Below, in pieces: positions 1-64,000 of a stretch of 64,000 nt of DNA. Origin of the DNA: Ramlibacter cellulosilyticus (GTDB lineage Bacteria; Pseudomonadota; Gammaproteobacteria; Burkholderiales; Burkholderiaceae_C). The position numbers and the translations under genes were made by a program. The stretch spans positions 248,001-312,000 of the forward strand of contig NZ_JACORT010000006.1 in NCBI RefSeq assembly GCF_014297465.1, in the 5' to 3' direction. The first letter of the stretch is position 1. Each line of letters begins with the position of its first letter. The notes beneath the pieces were generated by a model, which worked only from the letters and a program-made list of their open reading frames with translations, searched no databases and was not told the origin of the DNA.

Positions 1-477
1 TGGGGCCAGGTCGCCACGTGGACCAGCATCCAGCATGCGCTGGCCATCGCGGCCGTCACGAGCGTCGTGACGATGCTGGTCGCGCAGCGCACCGTCGTCG
101 ACCGCGGCACCGAGGAAGACCACACGCCGTCGCGCGTGCTGAAGGTCCCGGAGATGCCGGAGCCGCCGCAGGCCGGCCGCATCCAGGTGCGGGTCGAATA
201 CCGCATCGACCCGGCACGGGCACCGGAATTCCTGGCCCTCATGCAGGAGAGCCGCCGCAGCCGCCTGCGCCAGGGCGCGCTCGACTGGCAGTTGCTGCAC
301 GACCTGTACGAGCCGGGGCGCTACGTGGAGCAGATCACGGACGCGTCCTGGACCGAGCACCTGCGCCGCTTCGACCGCATCAGCGCCGACGACGTCGCCC
401 TGCGCGACAAGCGCCTCGCCTTCCACATCGGCGAGGAGCCGCCGCGCGTGTCGCGCTTCCTGGTGGAACAGGAATAG
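1..477 (+). CDS. MFS transporter, C-terminal part (truncated by window edge)
   Basis: The open frame runs in from the left edge, so only the C-terminal 158 residues are visible. The first ~24 residues (WGQVATW...AIAAVTSVVTMLVAQ) are the end of the last membrane helix. They are followed by a cytosolic domain of about 110 residues with the spacing EYRIDP..PEFLALM...R..R.GAL.WQL..DL..PGRYVEQ...SWTEHLRR, which is the tail of EntS-like MFS_3/DUF894 exporters and has an antibiotic-biosynthesis-monooxygenase-like fold. Family membership is clear from this tail; the substrate cannot be told. The gene converges with plsY, 7 bp away. Confidence 0.8.
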   Translation, partial: WGQVATWTSIQHALAIAAVTSVVTMLVAQRTVVDRGTEEDHTPSRVLKVPEMPEPPQAGRIQVRVEYRIDPARAPEFLALMQESRRSRLRQGALDWQLLHDLYEPGRYVEQITDASWTEHLRRFDRISADDVALRDKRLAFHIGEEPPRVSRFLVEQE

Positions 478-484
478 CCTGCCC

Positions 485-1117
485 TCACCCGGCTTTCTTC
501 GCCCCCAGCCGGCTTTCCTTGCCTTCCAGCAGCCGCTGGATGTTCTCGCGGTGGCGCCATGCGAGCAGCAGCGCCATCGCGAACAGTGCCACCGCGACCG
601 GGCGCTCGGCGTACCAGGCGAGGCGGTCGCCCATCAGGTAGTACACGGGCGCGAACACCGCCGACACCAGGGAGGCGAGCGAGGAATAGCGGAAGAAGAA
701 GGCGATGATCAGCCAGGTGAGGCCGGTGGCCACGCCCAGCATCCAGTCGATGCCGAACACCACGCCCAGGAAGGTGGCCACGCCCTTGCCGCCCTGGAAG
801 CGGAAGAAGACGGGATAGAGGTGGCCGAGGAAGGCCGCAAGCCCGACCATCGCCATCGTGCCTTCGTGCAGCCCGTGGCGGTCGCCGAACAGCTTCACCA
901 GCAGCACGGGTACGAAGCCCTTCATCGCATCGAGCAGCAGCGTGACGACGGCGGCGGGCTTGCTGCCGGAGCGCAGCACGTTGGTCGCGCCCGGGTTCTT
1001 GCTGCCGAACGTGCGCGGGTCCGCGAGGCCCATCGCCTTGCTCACGAGCACGGCGAACGCGAGCGACCCCAGCAGGTAGGCGGCCAGCACCGCCAGCGCG
1101 GGATACAGCGACTCCAT
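485..1117 (-). CDS. plsY: glycerol-3-phosphate acyltransferase PlsY
   Basis: Inner-membrane enzyme that transfers an acyl group from acyl-phosphate to glycerol-3-phosphate, the first step of phospholipid synthesis. The 210-residue product has several hydrophobic helices and the family motifs GSKNPGATNVLR (about residues 38-49) and GHLYPVFFRFQGGKGVAT (about residues 95-112). The ATG at 1117 is chosen because the protein then opens with MESLYPALAVLAAYLLGSLA, as in PlsY; a longer frame upstream has no family similarity. ybaK lies upstream on the same strand, 25 bp away. Confidence 0.95.
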   Translation of the reverse strand: MESLYPALAVLAAYLLGSLAFAVLVSKAMGLADPRTFGSKNPGATNVLRSGSKPAAVVTLLLDAMKGFVPVLLVKLFGDRHGLHEGTMAMVGLAAFLGHLYPVFFRFQGGKGVATFLGVVFGIDWMLGVATGLTWLIIAFFFRYSSLASLVSAVFAPVYYLMGDRLAWYAERPVAVALFAMALLLAWRHRENIQRLLEGKESRLGAKKAG

Positions 1118-1142
1118 CTCTCGTCTCCTCCTTGTGTGGGCG

Positions 1143-1634
1143 CTATTCTGCCAGCGCGCACTGCACCGGTTTCGCCCCGAGCAGCTGCACGCAGGCCTGC
1201 GGGTCGATGCCCACCAGGTAGCCGCGCCGGCCGCCATTGAGCACGATGCGGGGCAGCGCGAGGATGCTCTCCTCGATGTACACCGGCATCTGCTTGCGGG
1301 TGCCGAAGGGCGAGGTGCCGCCCACGAGGTAGCCGCTGTGGCGGTTGGCCACCTCCGGCTTGCAGGGCTCGACCGACTTCGCGCCGATCTGGCGCGCGAG
1401 GTTCTTGGTGGACACCTTGCGGTTGCCGTGCATCAGCACGATGAGCGGCCGCGCCTTCTCGTCCTCCATCACCAGCGTCTTCACCACCGTGAACGGGTCG
1501 AAGCCCAGCACCTCGCTGCTGTGCAGGGCCCCGCCGTGCTCCACGTACTCGTAAGGATGCTCGGTGAACGCGACGCCGTTCGCCTTGAGGAAGGCGGTGG
1601 CGGGCGTTTCGCTGACGTGGTCCTTCTTCGCCAT
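1143..1634 (-). CDS. ybaK: Cys-tRNA(Pro)/Cys-tRNA(Cys) deacylase YbaK
   Basis: Trans-acting editing enzyme that hydrolyses misacylated Cys-tRNA(Pro). The 163-residue length fits YbaK/EbsC. Visible family features are AFLKANGVAFTEHPYEY near the N-terminus, VVKTLVM carrying the conserved lysine, the GGTSPFGTRK loop and the end NGGRRGYLVGIDP. It lies 5 bp downstream of the aldo/keto reductase and probably shares its transcript. Confidence 0.92.
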   Translation of the reverse strand: MAKKDHVSETPATAFLKANGVAFTEHPYEYVEHGGALHSSEVLGFDPFTVVKTLVMEDEKARPLIVLMHGNRKVSTKNLARQIGAKSVEPCKPEVANRHSGYLVGGTSPFGTRKQMPVYIEESILALPRIVLNGGRRGYLVGIDPQACVQLLGAKPVQCALAE

Positions 1635-1638
1635 GGCG

Positions 1639-2697
1639 TCAGGCCGCGGGGTCCCGGATCTCCCAGCGGACCTTGTCGATCTCCGCCAGCAGTTCGGGCG
1701 ACAGCTGCGTGCCCCACGCGTCGACGTTTTCCTCCAGTTGCGCGAGCGAAGTCACGCCGATGATCGTGCTCGCCACGCGCCAGTTGCCGTAGCACCAGGC
1801 GAGCGCGAGCTTCGTGGGCGTGAGGCCGTGCTTGCGCGCCAGCGCGCTGTAGCGGCGCGCCGCTTCCAGCGCGTCGGGGCGCGCCCAGCGCTGGTTGCGC
1901 ATGCGTTCGAATTTCGACAGGCGCCCTTCGCGCACGGCCGGCGCATCGAGGCCGCCGTCGTCGTACTTGCCGGTGAGTGCGCCGAACGCGAGCGGCGAAT
2001 ACGCGAGCAGGGACACGCCGAGGCGGTGCATCGTCTCGTCCAGCCCGTTGTCGACCATGCGGCTGGTGAGCGAATACGGGTTCTGCACCGTCGCGACCCG
2101 CGGCAGGTCGTGCTGCTCCGCGAGCCGGACGAATTCGTGCACGCCCCAGGGCGTCTCGTTGGACACGCCGATGTAGCGCACCTTGCCGGAGCGCACCAGC
2201 TTCTGGAAGGCTTCGAGCTGCTCGTAGATGGGCGTGCGGCTCGTTTCCTTGCCGGGCTGGTAGTAGATCTCGCCGAAGGTCGGGACGTGGCGCTCGGGCC
2301 AGTGGACCTGGTACAGGTCGATCACCTCCGTCTGCAGGCGCTTGAGCGAGCCCTCGCAGGACGCGACGATGTCCGCCGCCGTGAGCCCCGGGGTGGCGCG
2401 CACCCACGGCATGCCGCGCGAGGGACCCGCCACCTTGGTGGCAAGGACGATCCTGCTGCGCAGGCCCGGACGCGCGGCGAGCCACCGGCCGATGATGGCC
2501 TCCGTGGCGCCGCAGGTGTCCGCGCGCGGCGGCACCGGGTACATCTCCGCGGTGTCGAGGAAGTTGATGCCGCGCGCGACGGCGCGGTCGAGGATCGCGT
2601 GCGCATCGCCCTCGTTCACCTGCTCGCCGAAGGTCATCGTGCCCAGGCAGATGGGCGTGACGCGCAGGTCGCTCTGGCCGAGCTGGATGGTTTGCAT
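1639..2697 (-). CDS. tas: Tas-like NADP(H)-dependent aldo/keto reductase
   Basis: 352 residues, close in layout to E. coli Tas (shared blocks include LGTMTFGEQ, AEMYPVPPR, LYQVHWPER, IGVSNET and NPYSL). It should reduce aldehydes or ketones with NADPH in the cytosol. The catalytic tetrad can be read as Asp48 and Tyr53 in LDTAEMYP, Lys88 in ATKVAGPSR and the His of QVHWPER. The ATG at 2697 gives the family start MQTIQLGQSDLRV; the longer upstream frame is not supported. The true substrate is unknown. It is divergent from the glycosylase gene starting at 2747. Confidence 0.92.
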   Translation of the reverse strand: MQTIQLGQSDLRVTPICLGTMTFGEQVNEGDAHAILDRAVARGINFLDTAEMYPVPPRADTCGATEAIIGRWLAARPGLRSRIVLATKVAGPSRGMPWVRATPGLTAADIVASCEGSLKRLQTEVIDLYQVHWPERHVPTFGEIYYQPGKETSRTPIYEQLEAFQKLVRSGKVRYIGVSNETPWGVHEFVRLAEQHDLPRVATVQNPYSLTSRMVDNGLDETMHRLGVSLLAYSPLAFGALTGKYDDGGLDAPAVREGRLSKFERMRNQRWARPDALEAARRYSALARKHGLTPTKLALAWCYGNWRVASTIIGVTSLAQLEENVDAWGTQLSPELLAEIDKVRWEIRDPAA

Positions 2698-2746
2698 GGC
2701 GTTACAGCGTTGACGGTGTGTGGAATCGGTCGAGCATATTAGCGGG

Positions 2747-3481
2747 ATGCCCGAAGGTCCCTCGATTGTCATCCTCAAGGAGCAGGTCACGCCCTTCCTC
2801 GGGCACACGATCCGCCGCGTGTCCGGCAACACGACGATCGAGAAGGAGCGGCTGCAGGAGCAGAAGGTCGAGTCCTTCCGCAGCTGGGGCAAGCACTTCC
2901 TGGTGGAGCTGCCGGACTTCAGCCTGCGGGTGCACTTCATGCTGTTCGGCAGCTACCGCATCAACGAGGCGAAGAGCTGGGCGGTGCCCCGGCTGTCGCT
3001 CGGGTTCGACGTGGGCGAGATCAACTTCTACGCCTGCTCGGTGCGCTTCATCGAGGAACCGCTGGACCTCGCCTACGACTGGTGGGCCGACGTGATGTCC
3101 GAGCACTGGGACGAGAAGCTCGCGCTGAAGCGCCTGCGCTCCGCGCCGGACATGCTGGTGTGCGACGCGCTGCTGGACCAGGACATCTTCGCGGGCGTGG
3201 GCAACATCATCAAGAACGAGGTGCTGTTCCGCATCCGGGTGCATCCCCTCTCGACGATCGGCGCGTTGTCGGCGGCGAAGTTGCGCGAACTGGTGCGCGA
3301 GGCGCGGCAGTACAGCTTCGACTTCTACGAGTGGAAGAAGCAGTTCGTGCTGAAGAAGCACTGGCTGGCGCACACGAAGCGCACGTGCCCGAGGTGCCTC
3401 ATTCCGTTGAAGAAGGGGCACCTGGGGAGGACGAATCGCAGGAGTTTCTGGTGCGAGCACTGCCAGGTGCTCTACGCATGA
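2747..3481 (+). CDS. nei: Fpg/Nei-family DNA glycosylase (endonuclease VIII-like)
   Basis: Base-excision repair glycosylase/AP lyase, 244 residues. The start at 2747 is set by chemistry: the family needs Pro as the mature N-terminus followed by Glu, and this ATG gives MPEGPS; an upstream in-frame start would bury it. Lys49 in WGKHF corresponds to the conserved beta-loop lysine. LDQDIFAGVGNIIKNEVLFR is the helix-two-turn-helix DNA-binding segment, and the C-terminus carries a CPRC...CEHC zinc finger. Nei is favoured over MutM by MPEGPS, but the exact subfamily is uncertain. Confidence 0.88.
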   Translation: MPEGPSIVILKEQVTPFLGHTIRRVSGNTTIEKERLQEQKVESFRSWGKHFLVELPDFSLRVHFMLFGSYRINEAKSWAVPRLSLGFDVGEINFYACSVRFIEEPLDLAYDWWADVMSEHWDEKLALKRLRSAPDMLVCDALLDQDIFAGVGNIIKNEVLFRIRVHPLSTIGALSAAKLRELVREARQYSFDFYEWKKQFVLKKHWLAHTKRTCPRCLIPLKKGHLGRTNRRSFWCEHCQVLYA

Positions 3482-3529
3482 TCGGTGGGGTTCGCTTCGC
3501 TCACCTTCCGCCGCTGCCGCGGCGCCACC

Positions 3530-5587
3530 CTACGAAGACAGGCCGTCCCGCACAGGCCCCTGCCCCATCCGCGCCAGCAACTCCTGCACCTGGTCCGGTG
3601 CCGCCGGCTTGGTGAGGTGGTAGTCGAAGCCCGCCTGCAGCGCCTGCTTCTGGTCCGTCTCCGTCCCCCAACCCGTCAGCGCCACCAGCGTCGTCCCGGA
3701 GAGGTCCGGGTCTTCGCGCATCGCCTTCGCGACCTCGTAGCCGTTCATGCCGGGCAGGCCGATGTCCAGGAACACGGCACGCGGACGCGTGCGGCGGGCG
3801 ACGTCGATGGCTTGCGGGCCGCTGTACGCCGTCATCGTCTCGTGGTTGCTCAATTGCAGCAGCATGGCGAGGCTTTCGGCGGCGTCGTGGTTGTCGTCGA
3901 CGACCAGGATGCGGAACGCCGCGGCGGCCGCCACCGGCGCCGTCGCGGCGCCTTCCTGCGGCTGCACTTCGGCATGCGCCAGCGGCAGGCGCACGGTGAA
4001 CGTGCTGCCCTGCACCAGCCCCGGGCTTTCGGCCCACACGTCGCCGCCGTGCATCTCCACCAGCTTCTTCACCAGCGCGAGCCCCAGGCCCAGGCCGCCC
4101 TGCGAGCGTTCCTCGGCGTGCTTCACCTGCGTGAAGATCTCGAACACGCGCGGCAGCATGTCCGCCGGGATGCCCAGGCCGCTGTCGCGCACCTGCAGCA
4201 GCACGTCGCGCCGCGTGGCGCGCGCGGTCAGCGTGATGCGGCCGCCGTCCGGCGTGTACTTGGCCGCGTTGTTCAGGAGGTTGGTGAGCACCTGCGCGAG
4301 CCGCGTGCGGTCCCCCACCACGTGCAGCGCTTCCGGCGGCAGGTCCAGGTGCAAGGTGTGGCGGGCCGCCTGCATCAGCGGCAGGCTGGCTTCGATCGCC
4401 ACCTGCACGATCTCGCGCACCTCGGCGGGCTCCCGCTTCAGCACGATCTTGCCCGTCGTGACGCGCGACACGTCCAGCAGGTCGTCGACCAGGTGCACCA
4501 TCTGGCGCAGCTGGCGCTCCATGATGCCGATCACCTTCTCGGTCGCCTGGGCGCCGCCCTTGCGCAGAAGCGCGATCGCGTTGCCGATGGGCGCGAGGGG
4601 GTTGCGCAGTTCGTGGGCGAGCGTGGCGAGGAACTCGTCCTTGCGCTGGTTGGCTTCGCGCAGCGACTCGTAGAGGCGCGCGTTCTCGATGCTCACCGAA
4701 GCCATGGAGGCCAGCTGGGTGAGCACGGCTTCATCGTCCGTGCTGAACTCTCCGGAGAGCTTGCCCGTGAGCTGCACGATGCCGAGCTTCGCGCCTTGCG
4801 CGCCATTCAGCGACACGGACAGGCCCTCGCACTCCGGCACCTGCAGCGACGCAGGACTGCCGGACGCGAACAAGGTGACCGTCGCGTCCCGCGCGCCGAC
4901 GATCGTGCGCGCCCGCTCGGTGATCACGGCGACGACTTCCTCCACCGACAGGCTGGCGTGGATCGCCTGGCTGGCCGCGACGAGGGCGCGGAAGCGCTCC
5001 TGCCTGCTGCGCAGCGACTGCTCGATGCGGCTGCGCTCGCGTGCTTCGCGGTCGCGTTCGATCACCACTGCCGCGGTGTTCGCGAGCAGTTCCACCACCT
5101 GCCGGTCGTGGCCGGAGGGCGCACGCGGCTCGCGGTAGTACATGGCGAAGGTGCCGAGCACTTCGCCGAGCGTGGAGCGGATCGGCGTGGACCAGCAGGC
5201 CGCGAGGCCGTGCTCGTGCGCGAGGGAGCGGAACGCCGTCCAGAGCGGGTCGCTCGCGATGTCGCTGACCACCACGACCTGGTTGCGCCAGGCGGCGGTG
5301 CCGCAGGAGCCGACGCTGGGGCCGATCACGAGCCCGTCGATCGCCTGGCTGTACGCAGCGGGCAGCGAGGGCGCGGCGCCGTGGCGCAGGCGCTCGCCCT
5401 CTTCTTCGAGCAACAGGATGGAAGCGAGCACGCCGCCGTCGGACTGGCGTTCGGCCGTGAGCACGAGCACGTCGAGCACGGAGGCGAGCGGTGCGCCGCC
5501 CACGGCGAGCTGCAAGGCCTGGTTCTGGCCAGCCAGCAGTGCGCGTGATCGCGCGAGGTCGGTGGTTCCCGCATCCGCGAGGTCCAT
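3530..5587 (-). CDS. GAF-domain hybrid sensor histidine kinase
   Basis: Cytosolic two-component sensor of 685 residues. Order: GAF domain (about 25-180), a second degenerate GAF domain (about 195-330), HisKA with ATLAHELRNPLAPI (phosphoacceptor His), HATPase_c with the N box TNLLNNAAKYT and glycine-rich DSGLGIP and GLGLGLALVKKL, then a C-terminal receiver domain (RILVVDDN, FLDIGLPGMNG, LTKPAA). No membrane helix is seen, so the signal is probably intracellular. Start chosen at 5587 because GGGA lies 7 nt upstream; the ATG at 5593 is possible. No partner regulator is adjacent. Confidence 0.9.
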   Translation of the reverse strand: MDLADAGTTDLARSRALLAGQNQALQLAVGGAPLASVLDVLVLTAERQSDGGVLASILLLEEEGERLRHGAAPSLPAAYSQAIDGLVIGPSVGSCGTAAWRNQVVVVSDIASDPLWTAFRSLAHEHGLAACWSTPIRSTLGEVLGTFAMYYREPRAPSGHDRQVVELLANTAAVVIERDREARERSRIEQSLRSRQERFRALVAASQAIHASLSVEEVVAVITERARTIVGARDATVTLFASGSPASLQVPECEGLSVSLNGAQGAKLGIVQLTGKLSGEFSTDDEAVLTQLASMASVSIENARLYESLREANQRKDEFLATLAHELRNPLAPIGNAIALLRKGGAQATEKVIGIMERQLRQMVHLVDDLLDVSRVTTGKIVLKREPAEVREIVQVAIEASLPLMQAARHTLHLDLPPEALHVVGDRTRLAQVLTNLLNNAAKYTPDGGRITLTARATRRDVLLQVRDSGLGIPADMLPRVFEIFTQVKHAEERSQGGLGLGLALVKKLVEMHGGDVWAESPGLVQGSTFTVRLPLAHAEVQPQEGAATAPVAAAAAFRILVVDDNHDAAESLAMLLQLSNHETMTAYSGPQAIDVARRTRPRAVFLDIGLPGMNGYEVAKAMREDPDLSGTTLVALTGWGTETDQKQALQAGFDYHLTKPAAPDQVQELLARMGQGPVRDGLSS

Positions 5588-5678
5588 GTGCATGTCCCGG
5601 CAGCAGCCGCTGCGTAAGCGGCTATTGTCGTGAGGCCCGGGACGCCCGCGTGTAGGCCGTGGCTGACGCACCGCAACT

Positions 5679-6911
5679 TTACGGCGCGTCCGGCGAACCC
5701 TCCGCGCTGGGCGCCGGCCCGGCGCCGCTGCTGGAAGCGTCGGGCGGCGAAGACGGCGGCTCCGGCTGGGCTTGCTCCGCGTACGGTGCGGGGCGCGGCC
5801 GGCGAACCGGCGGCGGCGTCACGTCCACGATGGTGTCGCCGGGCTCGGCCACGTCGCGCGGGGGCGTGCGACGTGCTTGCGGACGCGGACGTGGCTCATC
5901 CGGAGCGGCCGTCGTGACTTCGGGTTCGACGCGTCGCTCGACGCGCGGCGCCGCTTCTTCCTCCACGCGCCGCTTGCGCGCGGGTGTGGAGGCCGTGCGC
6001 TCTTCGCCTGCGGCTTGCGCTTCGGGCGGGCGCGGCTGGGCCGGCGCCTTCGCCACGGGCGGCTTCGCGGGCGCCGCCGCGGCGGCAGGTGCCGGTGCCG
6101 GTGCAGGTGCGGGAGCAGGTGCGGCCGCAGTCGCAGGAGCAGGCGCCGGTTTCGCGGCCACGGCCGGTGCGGGTGCGGGCGCAGGCGCCGTCTTCGCGAC
6201 AGGCGCAGCAGATGCTGCCGCCGCGGGCTCGGGCGCCTGCACGACGGGCGCGGGCGCCGGTGCGGGCGGAGCCGGCGGCGCCTTCGCGATCGCCGTCGGC
6301 GCCTTGCCGCCGGTCGCGTGCTGCACCGTCACCAGCCCTTCGCGGGCAAAGCGCGTCTTCTCGTGGTCCTCGCCGTAGCGCGCGCGATAGCCTTCGAGGC
6401 TGGCGCTGTACAGCCGCTCGGCGCGCTGGAACAGGTCCTTGCCCTTGCCGGGCGCGCCGAGCGCGGCCACGGTGGCGTAGTGCCGGCCCAGCTGGTACAT
6501 CGCATCGGCGAGCGGGATCGGGTCGCCGTCCTGCAGCGTCGCCGCATTGCGGCACGCATTGAGGAAATCGACTTCCGCGTCGCGCTGGCGGCCGGCCGCG
6601 GCCGCCTCCTTGCCGTCCAGGATCAGCGAGGCGACTTCGTCCGCGCTGCCGGTGCCCGCCTTCTGCTGCAACGTGGCGCGCCCGTCGCCGTCGCCCGCAC
6701 TGGGCAACATGGGGGCCATCTCGCAGTTGCCCGCCATCGCGGTCACGAACGCGGTACTTGGGGAGGCGCCCATCGCACGCGTGGACGGCGCGGGCGAGCC
6801 CGTGTACGGCCCGTCGCCGCCGCGCAGGCTCATCATGCCCACCGCGCCGGCCGCGACGCCGACCAGAAGCCCCACGCCAAACAGCACGCTCTTGCGGGTG
6901 TCCTTGACCAT
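5679..6911 (-). CDS. membrane-anchored protein with Ala/Pro-rich tail, function unknown
   Basis: 410 residues, not recognised as a named family. A positively charged start (MVKDTRKS) and one hydrophobic segment (LFGVGLLVGVAAGAVGMM) suggest an inner-membrane anchor or uncleaved signal. Residues ~85-200 look helical and TPR-like (ILDGKEAAAAGRQRDAEVDFLNACRNAA, LADAMYQLGRHYATVAAL, LFQRAERLYSASLEGYR). The C-terminal half is low complexity, with many APAPAP runs and then a charged Arg/Glu/Pro region. The ATG at 6911 is preferred to a GTG at 6920; neither has a good ribosome-binding site. Codon usage matches neighbours. Confidence 0.7.
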   Translation of the reverse strand: MVKDTRKSVLFGVGLLVGVAAGAVGMMSLRGGDGPYTGSPAPSTRAMGASPSTAFVTAMAGNCEMAPMLPSAGDGDGRATLQQKAGTGSADEVASLILDGKEAAAAGRQRDAEVDFLNACRNAATLQDGDPIPLADAMYQLGRHYATVAALGAPGKGKDLFQRAERLYSASLEGYRARYGEDHEKTRFAREGLVTVQHATGGKAPTAIAKAPPAPPAPAPAPVVQAPEPAAAASAAPVAKTAPAPAPAPAVAAKPAPAPATAAAPAPAPAPAPAPAAAAAPAKPPVAKAPAQPRPPEAQAAGEERTASTPARKRRVEEEAAPRVERRVEPEVTTAAPDEPRPRPQARRTPPRDVAEPGDTIVDVTPPPVRRPRPAPYAEQAQPEPPSSPPDASSSGAGPAPSAEGSPDAP

Positions 6912-6981
6912 GGCCGCCACGGTAGCGGCCCGGCGGCGCGCGGCAGGCGGGACAGGCAGGACAGCGGGAGCCGGACCGTTC

Positions 6982-8775
6982 CTACGACGACACCCTGCCG
7001 CGGGCCCGCTCCTCTTCCTGCAGCCGCAGCACGCGGCGCTGGACCTTGCCCGTGGTCGTCATCGGCAAGGCGTCGATGAACTCGATCTCCTTGGGATACT
7101 CGTAGGGAGCGAGCTTGCCCTTGACGTGCAGCTGCAGCTCGCTCACGAGTTCCGCGTCGAAGGCGTCCGGGCCGCGCGTGGTGATCGCGCGGGCCTCCAG
7201 CACGTTGGGCGCGAGCACCACGTAGGCCTTCACGAGCGCGCCCCGCTCGGGATCCGGCTTGGGCACGACCGCGGCATTGATCACGGCGGGATGCTTGACC
7301 AGGCAGTTCTCGATCTCGCTCGGCCCGATGCGGTAGCCCGCGGCCTTGAACACGTCGTCCGCGCGCCCCTGGTACCAGAGGTAGCCGTCCTCGTCGCGCG
7401 TCGCGAGGTCGCCCGTGCGGCACCAGTCGCCGGTGAACTTGCGCCGCGTCGCTTCCGGGTTCTTCCAGTAGCCGAGGAAGAAGATCGGGTCCGGCTCGCC
7501 GTGCACGTCGTAGCGGTTCACCGCCACGTCCCCGGGTACGCCGGGCGGCACCTCGTTGCCGTCGTCGTCGATGACCGCCACGCGATGGCCGGGATAGGGA
7601 CGGCCCATGCTGCCCGGCCGCGCGGGCCAGCCGACGCCACCGGCCGTGTCGCCATTCATGCTGCAGTTGCCCACCACGTAGTTGATCTCGGTCTGGCCGA
7701 ACATCTCGTTGACCGTCACGCCCAGCTGCTCGCGGCAGTACTGGAAGACCGCGTCGCCGACCGCCTCGCCGGCGCTCATGACGGCCTGCAGGCGCAACGC
7801 GAAATGATCGCGCGGCCGCGGGTACGCCTTCATCATCGCCTTCAGCGCCGTGGGGAAGAGGAAGGTGTGCGTGACGCCGTGCTCCTGCATCAGCGTGAAC
7901 GCGGTGTCGGGGTTGAAGCGCGCGTTGCACGCGACGATGGGGCGGCCGAAGTACAGCGAAGGCAGCAGCGCGTCCATCAACCCGCCGGTCCACGCCCAGT
8001 CGGCGGGCGACCAGAACACTGCGTCGCTTTCCGGACTTGCCCCCTCCCCCGCCGGGGGAGGGCCGGGGCGGGGGCGCAGGGGGCGGAAGCCGAACCAGTT
8101 CTGGCTGCACACGAAGCCCGGCAGGTTGCCCACCAGCGCGCGGTGCGGAATCAGCGCTCCTTTCGGCGGCCCGGTCGTGCCGCTGGTGTAGATCAGCACC
8201 GCGCCATCGTCCGCATGCGTCGCCGCCGGCGTGAAGCCGGTCTCCAGCGTCGCACGTTGCGCCTCCCACGAGAGGTCCGCCTGCGCCGCGGCACCGCCGA
8301 CGCCGACGACGCTGCGCAGCAAGGGGCACGACGCACGCACCTGCCCGATGTTGCCGATCGAGCTCTCGTCGCAGATCGCCACCACGGCTTCGCTGTCCTG
8401 CAGCCGGTATTCCAGGGCCTCGGGCCCGAACAGCATGGACAGCGGCATCGCGACCGCGCCGAGCTGCAGCACCGCCATGTAGGCGATCGCGGTCTCGAAG
8501 CGCTGCGGCATCACGATCGCCACGCGGTCGCCGCGGTGCACGCCCAGCCCCACCAGCAACCGGCTCATCGCGTTCGCTTCGCGCTGCAGCTGCGCGAAGG
8601 TGAGCGTCGCGGCGGGCGAAGCGCCATGCGCGACGATGGCCACGCGCGTGTCCGCATCCTCGCGCCGCGCCCAGCGCCCGCAGCACGCCTCGGCGATGTT
8701 GAAGCCGGGCGGCACCTGCCAGCCGAACCCGCGGTGCATGGCCGCCCAGTTGTCCCTGCCTTGACTGCCCGCCAT
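6982..8775 (-). CDS. AMP-forming acyl-CoA synthetase
   Basis: 597 residues of the ANL superfamily: it activates a carboxylic acid with ATP to an acyl-adenylate and then to the CoA thioester. Motifs: YTSGTTGPPKG (A3), FGQTEINYVVGN (A5 region), TGDLATRDEDGYLWYQGRADD (A7), FKAAGYRIGPSEIE (A8) and the catalytic Lys in TTGKVQRR near the end. The start at 8775 has AGGAG 8 nt upstream; the longer frame would run into the divergent gene. Residues ~233-245 are encoded by a G/C-rich palindromic repeat. Overall layout resembles medium-chain acyl-CoA synthetases; substrate unknown. Confidence 0.88.
   Translation of the reverse strand: MAGSQGRDNWAAMHRGFGWQVPPGFNIAEACCGRWARREDADTRVAIVAHGASPAATLTFAQLQREANAMSRLLVGLGVHRGDRVAIVMPQRFETAIAYMAVLQLGAVAMPLSMLFGPEALEYRLQDSEAVVAICDESSIGNIGQVRASCPLLRSVVGVGGAAAQADLSWEAQRATLETGFTPAATHADDGAVLIYTSGTTGPPKGALIPHRALVGNLPGFVCSQNWFGFRPLRPRPGPPPAGEGASPESDAVFWSPADWAWTGGLMDALLPSLYFGRPIVACNARFNPDTAFTLMQEHGVTHTFLFPTALKAMMKAYPRPRDHFALRLQAVMSAGEAVGDAVFQYCREQLGVTVNEMFGQTEINYVVGNCSMNGDTAGGVGWPARPGSMGRPYPGHRVAVIDDDGNEVPPGVPGDVAVNRYDVHGEPDPIFFLGYWKNPEATRRKFTGDWCRTGDLATRDEDGYLWYQGRADDVFKAAGYRIGPSEIENCLVKHPAVINAAVVPKPDPERGALVKAYVVLAPNVLEARAITTRGPDAFDAELVSELQLHVKGKLAPYEYPKEIEFIDALPMTTTGKVQRRVLRLQEEERARGRVSS
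8041..8078. repeat. palindromic repeat element inside the acyl-CoA synthetase gene
   Basis: A near-perfect palindrome, CCCCTCCCCCGCCGGGGGAGG, followed by GCCGGGGCGGGGGC. It has the look of a dispersed intergenic repeat but lies in frame within the synthetase gene and is translated as a Pro/Gly-rich insert (RPRPGPPPAGEGAS) between the SGTTG motif and the next conserved block. Confidence 0.7.
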
Positions 8776-8788
8776 CGTCCTGTCTCCT

Positions 8789-9706
8789 ATGATCGACCGA
8801 ATGTACCAACCGAAGCGCGCGTCCCGCAGCGAGTTTGTCCCGATCCGCAACCTGCGCTACCACGTGCGGCTCTGGGGCGAGGCGCGCGAGGGGCACGCGC
8901 CGCTGGTGCTGGTGCACGGCTGGATGGACGTGGCGGCCTCGTGGCAGTTCGTCGTCGACGCCTTCGCGCACGACCGGCTGGTGATCGCCCCCGACTGGCG
9001 CGGCTACGGCCTCACCGAAGGCCCACGGCCGGACAACTACTGGTTCCCCGACTACCTCGCGGACCTCGAATTCCTGCTCGATCACTACGCGGGCGAGGCG
9101 CCGGTGGACCTGGTGGGCCACAGCATGGGCGGCAACATCGCCATGCTCTATGCCGGCGCGCGGCCGCAGCGGATCCGCCGGCTCGCCAACCTCGAAGGCT
9201 TCGGCATGCCGGCCACGCGGCCCGCGCAGGCGCCCGGACGGTATGCCAAGTGGATCGGCGAGCTCAAGGCCTTCCACCGCGGCGAGATGGCCTTGAAGAC
9301 CTACGACAGCGTCGAAGGCGTCGCGCGCCGCCTGATGAAGACCAACCGCCGCCTGACGCAGGACAAGGCGGACTGGCTCGCGCGCCATTGGGCCCGCCAG
9401 GAAGCGGACGGCCAATGGCACATCCTGGGCGACCCGGCGCACAAGATCGTCAATGCGAGCCTGTTCCGTGTCGACGAGGTACTGGAGATCTACAAGGCGA
9501 TCACGGCGCCGGTGCTGAACGTGGAAGCCGGCGACGACAGCCTGGGCCAGTGGTGGCAGGGCCGGTACACGCTCGCCGAGTACCACGAACGTCTGAAGTC
9601 CGTGTCCGACCTGCGGCTGGGCCGGGTCGAGGACGCCGGCCACATGTTGCACCACGACCAGCCCGCGGAAGTCGCCCGGCTGATCGAGGACTTCCTTTCC
9701 TCCTGA
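8789..9706 (+). CDS. alpha/beta-hydrolase fold protein
   Basis: 305 residues from the ATG at 8789 (an ATG at 8801 is an equal candidate). It has an HGWMD oxyanion region, DWRGYG, the nucleophile elbow GHSMGG with Ser112, and a late AGHMLHHDQP with the catalytic His; the acidic residue is probably in the VEAGDD segment. This arrangement fits cytosolic esterases and epoxide-hydrolase-like enzymes; substrate not predictable. It starts 13 bp from the divergent acyl-CoA synthetase start, so the two share one promoter region and may be linked in acyl or ester metabolism (inference). Confidence 0.88.
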   Translation: MIDRMYQPKRASRSEFVPIRNLRYHVRLWGEAREGHAPLVLVHGWMDVAASWQFVVDAFAHDRLVIAPDWRGYGLTEGPRPDNYWFPDYLADLEFLLDHYAGEAPVDLVGHSMGGNIAMLYAGARPQRIRRLANLEGFGMPATRPAQAPGRYAKWIGELKAFHRGEMALKTYDSVEGVARRLMKTNRRLTQDKADWLARHWARQEADGQWHILGDPAHKIVNASLFRVDEVLEIYKAITAPVLNVEAGDDSLGQWWQGRYTLAEYHERLKSVSDLRLGRVEDAGHMLHHDQPAEVARLIEDFLSS

Positions 9707-9855
9707 CGGCCGCCGGCGCGGCGTTCGCGCCTCAGCATGGGCGGAATTCGTGAAATTTTGTGGCTGTAGCGCTGCATGAAACCAGTTGTACGTAAAAGCG
9801 CTTGTCGTAGGAGAACGCCTACCCCATAGTCGGACATCTTCGATAGGGGTGACTC

Positions 9856-10785
9856 ATGTGGAAGTCGGGTGTGACCGCCCTCCTGGCGGCTGCAGTCATC
9901 AGTCCCGTCCTGGCGCAGTCGGATGAGTTCGACCAGGGCATGAACACGATGTGGGAAGTGCTCTGGCACCAGAGCGGCACGCCCACCCGCCTCGTCCGCT
10001 GGGAGCAGGACATCAAGGTGCGCATCTACGGCGTGAACCTCGGGGTCCACAAGCAGGTCACCCTGCAGGCGCTGAAGGACGTGGGCACCGAGGCCGGCAT
10101 CCGCGTGATCGACGTCAGCGACCGCCCCGACGCGGCCCAGGTCGCGAACGTGAGCGTCGAGATCGTGCCGGACAACATGCTGGAAGAGAACCAGCCCTGC
10201 GTCACCTTCCTGAATTTCCAGACCGAGACGAGGATCGACTCCGCGGCCATGCAGATGCGCAACCGCGACGCCTACCGCTGCGCCTACCACGAGGCGATGC
10301 ACGTGATGGGCGTGCGGGGCCATCCCGCGGGCAAGACCGTCCTGAGCTACTTCCCCAGCAAGGTCGACGGCCTGCTGCCGCTGGACCGCGTGATGCTGCG
10401 CGCCTGGTACTCCCCGCGCATGCGCGGCGGCATGACGCCGTTCGAGGTGCTGCCGGTCCTGGCCGACGAACTGGTCGCCTCCATGCCGGACCGCGACCGG
10501 GCGATGCTCTCGCGCGACCGCTTCTTCCGCAACACGATCGACCAGATGCAGTCCTTCGCCGACGGCCAGGGCGACGTGCCCATGATCGTGAAGCGCTCGG
10601 GCAAGTCGACGAACGAAGGCATCCGCTTCGGCCGCATGGAAATGAGCTACTTCCTCGGCATCGCCTACCTCGAAGGCGCCACCGTGCCGCAGGACTCGAC
10701 GCAGGCCGTGCGCTGGCTGCAGCGCGCCGCCAACCTGGGCAGCCGCACCGCGCAGGCCCGCTTGGGTGCCGCGACGGCGCGTTAA
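9856..10785 (+). CDS. secreted DUF2927-like protein with metzincin-type zinc motif and Sel1 repeat
   Basis: 309 residues. The first 20 are a signal peptide (WKSGVTALLAAAVISPVLAQ), so the protein is exported. Residues 145-156 read HEAMHVMGVRGH, an exact HExxHxxGxxGH zinc-binding signature of metzincin peptidases. The surroundings (VEIVPDN, CYRCAYHEAMH-like spacing) resemble DUF2927 proteins. The C-terminal 45 residues (EMSYFLGIAYLEGATVPQD..QAVRWLQRAANLG) form a Sel1-like repeat. AGGGG lies 8 nt upstream of the ATG. The 149-bp leader holds a short GTAGG/CCTAC hairpin at 9807-9822 and nothing else recognised. Activity not shown. Confidence 0.82.
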   Translation: MWKSGVTALLAAAVISPVLAQSDEFDQGMNTMWEVLWHQSGTPTRLVRWEQDIKVRIYGVNLGVHKQVTLQALKDVGTEAGIRVIDVSDRPDAAQVANVSVEIVPDNMLEENQPCVTFLNFQTETRIDSAAMQMRNRDAYRCAYHEAMHVMGVRGHPAGKTVLSYFPSKVDGLLPLDRVMLRAWYSPRMRGGMTPFEVLPVLADELVASMPDRDRAMLSRDRFFRNTIDQMQSFADGQGDVPMIVKRSGKSTNEGIRFGRMEMSYFLGIAYLEGATVPQDSTQAVRWLQRAANLGSRTAQARLGAATAR

Positions 10786-10887
10786 GCCCTTTTTCTTCGC
10801 CCGGGGACCCGACCTCCGCCTGAGTCACCCCACGGCCGAGCGATTTCCCGGCACACTGGCCGGCTGCCTGCCAAGGCAAGCCGCGCC

Positions 10888-14364
<3,477 letters not shown>

Positions 14365-14366
14365 CC

Positions 14367-15188
14367 ATGTCGGTGGCGGACATCGAGATCCGCCTGCTGG
14401 TGCAGGCGGTGTACCTGCGCTATGGCCACGACTTCCGCGACTACGCCTTCGCCTCGCTGCGCCGGCGCGTGCTGCAGGCGCAGCAGCGCATGGGGCTGGG
14501 CTCCATCTCCGCGCTGCAGGAGAAGGTGCTGCACGACCCGGACGAATTCGCGCGCCTGCTGCAGTACCTCACCGTGCCCGTGAGCGAGATGTTCCGCGAC
14601 CCGGCCTACTTCCTCGCGCTGCGGCGGCAGGTGGTGCCGGTGCTGCGGACCTATCCGTCCCTCAAGATCTGGGTCGCGGGCTGCAGCACGGGCGAGGAGC
14701 CCTACTCCATGGCGATCCTGCTGCTGGAGGAAGGCCTGCTGGAACGCACCATCCTCTACGCGACGGACATCAACCACGCCTCGCTCGAGAAGGCACGCCA
14801 GGGCATCTTCGCGCTGGACCACATGCAGTCCTTCACGCGCAACTACCAGCGCGCGGGTGGCCTGAAAAGCTTCAGCGACTACTACACGGCGGCCTACGGC
14901 GGCGCGCTGTTCGACCGCAAGCTGCGCGACAGCATCACCTTCGCCGACCACAGCCTCGCCACCGACGCGGTGTTCGCGGAGACGCAGCTCGTGTCGTGCC
15001 GCAACGTGCTGATCTACTTCAACCGCGGCCTGCAGGACCGCGCGCTGGGCCTGTTCCACGAGTCGCTCACGCGCCGCGGCTTCCTCGGCCTGGGCTCCAA
15101 GGAGACGCTGGACTTCTCCGCCTACGCCGATCGCTTCGAGCCGGTGAGCCGGCCCGACCGCCTCTACCGCAAGCGGGGGGACGCATGA
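14367..15188 (+). CDS. cheR: CheR-type protein-glutamate methyltransferase
   Basis: 273 residues. It transfers methyl from SAM to glutamates, classically on chemoreceptors. Visible parts are the N-terminal helical CheR_N region, the VPVSEMFRDP block, the SAM loop WVAGCSTGEEPYSMAILL, the ATDIN acidic loop and CRNVLIYF. ATG at 14367; the stop overlaps the cheB start by four bases (ATGA), so the two are translationally coupled. No MCP, CheA or CheW is nearby, so the methylation target is unclear. Confidence 0.92.
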   Translation: MSVADIEIRLLVQAVYLRYGHDFRDYAFASLRRRVLQAQQRMGLGSISALQEKVLHDPDEFARLLQYLTVPVSEMFRDPAYFLALRRQVVPVLRTYPSLKIWVAGCSTGEEPYSMAILLLEEGLLERTILYATDINHASLEKARQGIFALDHMQSFTRNYQRAGGLKSFSDYYTAAYGGALFDRKLRDSITFADHSLATDAVFAETQLVSCRNVLIYFNRGLQDRALGLFHESLTRRGFLGLGSKETLDFSAYADRFEPVSRPDRLYRKRGDA

Positions 15189-15781
15189 AGACCGCCCTGC
15201 CGAAGCGCTTCGCCTTCGCCGCCGAAGCCGTCGCGATCGGCGCGTCCGCCGGCGGCATCGACGCGCTGTTCACGCTGCTGGACGACCTGCAGCCGCCGAT
15301 GGCAGCGCCCATCATCATCGTACTGCACCTGCCCGAGGACCACGAGAGCCGCCTGGTGCAGGTGTTCGCGCAGCGCACGCGCGTGCCCGTGCACGAGGCG
15401 CAGCCCGGCGCGCCCGCGGCGCCCGGCGCGGTGTACTTCGCGCCGCCGGGCTACCACCTGCTGGTGGAGACGGACCGCACCTTCGCGCTGAGCTGCGACC
15501 CGCCGGTGCTGTTCTCGCGGCCCTCGATCGACGTCATGATGGAATCCTGCGCCGAAACGTATGGCCCGGGCCTGCTCGGCATGGTGCTCACCGGCGCCAA
15601 CGAGGACGGCGCCGCCGGCCTCGCTACCATCAAGGCCCGCGGCGGCCTCACGGCGGTGCAGGACCCCGCCGAGGCGCTGCACGCCACCATGCCCAACGCC
15701 GCCATCGCCGCCGCCGATCCCGATTTCGTCCTTCCGCTGGCAGGCCTGCACCGCCTGCTGCACACTGTGGCCTGCCGATGA
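15185..15781 (+). CDS. cheB: CheB-type methylesterase domain protein without receiver
   Basis: 198 residues covering only the catalytic CheB domain. The triad can be placed on Ser in GASAGGIDAL, His in VLHLPEDHESRL and Asp in LTGANEDGAAGL. Family members in chemotaxis operons carry an N-terminal receiver; that is missing here, so control must come from elsewhere. The start is fixed by the ATGA overlap with cheR, and the stop overlaps the next gene in the same way. Confidence 0.92.
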   Translation: MKTALPKRFAFAAEAVAIGASAGGIDALFTLLDDLQPPMAAPIIIVLHLPEDHESRLVQVFAQRTRVPVHEAQPGAPAAPGAVYFAPPGYHLLVETDRTFALSCDPPVLFSRPSIDVMMESCAETYGPGLLGMVLTGANEDGAAGLATIKARGGLTAVQDPAEALHATMPNAAIAAADPDFVLPLAGLHRLLHTVACR

Positions 15782-16920
15782 GTTCCCCCACCCCCGAAGC
15801 CAACATCCTCCTGGTCGACGACCTGCAGGAGAACCTGATCGCGCTCGAAGCGCTGATCCGTGGGCCGGGCCGCCGCATCTTCACCGCGCGCTCGGGCGAC
15901 GACGCGCTGTCGCTGATGCTGGAGCACCCTTTCGCGCTCGCCATCCTGGACGTGCAGATGCCGTCCATGAACGGCTTCGAGCTGGCCGAGCTGATGCGCG
16001 GGACGGAGCGCACCCGCACCATCCCCATCGTGTTCGTGAGCGCCGCCGGCCGCGAGCTGAACTACGCCTTCCAGGGCTACGAGTCCGGCGCCGTCGACTT
16101 CCTGTACAAGCCGCTCGACCCCCATGCCGTGCGCAGCAAGGTCTCCGTGTTCGTGGACCTGTTCCGCCAGCGCCAGGAGCTCCAGGAAGCGCAGGTGCAG
16201 CTGCAGCGCGCGGTGGCCATGCGCGACGACTTCATGTCCATGATCGCGCACGAGCTGCGCAACCCGCTGAACTCGGTCTACCTGCAGGCGCAGCTGCGCC
16301 GCAAGATGCTGTCCTCGCCCAAGGCGCCCGATACGCAGGCCATGCAGAAGATGGTGGAACGCGACGAGCGCCAGATCCGCAGCATGGTGCGCCTGCTCGA
16401 CGACATGCTCGACGTCTCGCGTGCGCGCACGGGCAAGCTGGCCATCGTTCCCGCGGAGTTCGACCTCGCCGCGTCCGCGCAGGCGGTCGTCGAGGCGATC
16501 CAGGAGCAGGCCAACGCGACCGGCGTGCAGCTCACGCTGGCGGCGCCCGAGTCGCTGCGCATCGTCGGCGACGAGTTCCGCATCGAGCAGGTGATCACCA
16601 ACCTGCTGACCAACGCGCTGCGCTACGGCGGCGGCAAGCCGGTCGTCGTGACCGTGGGGCTGCGCGACGACCTCCGCGAAGCCTTCGTGTCCGTCCGCGA
16701 CCAGGGCATGGGCATCGCGCCCGCCGACCAGGAGCGCATCTTCGAGCAGTTCGAGCGCACCGAAGGCGCGGCGCAGGTCGCGGGCCTCGGCCTCGGCCTG
16801 TACATCGCGCGGCAGATCGCGCAGGCGCACCAGGGCCGGCTGGAGGTGCGCAGCACCGTGGGCCAGGGCTCCGAGTTCATCCTCTCCCTGCCCCTGCCTG
16901 CGCCCGCGAGCCCGGCATGA
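15778..16920 (+). CDS. response regulator-histidine kinase fusion
   Basis: 380 residues. An N-terminal receiver (NILLVDDLQENLIALEAL, AILDVQMPSMNG, FLYKPLDP; ~8-125) is joined through a short coiled coil to HisKA (SMIAHELRNPLN, His near 160) and HATPase_c (NLLTNALRYGG, DQGMGIAP, GLGLGLYIARQIA). It has no membrane or sensory domain, so its input is probably phosphotransfer to the receiver. Starts by ATGA overlap with cheB. With the upstream genes it forms a compact CheB/CheR-linked phosphorelay of the kind found in environmental proteobacteria. Confidence 0.92.
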   Translation: MSSPTPEANILLVDDLQENLIALEALIRGPGRRIFTARSGDDALSLMLEHPFALAILDVQMPSMNGFELAELMRGTERTRTIPIVFVSAAGRELNYAFQGYESGAVDFLYKPLDPHAVRSKVSVFVDLFRQRQELQEAQVQLQRAVAMRDDFMSMIAHELRNPLNSVYLQAQLRRKMLSSPKAPDTQAMQKMVERDERQIRSMVRLLDDMLDVSRARTGKLAIVPAEFDLAASAQAVVEAIQEQANATGVQLTLAAPESLRIVGDEFRIEQVITNLLTNALRYGGGKPVVVTVGLRDDLREAFVSVRDQGMGIAPADQERIFEQFERTEGAAQVAGLGLGLYIARQIAQAHQGRLEVRSTVGQGSEFILSLPLPAPASPA

Positions 16921-16955
16921 GAAAATTCAGGGTTCGACGAAGGAATGAATAGAAC

Positions 16956-18060
16956 ATGGACGCAGAACGCATCAACCTGATCGGTACCACCCTGCAGGAC
17001 CTGCAGGCCCGGACGGCCGATCTCCGGAGGTATCTTTGACTTCGATGCGAAGTCGGAGCGCCTGAGGACCGTCAACGCCTCGCTGGAAGACCCCGCGGTC
17101 TGGAACGACCCGAAGAAGGCGCAGGAACTGGGCAAGGAACAGAAGCAGCTGTCCGGCGTCGTGGGCACGATCCAGACGCTGGAGCGCGAGCTCGCCGACA
17201 ACCTCGAGCTCTACGAGATGAGCAAGGAGGAAGGCGACGAGGCGGGCCTGCAGGCCATCGAGGCCGAAGGCAGCAAGCTCGAAGCCCTGGTCAAGGACCT
17301 GGAGTTCCGGCGCATGTTCAACCAGCCGGCCGACCCCAGCAACTGCTTCCTGGACCTGCAGGCCGGCGCCGGCGGCACCGAAGCCTGCGACTGGGCCAGC
17401 ATGCTGATGCGCCAGTACCTGAAGTACGCCGAGCGCAAGGGCTTCAAGACCACCGTGGAAGACGAGACGCCGGGCGACACGGCCGGCATCAAGAGCGCCA
17501 CGATCAAGATCGAGGGTGACTACGCCTTCGGCCTGCTGCGCACGGAAACGGGCGTGCACCGCCTCGTGCGCAAGTCGCCCTTCGACTCCTCGGGCGGGCG
17601 CCACACGAGCTTCGCGAGCGTGTTCGTCTATCCGGAGATCGACGACTCGATCGAGATCGACATCAACCCGGCGGACGTGCGCACGGACACCTACCGCGCC
17701 TCCGGCGCCGGTGGCCAGCACATCAACAAGACCGATTCGGCGGTGCGCCTGACGCACATCCCGACCGGCATCGTCGTGCAGTGCCAGGACAGCCGCTCGC
17801 AGCACTCCAACCGCGACGTCGCCTGGCGCCGCCTGCGCTCGCGCCTGTACGACTTCGAGATGCGCAAGCGCATGGAAGCGCAGCAGAAGCTGGAAGACTC
17901 CAAGACCGACGTGGGCTGGGGCCACCAGATCCGCAGCTACGTCCTGGACAACAGCCGGATCAAGGACCTGCGCACCGGCGTGGAGATCTCGGCGACCCAG
18001 AAGGTGCTGGACGGCGACCTCGATGCGTTCATCGAGGCTTCGCTGAAGCAGGGCGTATGA
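16956..18060 (+). CDS. prfB: peptide chain release factor 2 (programmed +1 frameshift)
   Basis: RF2 releases nascent chains at UGA and UAA. The coding sequence is in two frames: 16956-17036 encodes 27 residues up to a UGA at 17037-17039, and the second frame resumes with GAC at 17038 to give 367 residues in all. The junction ...[13 protein letters not shown] matches the E. coli RF2 site. Functional motifs are SPF ([11 protein letters not shown], stop-codon reading) and GGQ ([13 protein letters not shown], peptidyl-tRNA hydrolysis). Neither frame alone gives the full protein; this is normal autoregulation, not a mutation. Confidence 0.97.
17026..17040 (+). promoter_or_regulatory. prfB programmed frameshift signal
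   Basis: GGAGG at 17026-17030 is an internal Shine-Dalgarno-like element just upstream of the slip site TAT CTT TGA C (17031-17040). The CTT codon slips to TTT when the in-frame UGA is read slowly. All elements of the known bacterial prfB signal are present with the usual spacing. Confidence 0.96.
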
Positions 18061-18071
18061 GAAGGAAGCAT

Positions 18072-18155
18072 GTCATTGCGGGCCTGACCCGCAATCCATG
18101 CGGCTTCCGCGCCGCAACGAACGCCCCATGGATCCCGGGTCAAGCCCGGGATGAC
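18072..18155. repeat. intergenic palindromic repeat (GTCAT...ATGAC type)
   Basis: Two inverted-repeat modules face each other: ATTGCGGGCCTGACCCGCAAT at the left and ATCCCGGGTCAAGCCCGGGAT at the right, with GTCAT and ATGAC as the outer ends. It fills almost the whole gap between prfB and the HAD gene. It could form strong hairpins and attenuate readthrough. Confidence 0.8.
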
Positions 18156-18160
18156 AAGCC

Positions 18161-18820
18161 TTGAAGGCCGCTGCCCTCATCTTCGACATGGACGGGACCA
18201 TGGTGGACTCCATGCCCGCCCATGCGAAGAGCTGGGACCTGTTCCGCCAGCGCCACGGCGTGCAGCTGTCCGTCGACGAGATCCTCAAGCGCACCACCGG
18301 CCGCAACGGCATCGAGTGCGTGCGCCTGCTGCTCGGCGACGACCTGCCCGAGGAAGAAGCGAAGCGGCTGATCGACGAGAAGGAAGCGGACTACCGGCGC
18401 ATCTTCGCGGAGGACTTCCGCGAGGTCGCCGGCTTTTCCGAGTTCGCGCGGCGCGCGCAGGCGCGCGGGCTGAAGATCGCCGTGGCGACCGCCGGGGACA
18501 GGAACAACCTGCACTTCGTGCTGGAACGGGTGCACGTGAGACCCGAGGCCGAAGTGCGCGGCGACCAGGGCCTGCCCGGGAAACCGGAGCCGGACATCTT
18601 CCTCGCCGCCGCGAAGAAGCTCGGCGCCGAGCCGCGCGACTGCATCGTGTTCGAGGACGCGCCTTTCGGCATCGAAGCCGCGCACCGCGCGGGCATGCGG
18701 GCCGTCGCCATCTGCAGCACCCACAAGGCCGAAGAACTCGCAGGCCCGCACGTGATCGCCTCGGTGCGGGATTTCGAAGAACTCATGAAGAACGATTTTC
18801 TGGAGAGCCTCCATGCGTGA
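18161..18820 (+). CDS. HAD-superfamily phosphatase (beta-phosphoglucomutase/PGP-like)
   Basis: 219 residues. HAD subfamily IA signature: IFDMDGT (Asp9 nucleophile, Asp11), AVATAGD (motif II Thr), GKPEPD (Lys) and VFEDAPFGIEAA (motif IV). It should hydrolyse or transfer a phosphoryl group on a small metabolite; substrate unknown. The start must be the TTG at 18161, because an in-frame stop lies 9 bp upstream and any later ATG removes the nucleophile motif. The repeat element ends 5 bp before it. The stop overlaps pepN by 8 bp. Confidence 0.87.
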   Translation: MKAAALIFDMDGTMVDSMPAHAKSWDLFRQRHGVQLSVDEILKRTTGRNGIECVRLLLGDDLPEEEAKRLIDEKEADYRRIFAEDFREVAGFSEFARRAQARGLKIAVATAGDRNNLHFVLERVHVRPEAEVRGDQGLPGKPEPDIFLAAAKKLGAEPRDCIVFEDAPFGIEAAHRAGMRAVAICSTHKAEELAGPHVIASVRDFEELMKNDFLESLHA

Positions 18821-21455
18821 AGGAACATCCAAGGTCATCTACCGCGCGGACTACCAGCCGCCGGCGTTCTGGATCGACAGCGTCGAACTCTGCTTCGACC
18901 TCGACCCGGCCAAGACCCGCGTGCTCAATCGCATGCGCATCCGCCGCAACCCCGACGTGATGCCGCAGCCCCTGCGCCTCGACGGCGAGGAGCTGAACCT
19001 GGCGCGGGTGCTCGTGGGCGGGCAAGGCACCTCCTTCAAGATGGAGGAAGGCCAACTGGTGCTGGAGAACCTGCCCGAAGGCAACGAGCCCTTCGACCTG
19101 GAGATCTTCACCACCTGCGCGCCGGCGAAGAACACCAAGCTGATGGGCCTGTACGTCAGCAACGAGTCCTTCTTCACCCAGTGCGAGGCGGAAGGCTTCC
19201 GCCGCATCACCTACTTCCTGGACCGTCCCGACGTGATGGCCAGCTACACGGTGACGCTGCGCGCCGACAAGCAGAAGTACCCCGTGCTGCTGTCCAACGG
19301 CAACCTGGTCGACCACGGCGACCTGGAGGACGGCCGCCACTTCGCGAAGTGGGTCGACCCCTTCCGCAAGCCCAGCTACCTGTTCGCGCTCGTCGCCGGC
19401 CAGCTGGTGTGCCGCGAGCAGCGCATCGCCGCGCGCAACGGCAAGGACCACCTGCTGCAGGTGTACGTGCGCGCCGGCGACCTGGACAAGACCGAGCACG
19501 CGATGAACTCGCTCATGGCCTCGGTCGCCTGGGACGAGGCCAGGTTCGGCCTGCCGCTGGACCTGGAGCGCTTCATGATCGTCGCCACCAGCGACTTCAA
19601 CATGGGCGCGATGGAAAACAAGGGCCTGAACATCTTCAACACGAAGTACGTTCTCGCCAACCAGGCCACCGCCACCGACGTGGACTACGCCAACATCGAG
19701 TCGGTGGTGGGCCACGAGTACTTCCACAACTGGACCGGCAACCGCGTGACCTGCCGCGACTGGTTCCAGCTCTCGCTGAAGGAAGGCCTCACCGTCTTCC
19801 GCGACCAGGAGTTCAGCCAGGACCTGGCCGGCGATGCGTCGGCGCGCGCGGTCAAGCGCATCGAGGACGTGCGCGTGCTGCGCACCGCGCAGTTCCCCGA
19901 GGACGCGGGCCCCATGGCCCACCCCGTCCGCCCGGACCAGTACCTGGAGATCAACAACTTCTACACCGTGACGGTGTACGAGAAGGGCGCGGAGGTCGTG
20001 CGCATGATGCAGACCCTGGTGGGCCGCGAAGGCTTCGCCAAGGGGCTGTCGCTGTACTTCCAGCGCCACGATGGCCAGGCCGTCACCTGCGACGACTTCG
20101 CCCAGGCCATCGCCGACGCGAACCCGGAGTCGCAGCTCGCGCAGCGCCTGGACCAGTTCAAGCGCTGGTATTCGCAAGCCGGCACGCCGCGCGTGCGGGC
20201 GCAGACGCACTTCGACGCGGTCTCGGGCATCTATACGCTGACGCTCACGCAGAGCTGCGCGCCCACGCCCGGCCAGCCGGAGAAGCAGCCCTTCGTGATC
20301 CCCGTGGCCCTCGGGCTGCTGGATGCGGAGGGCCGCGAGCTCACGAGCGGCCTGCACGTGCTGACCGAGGCGACCGAGACGCTCACCTTCCCGGGCTACG
20401 CGTCGGAGCCCGTGCCTTCGCTGCTGCGCGGCTTCAGCGCGCCGGTGATCCTGGACTACGACTACAGCGACCAGCAGCTGCTGGCCCTGCTCGCCAGCGA
20501 CACCGACCCGTTCAACCGCTGGGAGGCCGCGCAGCGCCTGGCCACCGGCCGTGCGCTGACCTTCATCCGCACCGGCAGCCCGGTGGAACTGGATGCGCCC
20601 TACCTGGATGCGATGCGCACCGTGCTGCGCCACCCGACGCTGGATGCGGCCTTCAAGGAGCTGGTGCTGACGCTGCCCGGCGAGACCTACATCGCCGAAC
20701 AGCTGGACGTGGTGGACCCGCAGCGCATCCACGCGGTGCGCGAGGCGATGCGCGAGCAGCTGGCGCGCGCGCTGGCCGCCGAATGGGAATGGGCTTACGA
20801 GGCGCACAAGGACAACGGCGCCTACCGCCCGGACCCGGTGTCCAGCGGCCGCCGCGCGCTGGCCGGGATGGCGCTGACCAACCTGTGCCTCGCCGCGCGT
20901 TCCTCGGGCGACGCGGTGTGGCCCGGCAAGGCCTACCAGCGCTTCAAGGACGCGTCCAACATGACCGACCGCTTCAACGCGCTGGCCGCGCTGGTGAGCA
21001 CCGGCCATCCGCTCGCGGCCGAGGCGCTGCAGCGCTTCCACGCCATGTTCAAGGGCGAGGCACTGGTGCTGGACAAGTGGTTCGCCCTGCAGGCGGGCGC
21101 GCCCGACCGCGGAGGCAACATCCTGCCCACCGTGAAGCAGCTGATGGTCCACCCGGACTTCAACATCCGCAACCCGAACCGCGCGCGCAGCGTGATCTTC
21201 AGCTACTGCAGCGCCAACCCGGGCGGCTTCCACCGCGCGGACGCGGCGGGCTACGTCTTCTGGAGCGACCGCGTCATCGAGCTGGATGCCATCAACCCGC
21301 AGGTCGCCGCCCGCCTCGCGCGCGCGCTCGATCGCTGGAAGAAGCTGGCCGAGCCCCTGCGCGGCGCCGCCCGCGAGGCGATCGCCCGCGTGGCCGCGAA
21401 GCCCGACCTGAGCAACGACGTGCGCGAGGTGGTCACCCGCGCGCTGGCCGATTAG
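18813..21455 (+). CDS. pepN: aminopeptidase N
   Basis: M1-family zinc aminopeptidase, 880 residues, normal length for proteobacterial PepN. It shows the GAMEN exopeptidase motif in FNMGAMENKGLNIF, the zinc site HEYFH at 301-305 with the third ligand in KEGLTVF, and the C-terminal helical DUF3458 region. It degrades peptides from the N-terminus in the cytosol. ATG at 18813 lies inside the end of the HAD gene, indicating coupled translation. Confidence 0.97.
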   Translation: MREGTSKVIYRADYQPPAFWIDSVELCFDLDPAKTRVLNRMRIRRNPDVMPQPLRLDGEELNLARVLVGGQGTSFKMEEGQLVLENLPEGNEPFDLEIFTTCAPAKNTKLMGLYVSNESFFTQCEAEGFRRITYFLDRPDVMASYTVTLRADKQKYPVLLSNGNLVDHGDLEDGRHFAKWVDPFRKPSYLFALVAGQLVCREQRIAARNGKDHLLQVYVRAGDLDKTEHAMNSLMASVAWDEARFGLPLDLERFMIVATSDFNMGAMENKGLNIFNTKYVLANQATATDVDYANIESVVGHEYFHNWTGNRVTCRDWFQLSLKEGLTVFRDQEFSQDLAGDASARAVKRIEDVRVLRTAQFPEDAGPMAHPVRPDQYLEINNFYTVTVYEKGAEVVRMMQTLVGREGFAKGLSLYFQRHDGQAVTCDDFAQAIADANPESQLAQRLDQFKRWYSQAGTPRVRAQTHFDAVSGIYTLTLTQSCAPTPGQPEKQPFVIPVALGLLDAEGRELTSGLHVLTEATETLTFPGYASEPVPSLLRGFSAPVILDYDYSDQQLLALLASDTDPFNRWEAAQRLATGRALTFIRTGSPVELDAPYLDAMRTVLRHPTLDAAFKELVLTLPGETYIAEQLDVVDPQRIHAVREAMREQLARALAAEWEWAYEAHKDNGAYRPDPVSSGRRALAGMALTNLCLAARSSGDAVWPGKAYQRFKDASNMTDRFNALAALVSTGHPLAAEALQRFHAMFKGEALVLDKWFALQAGAPDRGGNILPTVKQLMVHPDFNIRNPNRARSVIFSYCSANPGGFHRADAAGYVFWSDRVIELDAINPQVAARLARALDRWKKLAEPLRGAAREAIARVAAKPDLSNDVREVVTRALAD

Positions 21456-21464
21456 AGTTCAACC

Positions 21465-22469
21465 ATGAGTTCCAACACCTCCCTCACCCGCTACCTCGTC
21501 GAGCAGCAGCGCACGCACGGGCACATCCCCGGCCAGCTGCGCCTGCTGATCGAAGTGGTGGCCCGCGCCTGCAAGCGCATCAGCCATGCCGTGAACAAGG
21601 GCGCGCTCGGCGACGTGCTGGGCACCGCCGGCACGGGCAACGTGCAGGGCGAGATCCAGAAGAAGCTGGACATCATCGCCAACGAGGTGCTGATCGAGGC
21701 GAACGAATGGGGCGGCCACCTCGCCGGCATGGCCAGCGAGGAGATGGAAGGCATCTACGTGGTGCCCAACCGCTTCCCCAAGGGCGAATACCTGCTGCTG
21801 TTCGATCCGCTGGACGGCTCCTCCAACATCGACGTCAACGTGAGCATCGGCACGATCTTCAGCGTGCTGCGCATGCCCGAGGACGACCGCGGCGTGGACG
21901 AAGGCGACTTCCTGCAGTGCGGCCGCAAGCAGGTGGCCGCCGGCTACTGCATCTACGGCCCGCAGACCACGCTGGTGCTGACCGTCGGCGACGGCGTCGC
22001 GATGTTCACGCTGGACCGCGAACAGGGCTCCTTCGTGCTGACGCAGGAGGACGTGCGCATTCCGGAGGACACGAAGGAATTCGCTATCAACATGTCGAAC
22101 ATGCGCCACTGGGACGCCCCCGTGAAGCGCTACATCGACGAGTGCCTGGCCGGCAAGGAAGGCCCGCGCGGCAAGGACTTCAACATGCGCTGGGTCGCCT
22201 CGATGGTGGCCGACGTGCACCGCATCCTCACGCGCGGCGGCATCTTCATGTACCCCTGGGACAAGCGCGAGCCGGACAAGCCGGGCAAGCTGCGCCTGAT
22301 GTACGAAGCCAACCCGATGTCGTGGCTGGTGGAGCAGGCGGGCGGCGCGGCCACCAACGGCAGGGAGAAGATCCTCGACATCCAGCCGAAGAAGCTGCAC
22401 GAGCGGGTGTCGGTGATTCTCGGCTCGAAGAACGAAGTGGAGCGCGTCACTTCGTACCACCAGCAGTAG
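21465..22469 (+). CDS. fbp: class I fructose-1,6-bisphosphatase
   Basis: Gluconeogenic phosphatase converting fructose-1,6-bisphosphate to fructose-6-phosphate, 334 residues. Metal and substrate motifs are visible: [35 protein letters not shown] and [20 protein letters not shown]. It starts 9 bp after pepN and is probably cotranscribed. The TAG stop is the first base triplet of a TAGGCTGGGTT repeat. Confidence 0.97.
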
Positions 22470-22594
22470 GCTGGGTTTCGCGCGGAACCGTCGGCCGGGC
22501 TTCGCGCCGGAGCGTAGGCTGGGTTTCGCGCCAGCGAACCCCAGCGCTTTCGCGCAAACCGCTGGGGTGCGCGTGCGCGCAACCCAGCCTACGT
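22466..22594. repeat. TAGGCTGGGTT-type palindromic repeat cluster between convergent genes
   Basis: GTAGGCTGGGTTTCGCGC occurs at 22466 and again at 22514, and the inverse GCGCAACCCAGCCTACG closes the block at about 22578-22594. It fills the space between fbp (plus) and the TctC-type gene (minus), provides the fbp stop codon, and can fold into a hairpin on either strand, so it probably acts as a two-way terminator. Confidence 0.8.
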
Positions 22595-23565
22595 CACTCC
22601 GGCTGGATGTTGTTCCGCCGGATGAACTCCCCCCAGTGCTGCCGCTCCTTGCGCAGCTCCGCCGCGAATTCCTCCGGCGTGTCGTGCACCGGGATCAGCG
22701 CCTGCTGCTCCAGCCGCTGCACCACCGCCGGATTGCGCATGGCCTTGCCGACTTCCTCGCCGAGCCGCTTCACGATGGCCGGCGGCACCTTCGCGGGCGC
22801 CATCACGCTGAACGACGTCCACGCCCGCACGCCGGGGTAGCCGGCGTCGCCCAGCGTGGGCACGTTCGGCAGCAGCGGCGTCTTCTGGTTCACCGCGAGC
22901 GCGACGACCTTGCCGGCCTTGATGTGCTGGTCGATCGACGCCAGGTCCGTGAACATGAACTGCAGCCTTCCGCTCAGGAGGTCCTGGTACGCCGGCGCCA
23001 CGCCCTTGTACGGCACGTGCGTGAACCTCGCGCCGGTGGCGTCCTCGATCATGCGCACGCCGACGTACACGGGGCTGCCCACGCCGGCGGAGCCGTAGAA
23101 GAACTTGCCCGGCTCGCGCTTGCCGGCGTCCACCAGGTCCTTCAGCGTCTTCCATCCGGTGGCCGGGGAAGCCACCACCACCATCGGCGCCATGACGCCG
23201 CGCGTCACCGGCGCGAGGTCGCGCTCGATGTCGAAAGGCATCGTCTTGAGCAGCACCGGGTTGATGCCCAGCGAGGAGTTGGAGGCGACGAGGATCGTGT
23301 AGCCGTCGGGCTCCGCCTTCGCCGCGATGTCGGCGCCGATGTTGCCGCTGGCGCCGGGCTTGTTGTCCACGACGAAGGACTGGCCCGTCTGTTCGGTCAG
23401 CGCCTGCGCCAGGATGCGCCCGAAGGCGTCCGTGCCGCCGCCCGGCGACGAAGGCACGATCACGCGCACGGGTCGTGCCGGCCAGGCGGCTTGCGCGAAC
23501 GCGCCCGCGAAGGGTGCCAGCAGGATGCCGCCCAGGACGGTGCGGCGGGGCAGTTGGAAAGCCAT
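22594..23565 (-). CDS. Bug/TctC-family periplasmic solute-binding protein
   Basis: 323 residues with an export signal (PRRTVLGGILLAPFAGAFAQA) and the family blocks WPARPVRVIVPSSPGGGTDAFGR, NKPGASGNIGAD and DGYTILVASNSSLG. Such proteins capture carboxylates for tripartite tricarboxylate transporters, but no TctA/TctB membrane gene is in the window, which is common for this expanded family in Burkholderiales. It is the last gene of a three-gene operon with two carbon-catabolism enzymes, so an aromatic or hydroxy acid ligand is likely (inference). Confidence 0.92.
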   Translation of the reverse strand: MAFQLPRRTVLGGILLAPFAGAFAQAAWPARPVRVIVPSSPGGGTDAFGRILAQALTEQTGQSFVVDNKPGASGNIGADIAAKAEPDGYTILVASNSSLGINPVLLKTMPFDIERDLAPVTRGVMAPMVVVASPATGWKTLKDLVDAGKREPGKFFYGSAGVGSPVYVGVRMIEDATGARFTHVPYKGVAPAYQDLLSGRLQFMFTDLASIDQHIKAGKVVALAVNQKTPLLPNVPTLGDAGYPGVRAWTSFSVMAPAKVPPAIVKRLGEEVGKAMRNPAVVQRLEQQALIPVHDTPEEFAAELRKERQHWGEFIRRNNIQPE

Positions 23566-23590
23566 GGTGTCTCCTCCTCGTTCGTGTCGT

Positions 23591-24313
23591 TCAGAGCCCG
23601 CGGCGCTGGCGGGCCGCTTCCTTCCACAGCGCCCAGGGCCGCTCCACCTGCCCTTCGGTGCTGGCCATCGCGGCCACCGCTTCGCCGTCCGTGAGGTATT
23701 CGGGGTCCCCGAGCTGCAGTGCCTGCATCTGCAGCTTCGCGTTCACTTCCGCGTACACCGCGCGGTAGACCACCAGCTTCAGCGACGGTGCGACGGTCGT
23801 GGAGCCGTGCCCGCGCATCAGCACGAAGCTGGCCGAGCCGAGCGTGTCCGCCAGGGCGCGGCCGAGGCGGTCGTCGCGCACCAGGAGGTCGCTCGCATCG
23901 CCCGCCGTGTCGCGGATCTCGAACAGCGGCGCGCCCGCGCCGAGGAAGCCGCTCATGTGGCACACGGGCCGCAGGCGCGCCCGCCGCGACACGGAGAACG
24001 GCACCACGGAGGGCGAGTGACTGTGCACGACCGCCATCACGTCGGGGCGCGCGCGGTAGATCGCGCCGTGGATGAAGCGCTCCAGGTACACGCGACGGTC
24101 GCCAGCATCGAGCGGCGTGCCGTCGAGGGCGAACTGCAGGATGTCCTCCCGGCGCACCTGGCCCGGCGCCATGTTGCGCGCGAGCAGGAAGCGGTCGGGC
24201 GCGCCGGGGTGGCGCACGCTCACGTGGCCGAAGGCATCCAGCACGCCTTCGTCGAGGAGGATGTGGTTGGCGGCGACGAGGTCGTCGACCAGGGCGGGAT
24301 CGGGTGCGGTCAT
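23591..24313 (-). CDS. class II aldolase/adducin-family protein
   Basis: 240 residues. Zinc ligands of the family are seen in VVHSHSPSVV and in MRGHGSTT; the acidic catalytic residue is probably in the N-terminal half. The family includes fuculose-phosphate aldolase and some aromatic decarboxylases such as 3,4-dihydroxyphthalate decarboxylase. Its place, 1 bp downstream of a 4,5-dihydroxyphthalate-decarboxylase-like gene, makes a decarboxylase role as likely as an aldolase role. ATG at 24313. Confidence 0.85.
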   Translation of the reverse strand: MTAPDPALVDDLVAANHILLDEGVLDAFGHVSVRHPGAPDRFLLARNMAPGQVRREDILQFALDGTPLDAGDRRVYLERFIHGAIYRARPDVMAVVHSHSPSVVPFSVSRRARLRPVCHMSGFLGAGAPLFEIRDTAGDASDLLVRDDRLGRALADTLGSASFVLMRGHGSTTVAPSLKLVVYRAVYAEVNAKLQMQALQLGDPEYLTDGEAVAAMASTEGQVERPWALWKEAARQRRGL

Positions 24314-24314
24314 G

Positions 24315-25301
24315 TCAGATCTTGGCCATTTCGTACGTGGTGGGCGCGAACAGCTCCTCGAGCTGCACCTTGCGGGCGGACAGGCCCTGGTCGTGGTGGT
24401 GCGCCAGGAAGGCTTCGAGCGTGACCCGGTTGTCCTCCACGCCGTAAGGCCAGTAGTCGCGGCCCATGAGCTGCTGCGTGGCGGCCAGCAGCTCCTCCAG
24501 GAAGGGCAGCGAAGCCTTGGGCGCGGAGGGGTCGGCCAGGCGCTCCAGCGCGATCGCCTTGGCGGCCTCGAAGGCCTTGTAGACGGCGACCGGCAGCCAG
24601 CGGTGGCGCTCCACCAGCTCGCGGCGGATGCCCACGACGTGCATGATCGGGAAGATGCGCGTGCGGCGGTAGTAGTCCTCCGCGGCCGCGGTGGGGTCGG
24701 CGTAGAACCAGCCCACCTGCGGGTTGCGGCCGAAGCACGACGGCGCCCGCGGGCCCACGAAGGCGTCGAGGTCGCCGCGATCGAGCATGGCCGCCAGCGT
24801 GTCGCCTTCCGGCGCTTCCTCGATGCGCACGCCGGGTGGCAGCTGGATGCGCAGCTTCTCGGCGCGGCCGGGCGTCTCGATGCCGCCGCGCACCCACGTC
24901 ACCTCGGAAGGAAGGATCCCGTGGTCCTCCTTCAGCAGGGAGCGCGCCCAGACGTTGGCCGTGAGCTGGTACTCCGGGATGCCCACGCGCTTGCCGCGCA
25001 GGTCCGCCGGCGTGCGCACCCGGTCGCGGCGCACGTAGATGGCCGTGTGGCGGAAGGCGCGCGACAGGAACACCGGGACGGCCACGTAAGGGCAGTCGCC
25101 CTGGGACACCTTCAGCGTGTAGCTGGAAAGCGAAAGTTCGCCGATGTCGAACTCGGTGCCCCGGAAAGCCCGGAAAAAGGCCTCCTCCGGCGACATGGTC
25201 ATGAAGACGGGGTCCACCCCGTCGATGCGCACGCTGCCATCCAGCAGCGCGCGGGTGCGGTCGTAGTCGCCCATGGCGACCGACAAGGCGAGTCTCTGCA
25301 A
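24315..25301 (-). CDS. 4,5-dihydroxyphthalate decarboxylase-like protein
   Basis: 328 residues resembling Pht5-type decarboxylases, which share the fold of ABC substrate-binding proteins (LALSVAMGDYDRTRALLDG, EEAFFRAFRGTEFDIGELSLSSY, LRGKRVGIPEYQLTANVWARS). No signal peptide is present, so a cytosolic enzyme is favoured over a binding protein. The start is a TTG at 25301, supported by GGGAGCAGGA about 5-12 nt upstream. First gene of the operon with the aldolase-family and TctC-type genes. Exact substrate unknown. Confidence 0.82.
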   Translation of the reverse strand: MQRLALSVAMGDYDRTRALLDGSVRIDGVDPVFMTMSPEEAFFRAFRGTEFDIGELSLSSYTLKVSQGDCPYVAVPVFLSRAFRHTAIYVRRDRVRTPADLRGKRVGIPEYQLTANVWARSLLKEDHGILPSEVTWVRGGIETPGRAEKLRIQLPPGVRIEEAPEGDTLAAMLDRGDLDAFVGPRAPSCFGRNPQVGWFYADPTAAAEDYYRRTRIFPIMHVVGIRRELVERHRWLPVAVYKAFEAAKAIALERLADPSAPKASLPFLEELLAATQQLMGRDYWPYGVEDNRVTLEAFLAHHHDQGLSARKVQLEELFAPTTYEMAKI

Positions 25302-25375
25302 AATCCTGCTCCCTTTCTGGCGCCGGATTCTGACGGCAGCGCAACAGCCCGTCCATCCGGTCCAACCACATGCCC

Positions 25376-25381
25376 TATAAT
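25376..25381 (+). promoter_or_regulatory. -10 box of the tRNA-Thr promoter
   Basis: A perfect TATAAT lies 11 bp before the first base of the tRNA. No good -35 hexamer is seen at the expected distance. Confidence 0.7.
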
Positions 25382-25391
25382 GGCAGGCTTC

Positions 25392-25467
25392 GCCGGAGTA
25401 GCTCAGTCGGTAGAGCAGCTCATTCGTAATGAGAAGGTCGGGGGTTCGATTCCTCTCTCCGGCACCA
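25392..25467 (+). tRNA. tRNA-Thr (anticodon CGT)
   Basis: A 76-nt cloverleaf: acceptor stem GCCGGAG pairs with CTCCGGC, D-loop AGCTCAGTCGGTAGAGC, anticodon stem with CGT at 25425-25427, T-loop GGTTCGATTCC, and an encoded CCA at 25465-25467. The CGT anticodon reads the ACG threonine codon, which is frequent in this GC-rich genome. Confidence 0.97.
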
Positions 25468-25477
25468 GAAAAGCAGG

Positions 25478-25516
25478 CCCCTTGTAGATCAACGATTTAC
25501 AAGGGGTCTTGTCTTT
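25478..25516 (+). terminator. rho-independent terminator after tRNA-Thr
   Basis: CCCCTTGTA (25478-25486) pairs with TACAAGGGG (25498-25506), giving a 9-bp stem followed by TCTTGTCTTT. It begins 11 bp after the tRNA 3' end. Confidence 0.8.
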
Positions 25517-25538
25517 GGAGGGTTCACCAGGAGAAGCA

Positions 25539-26561
25539 ATGGACTACCGCCGTCTCGGCCGCTCCGGCCTGAAGGTTTCGCCCCTCTGCCTCGGGGCCAT
25601 GATGTTCGGCGACCAGGCCGACGAAGCCGCGTCGCGCGGCATCATCGCCGCGGCCCGCGAAGCCGGCGTGAACTTCATCGACACCGCGGACGCCTACGTG
25701 GGTGGCCATTCCGAGCGGATCGTCGGGAAGGCCGTGCAGGCCGAGCGGGACCGCTGGGTCGTCGCCACCAAGGTGGGCTACCTGCCCGACCCGCTGCTCG
25801 CCACGCCGCCGGACCTCTCGCGCAAGAACCTGTTCCGCGCGGTGGACCAGAGCCTGCGGCGGCTGGACACCGACTACATCGACATCTACTACCTGCACCG
25901 CGACGACCGCACGACGGCGCTGGAAGAAACGGTGCATGCGCTGGCGGACCTCGTGCGGCAGGGCCGCATCCGCCATTTCGGCGTGTCGAACTTCTCCGCG
26001 TGGCGCATCGCCGAAGTCGTGCGCCTGTGCGACGAAGCCGGCATCGACCGCCCGGTGGCCTGCCAGCCGCTGTACAACGCGATGAACCGCACGGCGGAAG
26101 CGGAGCTGCTGCCCGCCTGCACCTACTACGGCATCGGCGTGGTCCCGTACAGCCCGCTCGCGCGCGGCGTGCTCACGGGCAAGTACGCGAGCCTCGACCA
26201 GCTGCCCGAAGGCAGCCGCGCGGCGCGCAAGGACAAGCGCATCCTGCAGACGGAGCTGCGCGGCGAGTCCGTGGCGCTGGCGCAGGAGGTGAAGAAGCAT
26301 GCCGAGGCGAGCGACAGCACCGCGGCGCACTTCGCGCTCAAGTGGGTCCTGGACAGCGCCGCCGTCACGTCGGTGATCTGCGGCCCGCGCACGCTGGAGC
26401 AGTGGCAGGACTACGTGGCGGCCTTGCAGGAAGCGCCTTTCACGGCGGAAGACGAAGCGCTTGTGGACCGCCTGGTGCCCGCAGGTCACCCTTCCACGCC
26501 GGGCTACACGGACCCCAACTATCCGGTGCTGGGGCGGCTGCCGCGCAGCAAGCGCGGCTGA
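25539..26561 (+). CDS. aldo/keto reductase
   Basis: 340 residues of the AKR superfamily (YajO/PhdA-like, cytosolic, NADPH dependent). Tetrad: Asp and Tyr in FIDTADAYVGGHSE, Lys in VVATKVGYL and His in YLHRDDR; the NADP site is near VTSVICGPRTLEQW. AGGAG lies 6 nt upstream of the ATG at 25539, so the longer frame starting at 25509 is rejected. It is a different subgroup from the Tas-like enzyme at 1639. Substrate unknown. Confidence 0.92.
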   Translation: MDYRRLGRSGLKVSPLCLGAMMFGDQADEAASRGIIAAAREAGVNFIDTADAYVGGHSERIVGKAVQAERDRWVVATKVGYLPDPLLATPPDLSRKNLFRAVDQSLRRLDTDYIDIYYLHRDDRTTALEETVHALADLVRQGRIRHFGVSNFSAWRIAEVVRLCDEAGIDRPVACQPLYNAMNRTAEAELLPACTYYGIGVVPYSPLARGVLTGKYASLDQLPEGSRAARKDKRILQTELRGESVALAQEVKKHAEASDSTAAHFALKWVLDSAAVTSVICGPRTLEQWQDYVAALQEAPFTAEDEALVDRLVPAGHPSTPGYTDPNYPVLGRLPRSKRG

Positions 26562-26565
26562 AGGA

Positions 26566-27552
26566 TCACTTCTTCGCCATCGCCGCCGAGGCGAGCTCGT
26601 AGGACCGCAAGCGCGCGTCCTGGTCGAACACCTGGCAGGTCACCATGAGCTCGTCGGCCTCCGTGCGTTCCACGAAGGCCTCGATCTGCCGCTGCACGCT
26701 GCTGCCGGAGCCGATCGCGGTGCAGGCGAGCACTTCGTCCAGCATCGCGCGGATGCCCGAAGGCAGCGATTCCAGGTAGCCGGGGACCGGCGGCTGCAGC
26801 TTGCCGGGGCGGCCGGTGCGCAGGTTGACGAAGGCCTGCTGCATCGAGCTGGCGAGCAGCGCCGCCTCCTCGTCGCTGTCGGCCGCGAACACGTTGTAGC
26901 CCAGCATGACGTACGGCTTCGCCAGGGACTCCGAAGGGCGGAACGTGGCCCGGTACAGCTCGATGGCCTGCATCATCTGCCCCGGCGCGAAGTGGGAAGC
27001 GAACGCGTAAGGCAGCCCCAGCATCGCCGCGAGCTGCGCGCCGAAGAGGCTGGACCCCAGGATCCAGACCGGCACCTTCGCGCCCCGTCCCGGCACGGCC
27101 TGCACCTGCTGCCGCGGCGCGTCGGACATCAGGTCCATCAGTTCGACGACGTCGCGCGGGAATTCGTCGGGATCGGTCTGCAGGTTGCGGCGCAGCGCAC
27201 GGGCGGTGGTCTGGTCCGAACCCGGCGCGCGGCCGAGGCCGAGGTCGATGCGGCCGGGGTACAGCGCTTCGAGCGTGCCGAACTGCTCCGCAATCACCAG
27301 CGGGGAGTGGTTCGGCAGCATGATGCCGCCGGCGCCGACGCGGATGCTGCGCGTCGCACCCGCGACGTGGCCGATGAGGACGGAGGTGGCGGCACTCGCG
27401 ATGCCGGGCATGCCGTGGTGTTCCGCGAGCCAGAAACGGCGGTAGCCGAGCCGCTCGGCATGCTGCGCCAGCGCCACGGTGTTGCGGAAGGACTGGGCGG
27501 CATCGCTGCCTTCCAGGATGGGCGAGAGATCGAGGACGGAAAGGGGGACCAT
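26566..27552 (-). CDS. LLM-class flavin-dependent oxidoreductase (luciferase-like)
   Basis: 328 residues. It begins [20 protein letters not shown], the usual start of the MsnO8/YhbW-type LLM group, and carries [46 protein letters not shown] and [13 protein letters not shown]. Predicted FMN-dependent monooxygenase or reductase in the cytosol. The ATG at 27552 is preferred to one at 27561; the very long upstream frame is noncoding. Tail-to-tail with the aldo/keto reductase, 4 bp apart. Confidence 0.9.
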
Positions 27553-27692
27553 CCCGTGCATTTTGGGGCGGCCGCGGCCGTGGCAAGGTACCGGCAGCGT
27601 ACCCGGGTTGTCACCATCCCCCCCGCCGCGGGTGGGAAGCGGCCCACCTAGGCTGCCGTACGGTCGCTCCCTAAGCACGAGAGGAGACGTCC

Positions 27693-28838
27693 ATGTTGGG
27701 AACCCGCCGCCAAGACCAGCCAGCCCTGCTCGCCCGCCGCAGCCTCCTGGCCGCGGCATGCGCGCTGCCTTTCGCGCGCGCGCGCGCAGCCGCGCCGGCA
27801 CCGATCCGCATCGGCCAGTGCCTGCCGCTCACCGGGCCGCTGGGACCGGTGGTGCGGCCGATCGCCGAGGGGCAGAAGCTGATGATCGATGCCGTGAATG
27901 CGCAGGGCGGCGTGCACGGCGCGCCCGTGGAACTCGTCACGCTGGACGACGCCGCCCAGCCCGCGCGCACCGCGGAACTCACGCAGAAGCTGCTGGACGA
28001 GGGCGTCGCGAGCCTGTTCGGCTATGCATTCGTCCCGGGCCTCGTGCGCACGCTGCCCCTGCTGGACGAACGCCGCGTGCCGCTCCTGGGCATCTACAAC
28101 GGCGCGGACATCGTGCGCAAGGAGCCGCACCCCTGGCTGTTCACCACCACGGCGAGCCTGCGCGACGAGATCGCCGCGATGGTGCGCACGCTGGCGACGC
28201 TCAACACGCGCAAGCTCGCGGTCGCCTACCAGAACAACGAGCTCGGGCGCTTCATGCTGCCCCAGATCGATGCCGTCGCCGCGGAGCACCAGGTAGCGCT
28301 GGCGGCCAAGGTGGCGGTGGAGCCCGATGGTTCCAACGCACTCGCCGCGACGGCGGCCGTGGCGAAGGCGGAGCCGCAGGCCGTGCTGCTGCTCGCGGGC
28401 GGCGCCGCGGTGCTGGGCTTCATGAAGGCGCTGCCCCCGGGCGCCCGCGTTCCCGTCTATGCGCTGTCGCTCGCCGGGACGTCGGCGCTGCTGGAGCAAC
28501 TGGGTCCGGTGGCGCGCGGCATGGCGTTCACGCAGGTCGTGCCGTACCCCATGCGGCAGGTGACGCCCCTTACGCGCAGGTTCGGCGCGGCGGTGAGCGC
28601 CGCGGGCCTCGCGCCGACCTACGACCGCATGTGGGGCTACCTGAATGCGTCCGTGCTGGTGGAAGTGCTGCGCCGCGCCGGGCCGAAGCCGACCGCCGCA
28701 GCGGTGCAGGCGACGCTGGAGAAGCTGCCGGACCTGGACCTCGGCGGCTACCGCCTCGCCTGGGGCGAGCACCGGCGCCACGGGTCCAGCTTCGTGGAGA
28801 TCACGATGGTGGACGCGGGCGGCAAGTTCATCCGCTGA
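27693..28838 (+). CDS. branched-chain amino-acid-type ABC transporter substrate-binding protein
   Basis: 381 residues of the Peripla_BP_6 (LivJ-like) family. An N-terminal export signal containing a double arginine ([21 protein letters not shown]) precedes [19 protein letters not shown] and the fold typical of type 1 periplasmic receptors. GAGGAG lies upstream of the ATG. No ABC permease or ATPase is adjacent, so it is an orphan binding protein; ligand unknown. Confidence 0.88.
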
Positions 28839-28844
28839 CGCGGA

Positions 28845-29765
28845 TCAGGCGAAGGGCGGGATGCGCGGCTCGAGGGCGATGCCCAGGGGCGCGAGTTCGC
28901 AGGCCGGTCGCTCCGCGGCTTCGGCGGCTTCGGCCGCGGCGGCCTGCCGCGCGGGGATCGCTTCGGTCCACGTGCGCACGTCGTCGGGCGTCATCGTGCT
29001 GACCGGCGTCAGGCGCCCGTCCACGTAGCCGAGGTTCTCCACGTCGTGCAGGTACTGCTCGCGCGACAGCAGCGTGCCGCCGCAGATGCGCAGGTCTTCC
29101 TCGGGCGGGTGCTGCGTCTCGTCCGCGAGCTTGCGCATCAGGTGCTGCATCACCCAGGCCGGGATGCGGTCCCGCTCGCCGGGGTAGATGAAGCCGAACA
29201 GCGTGAGGTGCGCGAGCAGCACGCGCCAGTGCGGGCCGAAGCGCTCCACGAGCCGGTCCCAGTCGATGCGTTCGGCGTTCGCCTGGATCGTGTGCGCCAC
29301 GTCGGCGCCGTCGTAGCGCTCGCGTTCCATGATGAAGGACTTGGACAGCAGCCCGTCTTCCATGTTCGCCACGCGCACCGGCACGCCGAGGATCTCGGCC
29401 TGCGCGTTGTCGTGGAACCAGGCGTCGTCCACCGGGGTGAGGCCGTTGCCCGAGTTGAAGATCAGGTCGATGAAGTCCTCGCCCGCGTAGACCTTGGCGA
29501 GCCAGTGCGGGTAAGGCATCTCGTTGCGCCAGCCTTCGGCCTGCATGAGCGCGGCCACGCGGTCATAGTCCTCGCGGCGGATGAACAGGTCGAGGTCCTT
29601 GGTGGAACGCCGGATGCCGGTGAAGCAGGCGTGCGCGAAGGCGCCGCCCACGAGGAAGGGCACGTCGGCGTCCACCAGCACGCGCAGCGCGCGGCGATAG
29701 AACTCCGCCGTGAGGGGGGCGACCTCTTCCTCCAGCGACGGTGCGAGCGGGATGGTGGAACACAT
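28845..29765 (-). CDS. nucleotidyltransferase-like protein
   Basis: 306 residues. FLVGGAFAHACFTGIRRSTKDLDLFIRREDYDR has the GG...H...T.D.D pattern of the minimal nucleotidyltransferase (AbiEii/MNT-like) fold, with the two aspartates that bind metal. The remainder has no named domain that I recognise. No toxin-antitoxin partner is adjacent, so a toxin role is not supported. ATG at 29765 chosen because the family core starts about 30 residues later; the frame upstream is not conserved-looking. Confidence 0.72.
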   Translation of the reverse strand: MCSTIPLAPSLEEEVAPLTAEFYRRALRVLVDADVPFLVGGAFAHACFTGIRRSTKDLDLFIRREDYDRVAALMQAEGWRNEMPYPHWLAKVYAGEDFIDLIFNSGNGLTPVDDAWFHDNAQAEILGVPVRVANMEDGLLSKSFIMERERYDGADVAHTIQANAERIDWDRLVERFGPHWRVLLAHLTLFGFIYPGERDRIPAWVMQHLMRKLADETQHPPEEDLRICGGTLLSREQYLHDVENLGYVDGRLTPVSTMTPDDVRTWTEAIPARQAAAAEAAEAAERPACELAPLGIALEPRIPPFA

Positions 29766-29916
29766 GCGTCCCACATTACGCAAAGGTGCTCTTCCTTCAT
29801 CTCGGCCGACGCGCCATCGGGGAGGGACAGGGAACCTCACGCAACGTCAGTACCGGCCTACACGCGTCAGCCCCGTGTCGCGGCAGTATGGCGGACGTCT
29901 CATCCGGAAAGTTTCC

Positions 29917-30744
29917 ATGGCCAAGTCCGCCAGCACCGTCCGTTTCGCCGCCGTCGGCGACCTCCACGTCACCAAGGATGCGGGGGGGACACTGCGCGCG
30001 CTGTTCGCGCAGGCCGCGGAGGCGGCGGACGCCTTGCTTCTTTGCGGCGACCTCACGGACTACGGCACGGCCGAAGAAGCGCACGTGCTCGCCGAAGAGC
30101 TGTCGGTGGTGAAGGTTCCCATCGTCGCGGTGCTGGGCAACCACGACTTCGAGTCGGGCACGCCGGAGGTCGTGGTGGAAGCACTCACCAAGGCCGGCGT
30201 GCGCGTGCTCGATGGCGAAGCCTGCGAGATCGAGGGCGTGGGCATCGCCGGCATCAAGGGCTTCGCCGGCGGGTTCGGCCGCGGCTCGCTCGGCGCGTGG
30301 GGCGAGCCCGCGATCAAGATGTTCGTGCAGGAGGCGCTGCACGAGGCGATGAAGCTCGAATCCGCGCTCGCCAAGCTGCGCACCCCGCGCAAGATCGCGC
30401 TGCTGCACTACTCGCCCATTGCCGGAACCGTGGCGGGGGAACCGGTGGAGATCTTCCCCTTCCTCGGCAGCAGCCGCCTCGAGGAACCCCTGCTGCGCTA
30501 CCCCGTCGATGCCGTGTTCCACGGGCACGCGCACCGCGGCACGCTGGAAGCGAAGACCATCAACGGCGTGCCGGTGTTCAATGTCGCCCGGCCGCTGCTG
30601 CTGCGCAGCCGTCCGGACGAGCCGGCGTTCCGTCTCTTCGAGCTCGCGCGCGAAGCGCCGGAAGCCACGCCGCCCGCGTCCGCGCATGCGCAGCACGCCC
30701 CGACGCCGACGGTGGTGCAGCCCGCCGCATCGGCTAACGCGTAG
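29917..30744 (+). CDS. calcineurin-like metallophosphoesterase
   Basis: 275 residues. Five metal-binding blocks are in order: AVGDLHV, LLCGDLTDYG, VLGNHDFES, ALLHYSP and FHGHAHRG. It should hydrolyse phosphomono- or diesters with two divalent metals in the cytosol. GGAAAG precedes the ATG at 29917. The C-terminal 25 residues are Ala/Pro-rich and probably disordered. Its end overlaps the convergent cytochrome gene by 11 bp. Confidence 0.9.
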   Translation: MAKSASTVRFAAVGDLHVTKDAGGTLRALFAQAAEAADALLLCGDLTDYGTAEEAHVLAEELSVVKVPIVAVLGNHDFESGTPEVVVEALTKAGVRVLDGEACEIEGVGIAGIKGFAGGFGRGSLGAWGEPAIKMFVQEALHEAMKLESALAKLRTPRKIALLHYSPIAGTVAGEPVEIFPFLGSSRLEEPLLRYPVDAVFHGHAHRGTLEAKTINGVPVFNVARPLLLRSRPDEPAFRLFELAREAPEATPPASAHAQHAPTPTVVQPAASANA

Positions 30745-31210
30745 CGGCGTTGCGCAAGGCCTGCGCGTTCACTTCCTCCTGCTGCCGCCGGATGTCCGGC
30801 GGCCACGTGGAGCGGATCCAGGCGAGCACCGCGACGATCTCCGCATCGCTCAACACGCCGGCGTAGGCGGGCATCGCGGATTCGTAGCCCGGGAGCTTCG
30901 CCGCCTTCGCGACGCCGTGCTTGGTGATGTCGAACAGCACCTGGTCCGGGTGGTGCCAGGTGTGGCCGCTGGCATCGTGCGGCGGAGCAGGCAGGCGGCC
31001 GGAGGCATCGCGTTCGCGCCAGCGGGGCTGGCCTTCGCGCTTCGCGCCGTGGCACGCCGCGCAATGCTGCGCGTAGACGGCCTGGCCCGTGGCGAGCACG
31101 GCGGGGTCGTCGGTGGCGATGCGCAGTTGGCCGTCGGGGGCTTTCTCGCTGCACGCCGCAAGCAAGCCGACATAGCACAACACGGAGAGCGTCCACCGCA
31201 ACCTTTTCAT
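30734..31210 (-). CDS. class I c-type cytochrome, lipoprotein
   Basis: 158 residues. A lipoprotein signal with lipobox LAAC (MKRLRWTLSVLCYVGLLAAC) anchors it to the membrane on the periplasmic side. Haem is bound by CAACH, with a distal Met expected in SAMPAYAG. This fits small electron carriers of the CccA/cytochrome c551 group. ATG at 31210; the longer frame upstream begins with a GTG and lacks a signal. No oxidase or dehydrogenase partner lies beside it. Confidence 0.88.
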   Translation of the reverse strand: MKRLRWTLSVLCYVGLLAACSEKAPDGQLRIATDDPAVLATGQAVYAQHCAACHGAKREGQPRWRERDASGRLPAPPHDASGHTWHHPDQVLFDITKHGVAKAAKLPGYESAMPAYAGVLSDAEIVAVLAWIRSTWPPDIRRQQEEVNAQALRNAATR

Positions 31211-31395
31211 GGCCGCGACCCTAACATGCGGCACTGTCAAGAGGACATTTCGCGGGTGTGACGGTGCTGCTCGCGGAATGGTCACCGCGTCCAAACCCAA
31301 TGCCGGCGCGGCTCCGCGCACTTGCTCACCTGCTTGTCCACAGGCTTCTCCACCGTTCCTGTGGGAATCATCCTACGATTGGTTGCAGCTTCCCG

Positions 31396-32115
31396 ATGAT
31401 CGATTCTCCCCTTCGCGTATTGCACCTCGATGACAGGCTCGTCGCCATCGACAAGCCCGCGGGATTGCTGGTGCACCCCAGCGGCCTGGATGCGCAGGAG
31501 GAACGCACGGCGCTGCAGCTGCTGCGCGACCAGCTCGGCGAACGCCTCTGGCCCTTGCACCGCCTGGACAAGGCCACGAGCGGCGTGCTGCTGTTCGCGC
31601 GCGATGCGGACGCCGCACGCGAGTGGGGACTCGCGTTCGCCGAGGGGCGCGTCGCCAAGCGCTATCTCGCCCTGGTGCGCGGCTGGCCCGATGCGGCGGG
31701 CGAGATCGCGCAGCCGCTCGCTCGCGATCCAGAGTTGCCTTCGACGGGGCAGGAGCGGCTCGCGGCGGCCACGCGCTACCGGCGGCTCGCCTGCTTCGAC
31801 TGGCCCTTCCAGGTGGATGCGCGTCATGCGACAAGCCGCTACGCGCTGATGGAAGTGGAGCCGCTCACGGGGCGCCGGCACCAGATCCGGCGGCACTTCA
31901 AGCACATCGCGCATCCGCTGGTGGGGGACACGACGCATGGCAAGGGCGCGCACAACCGCGCGGTCGCGCAGTGGCTGGGAGTGTCGCGGCTGTGGCTGCA
32001 TTGCGAGTGGATGGAGCTGGGGGGCTTGCGGGTCGAGGCAGCGGCCGGGGCCGAGTGGGAGCCGTTGCTGGGGTCGCTGCGCGAACCCAGCCTACGCGGC
32101 GACGTGCATGCGTAG
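31396..32115 (+). CDS. truC: RluA-family pseudouridine synthase (TruC-like)
   Basis: 239 residues. Catalytic Asp in HRLDKATSG, with the family blocks IDKPAGLLVHPS, AKRYLALVRGWP, GRRHQIRRHFKH and HPLVGDTTHGKG. Size and the WPLHRLDKATSGVLLFA segment favour TruC (tRNA U65) over RluA. ATG at 31396 chosen because MIDSPLRVLHLDD is the usual start. The last ~12 residues (LREPSLRGDVHA) and the TAG stop are encoded by the dispersed repeat at 32087, so the native C-terminus has probably been replaced. Confidence 0.88.
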   Translation: MIDSPLRVLHLDDRLVAIDKPAGLLVHPSGLDAQEERTALQLLRDQLGERLWPLHRLDKATSGVLLFARDADAAREWGLAFAEGRVAKRYLALVRGWPDAAGEIAQPLARDPELPSTGQERLAAATRYRRLACFDWPFQVDARHATSRYALMEVEPLTGRRHQIRRHFKHIAHPLVGDTTHGKGAHNRAVAQWLGVSRLWLHCEWMELGGLRVEAAAGAEWEPLLGSLREPSLRGDVHA

Positions 32116-32136
32116 GCTGGGTTCGCGCAGCGACCC
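32087..32136. repeat. left copy of the 50-bp direct repeat flanking the IS element
   Basis: Identical base for base with 33560-33609. It is the core of a palindromic repeat (CCAGCCTACG...CGTAGGCTGG) whose left arm continues upstream into truC. The right arm stops at CGACCC, where the IS-linked GGGG begins. Confidence 0.9.
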
Positions 32137-33559
32137 GGGGTTGTCTGAATTTTTGTGTGTGAGGCCCTGAGACTTATCCAGGGCGGCGGGCGTCGCTTGC
32201 GACGAACGACCGACGCGGTGGGCAAGTCGGTGTCGCATGTTATGCGGCAACTTTCGTGAAGCGATCTTCATAAAGGATCGCGAACTGGTTCATGGCGTCC
32301 TTCCACTCCTTTGCAGCTCGGCCCCAATCGGCCGTGATGTTCTTGAGCGCCAGCCAGATCAGTTTGGATGCGGCGTCGTCGCTGGGGAAGTGCCCGCGGC
32401 TCTTGATGATCTTGCGCAGCCGCGCGTGCACGCTTTCGATCGCATTGGTCGTGTAGATCACCCGGCGAATGTCCGGGGGGAATGCAAAGAACGGGATCAC
32501 GTGGTCCCAGGCTCGCCGCCAGGCCGCTACTGCGGTGGGGAATTTCTGGCCCCACGCCCCGCGTTCAAAGGCATCCAGTTGCGCCAGGGCAGCTTCTGCG
32601 GTGGCAGCCGTGTAGATCGGTCTAAGCGCCCTGGCCATGGTCCTGCGGTCTTTCCAGCTGGCGAACTCCAGGCTGTTGCGGATCAGATGCACGATGCAGG
32701 TCTGCAGCGTCGTGGCCGGAAACACAGCCCCCAGCGCCTCCGGCATACCTTTGAGGCCGTCGGTGACCGCGATGAGAATGTCGTTGACTCCGCGCGTCCT
32801 CAAGTCGTTGAACACCTTCATCCAGAACTTGGCGCCCTCGCTGCCCTCGATCCACAGGCCCAGGATGTCGCGGCTGCCGTCGCGCTGCACGCCCAAGGCC
32901 AGATAGATCGCCTTGTTGCGAACCACCGCGTCTTCCTTGATCTTCACCCGCAGCGCGTCGAAGAAGACCACCGGGTACATCGGCTCCAGCGGGCGCGACT
33001 GCCAGGCGGTGACTTCGGCCATCACCGCCTCGGTGACCGAGCTGATGAACTCCGGCGACACTTCCACGCCGTAGGACTCCAGCAGGAAGCCCTGGATCTC
33101 GCGCATGGTCATGCCGCGCGCGTACATCGCAATGATCTTGTCGTCAAAGCCGGTGAAGCGCCGCTCGTGCTTGGGGATCAGCAGCGGCTCGAAGCTGCCG
33201 TTGCGGTCGCGCGGAATGTCCACCCGCACCGACCCTTCTCCAGTCAGCACCGTCTTGGGACTGGTGCCGTTGCGGTGGTTGGCGGCGGTTTCCTCCTCCG
33301 CCGGCGGCTGGCCCAAGTGGTGGCCCAGTTCTGCGCCCAAGGCGCGCTCGATCAGCGCCTTCTTGAACGCCATCGTGGCAGCGTTCACCGCCTCACCGGT
33401 CATCGGACCCGAGACGAACTGATCAATCAGTTCCTTGGGAATCTTCGGAAGCGCCGCGCTCCTGGCGGCGATCTCCGCGTTCTTCTGCTTCGTTCTGCTC
33501 GGCATATTGAGCTCCAGAGTTGGTCACTTTATGCCTCACACACGAAATTCAGGACAGGG
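32137..33559. mobile_element. IS256-family insertion sequence
   Basis: About 1.4 kb, holding one transposase gene. Imperfect terminal inverted repeats: TGTC-TGAATTTTTGTGTGTGAGGC near the left end (from ~32142) and, reversed, TGTCCTGAATTTCGTGTGTGAGGC at the right end (to ~33557). Exact ends are uncertain by a few bases. GC content is visibly lower than in the surrounding genes, in keeping with transfer. No 8-9 bp target duplication typical of the family is seen; instead a 50-bp repeat flanks it. Confidence 0.85.
32240..33505 (-). CDS. IS256-family (Mutator-type) transposase
   Basis: 421 residues, full length for the family. Catalytic DDE can be placed on Asp in VVFFDALRVK, Asp in VTDGLKGMPEA and Glu in YTTNAIESVHARLR. 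The N-terminal GAELGHHLG and TVLTGEGSVRVDIPRDRNGSFEP are typical of Transposase_mut. No frameshift or internal stop, so the element may still be active. Confidence 0.96.
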   Translation of the reverse strand: MPSRTKQKNAEIAARSAALPKIPKELIDQFVSGPMTGEAVNAATMAFKKALIERALGAELGHHLGQPPAEEETAANHRNGTSPKTVLTGEGSVRVDIPRDRNGSFEPLLIPKHERRFTGFDDKIIAMYARGMTMREIQGFLLESYGVEVSPEFISSVTEAVMAEVTAWQSRPLEPMYPVVFFDALRVKIKEDAVVRNKAIYLALGVQRDGSRDILGLWIEGSEGAKFWMKVFNDLRTRGVNDILIAVTDGLKGMPEALGAVFPATTLQTCIVHLIRNSLEFASWKDRRTMARALRPIYTAATAEAALAQLDAFERGAWGQKFPTAVAAWRRAWDHVIPFFAFPPDIRRVIYTTNAIESVHARLRKIIKSRGHFPSDDAASKLIWLALKNITADWGRAAKEWKDAMNQFAILYEDRFTKVAA

Positions 33560-33609
33560 CCAGCCTACGCGGCGACGTGCATGCGTAGGCTGGGTTCGCG
33601 CAGCGACCC
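33560..33609. repeat. right copy of the 50-bp direct repeat flanking the IS element
   Basis: Exact copy of 32087-32136. Here the right arm of the palindrome is complete (continuing CAGC) while the left arm is cut off by the IS at CCAGCC. Together the two copies look like one palindrome split with its central 50 bp duplicated. Confidence 0.9.
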
Positions 33610-33617
33610 CAGCAAAC

Positions 33618-34235
33618 TCACACCGTCGCGGCCTTCAGCGGCACCTGCACCTTCTCCAGCCCGCCCAGGAACAGGTCCGCCACCACCGGCGCCATGTCCT
33701 CGTACGCCAGCGCCCCTTCCGGCCGCATCCACGTGAACATCCAGTTCACCATTCCGAACAGCAGCATGGTGAGCGGCTTCGTCATCGCCGCTTCCCGCAG
33801 GTCCGGCCGCAAGGCGGCGACCACGCGCGCGAACGCGGCGACCATCTCGCGTTCTTTGCCGAGGATGCGGTCGCGGTCTTCCGGCGCGAGGAACTTCACG
33901 TCCTCCGTCAGCACGCGATGCTCGTTCTGCGCGTTCGCGTATTCCTCCACCAGGCGGCGGATCAGGGCGCGCATCTGTCCCGCCGGCGCGTCTTCCTCGG
34001 CGAGCGCATCGCCGACGATCGCCTGCAGCCGGTTCACGTGCTCCTCGGTGATGTGGACCAGCAGTTCGTACTTGTCGCGGTAGTAGTGGTAGAGCGTGGC
34101 CTTGGAGAGCCCGCAGGCCTCCGCTACCTGGTTCATCGACGTGCCCGGATAGCCGCCGCGCGCGAACAGCGCCGCTGCCTGCGCGAGGATCATCCCGCGC
34201 TGGTCCTCGTAGCCGGCGTGGCGTCCGCGTCCCAT
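33618..34235 (-). CDS. paaR: TetR-family regulator of the paa operon (PaaR-like)
   Basis: 205 residues. N-terminal helix-turn-helix SMNQVAEACGLSKATLYHYYRDKYELL, then a ligand-binding helical domain. It lies directly after paaABCDE on the same strand, and a perfect TetR-type palindrome sits at the paaA promoter, so control of phenylacetate catabolism, with phenylacetyl-CoA as probable inducer, is inferred. Start at 34235 (MGRGRHAGYEDQR); the extra upstream frame is encoded by a repeat. Confidence 0.85.
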   Translation of the reverse strand: MGRGRHAGYEDQRGMILAQAAALFARGGYPGTSMNQVAEACGLSKATLYHYYRDKYELLVHITEEHVNRLQAIVGDALAEEDAPAGQMRALIRRLVEEYANAQNEHRVLTEDVKFLAPEDRDRILGKEREMVAAFARVVAALRPDLREAAMTKPLTMLLFGMVNWMFTWMRPEGALAYEDMAPVVADLFLGGLEKVQVPLKAATV

Positions 34236-34246
34236 CAGCCGCCGCC

Positions 34247-34317
34247 GGGCCGCCCCCAGGCGGCTGAAGCCCCCCCGGGGGGCAGCGCAGTCCACGAAGT
34301 GGCAAGCGTGGGGGCCA
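34247..34317. repeat. GC-rich intergenic repeat between paaE and the TetR gene
   Basis: Contains the strong hairpin CCCCCCCGGGGGG at about 34268 and GGGCCGCCCCCAGGCGGCTGAAG, followed by CACGAAGTGGCAAGCGTGGGGGCC. It has the character of dispersed Comamonadaceae repeats and may dampen transcription from paaE into the regulator. Confidence 0.6.
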
Positions 34318-34325
34318 CCATTGCC

Positions 34326-35411
34326 CTAGCGCTCGTCGAAGGAGAGCACCACGCGCTCGGTGGTGGGGTGCGCCTGGCAGGTGAGGATGAAGCCGGCGGC
34401 GACCTCCTTCTTGTCCAGGGCGAAGTTGCGCTCCATGCGCACGCTGCCTTCCACCAGCTTGGCGCGGCAGGTGCCGCAGACGCCGGAAGTGCAGGAGTAC
34501 GGCACTTCCATGCCGGCGGCCGACGCGGCGTCCAGGATGCTGGGCTGCTCGCGGCTGAAGGCGATCTCGCGCTGGCGGCCGTCGCGGATGATGGTGATGC
34601 GCGCCTTCGCCGCGTCGCCGGGCTGCGCCTGGTGCACGATCGCGCCCACCTGCCCCGCCGCCTGCTGCGCGATGCCGAAGCGCTCGATGTGGATGCGGTC
34701 TTCCGGCACGCCGGCGGCGAGCAGCGCCGCCTCGGCCTCGTCGTTCATCTGGAAGGGCCCGCAGATGAAGGCATGGTCGATCGCCCCGGCCGGCACCAGC
34801 GCCTGCAGGAACTCGCCGATCTTGCGGCGGTCCATCACGCCGCTGTTGATGTCCATCTCCGTGTGCTCGTCGGAGAACACGTGGTGGACCACGAGGCGCG
34901 TGAGGTACTTGTCCTTGAGGTCGTCGAGCTCCTCCTTGAACATGGTGGAGCGCAGCTTGCGGTTGCCGTAGACCAGCGTGAAGCGGCTGTGCGGCTCGCG
35001 TGCCAGCACCGTCTTCATGATGGAGAGGATGGGCGTGATGCCGCTGCCGCCGGCGATGCCGAGATGGTGCCGGCGGGCCTGCGGCTCGATCGGCACGAAG
35101 AAGCGTCCCTGCGGGGCCATGACGTTGATCGTGTCGCCGGGCTTCAGGTGCTCGTTGATCCAGTTGGAGAACACGCCGCCGGCCACCTTGCGCACGCCGA
35201 CGCGCAGCTCGCCGTCGTCGACGCCGGCGCAGATGGAATAGGAGCGGCGCAGGTCCTGCCCCTCGATCTCCTTGCGCAGCGTGAGGTACTGGCCCTGCGT
35301 GAAGCCGAAGACGGGGCGCAGGTCCTCGGGAACATCGAAGGAGACGATCACGGCCTCGGACGTATCGGGCTGGACGGCGCGCACGCGCAGCGGGTGGAAC
35401 ATGACGCTCAT
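34326..35411 (-). CDS. paaE: 1,2-phenylacetyl-CoA epoxidase, reductase subunit PaaE
   Basis: 361 residues. Ferredoxin-NADP reductase module (FAD site RRSYSICAG, NADP region GIAGGSGITPILSIM and FICGPFQM) plus a C-terminal plant-type 2Fe-2S domain with CTSGVCGTC...C. It passes electrons from NADPH to the PaaAC oxygenase. Start MSVMFHPLRV at 35411 overlaps the paaD stop by four bases (ATGA). Confidence 0.95.
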   Translation of the reverse strand: MSVMFHPLRVRAVQPDTSEAVIVSFDVPEDLRPVFGFTQGQYLTLRKEIEGQDLRRSYSICAGVDDGELRVGVRKVAGGVFSNWINEHLKPGDTINVMAPQGRFFVPIEPQARRHHLGIAGGSGITPILSIMKTVLAREPHSRFTLVYGNRKLRSTMFKEELDDLKDKYLTRLVVHHVFSDEHTEMDINSGVMDRRKIGEFLQALVPAGAIDHAFICGPFQMNDEAEAALLAAGVPEDRIHIERFGIAQQAAGQVGAIVHQAQPGDAAKARITIIRDGRQREIAFSREQPSILDAASAAGMEVPYSCTSGVCGTCRAKLVEGSVRMERNFALDKKEVAAGFILTCQAHPTTERVVLSFDER

Positions 35412-35905
35412 AGCGGCTTGAAGTACTCGAAGGGCTCGCGGCAGGCGAGGCAGCGGTAGAGGGACTTGCAGGCGGTGGAGCCGAAGGCGGAGCTCTGCTC
35501 GGTAGCGAGGCTGCCGCACCGCGGACAGGAGACGCTTTCCGGCTTGCGCCGGAACAGCCGGACGCCCTGGGTCCCCGCCTCCGCGGGGATGACGGGAGGC
35601 GCGATCCCGTACTCGCGCAGCTTGCGCTTGCCGTCCTGGCTGATCCAGTCGGTGGTCCACGCAGGCGCGCGGCGCAAGGTGGCGCGTGCGGGGCCGAGGC
35701 CCTGCTCGCGCAGCGCGGAGAGCACGCTCTCCTCGATCACCTCCGTCGCCGGGCAGCCGGAATACGTCGGCGTGAGTACGACTTCCAGCTCCTCGCCGTG
35801 GTCGATCACGTCGCGCACGATGCCGAGGTCGCGCACGGACAGGGCCGGCACTTCCGGGTCGAGCACGCCGCCCAGGACGTCCCAGGCGCGCTCGGTGCGT
35901 GTCAC
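35408..35905 (-). CDS. paaD: phenylacetate-CoA oxygenase maturation factor PaaD
   Basis: 165 residues. N-terminal DUF59/MIP18 domain (VLDPEVPALSVRDLGIVRDV, PTYSGCPATEVI) and C-terminal zinc ribbon CPRCG...C..LYRCLACREPFEYF. Thought to assist iron-cluster assembly of the epoxidase. The start is a GTG at 35905 overlapping the paaC stop (GTGA). Residues 105-123 (VIPAEAGTQ...RRKPE) come from a palindromic repeat inserted in frame between the two domains. Confidence 0.92.
   Translation of the reverse strand: MTRTERAWDVLGGVLDPEVPALSVRDLGIVRDVIDHGEELEVVLTPTYSGCPATEVIEESVLSALREQGLGPARATLRRAPAWTTDWISQDGKRKLREYGIAPPVIPAEAGTQGVRLFRRKPESVSCPRCGSLATEQSSAFGSTACKSLYRCLACREPFEYFKPL
35537..35593. repeat. 57-bp palindromic repeat inserted in frame in paaD
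   Basis: On the minus strand it reads GTCATCCCCGCGGAGGCGGGG, ACCCAGGG, then a second hairpin TTCCGGCGCAAGCCGGAA. This is the common 'GTCATCCCCGCG' dispersed element. Its length is exactly 19 codons, so the frame is kept. Confidence 0.85.
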
Positions 35906-36675
35906 CACACGCCCCCAGGGTAGGCGCGCTGCAGCTGCTGCATCTCCGCGAGGATGAAGCCCATGTGCTCGCTGTGCACGCCGCGCTTGCCGGTGCTGAG
36001 GAAGGACACCGCCGGCGGCATGGTCAGCCCGGCTTCCGCGAAGATCTCGCCCATCTCGGCGAACCAGCCCTCCTTCAAGGCGCTCCAGCGCGGACCGAGG
36101 CCGCTCTCGTCGGCGTGCGCGTCGACCTCGTCGTCGGCGAACAGTTCGGCGTGGTAGATCCAGAGCTGCGCCACGGCCTTGTCGATGCGGCGCCGCGATT
36201 CCTCGGTCCCGCCCGCCAGGCGTACCAGCCAGTCGGCCGCGTGCTGCTGGTGGTAGCGCGCTTCCTTCACGGCCTTGCCGGCGATCGCTGCCAGCTCCGC
36301 GTCGCGCGATCCGGCAAGGCGCTGCCACAGCAGCTTGAAGAAGGTCGCCATCATCGCGTTGCGCACCACCGTGACGGCGAAGTCTCCGCGCGGCAGCTCC
36401 ACCAGCGTGACGTTGCGGTAGTCGCGCTCGTCGCGCAGGAAGGCGAGCTGGTCCTCGTCGTGCCCCGCGCCTTCGAGCGCGCCCGCGTGCGTGAGCACGG
36501 CGCGGCACTGGCCGATGAGGTCCAGCGCCATGTTGGCGAGGGCGATGTCCTCCTCCAGCACCGGCGCGTGGCCGGTCCACTCGCCCAGGCGCTGGCCGAG
36601 GATGAGGGCGGTGTCCCCGATGCGCAGCAGGTACTGCACCTCGGGGCGCGCGCTGACCTGGATGGAGGCTTGCAT
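35902..36675 (-). CDS. paaC: 1,2-phenylacetyl-CoA epoxidase subunit PaaC
   Basis: 257 residues, ferritin-like structural subunit paired with PaaA. Recognised by EVQYLLRIGDTALILGQRLGEWTGHAPVLEEDIALANMALDL (read in two parts here: RIGDTALILGQRLGEW and EEDIALANMALDLIGQ) and KEARYHQQHAADWLVRLAGGTEES. It starts at 36675 with ATGA overlap on paaB and ends with GTGA overlap on paaD. Confidence 0.95.
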   Translation of the reverse strand: MQASIQVSARPEVQYLLRIGDTALILGQRLGEWTGHAPVLEEDIALANMALDLIGQCRAVLTHAGALEGAGHDEDQLAFLRDERDYRNVTLVELPRGDFAVTVVRNAMMATFFKLLWQRLAGSRDAELAAIAGKAVKEARYHQQHAADWLVRLAGGTEESRRRIDKAVAQLWIYHAELFADDEVDAHADESGLGPRWSALKEGWFAEMGEIFAEAGLTMPPAVSFLSTGKRGVHSEHMGFILAEMQQLQRAYPGGVW

Positions 36676-36968
36676 CACATGTGGTCCACGGATTCGGGCA
36701 GCTGGTAGAAGGTCGGGTGGCGGTACACCTTGTCTTCCATCGGGTCGAAGTACATGCCCTTCTCGCCCGGGTCGCTGGCCACGATATGGTCCGACCGCAC
36801 CACCCACACGCTCGTCCCTTCCTGCCGGCGCGTGTAGACATCCCGCGCCATCTGGATCGCCATCTTCGCGTCCGCGGCATGCAGGCTGCCGCAGTGCTTG
36901 TGGTCCAGGCCGGACCGGCTGCGAACGAACACTTCCCACAGCGGCCACTCTTGCTTCACGTCGGTCAT
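36675..36968 (-). CDS. paaB: 1,2-phenylacetyl-CoA epoxidase subunit PaaB
   Basis: 97 residues, the usual PaaB length. It begins MTDVKQEWPLWEVFVRSRSG and holds KHCGSLHAADAKMAIQMARD and RRQEGTSVWVVRSDHIVAS. A small bridging subunit of the epoxidase. ATG at 36968 chosen from this conserved start; the longer upstream frame is encoded by the hairpin repeat. Confidence 0.95.
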   Translation of the reverse strand: MTDVKQEWPLWEVFVRSRSGLDHKHCGSLHAADAKMAIQMARDVYTRRQEGTSVWVVRSDHIVASDPGEKGMYFDPMEDKVYRHPTFYQLPESVDHM

Positions 36969-36994
36969 CTCGGGTCCCGTTGCTGGTTTGGAAA

Positions 36995-37097
36995 GAAGAA
37001 CGCAGAGGTCGCAGAGATTTCGCAGAGGTCGCAGAGAAGACCTTTGAAGGATGTTCTCTGCGACCTCTGCGTCATCTCCGCGACCTCTGCGTTCTTC
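36995..37097. repeat. long nested inverted repeat between paaA and paaB
   Basis: A 44-nt left arm (36995-37038) pairs with a 44-nt right arm (37054-37097) with only about three mismatches. Each arm is itself a tandem of CGCAGAGGTCGCAGAG. In the paa mRNA it would form a stem of over 40 bp with a 15-nt loop. Confidence 0.9.
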
Positions 37098-37105
37098 CCC
37101 TTCAT

Positions 37106-38116
37106 TCAAGCCACCTTCTCTTCAGGGGCCTGCTTGCGCGCGAAAGCCAACGCGGCCTCGCGCACCCACTCGCCGTCTTCCCACGCATCCACCCGCGCGG
37201 CGAGGCGTTCGCGGTTGCACGGGCCGTTGCCGGCGATGACGTTCCAGAACTCGTTCCAGTCGATGGCGCCGAAGTCGTTGTGCTGGCGCTCCTCGTTCCA
37301 CTTCAGCTCGGGGTCGGGCAGCGTGACGCCCAGAACCTTCGCCTGTTCGACGGTTGCGTCCACGAAGCGCTGGCGCAATTCGTCGTTGGAGACGCGCTTG
37401 ATGCCCCAGCGCATCGACTGCGCCGTGTTCGGCGACTGGTCGTCCGGCGGGCCGAACATCATGATCGAGGGCCACCACCAGCGGTTCACCGCGTCCTGCA
37501 CCATCGCGCGCTGCGCATCGGTGCCCTTCTCCATCATGGTGAGCAGGCTCTCGTAGCCCTGGCGCTGGTGGAAGCTCTCTTCCTTGCAGATGCGGATCAT
37601 GGCCCGCGCATAGGGCCCGTACGAGCAGCGGCAGATCGGCACCTGGTTCATGATCGCCGCGCCGTCCACCAGCCAGCCGATGACGCCCACGTCGGCCCAG
37701 GTCAGCGTGGGGTAGTTGAAGATGGAGCTGTACTTCGCCTTGCCCGTGTGCAGCGCTTCCAGCATCTGGTCGCGCGAGGTGCCGAGCGTCTCGGCCGCCG
37801 AATAGAGGTAGAGGCCGTGGCCGCCCTCGTCCTGCACCTTGGCGAGCAGGATCGCCTTGCGCTTGAGCGTCGGCGCGCGCGAGATCCAGTTGCCCTCCGG
37901 CAGCATGCCGACGATCTCCGAATGCGCATGCTGGCTGATCTGCCGCACCAGCGTCTTGCGGTAGTGGTCCGGCATCCAGTCCTTGGGCTCGATGAACTCG
38001 CCGGCGGCGATGCGCGCCTCGAAGTGCTCTTCCTTCTGCAGGTCCTCGGCGGACCGCACGGGCTTCTGGCGGGACGCGGGATCCTTGCCCTGCGTGTCCA
38101 TGGCTTGCGTGTACAT
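37106..38116 (-). CDS. paaA: 1,2-phenylacetyl-CoA epoxidase catalytic subunit PaaA
   Basis: 336 residues. Diiron oxygenase subunit that epoxidises the ring of phenylacetyl-CoA. Metal ligands fit the ferritin-like pattern in [19 protein letters not shown] and in [16 protein letters not shown] (two ExxH-type motifs). AGGAG lies 6 nt before the ATG at 38116. First gene of the operon; 138 bp separate it from paaB, most of it a hairpin repeat. Confidence 0.96.
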
Positions 38117-38143
38117 GGCGTCTCCTGGGCGGCTTCTTTTTAC

Positions 38144-38157
38144 CGACCGATCGGTCG
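38144..38157. promoter_or_regulatory. TetR/PaaR-type operator at the paaA promoter
   Basis: Perfect 14-bp palindrome CGACCGATCGGTCG. On the minus strand it lies directly downstream of a -10-like TATCAT (38158-38163) and 28 bp upstream of the paaA start, so a bound repressor would block transcription. The adjacent TetR gene at 33618 is the obvious candidate. Confidence 0.8.
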
Positions 38158-38196
38158 ATGATAGAGGATTTCAGCGCGCCGTGGGAGACCGCGTCG

Positions 38197-38700
38197 TCAG
38201 CGGGGGCGGCGCCGCGCTGCCGTCGAGGGCTTCTCCGGCTGCAGAGGCAGCCGCGTCTCCGCCTTCACCTCCTTCAGCACGACACTCGAGCGCACGTGCG
38301 TCACGCCCGGCAGCTTGAACGCCGTCTCGTGGAGGAAGGCTTCGTAGCTCTTGATGTCCGGCACCAGCACCTTGAGCACGTAATCGGCCTGGCCCGTGGT
38401 CGCATAGCAGGAGACGATCTGCGGCGACGCGGCGACGGCTTCCTCGAAGCGGCGCACGTCGTCCTCGTTGTGGCGCGTGAGGTTCACCTCGGCCAGCACC
38501 GCGAGCGTGAGGCCGACCTTCTCGCGGTCCACCAGCGCGGTGTAGCCGCGGATGATGCCGGCGGCCTCCATCTCCTTCACGCGCTTCCAGCACGGCGTGC
38601 TGGAGAGGCCGACGGCGTCGGCGAGCTGCTGCACGGTCTGGCGGGAATCGCGCTGAAGCTCCGCGAGCAGGAGCACGTCGTGGCGGTCGAGCAGGTCCAT
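38197..38700 (-). CDS. Lrp/AsnC-family transcriptional regulator
   Basis: 167 residues. N-terminal winged HTH (LDRHDVLLLAELQRDSRQTVQQLADAVGLS, read as HDVLLLAELQRDSRQT and VGLSSTPCWKRVKEME) and a C-terminal RAM amino-acid-sensing domain (YATTGQADYVLKVLVPDIKSYE). It is divergent from the indolepyruvate oxidoreductase gene, which it probably controls in response to an aromatic amino acid (inference). ATG at 38700 gives the family start MDLLDRHD. Confidence 0.92.
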   Translation of the reverse strand: MDLLDRHDVLLLAELQRDSRQTVQQLADAVGLSSTPCWKRVKEMEAAGIIRGYTALVDREKVGLTLAVLAEVNLTRHNEDDVRRFEEAVAASPQIVSCYATTGQADYVLKVLVPDIKSYEAFLHETAFKLPGVTHVRSSVVLKEVKAETRLPLQPEKPSTAARRRPR

Positions 38701-38754
38701 TCCTTGAATCCGGGAATTCGGGGAATGGCATTCTCCTCCAGAGCCTGAAGACGA

Positions 38755-38774
38755 GAAAAGAAGAAGCACTTTTC
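38755..38774. promoter_or_regulatory. possible Lrp-type operator in the divergent promoter
   Basis: A-rich inverted repeat GAAAAG-N8-CTTTTC in the 112-bp gap between the Lrp-family gene and the oxidoreductase gene. The gap is otherwise GC-rich. Assignment rests on position only. Confidence 0.35.
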
Positions 38775-38812
38775 CTCTTGCGCCACCTAAGCTGTGCCCT
38801 GGAGACAAAGCC

Positions 38813-41800
38813 ATGGACAGCCTCACCGACACCTCGCCCATCGTGCGCCCCGATTACCGCCTGGCGGACAGCCTCTGGGCCCCGCGCGGCGCGATCTTCC
38901 TCACCGGCACGCAGGCGCTCATCCGCCTCATGCTCATGCAGCGGGCACGCGATGCCGCCGCGGGCCTGGCGACGCAGGGCTTCATCAGCGGCTACCGCGG
39001 CTCGCCGCTGGGCATGGTGGACCAGGCCGTCTGGAAGGCGGGAAAGAAATTCGAGGAAGCCGGCCTGCGCTTCCTGCCGGCGATCAACGAGGAACTGGGC
39101 GCGACCGCGGTGCTGGGCACGCAGCGCGTGGAGGCCGACCCCGAACGCACTTGCGAAGGCGTCTTCGCCCTCTGGTACGGCAAGGGGCCCGGCGTGGACC
39201 GCGCGGGCGATGCGCTGAAGCACGGCAACGCCTACGGCGCGTCGCCGCACGGCGGCGTGCTGATGGTGGCGGGCGACGACCACGGCTGCGTGTCGTCCTC
39301 GATGCCCCACCAGAGCGACCAGGCCTTCCAGTCCTGGCACGCGCCGATCGTGGCGCCGGCCAACGTCGCCGAGTACCTGGAGTTCGGCCTCTATGGCTGG
39401 GCGCTGTCGCGTTTCTCCGGCAACTGGGTCGGCTTCACGGCCTTGTCGGAAGTGGTGGAGAGCGGCTCCACCGTGGACCTGGACCTGGTGAACGCGCGCG
39501 TGGCGACCTGGCAGGACGCGGACACCGTGCGCGCGCTCACGGGCTACGCGCCGCCGCCCGGGGGCCTGCACTACCGCTGGCCCGACCTGCCTTCGCTCAC
39601 CATCGAGCAGCGCCTGCACGCGAAGCTGGAGGCCGTGCGCGCCTTCGCCCGCATCAACAGCATCGACCGGCACGTGGTGGAGAGCGGCGCGGCGACGGTG
39701 GGCATCGTCACCGCGGGCAAGGCGCACTACGACCTGATGGAAGTGCTGCGGCGCCTGGACGTCTCGCTGGAGACGCTCGCCGCGCACGGCGTGCGCATCT
39801 ACAAGCTGGGACTCACCTACCCCATCGAGCCGACGCGCATGCAGGCGTTCGCGCGCGGCCTGAAGGAGATCCTCGTGATCGAGGAGAAAGGCCCGGTGGT
39901 CGAGGAGCAGCTGCGCTCCATGTTCTACAACGCGCCCGTGCGCCCGGTGATCGTCGGCAAGCGCGACGCGCAGGAGCGGCCGCTGGTCTCCGGGCTCGGC
40001 GAGCTGCGCCCGTCGCGCCTGATCGAGATCGTCGCGAACTGGCTGGTCGGCCACTTCGCCGACCTGGACCGCCGGCCGTTCGTGCGCGACTTCACCCTGC
40101 CCGAGCTGCTCTCCAACGACAGCGACAGCGTCAAGCGACTGCCCTACTTCTGCGCCGGCTGCCCGCACAACACGTCCACGCGCGTGCCCGAAGGCTCGCA
40201 TGCGCAGGCGGGCATCGGCTGCCATTTCATGGCGAGCTGGATGAACCGGGAGACGGAAGGCCTGATCCAGATGGGGGGCGAGGGCGTCGACTGGGTCTCG
40301 CACGCGATGTTCACCAAGGTCCCGCACGTGTTCCAGAACCTCGGCGACGGCACCTACTACCACTCGGGCTACCTCGCGATCCGGCAGGCCGTGGCGGCGC
40401 GCGCGACGCTCACGTACAAGATCCTCTTCAACGACGCCGTCGCGATGACGGGGGGCCAGCCCGTGGACGGCATCATCAGCGTCGACGGCATCGCCCGCCA
40501 GGTGGAAGCGGAAGGCGTGAAGAAGGTGGTCGTGCTCTCGGACGACATCGGCAAGTACGACGGCCTGCACGACCGCTTCCCGGCCGGCACCGAATTCCAC
40601 GACCGCGACCAGCTCGATGCCGTGCAGCGCCGGCTGCGCGAGATGCCCGGCGTGACCGTGCTGATCTACGAACAGACCTGCGCCGCGGAGAAGCGGCGCC
40701 GCCGCAAGAAGGGCGAGATGGTGGATCCGGCGCGGCGCCTGTTCATCAACGACCGCGTCTGCGAAGGCTGCGGCGACTGCTCCGTGCAGAGCAACTGCGT
40801 CGCCGTCCAGCCGCTGGAGACGCCGCTCGGGCGCAAGCGCCGGATCGACCAGAGCAGCTGCAACAAGGACTACTCCTGCGCCAAGGGCTTCTGTCCCAGC
40901 TTCGTCGGCGTGCTGGGCGGCAAGCCGCGCAAGCGCGCGGGCGCGCTGGCCGGCGGCGCGGAGGAATTCCACCGCCGCGTGGACGCGCTGGCGCGCCCGG
41001 CGCCGCACGCATGGACCGCGCCTTATGACCTGCTGGTGACCGGCGTCGGCGGCACGGGGGTCGTGACCGTCGGCGCACTGGTCGCGATGGCGGCGCACCT
41101 GGAAGGCAAGAGCGCGAGCGTGCTGGACTTCATGGGTTTTGCGCAGAAGGGCGGCTCCGTCCTGAGCTTCGTGCGCTTCGCCGACCGCGCCGACCGCCTG
41201 AACCAGGTGCGCATCGACACGCAGCAGGCGGACGCGATCCTCGCGTGCGACCTCGTCGTCGGCGCTTCGCCGGACGCGCTGGCGACGGTGCGGCACGGCC
41301 GGACGCGCATCCTCGCGAACACGCACGAAGTGCCCGTCGCGGAGAGCCTGCGCAACCCGGACGCGTCGCTCAAGGTGCCGCAGCTGCTGGAGAAGCTGCG
41401 CTTCGCCGCGGGCGCCGATCGCGTGGAGACGCTCGACGCGCAAGCCCTGGCGGAAGCCTTCCTGGGAGACTCCATCTTCTCGAACATCGTCGCGCTCGGT
41501 TCGGCCTGGCAGCGGGGGCTGGTGCCCGTGAGCCTGGAGGCGCTGCTGCGCGCCATCGCGCTGAATGGCGTCGCCGTCGACAACAACCGGCTGGCGTTCT
41601 CGCTGGGGCGGCTCGCGGCCGCCGACATGGAGGCGATCGAGGGCCTGCTGCGCGGGGAGGCGCTGGAAGCGGCCGCGCCGGATTCGCTGGATGCGCTCAT
41701 CGCCCGCGGCGTCGCGCATCTCACGGCGTACCAGGATGCTGCCTACGCTCGCCGCTTCTCCGAATTCATCGCGCGTGTCCGCGCACACGAATCCTCCGTC

Positions 41801-42424
41801 ACCCCCGCCCCTGCCTGCGCAGGGACAGGCTCCGCGGAGGCCCAGGGCACCCTCCCCTTCACCCGCGCGACAGCGCAAGCGCTGCTCAAACTCATGTCCT
41901 ACAAGGACGAATACGAAGTCGCCCGCCTCTACACCGACGGCGAGTTCACGCGCACCCTCCGGCAGCAGTTCGAAGGCGACATCCAGCTCGAGTTCTACAT
42001 GGCCCCGCCCGTGCTCTCCCGCGCCAGGCAGGGCCAGGCTCCACGCAAGGTCCGCCTCGGCGGCTGGATGCTCCCCTTCATGAAGGTGCTGGCGCTCGGC
42101 CGGCGCCTGCGCGGTACCCCGCTCGACGTCTTCGGCCGCACCGCCGAACGTCGCATGGAGCGCGAACTGGTCGAGGCCTACCGGGCACGCATCGAATCAC
42201 TGCTGCCCACGCTGGACGCTTCCCGCCTGAAAGTCGCCACGGAGATCGCCGCCTTGCCGCTGTCCATGCGCGGCTTCGGCCACGTGAAGCTCGCGAACGT
42301 GGCGCTCGCACGCGCGCGTGAAGCGGAGCTGCTGCACCGCTTCGACCCCGAGACCTGGCCGCGGCCGGAGCGCACGTCGCAGGCGGGCCAGATCCGCGGG
42401 ATCCGGGTGACGGCCTCGGCTTAA
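38813..42424 (+). CDS. indolepyruvate:ferredoxin oxidoreductase, fused subunits
   Basis: 1203 residues joining the alpha and beta parts of IorAB. It oxidatively decarboxylates aryl-pyruvates to aryl-acetyl-CoA with ferredoxin. The N-terminal part has the pyrimidine-binding region ([12 protein letters not shown]) and thiamine-diphosphate region ([22 protein letters not shown]). A 4Fe-4S-like stretch follows (CEGCGDC...C...[12 protein letters not shown]), then the gamma domain ([15 protein letters not shown]). Transamination of phenylalanine plus this enzyme would deliver phenylacetyl-CoA to the neighbouring paa operon (inference). Stop overlaps the convergent MCP stop. Confidence 0.94.
41797..41847. 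repeat. probable palindromic repeat remnant inside the IOR gene
   Basis: CCGTCACCCCCGCC, then CCCTGCCTGCGCAGGG (inverted repeat), then CTCCGCGGAG (palindrome). It encodes [17 protein letters not shown] at about residues 996-1012, between two conserved blocks. The make-up resembles the paaD insert but is more degenerate. Confidence 0.55.
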
Positions 42425-44109
42425 GCGGTCGCGGGCAGCGCTTCCAGCGGCGCGCGCGACGGCAGGAACAGCGGCTCCGTGTGGCCGTAGGCATCCGGAT
42501 CGCCCGCTTCGGGCTCGGGTGCTTCCACGTCCAGCGTGCCGAGGCGGAAGCGCGCGATCGCCTCCACCAGCGCGTCCGCCTGCTCGCGCATCGAACCCGT
42601 CGCGGCCGCCGCCTCCTCCACCATCGAGGCGTTCTGCTGCACGACCAGTTCCAGCTGGCCGACGGCGCTGCTCACCTGCTGCAGGCCGGTGTTCTGCTGC
42701 TGCGACGCCGCCGCGATGCCGGCGATCAGCGAGCTCACGCGCTGCACCGAGCCGACGATCTCGCCCATCGTCTTGCCCGCGGCCGCGACCAGCGCGCTGC
42801 CATCCTCCACCTGGCGCACGGACGCGCCGATCAGTGCCTTGATCTCCTTGGCGGCGTCGGCGCTGCGCTGCGCGAGCGTGCGCACCTCGGCGGCCACCAC
42901 GGCGAAGCCGCGGCCCTGCTCGCCCGCGCGCGCCGCTTCCACCGCGGCGTTCAGCGCCAGGATGTTGGTCTGGAAGGCGATGCCGTCGATCACGCCGATG
43001 ATGTCGCCGATGCGCTGCGACGACGTGCTGATGCCGCCCATGGTGCGCACCACCGAGTCCACCACCTCGCCGCCCTTGCCCGCCACTTCCGCCGCGGCGG
43101 CCGCGAGGCGGCTCGCCTCGCGTGCGGCCTCGGCGTTGTGCGTCACGTTCGCGGCGAGTTCCTCCATGGCGCTCGCCGTCTCCTCCAGCGTGCTCGCCTG
43201 CTGCTCGGTGCGGCGCGACAGGTCCTGGTTGCCTTGCGCGATCTGCGCGCTCGCATCCGCGACGCCGCGCGCACCGTCGGCCACGTCGGCCACCACCAGG
43301 CGCAAGTCCTCCTGCATGCGGCGGATCGCCGCGATCACGCTGTCGTTGTCACCCTTGTCCACGTGCACTTCGGTGGCGAGGTCGCCGCCGGCGATGCGCG
43401 ACGCGATCTCCTTCGCGTAGCCGGGCTCGCCGCCCAGCGCGCGGCGCAGCTGGCGGATGATGACGAATCCCAGCACGGCGGCGAGCAGCGCCAGCCCGCC
43501 CGATGCGCCGGCGAGCACGAACAGCGCCTGGCGCGATTCGGCCGCGGTGAGGTCCAGCACGCGGGTGGCTTCGGAATCCGCGTAGATCTGGAGCGCGTTC
43601 ACCAGCATCTCGATCTTGTCTTCGAGCTGCCGGTCCTTGCCGCGGACGCGGTCGTCGACGAGCCGCAGCGTTTCGACCTTCTCGGGGTCGAACAGCTTGA
43701 GCGCTTCCAGGTACTGGGCGACGATGCTCCCGTGCAGCCGGCGCGCATCCTCGACGCCGTCGGAAGGCAGGCCCGCGCGGTTCATCACATCCTGCACGTC
43801 GGCCAGGTGCTTGCGGATCTCCTCCGTGCGCCGCTGGAAGGAGCCGAGGAAGCGGTCGTAGTCGCTCTTCTCGTTGCCGCGCAGCAGGAGGTGGCGGAAC
43901 TCGAGGATCTGCAGGCGGAAGGAAGTGCCCGCGGCCCGGGCGCTGTTGAGGGTGTCCTTCAGGTCGCGCTGCACCTGCAGGCTCGCGGCATTCGCCTCCT
44001 GCGCCTGGCGCAGGCTGTACACGCCGAAGCCTCCGACGAGGAGCGTGGCAGCCACGAGCAATCCCACCAGCAGCGAAAGCTTCGCCGCCATCTTCCACTT
44101 CGCAAACAT
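42421..44109 (-). CDS. methyl-accepting chemotaxis protein
   Basis: 562 residues. TM1 ([22 protein letters not shown]), a periplasmic four-helix-bundle ligand domain, TM2 ([20 protein letters not shown]), HAMP, then the signalling domain with the hairpin tip [33 protein letters not shown] (seen as [20 protein letters not shown]). It senses a periplasmic ligand and signals to CheA/CheW. The end lacks the NWETF-type CheR-docking pentapeptide. ATG at 44109 has GGAGG 7 nt upstream. No che genes are adjacent. Confidence 0.95.
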
Positions 44110-44257
44110 GGAGTCCCTCCGGGTCGCGCGGCGCGGCCGCGCGCTGTTCTTCTGCGTGAAACGCGATTCTGTTACCACCCGTCACACGGCACGATCCCGG
44201 GCGACAGACGGCCGCCGTTGGGGTGTGAGCGGCAAGGCCGGCGCGGTGCTTCACCAA

Positions 44258-44286
44258 CGAAAAAGGCCGCCCCGATGGGCGGCCTT
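44258..44286 (-). terminator. rho-independent terminator after dctP
   Basis: AAGGCCGCCC (44263-44272) pairs with GGGCGGCCTT (44277-44286) around a CGAT loop. On the minus strand the stem is followed by TTTTCG. It lies 26 bp past the dctP stop. Confidence 0.85.
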
Positions 44287-44311
44287 GGCGGGCGCGCGGA
44301 AAGCGCGCTGC

Positions 44312-45319
44312 TTACTTGCGGATGCGGGCGAGTTCGTCGTTGTACAGCTTGACGACGGCGGGCTCGTAGCTGGCGGCGAACTTGTCGGTCACCGGCTTGG
44401 CGATGTCGCGCATGCGCTTCTGCTCCGCGGGGGAGATGTCGTTCATCTGCATGCCCTTGGCCTGCAGGTCGGCGACGGCCTTCTGCGCGGCGGCGCGGCT
44501 CACGGTGCGCTGGTAGTTCTTCGCTTCGTTGAACGAGTCCTGCATGATCTTCTGCTCGGTCGACGACAGGCGATCCCAGAACTTCTTGCTCACCAGCACG
44601 ATGTTCGCGGCGTACACGTGGTTGGTGGCGCTCACGTGCTTCTGCACTTCGTAGAACTTGTTGGACGCGATCACGGAGTACGGGTTCTCCTGGCCGTCCA
44701 CCGCCTTGGCTTCCAGCGCGCCGTACAGCTCCGCGAAGGGCATCGGCACGGGGTTCGCCTTGAAGGCCTTGAAGGTCTCGAGGAACACGGGGTTCGGGAT
44801 CACGCGGATCTTCAGGCCTTCGAAGTCCTCGGGCTTGGTGATGGGGCGCTTGCTGTTGGTGGCGTTGCGGAAGCCCAGGTCCCAGTAGCCCAGGGCGACC
44901 AGGCCCTTCTCGGGCAGCTTGGCGATCAGCGCCTGGCCCAGGGGGCCGTCCAGCAGCGCGTCGGCCTGCTGGAAGTTCGCGACGGTGAAGGGGAAGTCGA
45001 TCAGGCCGAATTCCTTGACGATGCCGGCGAGCGACGTCGTGGCGGGCGCCGTCATCTCCTGCACGCCGCCCTGCAGCGCGGACTGCTGCTGCATCTCGTT
45101 GCCCAGCTGGTTGGACGGGAACTCCTGCACCTTCAGCTTGCCGCCGCTCTTGGCTGCCAGGATCTCGGCGAACTTCTTGACGCCCATGCTCACCGGGTGG
45201 TCGGTGTTGTTCAGGTGGCCGAACTTGATGGTGCGTTCCTGGATGTCCTGGGCGGACGCGCCGGCAGCGACGCCAGCGAGAAGGGCGCATGCGAGGGCGC
45301 TGCGGATGAAGGCTTTCAC
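44312..45319 (-). CDS. dctP: TRAP transporter solute-binding protein DctP
   Basis: 335 residues with a signal peptide (KAFIRSALACALLAGVAAGASA) and DctP blocks: IKFGHLNNTDHPVSMGVKKFAE, FGLIDFPFTVAN, GLKIRVIPNPVF (with the conserved Arg) and ALEAKAVDGQENP. It binds a carboxylate in the periplasm for the DctQM permease encoded upstream. The start is a GTG at 45319, chosen because AGGAG lies 8 nt before it; an ATG at 45337 is possible. Confidence 0.93.
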   Translation of the reverse strand: MKAFIRSALACALLAGVAAGASAQDIQERTIKFGHLNNTDHPVSMGVKKFAEILAAKSGGKLKVQEFPSNQLGNEMQQQSALQGGVQEMTAPATTSLAGIVKEFGLIDFPFTVANFQQADALLDGPLGQALIAKLPEKGLVALGYWDLGFRNATNSKRPITKPEDFEGLKIRVIPNPVFLETFKAFKANPVPMPFAELYGALEAKAVDGQENPYSVIASNKFYEVQKHVSATNHVYAANIVLVSKKFWDRLSSTEQKIMQDSFNEAKNYQRTVSRAAAQKAVADLQAKGMQMNDISPAEQKRMRDIAKPVTDKFAASYEPAVVKLYNDELARIRK

Positions 45320-45388
45320 GGGGAGGTCTCCTGTCATTTGGGTTGGATACACATGGTTACCATGCGGCGGAACGGATCATAGGGAGGA

Positions 45389-45405
45389 ATGGAACGGCAT
45401 TCCAT
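45389..45405. promoter_or_regulatory. palindrome upstream of dctP
   Basis: ATGGAA-N5-TTCCAT lies in the 123-bp gap between dctM and dctP. Its AACGGCATTCCAT half resembles the AACNGCGTTYTGT units found before dctQ and the ThuA-domain gene, so it may bind the same IclR-type regulator. Weak evidence. Confidence 0.35.
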
Positions 45406-45442
45406 CCCGGTGTCGTGTTCTGGCGTCATACTTTTTCGCAGT

Positions 45443-46723
45443 TCAGCCCGCGAGCCAGCGCGCCGGCACCGTGACCAGCGCGGGGAACAGGACCATGAGG
45501 AACATCATCGCGAACTGCGCGCCCATGAAAGGCAGCACGCCGCGCGTGACGTCGTCCAGGCGCATGCGGCCGACGCCGGCCACCACGTTCAGCACCGTGC
45601 CCACGGGCGGCGTGACGAGCCCGATCGAGTTGTTGATGATGAACATCACGCCGAAGTAGACGGGATCGATCCCGGCGGCCTGCACCACCGGCATCAGCAC
45701 CGGCGTGAGGATCAGGACGGTGGGCGTCATGTCCATGGCGGTGCCCACCACCATCACCAGCACCATGATGGCGGCCATCAGCAGCATCGGGTTGGCGATC
45801 AGCGGCTCCAGCAGCACCACGACCTTGGACGGGAGGTCGGCGACCGTGATCAGCCAGGCGCTCACCATCGCCGCGGCGATGAGGAACATCACCACCGCAC
45901 TCGTCTTCGCCGCGGCGACGAAGACGTCCAGCAGTTGGGGGAACTTCAGCTCGCGGTAGATGACGGTGGAGACGAACAACGCGTACACCGCTGCGACGAC
46001 CGCCGCCTCGGTCGGCGTGAACACGCCCATGCGCAGCCCGACGAGGATGATCACCGGCAGCAGCAGCGCCCAGGAGGCATCGCGCAGCGCCCGCAGGACT
46101 TCCTCGCGCGACTTGCGCGGCGGCGGCTGGATGTGCTCGCCGCGCACCAGCCAGGCCCACGTGACCCACAGCGCGCCGCCGATCAGCAGTCCCGGCACGA
46201 TGGCCGCGAGGAACAGCTTGGAAATGGAGACGTTGGCGGCGACGCCGAAGATCACCAGCCCGATGCTGGGCGGGATCACCGGGCCGACCACGCCCGTTGC
46301 CGCGATGAGGCCGGCCGAACGATCGCCCTTGTGGCCGGCGCGGATCATCATCGGCAGCAGCAGCGCGGTGAGCGCCGCCGCATCCGCGACCGCGGAACCG
46401 GAGAGCGCCGACAGCAGGCAGCCGGCCATGATGGTCACGTAGCCCAGGCCGCCGCGGATGTGGCCCACGAGCGCGAGCGCGAGGTTCACGATGCGCCGCG
46501 AGAGCCCGCCGGTGTTCATCAGCTCGCCCGCGAGCATGAAGAAGGGAACGGCCAGCAGCGGGAAGCTGTCGGCGCCGCCGATCAGGTTCTGCGCCAGGAT
46601 CTGGAAGTCCAGCATGTCCATGTGCCACATCAGCGCCACGCCGGAGGCGAGCAGCGCGAAGGCGATCGGCATGCCGATCGCCATGGCGGCGAGCAGCGAG
46701 CCCATGAAGATCGTGAGAGTCAT
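45443..46723 (-). CDS. dctM: TRAP transporter large permease DctM
   Basis: 426 residues, almost entirely hydrophobic with about 12 membrane helices. Family blocks: PLLAVPFFMLAGELMNTGG, GYVTIMAGCLLSALSGSAVADAAAL, VVGPVIPPSIGLVIFG and IINNSIGLVTPPVGTVLNV. The ion-coupled channel subunit. It starts by ATGA overlap with dctQ. Confidence 0.95.
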   Translation of the reverse strand: MTLTIFMGSLLAAMAIGMPIAFALLASGVALMWHMDMLDFQILAQNLIGGADSFPLLAVPFFMLAGELMNTGGLSRRIVNLALALVGHIRGGLGYVTIMAGCLLSALSGSAVADAAALTALLLPMMIRAGHKGDRSAGLIAATGVVGPVIPPSIGLVIFGVAANVSISKLFLAAIVPGLLIGGALWVTWAWLVRGEHIQPPPRKSREEVLRALRDASWALLLPVIILVGLRMGVFTPTEAAVVAAVYALFVSTVIYRELKFPQLLDVFVAAAKTSAVVMFLIAAAMVSAWLITVADLPSKVVVLLEPLIANPMLLMAAIMVLVMVVGTAMDMTPTVLILTPVLMPVVQAAGIDPVYFGVMFIINNSIGLVTPPVGTVLNVVAGVGRMRLDDVTRGVLPFMGAQFAMMFLMVLFPALVTVPARWLAG

Positions 46724-47280
46724 CGCGTCGCCTCCGCGCGGGCGGCCTGGTGCAGCACCTGCTCGACCTGCGCGGCCTCCTCGGATTCCTGCACCATCAC
46801 CAGTTCGTCGTTGCCCATGCGCCCGGTGAGGAAGCGCAGCAGGTCGTTCAGGAGGATCAGGCCGGCGAGCGCCGCGAACACCACCGCGGAGGCATGCACG
46901 ATGGCCATCGACCAGCCGGTGGTGGGCGCCGTCACGTCCCAGTTGATGCGCGTCTGCTGCAGCGCGCCGGAGAACAGCATGCCCAGGATCACGAGCATCA
47001 GCACGTGCGTCGCGAGCATGCAGGCCTTGCGGCCCCACGCGGGCAGGCGCGCCACGACCATGTCGACGCCGAGGTGCGCGCGCTCGCGCAGCGCCACCAG
47101 CGCGCCGAGGAAGGTGCTCCAGATGAAGAGCCAGCGGGACACCTCCTCGGACACCGTGATGCCGGAGTTGAAGGCATAGCGCATGACGACGTTGCCGAAC
47201 ACGAGCACCACCATCAGCGCGAGCGCCGCGGCGAGCACGTATTCCAGCGTGCGGGAGAGATGGCGGATCGCGCGGTCCAT
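46720..47280 (-). CDS. dctQ: TRAP transporter small permease DctQ
   Basis: 186 residues with four predicted helices and the DctQ features NVVMRYAFNSGITVSEEVSRWLFIWSTFLGA (read as MRYAFNSGITVSEE and RWLFIWSTFLGA), followed by RERAHLGVDM. ATG at 47280 gives MDRAIRHLSRTLEYVL; an ATG at 47349 would include the operator-like repeat and is rejected. First gene of the transporter set. Confidence 0.92.
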   Translation of the reverse strand: MDRAIRHLSRTLEYVLAAALALMVVLVFGNVVMRYAFNSGITVSEEVSRWLFIWSTFLGALVALRERAHLGVDMVVARLPAWGRKACMLATHVLMLVILGMLFSGALQQTRINWDVTAPTTGWSMAIVHASAVVFAALAGLILLNDLLRFLTGRMGNDELVMVQESEEAAQVEQVLHQAARAEATR

Positions 47281-47334
47281 GGTGTCCTGGAAGGGGATGC
47301 GGGGCGGGGCGCCATTGCGCGAATCTCGCAACGG

Positions 47335-47362
47335 CGTTCTGTCCAGCATAACTGCGTTCTGT
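47335..47362. promoter_or_regulatory. 28-bp operator-like motif upstream of dctQ
   Basis: Two copies of CGTTCTGT spaced 20 bp apart (47335-47342, 47355-47362), each inside a 13-mer AACNGCGTTCTGT. The same motif with the same spacing lies before the ThuA-domain gene; in both cases the near edge is 55 bp from the start codon. The middle (TTATGCTG on the minus strand) could be a -10 box. Confidence 0.65.
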
Positions 47363-47390
47363 ATTTCGAGAATCAGGGAAAGCCCGCGGC

Positions 47391-48800
47391 TCAGCGCAGC
47401 CGCGCCTTCAGCGGATCGCCCACGAGCACCGTGCGGCCATCGGCGCCGCGCCTCCACAGGCGCTCGTTGCCGGCGCCGTCGTCCGCGATGAACAGAACGG
47501 CGTCGCCGAGCGCGCGGAAGCCCGCCGGCGATGCGTCGCGCGCGCCGGCGGCCACGTCCGCCGCCCTGCGCGTGCCGGCGCTCGTGCCGTCACTCGTCCA
47601 GGGTTCCATGCCCGCCGTGCCGTCGTTCGCGGAGAACCAGAGCTGGCCGGCCGCGACCGCGAAGCGCGCGGGCGAGCCACTGGGGGCGCCCGGTGCGATG
47701 TCCTTCACGAGCACCGTGCCGGCCGCGGTCCCGTCGCTGCGCCAGAGCTCCATGCCCTGCGCGCCGTCGGTGGCGGCGAACCACACGCTGCCCTGGAACT
47801 CCGTGAGGTAGCTCGGGAGCGCATGCCCCGGGCCGGGACGTACGTCCTTCACCAGCGAAGTGCCGGTCGCGGTTCCGTCGGATTTCCACAGCTCCACGCC
47901 ATGGGTGCCGTCGTCGGCGGCGAAATACAGGGCGCCGCGGAAAGGCAGCAGGTACGCCGGGCGTGAGGCGCCCTCGCCCGGCCGGATGTCTTTCACCAGC
48001 ACGGTCCCGCGTTCGCTGCCGTCGCTCTTCCACAGCTCGATGCCGTGCACGCCGTCGCTGGCGGTGAAGAAGAGGTCGCGGCCGACCGCGACCATGTTCT
48101 GGATGCCGGAATCCTCCGGGCCGGGGCGCACGTCCTTCACCAGGCGCGTGCTGGCGGGCGTGCCCTCGGTCACCCACAGCTCATGCCCTTGCTCCGGCGT
48201 CGTCGCGGTGAAGAAGAGGCGATCGCCCGCGACGGTGAGCTGGCGCACGACGGCGCCACGCCCGGTGTTGATCGACGACACGCGCGTGGTGCCCTCCGCA
48301 TCGCCGAGCGTCTTCCAGAGCTGGAAGCCGTTGCGGCCGTCGTCGGCCACGAAATAGAGCGCACCACGGAAGACCGTCAGCGCGTTGGGCGTCGCGTCCT
48401 CCTCGCCGGCGCGCAGGTCGGTCACGCGCTGCGTGCCCTGCTCCGTGCCGTCGGTTCGCCAGAGTTCCAGGCCGCTCTGGCCATCGGTGGCGGTGAAGTA
48501 CACGTGCTTGCCGAAGGCGACGTAGCCGGCCGGGAAGGAGCCGCGGAAGCCGGGGCGGATGTCCTTCAGCAGCATCGTGCCGGCCGCGGTGCCGTCGGTG
48601 ACCCAGGGCTCCTGGCCGTTGACGACGTGGAAGGCGGTGAACAGGAGCTTGTCGCCCACGGGCACCAGCCCGGAAGGCGCGACGAAGGCGAGCGGCTGCC
48701 TCTGTTCGGGCAGGACTTCGCGCGCGGGGTCCTGCGCGAAGGCAGGGGCCAGCAGGAGGGCGAGCGCGGCGGCGCAGGCGCGGCGGAGGGAGGCTTGCAT
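47391..48800 (-). CDS. exported ELWxxDGT-repeat protein
   Basis: 469 residues with a signal peptide (RRACAAALALLLAPAFAQ). About eight copies of a ~45-residue unit carry E-L/P-W-x-x-D/E-G-T followed by GT.LVKDI.PG, e.g. ELWRTDGTEQGT, ELWKSDGTATGT and EPWTSDGTSAGT. The ELWxxDGT family is probably a beta-propeller; no enzymatic function is established. ATG at 48800 without a clear ribosome-binding site. Sits between the TRAP genes and the ThuA-domain gene on the same strand. Confidence 0.85.
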   Translation of the reverse strand: MQASLRRACAAALALLLAPAFAQDPAREVLPEQRQPLAFVAPSGLVPVGDKLLFTAFHVVNGQEPWVTDGTAAGTMLLKDIRPGFRGSFPAGYVAFGKHVYFTATDGQSGLELWRTDGTEQGTQRVTDLRAGEEDATPNALTVFRGALYFVADDGRNGFQLWKTLGDAEGTTRVSSINTGRGAVVRQLTVAGDRLFFTATTPEQGHELWVTEGTPASTRLVKDVRPGPEDSGIQNMVAVGRDLFFTASDGVHGIELWKSDGSERGTVLVKDIRPGEGASRPAYLLPFRGALYFAADDGTHGVELWKSDGTATGTSLVKDVRPGPGHALPSYLTEFQGSVWFAATDGAQGMELWRSDGTAAGTVLVKDIAPGAPSGSPARFAVAAGQLWFSANDGTAGMEPWTSDGTSAGTRRAADVAAGARDASPAGFRALGDAVLFIADDGAGNERLWRRGADGRTVLVGDPLKARLR

Positions 48801-48811
48801 GATGGGGGATC

Positions 48812-48858
48812 CGGAAAGAAGAACAGGCCGGCGCCTGAGGGGGGCGGCCGGCCTGTTC
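48812..48858 (-). terminator. terminator after the ThuA-domain gene
   Basis: GAACAGGCCGGC (48821-48832) pairs perfectly with GCCGGCCTGTTC (48847-48858); on the minus strand the stem is followed by TTCTTTCC. It lies 38 bp past the ThuA-domain stop and just before the ELWxxDGT gene. Confidence 0.85.
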
Positions 48859-48895
48859 GTGCTGCGCGCGCCCGCTTGCGCGGGCGCCCTGGCTC

Positions 48896-49864
48896 TTAGT
48901 TGGCGGTGCAGAAGGGGGTGAGGCCCATCGCCGACTTGATGCCGGCAACGATGAACTTCTTGAACTCCGCCGCGCCGACGCCGGTGCCGTCGAAGGAGTT
49001 GGCGTTGTGGCCCAGCGTCGTGGCGAACACGCGGCCGCCGTCGAAGTACTGGCACCAGGCGACCGGGTGGAAGTCGCGCACGGTGGCGGCGCCCGTGCCG
49101 CCCGGGTTGACCGTGGCGGACAGCAGGAACTTCACGTTCGTGGGGAACGGGGTCAGGTTGTACCACTCGTCCTGGAAGTTCCAGGTGGCGGGCAGCCCGG
49201 CGGTGGACGGGTCGTCGGCGAGCGTGTTCACGACGCCGGCGCGGTTCGGGCCGTGGTCGTAGAAGTTCGCGTTGCCCAGCAGGCCTTCGTAGTACGGCCA
49301 GTTGTAGTTCGCGCCGAAGGCGTTGTGGATCGCGACCACGCCGCCGCCGCGCCGCATGTACTGGCGCAGGTTGGTCATCGGGGTGGTAGGCGAGGTCTGG
49401 GCGATGTCGAACAGGTTGTCGCGGTTGCCGCTGGCCAGGATCACGGCGGCGTAGTTGTTCGGGCTGAAGTTGGCGGGGTTCTCCGTCCAGTCGGCGGTGA
49501 TGCCTTCCTCGGCCAGCCATGCCTTGAGCGTGGCCTGCATGACGTTGTTGGCGGCGAAGGGCGGGTTCAGGCCGGAACCGGCGGGCGCGGCGGTGCCCAG
49601 GTTCGCGTGGCGCGGACCGGCGGTGCGCGAGTAGATCAGCACGCGCGTCTTCGTGCTCGCGGACATCTCGGGCCAGCCCTTGTTCTGCGCCAGGCAGGCC
49701 GGGTCGGTGCCGCGGCAGACGTTGTAGTACGGGTCGAAGTTGCTCGGAGGCACCTTCTTCTCCTGGCCGGGCGCGAAGCTGTTGGCCGGGGCAGCGTGCG
49801 CCGCGCCGATGGACATGGCCGCGACCAGGGTCGCGAAGCCGAGACGAAGGGTGGTTTGGATCAT
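48896..49864 (-). CDS. exported ThuA-like domain protein
   Basis: 322 residues with a signal peptide (LGFATLVAAMSIGAAHAA). The core matches the ThuA/trehalose-utilisation glutamine-amidotransferase-like fold: TRVLIYSRTAGPRHAN, NYAAVILASGNRDNLF, RRGGGVVAIHNAFG and GGRVFATTLGHNANSF. ThuA-domain proteins act on sugar derivatives but the chemistry is unclear. AAAGGA lies upstream of the ATG. Four cysteines (CRGTDPAC, WCQYF, FCTAN) suggest disulfides in the periplasm. Confidence 0.85.
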   Translation of the reverse strand: MIQTTLRLGFATLVAAMSIGAAHAAPANSFAPGQEKKVPPSNFDPYYNVCRGTDPACLAQNKGWPEMSASTKTRVLIYSRTAGPRHANLGTAAPAGSGLNPPFAANNVMQATLKAWLAEEGITADWTENPANFSPNNYAAVILASGNRDNLFDIAQTSPTTPMTNLRQYMRRGGGVVAIHNAFGANYNWPYYEGLLGNANFYDHGPNRAGVVNTLADDPSTAGLPATWNFQDEWYNLTPFPTNVKFLLSATVNPGGTGAATVRDFHPVAWCQYFDGGRVFATTLGHNANSFDGTGVGAAEFKKFIVAGIKSAMGLTPFCTAN

Positions 49865-49918
49865 CGTGCGTTCCTTTCGCGCGGGGCGCGGATCGAGAAA
49901 AACTCCGGGAGTGCCTGT

Positions 49919-49946
49919 CGTTCTGTTGTATAGAACGGCGTTTTGT
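49919..49946. promoter_or_regulatory. 28-bp operator-like motif upstream of the ThuA-domain gene
   Basis: CGTTCTGT (49919-49926) and CGTTTTGT (49939-49946), 20 bp apart; 20 of 28 positions match the dctQ motif. It also contains the palindrome CGTTCT-N7-AGAACG. The near edge is 55 bp from the start codon, as at dctQ. An IclR gene begins the next transcription unit upstream. Confidence 0.7.
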
Positions 49947-50026
49947 TTTGACGCAGAGGCAGTATAGGAAGGGGGGTTGCGCAGATTCCCTAGGGCAAAC
50001 CCCCAAAAGCCGCTGCGCGGCGTGAA

Positions 50027-50758
50027 TCAGGTGACTGCCGGTGGAAAACGCCCCCCGAGGCGTGCCGTCAAGGTGTGGGCTGCGCGCACCACGTTCGGCG
50101 CGTGCGCGTCGGCGAGGCGCTCCTTCGGCATCGTCAGCGTCAGCGCGCCCACCAGCGTCCCGGCCGCATCGAACACGGGCGAGGAGACGCCCGCGAGCTC
50201 CGGCACGCGGTCGCCGCACAGCACCGCGACCTGTTCGCGCCGGATGCGGTCGTACAGCTCGCCCTGCACGCCGGCATACGCCAGCAGCACGCGCCCGCCG
50301 GCGCCCTGCGTCAGGGGCATGAGGTCGCCGACGCGCACGTGGTCGCGCACGGGCTGCGGCGAATCCACGCGGTACAGGCACAGGCGGTGTTCGCCCTGGC
50401 GCACGTGGAAGGCCGCGCTCTCCGAGGTGTGCGCGACGAGGTCGCGCAGCACCGGCATCACCACCGATTCCAGCGAGAACGACGCGGCATACGACGCATA
50501 GAGCTGCGCCACCATCGGCCCCAGCGCATAGCGCCCGTCGGCCTGCTTCAGCACCAGTCCCGAGTGCTCCAGCGACGCCAGCAGGCGCAGCACGGTGCTC
50601 TTGTACAGGCGCGCCTGTTCGGCGAGCGAGCTGAGCGTGAACGGCCCGCCACTCTGTGCGAACAGTCCCAGCAGCGTCACGGCGCGGTCGACGGACGCGG
50701 CGCCTCCGGGCGCGGCGTGTTCGTCCGCCACCGAGGTCATCACGGCTCTGCGCGGCAT
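50027..50758 (-). CDS. IclR-family transcriptional regulator
   Basis: 243 residues. N-terminal winged HTH (FTLSSLAEQARLYKSTVLRLLASLEHSG, read as LSSLAEQARLYKSTVLRLL) and C-terminal IclR effector domain ending AGVSSPVFDAAGTLVGALTLTM. ATG at 50758 has GGGAG upstream; MTSVADEH at 50740 is an alternative. It lies upstream of the ThuA-domain, ELWxxDGT and TRAP genes on the same strand and is the best candidate to bind their shared motif. A weak GGGGGTT/AACCCCC hairpin at 49972-50004 follows its stop. Confidence 0.9.
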   Translation of the reverse strand: MPRRAVMTSVADEHAAPGGAASVDRAVTLLGLFAQSGGPFTLSSLAEQARLYKSTVLRLLASLEHSGLVLKQADGRYALGPMVAQLYASYAASFSLESVVMPVLRDLVAHTSESAAFHVRQGEHRLCLYRVDSPQPVRDHVRVGDLMPLTQGAGGRVLLAYAGVQGELYDRIRREQVAVLCGDRVPELAGVSSPVFDAAGTLVGALTLTMPKERLADAHAPNVVRAAHTLTARLGGRFPPAVT

Positions 50759-50783
50759 GCGGTTCTCCCTTTTCTTTCTTTCT

Positions 50784-51308
50784 TCAGTTCGGCCGGTACG
50801 GCTCGATCCCGGCGAGGTCCAGCGCATAGCCGCTCACGCCCATCCCCGAGTCCTTGCGCACGGTGCGCAGCACGCCGGTGACCCACACCGCGCTCATGCT
50901 CTGCACGCCCTTGAGCGGGCCGGCGGCCTTGACGTGCACGATCTGGTTGGCGGGCGGCGGCGGCGTGTGGATGCAGGCGCCGTGGTAAGGCACCAGCAGG
51001 AACTCGCTGATGCCGTCCCTCGTCTGCTCCAGCGGCACCACGTAGCCCGGCATGCGGATGGACACGCCGTTCATGGCGGCCACCGTGGGCGCGGTGTCCA
51101 GGATCTCGCGCAGCTCCTTCATCATCTCCTGCGCCAGCGCATCGCCGTCGGCGAGCGACGCGGCTTTCTTGCGGTCCAGGCGGTCCTGCGGCTTCCAGTC
51201 CTTGGGGACCAGCTCGAGCCAGGTGATCTCGCGGAAGGACGCCGCGGGTGCGGTCACGGTCACGGCGAGCGCGAACGCGACCAGGAGGGTCTGGAGGATC
51301 TTCTTCAT
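50784..51308 (-). CDS. exported DUF3299 protein
   Basis: 174 residues with a signal peptide (KILQTLLVAFALAVTVTAPAAS). DUF3299 features: ITWLELVPKDW, RMPGYVVPLE, EFLLVPYHGACIHTPPPPANQIVHV and SGYALDLAGIEPY. Function of the family is unknown, but the Cys/His in YHGACIHTPPPPANQ could bind metal. It is the last gene of a four-gene operon with an ABC transporter and overlaps the permease by four bases. Confidence 0.85.
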   Translation of the reverse strand: MKKILQTLLVAFALAVTVTAPAASFREITWLELVPKDWKPQDRLDRKKAASLADGDALAQEMMKELREILDTAPTVAAMNGVSIRMPGYVVPLEQTRDGISEFLLVPYHGACIHTPPPPANQIVHVKAAGPLKGVQSMSAVWVTGVLRTVRKDSGMGVSGYALDLAGIEPYRPN

Positions 51309-52546
51309 ACCTTGGGAGACAGGCCATCGGCCAGGGAGAGGCGGTACGCGCGCCAGCCGGGCACCAGGCTGGCGAGCAGCCCGCAGCCCAGGATGGCGGC
51401 GAGCAGCAGCAGTTCGTTCGCGCCGGGCGCCGCAAGCGTCAGCACGACGCCGTAGTGCACGCGCACCCAGTGGGAGAGCAGGCCGACGACGGCCCAGTGG
51501 GCGAGCACGCCGAGCACCACGCCCGCGACCATGATCACGACCCCTTCGGCGCACAGCAGCTGCAGCATGTGCCGCGGGCCCGCCCCGACGGCGCGCAGGA
51601 TGGCGAGCTCGCGCCGCCGCTGCTCCAGGCCGGCCAGCACCACGGCGACGAGGCCAGCGAGGCTGGCGAGCGCCACGAAACCGGTCATCACCTGCAGCAC
51701 GCGCTCGGTGCCGCCGACGACCGTCCACAGTTCGTCGAGCACGACGCCGGGAAGGATCGCCATCAGCGGCTCCTTGCGGAAATCGGCGACGTCGCGCTGC
51801 ACGGAGAAGACGGCGCTGCGGTCCTTGAGGCCCACGAGCATCGCGTTGATCGTGGCCGGCTGTTCGACGTGCAGGGCGAGGCCCGGCAGCTTCACGCCGC
51901 CCGCGAACTCCTTGTGCAGCGCCTCGGTGGATTCCAGCGCGACGTGCACCGTGCGGTCCGCAGGCGTGCCGGTGCGGCGCAGGATGCCGGTGACGGTGAA
52001 CGGCTGGTCGCCGTGGTCGGCCGCGTCGAAGCTGCCGTCGCCGTGACTGAGCGTCACGCGATCTCCAAGGCGATAGCCGAGCGCCTGCGCCACGTCGGCC
52101 CCCAGCACCGCCTCGAGCCCCTTGCCGAACGCGCGGCCTTCGGCGAAGCGCAGCGGCTCGCGGCGGCCGTGCCGGAAATGCTCGAAGTAGGCGGTGTTGG
52201 TCGCGAGCACCGGGAAGCCGCGGTGCGAGTCGCCGAGCGACAGCGGGATCCACCAGGCCACGGCCTTGTGCGAGGCGATCGCCTCGGCGCTGCGCCACTG
52301 CAGCGTGGCGCTGGCGCCACCGATGCGGAAGACGCTGTGCAGCAGCAGCTCGAGGCGGCCGGTGCGCGGTCCCACGACCAGGTCGGTCCCGGACACGGAC
52401 TGCGCGAAAGTCTCGCGCACGTCGGCGCGCACCCGTTCCAGCGTGAGCACGAGGAAGGTGGCGAGCGCCACCGACAGCGCCACGAGGCCGACGACGAAGC
52501 GCCGGTTCCACGCGCTGCTGCAGGCGATCGCGAGCATCGCCCTCAT
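51305..52546 (-). CDS. FtsX/MacB-type ABC transporter permease
   Basis: 413 residues. One N-terminal helix (FVVGLVALSVALATFLVLTL), a large periplasmic MacB-like domain, and three C-terminal helices with ELAILRAVGAGPRHMLQLL. Such permeases work in lipoprotein, peptide or metal-linked transport rather than classical import. ATG at 52546 overlaps the ATPase stop (ATGA). Partner of the next gene upstream. Confidence 0.9.
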   Translation of the reverse strand: MRAMLAIACSSAWNRRFVVGLVALSVALATFLVLTLERVRADVRETFAQSVSGTDLVVGPRTGRLELLLHSVFRIGGASATLQWRSAEAIASHKAVAWWIPLSLGDSHRGFPVLATNTAYFEHFRHGRREPLRFAEGRAFGKGLEAVLGADVAQALGYRLGDRVTLSHGDGSFDAADHGDQPFTVTGILRRTGTPADRTVHVALESTEALHKEFAGGVKLPGLALHVEQPATINAMLVGLKDRSAVFSVQRDVADFRKEPLMAILPGVVLDELWTVVGGTERVLQVMTGFVALASLAGLVAVVLAGLEQRRRELAILRAVGAGPRHMLQLLCAEGVVIMVAGVVLGVLAHWAVVGLLSHWVRVHYGVVLTLAAPGANELLLLAAILGCGLLASLVPGWRAYRLSLADGLSPKV

Positions 52547-53241
52547 GCGGACACCCTCTGCGCCACGCGGTTGATGTCGCGCAGCGCCACCACCCGCTGG
52601 AAATGCGAGGCCAGGCGCTCGTCGTGGCTCACGAACAGCAGCGTGCTGCCGGCGCGGCCGCAGGCGGCGAGCAGCAGGTGCATGAAGGCGTCGCGCCGCT
52701 CGGCATCCAGCGCGGAAGTCGGTTCGTCGGCGATCACCAGCTCGGGCTGGCCGACGAGCGCGCGCGCGGCGGCGACGCGCTGCTGCTGCCCCACCGAAAG
52801 CGTGGACGCGGGCCGGTGCCACAGCGAAGCTTCGATGCCGAGGTTCTGCAGCAGCTGCTGCGCCGTCTCGCGTTCGCCGCCGGCGCGTTCCGCCCGCTGA
52901 GCGCGCGCCTTCGAAAGCCGGCACGGCAGCAGCACGTTGCGCAGTACCGAGAGATAGGGCAGCAGGTTGAACTGCTGGAAGATGTAGCCGACGTGGTCCG
53001 CGCGCACCTGGTCGCGACCCGCGCTCGAGAGGGTGTCCCAGGAGCGGCCGAGCAGCCGCACCTCGCCCACCGGCGGCGCGAGCACGCCGGCGAGCAGCGA
53101 CAGCAGCGTGCTCTTCCCGCTGCCGCTGGGGCCGTGCAGGAACACGGACTCGCCGGGCGCGAGCGCGAACGCCGGCACGTCGAGGCAAGGCTCGCCTCCG
53201 GGCCAGCGAAACCGCAGGTCCTGGACTTCGAGCGTGTTCAT
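52543..53241 (-). CDS. ABC transporter ATP-binding protein (LolD/MacB-type)
   Basis: 232 residues. Walker A GPSGSGKST, Q-loop FQQFNLLPYLSV, signature LSVGQQQRVAAARAL, Walker B LVIADEPTSALD and the H-loop VSHDERL. Closest in layout to LolD-like ATPases that pair with FtsX-type permeases. Starts with ATGA overlap on the cytochrome gene and ends with ATGA overlap on the permease gene. Confidence 0.93.
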   Translation of the reverse strand: MNTLEVQDLRFRWPGGEPCLDVPAFALAPGESVFLHGPSGSGKSTLLSLLAGVLAPPVGEVRLLGRSWDTLSSAGRDQVRADHVGYIFQQFNLLPYLSVLRNVLLPCRLSKARAQRAERAGGERETAQQLLQNLGIEASLWHRPASTLSVGQQQRVAAARALVGQPELVIADEPTSALDAERRDAFMHLLLAACGRAGSTLLFVSHDERLASHFQRVVALRDINRVAQRVSA

Positions 53242-53801
53242 CCCGCCGCCGGCACCATGCGCGCGAACACGCCGTCGCGCCGGACGAGGTGCGTGAGCGC
53301 GGCCAGCACGTGCAGCGCGACGAGGGCGACCAGCACCCACGTGAGGGCGACGTGCGCGCCGTTCAGCGCGGCATACACCGCCTTGTCGTCCGCACCCCAG
53401 GGGGGCAGCAGCGCGGTGTTGAAGAACTTGATGCCGTGGCGGCTGAAGTTGGAGGCGAGGTAGCCCGTGAGCGGCAGCGCCAGCATGCATGCATAGAGCA
53501 GTGCATGGCTCGCGCCCGCGGCGTACCGCTGCCACGCTGGCAGGCCGGTGACGCGCGCCGGGGCGCCCTGGCGCAAGCGCCATCCGAGCCGGAACAGCAC
53601 GAGCAGCCCGAGGAGCAGGCCCGTGGACTTGTGCAGGTTGATCCACCAGCCGCGCGCGGGCGTGCCGCGCGGGATCTCGTGCACGTACCAGCCCAGGAGC
53701 ACCTGGCCGACCAGCGCGAGCGCCACGATCCAGTGCAGGGCGACCGCCATCCGGTCGTACGCCGGTGCGTGGGAAGGGGAAGCGGCCGAGGCGGGATGCA
53801 T
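53238..53801 (-). CDS. cytochrome b561-type membrane protein
   Basis: 187 residues with four helices and histidines placed for two b haems: ALHWIVALALVGQ, WINLHKSTGLLLG, SHALLYACMLALPLTGYL and GAHVALTWVLVALVALHVLAAL. It should move electrons across or within the inner membrane. The ATG at 53801 is preferred to a GTG at 53843. First gene of the operon with the ABC transporter. A -10-like TATACT (minus strand, 53853-53858) lies in the 106-bp gap upstream; nothing else is recognised there. Confidence 0.88.
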   Translation of the reverse strand: MHPASAASPSHAPAYDRMAVALHWIVALALVGQVLLGWYVHEIPRGTPARGWWINLHKSTGLLLGLLVLFRLGWRLRQGAPARVTGLPAWQRYAAGASHALLYACMLALPLTGYLASNFSRHGIKFFNTALLPPWGADDKAVYAALNGAHVALTWVLVALVALHVLAALTHLVRRDGVFARMVPAAG

Positions 53802-53907
53802 TGGGGAGCCGGCGCCGGTCGAGCGTTGCGCCGGATAGAACACAGTTCCAAAAGTATAGGGCGGCGGGGCGCTGGGCCGCCTAGGGTCAATCCCGGTGAC
53901 CCGCGCT

Positions 53908-54387
53908 TCAGTTCTGTTCGGGCTGGCCGGCGCCGGGGGTCTGGGGGACGAAGCGCCACTCGCGGTAGCTGGTCGCGACCGCGAATTCCTCGTGCTCCGG
54001 CGCGAAGTTCGCGCGCTTCAGCGGCGCATCCGGGGACAGGCTGTGCACCCCCTGCACGCCGCCGCCGGGCGCGGCGATGAGGCCCCACTCGCGCAGGCCG
54101 GTCATGGGGTCGACGTAGATGCGGCGCAGGTGGCGCCGCGGCGTGGGCCAGCGCTTGTCCTCCACCAGCTCCTCGAGGTCGCGGGGGAAGCGCTGCATCT
54201 GGCCCGCGGGCGTGCGCTCGCGGAAGGAAGTGATGGCCTGCGTGAACTGCGCGCCGACGAACAGCAGCTCGGCCTCCTTGTCGCGCCGGGATTCGAGGCT
54301 CCACAGCGTCCCGGCCGCGGCCAGCGCCGCGCTGCTCATGGCCACGAGCAGCAGCAGGCCGACATAGGTGAAGCCCCGCTGGCGCAT
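53908..54387 (-). CDS. pseudopilin-like protein lacking the usual Glu5
   Basis: 159 residues. MRQRGFTYVGLLLLVAMSSAALAAAG is a prepilin-type leader (cut expected at G/F), but the fifth mature residue is Gly where almost all pseudopilins have Glu. The mature domain contains RFPRDLEELVEDKRWPTPRRHLRR and VDPMTGLREWGLI, the GspG-like segment that describes calibrated growth of the domain. Abuts the next pseudopilin with no gap. Confidence 0.8.
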   Translation of the reverse strand: MRQRGFTYVGLLLLVAMSSAALAAAGTLWSLESRRDKEAELLFVGAQFTQAITSFRERTPAGQMQRFPRDLEELVEDKRWPTPRRHLRRIYVDPMTGLREWGLIAAPGGGVQGVHSLSPDAPLKRANFAPEHEEFAVATSYREWRFVPQTPGAGQPEQN

Positions 54388-54765
54388 TCAGAGCTCCGAG
54401 AAGGACTTCCCGTCCGCCGTCTTGCCGGGCGCGCCGCTGCGCAGGTCGTACATGCCGCCTCCGCCCGGCGAGCCCGCGGGCGGCGGCACGATCACCCAGG
54501 TGTCGCCGGTGCCCGTGACGGGGTCGACCGGCAGCGAGCGCAGGTAGCGCGCCTGCACCAGGTCCGACAGGCTCTCGGGATACTTGCCGCGGTCGCCGTA
54601 GTACTTGTCGATGGCATCGCGCACGACGTTCAGCGACTGCTGCAGCGCCACCTCGCGCGAACGCTCGACGGAGTTGAAGTAGCGCGGCAGCGCCACGGTG
54701 AGCAGGACCGCCATGATCGCCATGACGACCAGCAGCTCGACCAGCGTGAATCCCTTCGCCTTCAT
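54388..54765 (-). CDS. GspG-like pseudopilin
   Basis: 125 residues. Canonical type IV leader KAKG/FTLVELLVVMAIMAVLLTVALPRY with Glu5. The mature part has DAIDKYYGDRGKYPESLSDLV and LRSLPVDPVTGTGDTW, as in GspG-type major pseudopilins, then a Gly-rich end. ATG at 54765; 2 bp after the preceding gene. Confidence 0.88.
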   Translation of the reverse strand: MKAKGFTLVELLVVMAIMAVLLTVALPRYFNSVERSREVALQQSLNVVRDAIDKYYGDRGKYPESLSDLVQARYLRSLPVDPVTGTGDTWVIVPPPAGSPGGGGMYDLRSGAPGKTADGKSFSEL

Positions 54766-54767
54766 GC

Positions 54768-55247
54768 TCACCACTCCCGGTACGGCACGCCGTTGATGCC
54801 GGTCGCCGTGGAACGCGAATACACGTCGAACACGTCCTTGCCCGCGCGGGGCGCATCGGGCGGCGAGTCGTAGGCGCGCACGCCCCAGGTGTCCGCCGGG
54901 CGATCCTGCGCCGCCTCGTGGAAGGGGTCGCGTGGCAGGCGGCGCAGGAAGTAGATCGGCCGCTTGCCGGGATCGCGCGCGTCCGGCACGCCGTCCACCA
55001 GCACGTCGAGGCTGGGCGGATAGCCGCTCGCATCGGCCAGCTTGGCGACGCGGCCCGCGTCGGTGGCCTGCTTGTACGCGTCGATCGCGGTGCGGATCTC
55101 GCGCAGGGAACGGCGCAGCTCGTGCTCGCGCGCACGCTGCACGGTGAGCTCCGCCAGCGGCAGCGCGATGGAGGCGAGCAGGCCGATGATGGCCACGGTG
55201 ACCACCATCTCGATCACCGTGAACCCGCGTGCCCGCCGCCCCTGCAT
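54768..55247 (-). CDS. GspG-like pseudopilin
   Basis: 159 residues. Leader RRARG/FTVIEMVVTVAIIGLLASIALPLAEL with Glu5. The mature region has REIRTAIDAYKQATDAGRVAK, YPPSLDVLVDGVPDA and FLRRLPRDPF, typical of GspG. An alternative GTG at 55253 overlaps the secretin stop (GTGA); the ATG at 55247 has a better-spaced GGGG upstream. Confidence 0.87.
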   Translation of the reverse strand: MQGRRARGFTVIEMVVTVAIIGLLASIALPLAELTVQRAREHELRRSLREIRTAIDAYKQATDAGRVAKLADASGYPPSLDVLVDGVPDARDPGKRPIYFLRRLPRDPFHEAAQDRPADTWGVRAYDSPPDAPRAGKDVFDVYSRSTATGINGVPYREW

Positions 55248-55249
55248 GT

Positions 55250-57463
55250 TCACCGCCCCACGATGCTGAGGGGCTGCGCCGAAGGCGGCGCCACGATCGG
55301 CCGGTTCGTGTTCGCGACCTCGATGCCGATCTCGGTGTTGGTCGGCGCGGTCGCCACGACCTTGAAGCGCACCTGCGTCGGCGTGGACGGCGTGCCGGCG
55401 ATGCCGGCCGAGGCGACGTCGACACTGAGGCTGCCGCGGTCCGGCGCCGGTGCGCCGCCCGCCGGAGGCGGCACGACCCCCACGACGTTCAGCACGGCGG
55501 GGTCGTAGGCCAGCTGCAGCGTCGCGTTCACCGGCGAGTCGGCCGCCGGCAGCATCAGGCTCAGGGTGAACTCCGAGCCGACCGGTGCCTGGGCGGGAGC
55601 GACGATGTTCAGCGGTACGGGCGCACCCGTCGCAGCCCGCGGCGCGTTCGCGGCGGCAGCTGGCGCGGCGGCGAGCGCCGGGTCCGGCGTGATGCCCACG
55701 CGGCCCCCCGGCGTGAGCCGCAGCGGCGCGGCGCCGGGCGCCAGCTCGGTGCCGGAGAAGAACTGGGCCGCGACCGTATCGGGCCGCGACAGGTTGCGCA
55801 CGATGCGCGGCGTGAGCAGCAGCACGATCTCGCTCTTGCTGCCCTGCTCGCTGTCGCTGCGGAACAGGCGTCCGAGGACGGGCATGTCGCCGGCGTACGG
55901 CACCTTGGCGAAGTTCCTGCGGTCCTCGCTGCTGATCAGGCCGGCGAGCACCTGCGTCTCGCCATCGCGCAGGCGCAGCGTGGTCGCCGCGTTGCGCGTG
56001 CCGAGGCGGTAGGCCACCGTGCCGGACACGTTCAGTTGCTCGAGGATGTTGGACACCTCCAGCTGGATCTTGATGGCGACTTCGTCGTCCAGGAAGATGT
56101 TCGGCTCGACGTCGAGCTTCAGGCCCGTCTCGAGGTAGCTCACCGAGGACGACACGCCGACGTTGGCCGTGGACGTCGTCGTGATCACCGGCACGCGCTC
56201 GCCGATGTGCACCTTGGCCTTGTCGCGGTTCTTGACGCGGATGCGCGGGTTGGCCAGCAGGTTGGTGGTGCCGTCCTGCTTGCGCAGGTTCAGCAGCACC
56301 ACCGGGTTGGCGACCATCGCGCGCAAATTCCGGCTGCTCAGTTCCACCACGTCCGGGATCGCACCGTTCGCGTCGGGCAGGTAGAAGCCCACCTGCTCGG
56401 GCCAGCGCAGCCCGAGTTCCTGCGCCACGCTGGAGGCGACTTCCAGCACCTCCAGCTCCAGCATCACCTCGGGCTCGCCGAGGTCCTGCGTCGCCACCAG
56501 CTGCTCCGCCAGGCGCACCGCATCCGGCGTGTCGCGCATGATGATCAGGTTCAGCTTGTCGTCGACGAACAGGTCGCGCGTCTTCACGAGCGCGCGGATC
56601 ATCGCGGCGGTCTGCTTCGGGTCGGCGTTCGACAGGTAGAAGCTGCGCGTCACCAGCTCCTGGTACTCGCGCTGCTTCGCCTGCGTGGCGGGGTAGATCA
56701 GGATGGAGTTGTCGTTGAGGATCTTGCGTTCGAGCTGGTTGGTGAGCAGCAGCACCTTCAGCACGTCGTCCAGCGTCATGTCGCGCACCATGATGCTGGT
56801 GCGCTGGTCGGTCTTCACTTCGCGGTCGAACACGAAATTGAGGTCGCCGTGCGTGGCCATCACCGCGAGGATCGACCGCAGCGGCGCATCGCGCAGGTCC
56901 AGCGTCACGGGCCGCTGCAGCGCGGAGCGCAGCCGCGGGGGCACGGCGTCCGCGCTGGCGCGCCTCTCGTTGATGGCCTTCATCACCGCGCGGCCACGCG
57001 TGTTCGAGGGCTCCACGCCCAGCACGCCGCGCGTGATGCGTTCGGCGCTGGCCAGGTCGCCGTTACGCAGCGCCAGCTCGGCCTGCGCCACCTGCTGCGC
57101 GTTGTGGCGCGCGCGGGCGTTCGCATCCAGGCTCGCCTGCACGACGGCCGAATTCGGGTCCAGCCGCTGCGCGCGCCGGTACTGCGCCTCGGCCGCGTCG
57201 TGGTTGCCGCCTGCGCGCTGCATGTCGCCTTCGCGCACGTAGGCGTTCACGAGGGCGTCGCGCTGCGTGACGAAGGCGGTGTACGACTCCGTGTGCCGGG
57301 GATGCGTCCTCGCGGCGACCTCCAGGCGGGCAAGGCCTTCCTCGTAGCGGCCCTGCGCGATCAGCTGCCGGCCTTCCGACAGCTCGGGCGGCGTGGTGCA
57401 GGCGGCGCACAGCAGCGCGACCGCGGCCGCCACGAGGGCCCGGGTTCCGGGATGCAGGCTCAA
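55250..57463 (-). CDS. gspD: secretin lipoprotein with TPR N-terminus and cohesin-like C-terminus
   Basis: 737 residues, outer-membrane channel of the assembly cluster. Lipobox at Cys22 (LLCAAC), TPR-like helices (~30-165), secretin/TonB short N-terminal domain (TLDLRDAPLRSILAVMATHG, ~185-260), N-domain, then the secretin core (TNLLANPRIRVKNRDKAKVHIGERVP and VLAGLISSEDRRNFAKVPYAGDMPVLGRLF in parts, ~400-590). The last ~115 residues (LNIVAPAQAPVGSEFTLSLM, LAYDPAVLNVVGVV) look like a cohesin/dockerin-binding fold. The start is a TTG at 57463 with AGAGGAG before it and TTGA overlap on the previous gene. Confidence 0.9.
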   Translation of the reverse strand: MSLHPGTRALVAAAVALLCAACTTPPELSEGRQLIAQGRYEEGLARLEVAARTHPRHTESYTAFVTQRDALVNAYVREGDMQRAGGNHDAAEAQYRRAQRLDPNSAVVQASLDANARARHNAQQVAQAELALRNGDLASAERITRGVLGVEPSNTRGRAVMKAINERRASADAVPPRLRSALQRPVTLDLRDAPLRSILAVMATHGDLNFVFDREVKTDQRTSIMVRDMTLDDVLKVLLLTNQLERKILNDNSILIYPATQAKQREYQELVTRSFYLSNADPKQTAAMIRALVKTRDLFVDDKLNLIIMRDTPDAVRLAEQLVATQDLGEPEVMLELEVLEVASSVAQELGLRWPEQVGFYLPDANGAIPDVVELSSRNLRAMVANPVVLLNLRKQDGTTNLLANPRIRVKNRDKAKVHIGERVPVITTTSTANVGVSSSVSYLETGLKLDVEPNIFLDDEVAIKIQLEVSNILEQLNVSGTVAYRLGTRNAATTLRLRDGETQVLAGLISSEDRRNFAKVPYAGDMPVLGRLFRSDSEQGSKSEIVLLLTPRIVRNLSRPDTVAAQFFSGTELAPGAAPLRLTPGGRVGITPDPALAAAPAAAANAPRAATGAPVPLNIVAPAQAPVGSEFTLSLMLPAADSPVNATLQLAYDPAVLNVVGVVPPPAGGAPAPDRGSLSVDVASAGIAGTPSTPTQVRFKVVATAPTNTEIGIEVANTNRPIVAPPSAQPLSIVGR

Positions 57464-58050
57464 TTCGTCTCCTCTGTCGATTCTTCCGGCGGTGCCGCGC
57501 CCGCGGCCGCCTGCGTGGGCGCCGCGCCGGGCACCAGCGGCAGCGTCTGCCTGATGCCGAGCGGTACGTAGTTCAGCACGATCTGGTTCTCGTTCACGGA
57601 CTCCACGGTGTACGTGTCGTCCAGCCGTCCGGGGCCGCGCACCGCGACGTGGTGTTCGCCGCGCGCGAGATAGATCGTGGTCTGGCCCTGCTCGATCCAC
57701 TTGCCCAGGTAGGTGTAAGGCAGCGGCGGCGCCTGCGGCGGCGGCGGAGGCGGCGGTGCCGCCGCGGCCTGTGCCTGCTGTTGCTGCTGCACGGCCATGT
57801 TCTGCGTGCCGAACGGGTCGCCGCGCGGCAGGTCCTCGCCGGTGCGGCGCTTCAGCCAGTCCAGGCGCACCTGCGTGTCGTCGGCCGGCGCGGAAGCGGC
57901 ACCGGCGGGCACGGGCGTGCTGCGCCGCGGCGTCGCTGCCGCAACCACCTCGGGTTCGGCGGCCCGCTGGTCCACCCACTGCATGGCGCCCACGGTCGCG
58001 AGTCCCGCGACACCGTAGGCCCACCACCGGGTGCGTGCGCTCAGGGCCAT
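57460..58050 (-). CDS. PilP/GspC-like inner-membrane adaptor
   Basis: 196 residues. One membrane helix near the N-terminus (RWWAYGVAGLATVGAMQWV), a Gln/Ala/Pro-rich spacer (QQQQQAQAAAAPPPPPPP), then a small beta domain (YTYLGKWIEQGQTTIYLARGEHHVAV, seen as LGKWIEQGQTTIYLARG) of the kind that links the inner-membrane platform to the secretin. No named family is certain. It sits exactly where pilP or mshK would be expected, between the PilO-like gene and the secretin. Confidence 0.72.
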   Translation of the reverse strand: MALSARTRWWAYGVAGLATVGAMQWVDQRAAEPEVVAAATPRRSTPVPAGAASAPADDTQVRLDWLKRRTGEDLPRGDPFGTQNMAVQQQQQAQAAAAPPPPPPPQAPPLPYTYLGKWIEQGQTTIYLARGEHHVAVRGPGRLDDTYTVESVNENQIVLNYVPLGIRQTLPLVPGAAPTQAAAGAAPPEESTEETN

Positions 58051-58051
58051 C

Positions 58052-58594
58052 TCAGGATCCCGTGAAGTGCAGCGAGAAGCGCAGCCGCGCATCGACGCGA
58101 TCGCTCGCGGCGTCGCGCCGCAGCTGCACGTCGTCGAGCGAGGCCGACGGCACTTCGCGCAGCACGAAGGTGATGAACTGCCGCACCTGCAGGTAGCTGC
58201 CCGAGACCGGCAGCGTGATGTGGTAGCGCCAGGGTCCTTGCTCGGGGCGCTCGAGGCGGTACTCGCCGGAGCGGATCAGGAGGCCGGAGCCGCGGCCGAT
58301 GGTGTTGATCGTGTCCAGCCAGTGCGGCAGCGAGTCCGCGCGCGGGAAGAAGGCCTGGAAGGTGCGCAGCTGCTCGGCGACCGTGGCCGGCGCCTTGCGC
58401 GTCTCCAGCGTGCCGCTGCGCAACTTGCGTTGCGCGGCTTCCGCCTGCACCTGCAGGTCCGCGACGTCGCGCTGCAGCGCGCGCACGCCGGCGGCGTAGA
58501 GGAGCACGGCCAGCAGCACCAGCAACCCCGCGACGAGGGCAGGCCAGCCGATGCGGCGCAGGAGCCGGCGCGGATCAGGGACGGACCGGTTCAT
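58052..58594 (-). CDS. PilO/GspM-like assembly protein
   Basis: 180 residues. Short cytosolic start, one helix (PALVAGLLVLLAVLLYAAGV), a coiled coil (LQRDVADLQVQAEAAQRKLRS) and a ferredoxin-like domain (LPVSGSYLQVRQFITFVLREVPSASLDDV, read as ITLPVSGSYLQVRQFI) as in PilO and MshJ. It partners the PilN-like protein encoded upstream, which overlaps its start by 20 bp. Confidence 0.82.
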   Translation of the reverse strand: MNRSVPDPRRLLRRIGWPALVAGLLVLLAVLLYAAGVRALQRDVADLQVQAEAAQRKLRSGTLETRKAPATVAEQLRTFQAFFPRADSLPHWLDTINTIGRGSGLLIRSGEYRLERPEQGPWRYHITLPVSGSYLQVRQFITFVLREVPSASLDDVQLRRDAASDRVDARLRFSLHFTGS

Positions 58595-59783
58595 CGCTGC
58601 GCACCCAGTCGGCGGTCAAGGTGAAGGCCACGCCGCGATCCCGCTGCTCGTGGCTCGTGAGGAAGACGTTGTGCAGCGCCGGCGTGCCTTCGAGGCGGCG
58701 CAGGTACTGCGTGAGGTCCTCGAACCGGCGCGCTTCCCCGGTGATGCGCAGGCGCCGCATGCCGCCCTCGGGCTCCAGCCCGGTCAGCGTGACGCCTTCG
58801 CCGGCCGCCAGTTCGAGGTCGGTGAACAGCGCCTCCCATGGCACTTGCAGCCGCGCCGCCACGGCATTGGCGCGCACGACTTCCGCGGCCAGCGCACGCG
58901 CTTCGGGACGCGACGCGTCGAGGGGCTGCGTCGCCTGGCGCTGGGAGAAGCGATCCGCTTCCGCCAGCGTGGCCTGCAGCGCGCTGCGTTGCCCCGCGAG
59001 CTGCGTGTACTGCCAGGCCGCGGCCACGAACACCAGCGCCGCCACGCCCAGCCACGCAAGCTCGGCACCCCGCACGAGCGAAGGCGCGCGGCCGAACGCC
59101 AGCTGCACCGGGTCGCTGCGCCGCGGCGGGCGTTGCGGCGCGCGGAAGTCCATCGGCACGGGCACCGCGCGGAAGCCGGGCAGCGCGACTTCGCCCGCGA
59201 GGCCTTCGGCGCACACCCGCACTTCGTCCGCGTCCGAAGGCACTCCGTCGAGCAGCCGGCTTTGCTGCAGCAGCACCAGCAGGTCGTCCGCGAGCGCGCC
59301 GCGCACGCGCTGGCTGCGCACGGCCAGCAGCGCGCCGCCGCCGAAAGCGGCCAGCACGATGCGCCCCGGTTCGAGCACGGCGACCCACCCCGCTGGCGGA
59401 GCGCCGGCAACCGCCAGCGCGCTCGCGAGCGCCGGCTGCACGACGACCGACGATGCGCCGGCTTCGCGCAGCGGCACTTCGACCTGCTCGCGCAGCCCCG
59501 CATCGATGCCGGCCACCAGCAGCTGCGGGAAATGGCCGGCGCGGTCCACGGCGACGTCCCAGCCGCGCGCGGCATCGCCGTACGTCTGCACCAGCGCATG
59601 CTGCGCGGCGGCCTGCCGCTCCGCGTCGTTGCGCAGCGCAGTGGCGTCGGGAACGAGCGCGTAGCGCACCAACTGGTTGGACAGCGTGGCCGCCACTTCC
59701 GCGCGCTGGACCGGCACGGCGGGCGCGCCCACCGCGCCCGGCTCCACGAAGAGGCCGACGCGCCTACGCCACGAAGGTGACAC
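58575..59783 (-). CDS. PilM/PilN-like (GspL/MshI-type) assembly protein
   Basis: 402 residues. The N-terminal half resembles an actin-like PilM/GspL domain (VAVDRAGHFPQLLVAG, GWVAVLEPGRIVLAAF). A helix follows (AELAWLGVAALVFVAAAWQYTQL), then a PilN-type coiled coil and domain (VPWEALFTDLELAAGEGVTLTGLEPE, seen as WEALFTDLELAAGEGV). The start is a GTG at 59783, inside the end of the ATPase gene (20-bp overlap); no other start keeps the frame. Confidence 0.83.
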   Translation of the reverse strand: MSPSWRRRVGLFVEPGAVGAPAVPVQRAEVAATLSNQLVRYALVPDATALRNDAERQAAAQHALVQTYGDAARGWDVAVDRAGHFPQLLVAGIDAGLREQVEVPLREAGASSVVVQPALASALAVAGAPPAGWVAVLEPGRIVLAAFGGGALLAVRSQRVRGALADDLLVLLQQSRLLDGVPSDADEVRVCAEGLAGEVALPGFRAVPVPMDFRAPQRPPRRSDPVQLAFGRAPSLVRGAELAWLGVAALVFVAAAWQYTQLAGQRSALQATLAEADRFSQRQATQPLDASRPEARALAAEVVRANAVAARLQVPWEALFTDLELAAGEGVTLTGLEPEGGMRRLRITGEARRFEDLTQYLRRLEGTPALHNVFLTSHEQRDRGVAFTLTADWVRSDEPVRP

Positions 59784-61449
59784 GGTCGATCTCCTCCAGG
59801 CTGGTGCGGCCCTCGCGGACCAGTTCGACGGCGGCGTCGCGCAGGAAGCGCGTGCCGCCGCGGCGCGCCACTTCCTTCAGCGCCCGGATCGGCTCCCGCG
59901 CGACGATCATCTCGCGCAGTTCGTCGGTCAGCACCATGATCTCGGCGATCGCGGTGCGGCCCAGGTAGCCCGTGCTGCGGCAATGCCCGCAGCCCTTGCC
60001 GGCCATGAAGTTGAAGCCCTGCGCCTCCTTGCCGATCATCGACACCTGCAGCTGCTCGGCGCTCGGCGTCACCGGCTCGCTGCAATGCGGGCAGTTCAGG
60101 CGCACGAGGCGCTGGGCGACGATCCCGGTGAGCGCCGCGGCGAAGCTGTACGGGTCCACCTGCATGTGGGTGAAGCGCCCCAGCACGTCGAACACGTTGT
60201 TCGCGTGCACCGTGGTGAACACGAGGTGGCCGGTCAGCGCCGCCTGCACGGCGATCTGCGCCGTCTCGGGATCGCGGATCTCGCCCACCATCACGCGGTC
60301 GGGGTCGTGGCGCAGGATGGAGCGCAGGCCGCGCGCGAACGTCAGGCCCTTGCGCTCGTTCACCGGGATCTGCAGCACGCCCGGCAGCTGGTATTCGACC
60401 GGGTCCTCGATGGTGATGACCTTGTCGTGGCCGGTGCTCGTCTCCGACAGCGCCGCGTAGAGCGTCGTCGTCTTGCCGCTGCCGGTGGGGCCGGTGACCA
60501 GCAGCATGCCGTAGGGCTCGCTCGCGAAGCGGCGGATCAGCGCGCGGTCGCGGCCCTCGAAGCCCAGGGAATCCAGCGTCAGGCCCCGCGCGGCATCGGC
60601 CAGGCGCTGCTTGTCCAGGATCCGCAGTACCGCGTCCTCGCCGAAGATCGACGGCATGATGGACACGCGGAAGTCGATCTCCCGGCCCTGCACCGACACG
60701 GTGAAGCGGCCGTCCTGCGGCACGCGGCGCTCGGAGATGTCCAGTTCGGCCATCACCTTCAGGCGCGAGATCGCCTGCTCCGCCAATTCCTGGCCGTGCG
60801 CCTGCCCCACGGAAACGAGCACGCCGTCGAGGCGGTAGCGGATCACCAGCCCCTGCGGCCCGGTCTCGAGGTGGATGTCGGAAGCGTTCGCCTTGAGGGC
60901 GTCGTACAGCGTGGAGCGCACGAGGCGCACGACCTGGCTGGTGTCTTCCGTGATGCTCTGGAAGGAGAGGTCTTCCACGCCGAGGTCCGTCGCCGCGCCC
61001 TCGCCTGCTTCGGGCAGCAGGCTGGCCATGGCGGAGAGGCCTTCCTCGTGCCGCGCGAGCCAGGCCGCGACGTCGGCATGGTGCGCGAGCATCCAGGCGA
61101 AGGGCTCCTGCACGCGCTCCTCGGCCCACGCGATGCGCTGCGCCTCGAAGGGATCGCCCAGCACCAGGCGCAGCTGGCCGTCCAGGCGCACGGGCACGAT
61201 CTGCGCGCGCGCGGCTTCGGTGAAGGGAAGCACCTCGAACGCGGCTTGCGCACGGTGCAGGTCCTGCATGCTCGCGACCGGGTAGTGCAACGAGCGGCCG
61301 AGTCGCGCGGTGAAGACCTCCGGGGCGTCGCCCGCGAGTTCTTCCAGCGTCGCGACGACGCTGAGGTTGCGCGTGGGTGCGAGCCGCCGCGCCTCCGCGA
61401 CCTGTTCGGGCGTGATGGGTTGCAGGTCCTGAACGGGCTCGCGCATCAT
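59764..61449 (-). CDS. gspE: GspE/PilB-type assembly ATPase
   Basis: 561 residues. An N1E-type N-domain, then Walker A GPTGSGKTTTLY, the Asp box region FRVSIMPSIFGEDAVLRILD, His box TGHLVFTTVHANN and Walker B VMVGEIRDPETA. A tetracysteine zinc motif (CPHC...CGHC) marks GspE/PilB extension ATPases. It powers pseudopilus assembly from the cytosolic side. Starts by ATGA overlap on gspF. Confidence 0.95.
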   Translation of the reverse strand: MMREPVQDLQPITPEQVAEARRLAPTRNLSVVATLEELAGDAPEVFTARLGRSLHYPVASMQDLHRAQAAFEVLPFTEAARAQIVPVRLDGQLRLVLGDPFEAQRIAWAEERVQEPFAWMLAHHADVAAWLARHEEGLSAMASLLPEAGEGAATDLGVEDLSFQSITEDTSQVVRLVRSTLYDALKANASDIHLETGPQGLVIRYRLDGVLVSVGQAHGQELAEQAISRLKVMAELDISERRVPQDGRFTVSVQGREIDFRVSIMPSIFGEDAVLRILDKQRLADAARGLTLDSLGFEGRDRALIRRFASEPYGMLLVTGPTGSGKTTTLYAALSETSTGHDKVITIEDPVEYQLPGVLQIPVNERKGLTFARGLRSILRHDPDRVMVGEIRDPETAQIAVQAALTGHLVFTTVHANNVFDVLGRFTHMQVDPYSFAAALTGIVAQRLVRLNCPHCSEPVTPSAEQLQVSMIGKEAQGFNFMAGKGCGHCRSTGYLGRTAIAEIMVLTDELREMIVAREPIRALKEVARRGGTRFLRDAAVELVREGRTSLEEIDRVTFVA

Positions 61450-62630
61450 TGCAGGCTCCCCGCCAGTTCGAAGATCGGCAGGTACATCAGCACGACGATG
61501 GCACCGATCACCACGCCGATCACGGCCATCAGCAGCGGCTCGAAGAGCTTGGTGAACCAGTCGACCCAGCGCGCGAGTTCCTCGTCGTGGAAGACGGCGA
61601 TGCGCTCCATCATGCCGGCCATGTCGCCGCTGTTCTCGCCGACGCGCAGCATGCGCGCCGCCACCGGCGTCGTGAGCCCCGCACCGACCATCGCATCGGA
61701 GAGGGCGACGCCCTCGCGCACGCGCGCGACGGCCACCGAAAGTTTCTCGCGCAGCTCCGGCGACAGCAGGCCCGCCACCATGCCCAGCGCGGGCAGGATG
61801 GGCACGCCGCCGCGCAGCAGCATGCCCAGCGTGCGGTAGAAGCGCGCGAGGTGGTAGACCAGCAGGCGTTCGCGCAAGGCGGGCACGCGCTGCACGCCGG
61901 CCGCCGCCGCGCGCCTCACCCGCGACCAGCCGGCGACGGCGCCCACGGCCAGCACCACGAGCACGGCGAGCAGCACGTCGCCCCGCCCCTGGATCAACTG
62001 GCCCCAGTCCAGCAACAGGCGCGAAAGGAACGGCAGGTCGCGGCCGGACTCGGCGTAGATCGCCGAGAAACGCGGCACCACGTAACCCAGGAGGAACAGC
62101 GTGACCAGGCCGCCCACGCCCAGCAGCACCGCGGGATAGATGGAAGCCGAGACGATCTTCTTGCGCAGGACGTCCAGCTTCTCCTGGTAGTCGATGTAGC
62201 GCGCGAGGGCCTCGGCGAGGTCGCCGGTGCGCTCGGAAGCACGCACGGTCGCCACGTACAGCGGCGCGAAGATGGCCGGCTGCGCTTCCAGCGCCTGGGA
62301 GAACGAGCGGCCCTCGTACAGGCGGTCGCGCACTTCCTGCAGCGTGCCGCGCACCTCGGGCCGCGACTCCTTCTCCACCATGGTCTCGAGCGTCTCGGGC
62401 AGCGAGAGCCCCGCGCGCAGCAGCGCGACGAGTTCCTGCGTGAACTGCAGCAGCGGGAAGGCACGGCGGCGGCGCACGATGACGTCGCCGAACGAGCGCA
62501 GCGGCCGCGCCGAGAGAACGGCGAGTCCCTGCGCCCGGGCCTGCTCCTGCGCCGCGCCGGCGTCCGGCGCCTCCAGCAGGAGCGACACCACGCCTTCGCG
62601 CGGCTTCAGGGCCCGGACCTCGAAGCGCAT
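61446..62630 (-). CDS. gspF: GspF/PilC-type inner-membrane platform protein
   Basis: 394 residues with two T2SSF domains and three helices. Family marks: FTQELVALLRAGLSLPETLETM, LYVATVRASERTGDLAEALARY, FYRTLGMLLRGGVPILPALGMV and LRVGENSGDMAGMMERIA. ATG at 62630 (MRFEVRALKPRE). It lies 4 bp downstream of gspG. Confidence 0.95.
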   Translation of the reverse strand: MRFEVRALKPREGVVSLLLEAPDAGAAQEQARAQGLAVLSARPLRSFGDVIVRRRRAFPLLQFTQELVALLRAGLSLPETLETMVEKESRPEVRGTLQEVRDRLYEGRSFSQALEAQPAIFAPLYVATVRASERTGDLAEALARYIDYQEKLDVLRKKIVSASIYPAVLLGVGGLVTLFLLGYVVPRFSAIYAESGRDLPFLSRLLLDWGQLIQGRGDVLLAVLVVLAVGAVAGWSRVRRAAAAGVQRVPALRERLLVYHLARFYRTLGMLLRGGVPILPALGMVAGLLSPELREKLSVAVARVREGVALSDAMVGAGLTTPVAARMLRVGENSGDMAGMMERIAVFHDEELARWVDWFTKLFEPLLMAVIGVVIGAIVVLMYLPIFELAGSLQ

Positions 62631-62634
62631 GGCG

Positions 62635-63090
62635 CTACTGCCAGCTCGTGATGTCGGCGGCCTCGTCCGAGCCACCGGGCTGGCCGTCCTTGCCCAGCGA
62701 CAGCAGGTCGTACTCGCCATGCTGGCCGGGGGCACGGTACTGGTACGGCCGGCCCCAGGGGTCCGGCGGTACCGCGCGCTGCAGGTAGGGCCCGTTCCAG
62801 CGCGTCGCGCCTTGCGGGCGAGCCGACAACGCGGCGAGGCCCTGCTCCGTGCTCGGGTACGAACCCACGTCGAGGCGATAGGCGTCCAGGGCGTTGCGCA
62901 GCGCGGCGATCTGCGCCTGCGCGCTGCGCACCTCGGAGCGGCCGACCTGTGAGAAGTAGCGCGGCGCCACGTAGGCCGCGAGCAGCCCGATGATCACCAT
63001 GACCACCAGGAGCTCCAGCAGCGTGAAGCCGCGCGCGGGCTTACTTGACGGCGACGTGCGAGACCTTGCGGCCCGGCGAGTAGATGTCAT
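62635..63090 (-). CDS. gspG: GspG major pseudopilin
   Basis: 151 residues. Leader of 21 residues rich in Arg/Ser, then G/FTLLELLVVMVIIGLLAAYVAPRYF with Glu5. The mature domain shows YPSTEQGLAAL, WNGPYLQRAVPPDPWGRPYQY and YDLLSLGKDGQPGGSDEAADI, the calcium-binding GspG fold of canonical type II secretion. The only possible start is the ATG at 63090, 50 bp inside the upstream gene. First gene of the assembly cluster. Confidence 0.93.
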   Translation of the reverse strand: MTSTRRAARSRTSPSSKPARGFTLLELLVVMVIIGLLAAYVAPRYFSQVGRSEVRSAQAQIAALRNALDAYRLDVGSYPSTEQGLAALSARPQGATRWNGPYLQRAVPPDPWGRPYQYRAPGQHGEYDLLSLGKDGQPGGSDEAADITSWQ

Positions 63091-64000
63091 TGATGTTCCA
63101 GTGGCCGGCGGTCGGCACGGGTTCGTTCAGCATGGCCACATCGATCACGCAGGGCTTGCCGGAGGCGATCGCCTTCTCCAGGGCGGGCTTGAATTCGGCC
63201 GCCGTGCGGATCTGCACGCCGTCCACGCCATAGGCACGGGCGATGGCCGCGAAGTCCACGTGGTAAGGCTCCCCCTTGCGCCGGAAGACCGTCCCGAAGG
63301 CGGTTCCGTAGTGCGCCATCTCCAGCCCGGCGATGGTGCCGTAGGCGTTGTTGTTCATCACGATCCAGACGACCGGTACTTCCTGCTCGGCCGCAGTGGC
63401 CAGCACGGCGGGATTCTGCCCGAAGCCGCCATCGCCCACCAGTGCGACGACTACCCGGTCGGGGCAGGCGATCTTGGCGCCGATGGCCGCGGGGGAGCCG
63501 AAGCCCATCGTGGCGAAGCCGCCGGGGGTGAGGATGCTGCCCGGGGTGTAGATCGGGAACTGCTGGCCCACGCCGTTCTTGTTCCAGCCCACGTCCGTGG
63601 TGATGATCGCGTCGCGCGGCAGCACCTCGCGCACGGTGGACAGGATGCGCTCCGGGCGCATCGGGTAGCCCTCGTTTGCAATGTGGCCGGCGTTGCCCGC
63701 GGCAAATTCCTTGCGGTAGGCGGCGATGGACTTCTTCAGCGCGTCGTCGGCACGGCCGTTCGGGAACAGCTTGCGCGCCACGCGGTTCAGGACGGTGAGC
63801 GCCTGCTTCAGGTCCGCCACCGCGCCGATCTGCACGGGGAAGTTGCGGCCGATCTCCGCGGGGTCGATGTCGATGTGGATCAGCTTCGTCGGCGGGAAGC
63901 TGAAGGTGTATTCGGCTTCCCAGGAACTGCAATCGGCCTCGGCGAAGCGGGTGCCCACGCCGAACACCCAGTCCGCGTTGCGGCACTGGTCGTTGACGAA
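63041..64000 (-). CDS. thiamine-diphosphate-dependent enzyme (acetolactate synthase-like), N-terminus missing
   Basis: 319 C-terminal residues; the gene continues past the right edge. It starts within the central domain (FVNDQCRNADWVFGVGTRFAE, KLIHIDIDPAEIGRNFPV) and has the C-terminal ThDP site GDGGFGQNPA...NNNAYGTI with GFATMGFGSPAAIGAKIA. Members include acetolactate synthase and related 2-oxo-acid decarboxylases; which one is not clear from this half. Same strand as the secretion cluster; its end overlaps gspG by 50 bp. Confidence 0.88.
   Translation of the reverse strand, partial: FVNDQCRNADWVFGVGTRFAEADCSSWEAEYTFSFPPTKLIHIDIDPAEIGRNFPVQIGAVADLKQALTVLNRVARKLFPNGRADDALKKSIAAYRKEFAAGNAGHIANEGYPMRPERILSTVREVLPRDAIITTDVGWNKNGVGQQFPIYTPGSILTPGGFATMGFGSPAAIGAKIACPDRVVVALVGDGGFGQNPAVLATAAEQEVPVVWIVMNNNAYGTIAGLEMAHYGTAFGTVFRRKGEPYHVDFAAIARAYGVDGVQIRTAAEFKPALEKAIASGKPCVIDVAMLNEPVPTAGHWNINDIYSPGRKVSHVAVK

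Follow-up and report, generated by a model that had tools for sequence, protein, structure and literature searches.

The paaD gene of Ramlibacter cellulosilyticus, which belongs to the phenylacetate pathway, carries a palindromic repeat within its reading frame, and the copy in the gene still resembles other copies of the repeat, so that repeat sequence encodes part of a conserved protein. This raises the question of how much of the gene is repeat, how the repeat came to be there, and what has kept it recognisable. The window that was analysed is the whole stretch of 64,000 nt around the gene. A preliminary description of it had reported an element of exactly 57 bp (19 codons), inserted between the DUF59 domain and the zinc ribbon of PaaD. 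As will be seen, the interest of the locus centres less on insertion than on the persistence of the paaD copy and its apparent exchange with the dispersed repeats.

The paaD frame is open from 35905 to 35411, where it is followed by a stop codon, and a profile search matches the product to the TIGR02159 PaaD family (Table 1). The four closest named PaaD matches in the genome collection are all from Ramlibacter. PaaD proteins consist of a DUF59 domain and a C-terminal Cys-rich domain, and both features are present: the first domain gave matches to solved structures of DUF59 (best E 3.9e-7), and the cysteines of CPRC and CLAC are invariant in 41 PaaD sequences. The repeat lies in frame between these two domains and the gene stays open, just as first described. 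AlphaFold2, run with an alignment of 41 PaaDs, gave a mean pLDDT of 85.7, with values below 50 at linker residues 107–122, which are predicted to be disordered; this stretch takes in seven of the nine repeat codons, the other two lying just ahead of it. The predicted disorder of the linker would explain why the protein tolerated the REP. Elsewhere in the window, two genes from paaE, there is an IS256 family transposase gene (32240–33505, minus strand; NF033543, E 1.3e-118), adjoined by a gene for a TetR-like regulator (family assigned by eye).

Table 1. Coordinates of paaD and of the repeat features in its linker (positions in the window).
Feature	Position	Strand	Description
paaD, 1,2-phenylacetyl-CoA epoxidase subunit PaaD	35408..35905 (including stop)	-	GTG start; 165 aa + stop; TIGR02159, E 1.8e-55
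Full PaaD linker, GIAPP to CPRC	35528..35593	-	22 codons, residues 105-126
Whole shared repeat unit (C + 26 bp + GGGC)	35564..35594	-	Column consensus, 69 copies
REP core in frame	35567..35593	-	27 bp; nine codons, VIPAEAGTQ (residues 105-113); hairpin TCCCCGC-GGAG-GCGGGGA; 0 mismatches to the family pattern
Second palindrome, TTCCGGCGCAAGCCGGAA	35537..35554	-	In RLFRRKPE; native linker, outside the repeat unit

The repeat head in paaD, GTCATCCCCGCGGAGGCGGGGACCCA, starts at 35593 on the minus strand. A degenerate pattern of the repeat was found at 69 places in the 5.53 Mb genome that holds the window (up to three mismatches), and the reversed pattern, used as a control, at none under the same conditions, confirming that the palindromic element is dispersed. 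A 12-base piece with at most one mismatch is expected about 1.4 times per window, and so a GC-rich linker might resemble the repeat by chance; but the 26-base head in paaD fits the family pattern without a single mismatch, and against the empty control a chance origin is barely credible. The base before GTC is a C in 91% of the 69 copies, and in paaD a C at 35594 precedes GTC, so the CGTC tag is present. Also present is a short unpaired CCA tail (GGGACCCA in the PaaD copy), and CCA belongs to the family pattern as well. The stem of the PaaD copy closes a loop of four bases and is paired at seven of eight positions, the outermost A facing a C. The paaD repeat is a dispersed CGTC-type REP, supplying 27 bp, or nine codons, of the gene.

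Over the 69 copies, the four bases 3′ of the CCA are G, G, G and C (67–80% each), and conservation fades beyond them. In PaaD, 20 of the 31 bases after the head are matched by the best of the other 68 copies, and 5 to 17 by the rest. The fading conservation and these poorly matched bases put the shared unit at about 31 bp. A repeat unit of 57 bp was therefore rejected, its downstream half being missing from the other 68 copies, and of the 19 codons only nine are repeat-derived. Two hairpins are predicted around the site when 71 nt are folded as DNA (z −2.28; equal or better folding in 6 of 200 shuffled sequences), and the second of them is formed by a palindrome in a part of the linker that relatives possess with or without the repeat. 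Between species, this second hairpin shows two compensatory base-pair swaps (FGRKAE versus FRRKPE codons), and two of its seven pairs are changed on both sides.

The distribution of the repeat was examined in 60 genomes of the genus, of which the 24 with a PaaD at E ≤ 1e-60, including this genome, make up the comparison set. Among 49 genomes with PaaD matches, the other 25 have more distant ones (E > 1e-60), from which six loci (L163-L168) were scored and all lack the repeat. Within the set, the repeat is present in 11 of the 24 genomes, always at one site and in the same strand and frame, with an open gene there and similar flanking codons, and 13 are without it. The scores are bimodal: 12 rows show 0–3 mismatches to the repeat pattern and no other shows fewer than 10, among 129 scored of 138 PaaD loci (those unscored being L078, L107, L091, L097, L110, L114, L117, L121 and L123). 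One of the 12 repeat-like rows is a duplicate genome, and L061, L062, L063 and L064 were treated as the same genomes as L142, L032, L151 and L161. One of the unscored loci, L107 of Ramlibacter terrae (CP053418.1), has a paaD linker with repeat-like arms, extra bases between them and a shifted or broken frame; since the matching genome (G197) is just 63% complete, a sequencing error is possible.

If the repeat were a simple insertion of 57 bp (19 codons) peculiar to this genome, relatives should have shorter linkers. The two adjacent hairpins do span exactly 57 bp and the frame is open, but the linker from GIAPP to CPxC is 22 residues long here and 21–24 residues in the 13 repeat-free congeners (24–26 in the ten other carriers), and no gap of 19 residues appears when PaaDs of the family are aligned (top 30 loci among 102 matching genomes). 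These linker lengths rule out a simple 19-residue insertion and contradict the expectation that relatives lack the 19 residues. With the repeat also present at the site in ten other genomes, and its supposed second half in none of the other 68 copies, such an insertion has a very small probability. The observation named in the preliminary description as a refutation, the same 19 residues in distant PaaDs, is borne out by half: the second ten of the residues have native counterparts while the first nine have none. When L150 and L143 are compared by eye, 15 native bases (TLPEG) lie opposite 27 repeat bases, with near-identical flanks. The repeat codons take the place of native codons of the linker; the net result is a linker longer by a few codons in the other carriers and no gain in length in this species.

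The number of times that the repeat was gained was considered on a tree built from the sequence surrounding paaD, with the linker excluded. The carrier label needs three changes on this tree, the inner nodes of which are weak. A clade of carriers only is rejected (p-AU 0.0004), so the repeat must at least once have been lost, replaced or gained a second time, and a single clade of the carriers together with the L032 and L063/L151 lineages is not rejected (p-AU 0.22). The distribution of the repeat is clade-limited. No exact dispersed copies of the repeat were found in G097 and G203, the genomes of the L032 and L063/L151 lineages. The linker of L063, a non-carrier, resembles that of L150, which lies outside the clade, and this likeness could mean several gains or an exchange of alleles. 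One ancestral capture (nine codons for about five), with one or two losses or allele replacements, fits these results, and we infer both a single capture and this manner of capture.

Several independent insertions of REPs at a hotspot in paaD would also account for the failure of carriers to form a clade of their own, and REPs occur inside other genes of the genus (see below). This explanation is improbable. Orientation, frame and position are identical in all 11 carriers, their flanking codons are similar, and a single clade is acceptable with the two further lineages included. Exact dispersed copies range from 0 to 284 per genome among the 24 genomes, yet G163, the non-carrier with 284, has no insertion at the paaD site.

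The copy in the gene has not become unlike the dispersed family. In carriers, the repeat core is 87% identical and the upstream codons 81%; in non-carriers, the first 24 linker bases are 59% identical versus 84% for the upstream codons. The comparison of 59% with 87% is uneven, as the core was selected for resembling the repeat; without alignment, the first 24 linker bases of the carriers are 72% identical. Nor is the core exceptional when set against all windows of the gene: of 111 windows, 19 reach its identity over all positions, and 6 do so when third positions alone are counted. More specific are the matches between PaaD copies and dispersed copies of the same or a sister genome. Other exact copies of the genome's own PaaD 27-mer were found in four of the six carriers searched: five in this genome (G000), three each in G194 and G177, and 27 in G173. 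No such copy was found in G206 (83% complete) or G193 (89% complete). The strongest case is the 27-mer of G173, GTCACCCCCGCGCAGGCGGGGGCCCAG, a species-specific subtype that occurs at 27 other places in that genome and at six in the 23 other genomes together. The PaaD copy of G193 has an unusual stem and loop, and matches exactly a copy in a REP dimer outside paaD in its sister genome G165, at a place without a coding signal on both sides.

These matches suggest a continuing exchange of sequence between the in-gene copy and the dispersed family, and gene conversion would be a plausible force behind it. In its fullest form, the paaD segment would evolve in concert with selfish non-coding repeats by ectopic gene conversion, being overwritten repeatedly and lost when the repeat family is lost; we put this tentatively, at a little under even odds. 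Under concerted evolution of this kind, the paaD copy would be the recipient or, in G173, possibly the founder of the subtype with 27 other copies. G170, the sister of G173 on the tree, has nine exact dispersed copies of a wider pattern and a decayed PaaD copy. G162 has four exact dispersed copies and a PaaD copy that is nearly intact, which does not favour a dependence on donors.

The main rival to exchange is that the hairpin itself is kept, either by selection on a stem-loop in the mRNA or DNA of paaD or by templated mutation of a quasi-palindrome, in which one arm is copied onto the other, the likeness to the family arising from the same constraint instead of exchange. In the first stem, 96.1% of cells are paired and three of the seven pairs are changed on both sides, in a compensatory manner; the covariation score is reached by none of 500 shuffles, which leave relatedness in. 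As exchange with REPs does not explain the compensatory changes in the native second hairpin, with its own double-changed pairs, these keep the rival alive. However, a constraint on pairing alone would not yield the match of the loop bases, or of the G173-specific 27-mer, to the dispersed family, and the hairpin is decayed in G170 and lacking altogether from 13 congeners. Maintenance by hairpin selection or templated mutation is therefore considered unlikely, though less so than a hotspot.

Other in-gene copies were sought by means of a codon model for which the window served as training sequence; a stricter threshold missed PaaD itself and was loosened. In this genome, a coding signal on both sides was seen for four of the 69 copies, in PaaD, galE, ligD and L192, the last being a poor site with three mismatches that was taken for chance. 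The galE copy (L190:2393-3514, minus strand, contig C32) is in frame in the opposite orientation (VPRFRGDD), and the protein is 20–27 residues longer at the REP than in the seven relatives listed of 13, so that galE appears to be a truer coding insertion than PaaD. The ligD copy (L189:3-3101, plus strand, contig C31) has two mismatches and lies between the 3′-phosphoesterase and ligase domains. Coding-flanked copies made up 1 of 46 in the loci of G193, G165 and G206 (the PaaD copy of G193), 1 of 85 in 40 stretches of G173 (which exclude its PaaD) and 2 of 25 in 19 stretches of G194 (again excluding PaaD). Of the two in G194, the one at L276 is no clear in-gene copy, since it looks like two adjacent genes read through. 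The mnmE gene of G194 (L273:133-1575, plus strand) encodes VIPAQAGTQ in its GTPase domain, between the motifs NKLD and SAKTG. In G173, an indolepyruvate oxidoreductase beta family protein (L243:334-3099, minus strand) has two REP-coded stretches, the N-terminal of which is missing from the seven relatives listed of nine examined. Copies within genes are recurrent but rare.

Close pairs of REPs in this genome are mostly of one arrangement (11 of 12 in one orientation, with the CGTC ends outward), and the PaaD copy is single. Most spacers of these pairs fold into a GC-rich hairpin resembling an intrinsic terminator. Each of the 24 genomes has one PF01797 match, irrespective of its number of REPs. 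With PF01797 constant and REP counts varying, no link between the two was seen, and transposase number was dismissed as an explanation of how many REPs a genome has. In this genome, no REP place lies within 23 kb of its one PF01797 match (C31:75068-75364).

Taken as a whole, the best explanation is a single capture of a REP in the paaD linker, after which the copy was kept like its family by exchange (probability roughly 0.55). A CGTC-1-type REP would have entered the linker once, in the ancestor of a subclade of Ramlibacter, in a single phase and orientation, with nine REP codons (VIPAEAGTQ) taking the place of about five native ones. Unlike the linkers of other species, the in-gene copy would then have failed to drift, because ectopic gene conversion, or something equivalent, rewrote it to the subtypes of the family; where the dispersed family has gone, the in-gene copy would have gone too. 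In 11 species the copy is fixed at the same codon position of orthologous genes, which makes its orthology secure, and the replacement of one subtype by another can thus be traced along the tree. The locus therefore bears on how CGTC REPs spread, for which no dedicated transposase is known according to the account in PMC3733652, and on whether gene conversion homogenises REPs, a question that a 1988 review carries in its title. It also indicates that REP-coded segments of proteins can be inherited by a clade and need not lengthen the protein.

The kind of element is already known, as REPs lying in frame inside genes, including CGTC-1 repeats in Rickettsia, have been published (Di Nocera et al. 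2013, PMC3733652). That paper suggests that flexible linkers tolerate REPs, and reports recB genes of Xanthomonas with REPs at about the same site; its main text mentions neither Ramlibacter nor Burkholderi-, and no REP in paaD was seen in the literature surveyed, passages of PMC12306157 included. What seems to be unreported in these sources is a REP that takes over linker codons without lengthening the protein, in 11 species, and apparently exchanges with its dispersed family. As given in PMC3733652, CGTC-1 repeats have a stem of 8 bp, a loop of four bases and a complementary A-T at the first two stem positions; head-to-head dimers predominate, and transposase genes are not flanked by the repeat. 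The PaaD repeat shares with them the CGTC tag, the four-base loop, the CCA tail and a dispersal mostly outside genes with some copies in frame. GTAG REPs and REPINs, mobilised by RAYT, differ in their tag, the one here being CGTC. PMC3733652 also equates RPE-6 of R. conorii and dRS3 of Neisseria with CGTC-1 repeats. The dRS3 elements, of the same repeat group, are described there as occurring mostly in large clusters, whereas single copies and pairs are found here. The likeness to Rickettsia elements drawn in the preliminary description was apt, given the equation of RPE-6 with CGTC-1, and both RPE-4 and RPE-6, as reported in the same paper, resemble the PaaD copy in being palindromic repeats in frame within functional genes. 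Rickettsia RPEs are, however, presented there as insertions within open reading frames, and the PaaD linker is no longer than those of non-carriers; the galE copy of this genome fits the Rickettsia picture better. Compared with the intragenic copies of CGTC-1, the PaaD copy is distinguished by replacing native codons, by being common to 11 species at one codon position, and by matching species-specific subtypes.
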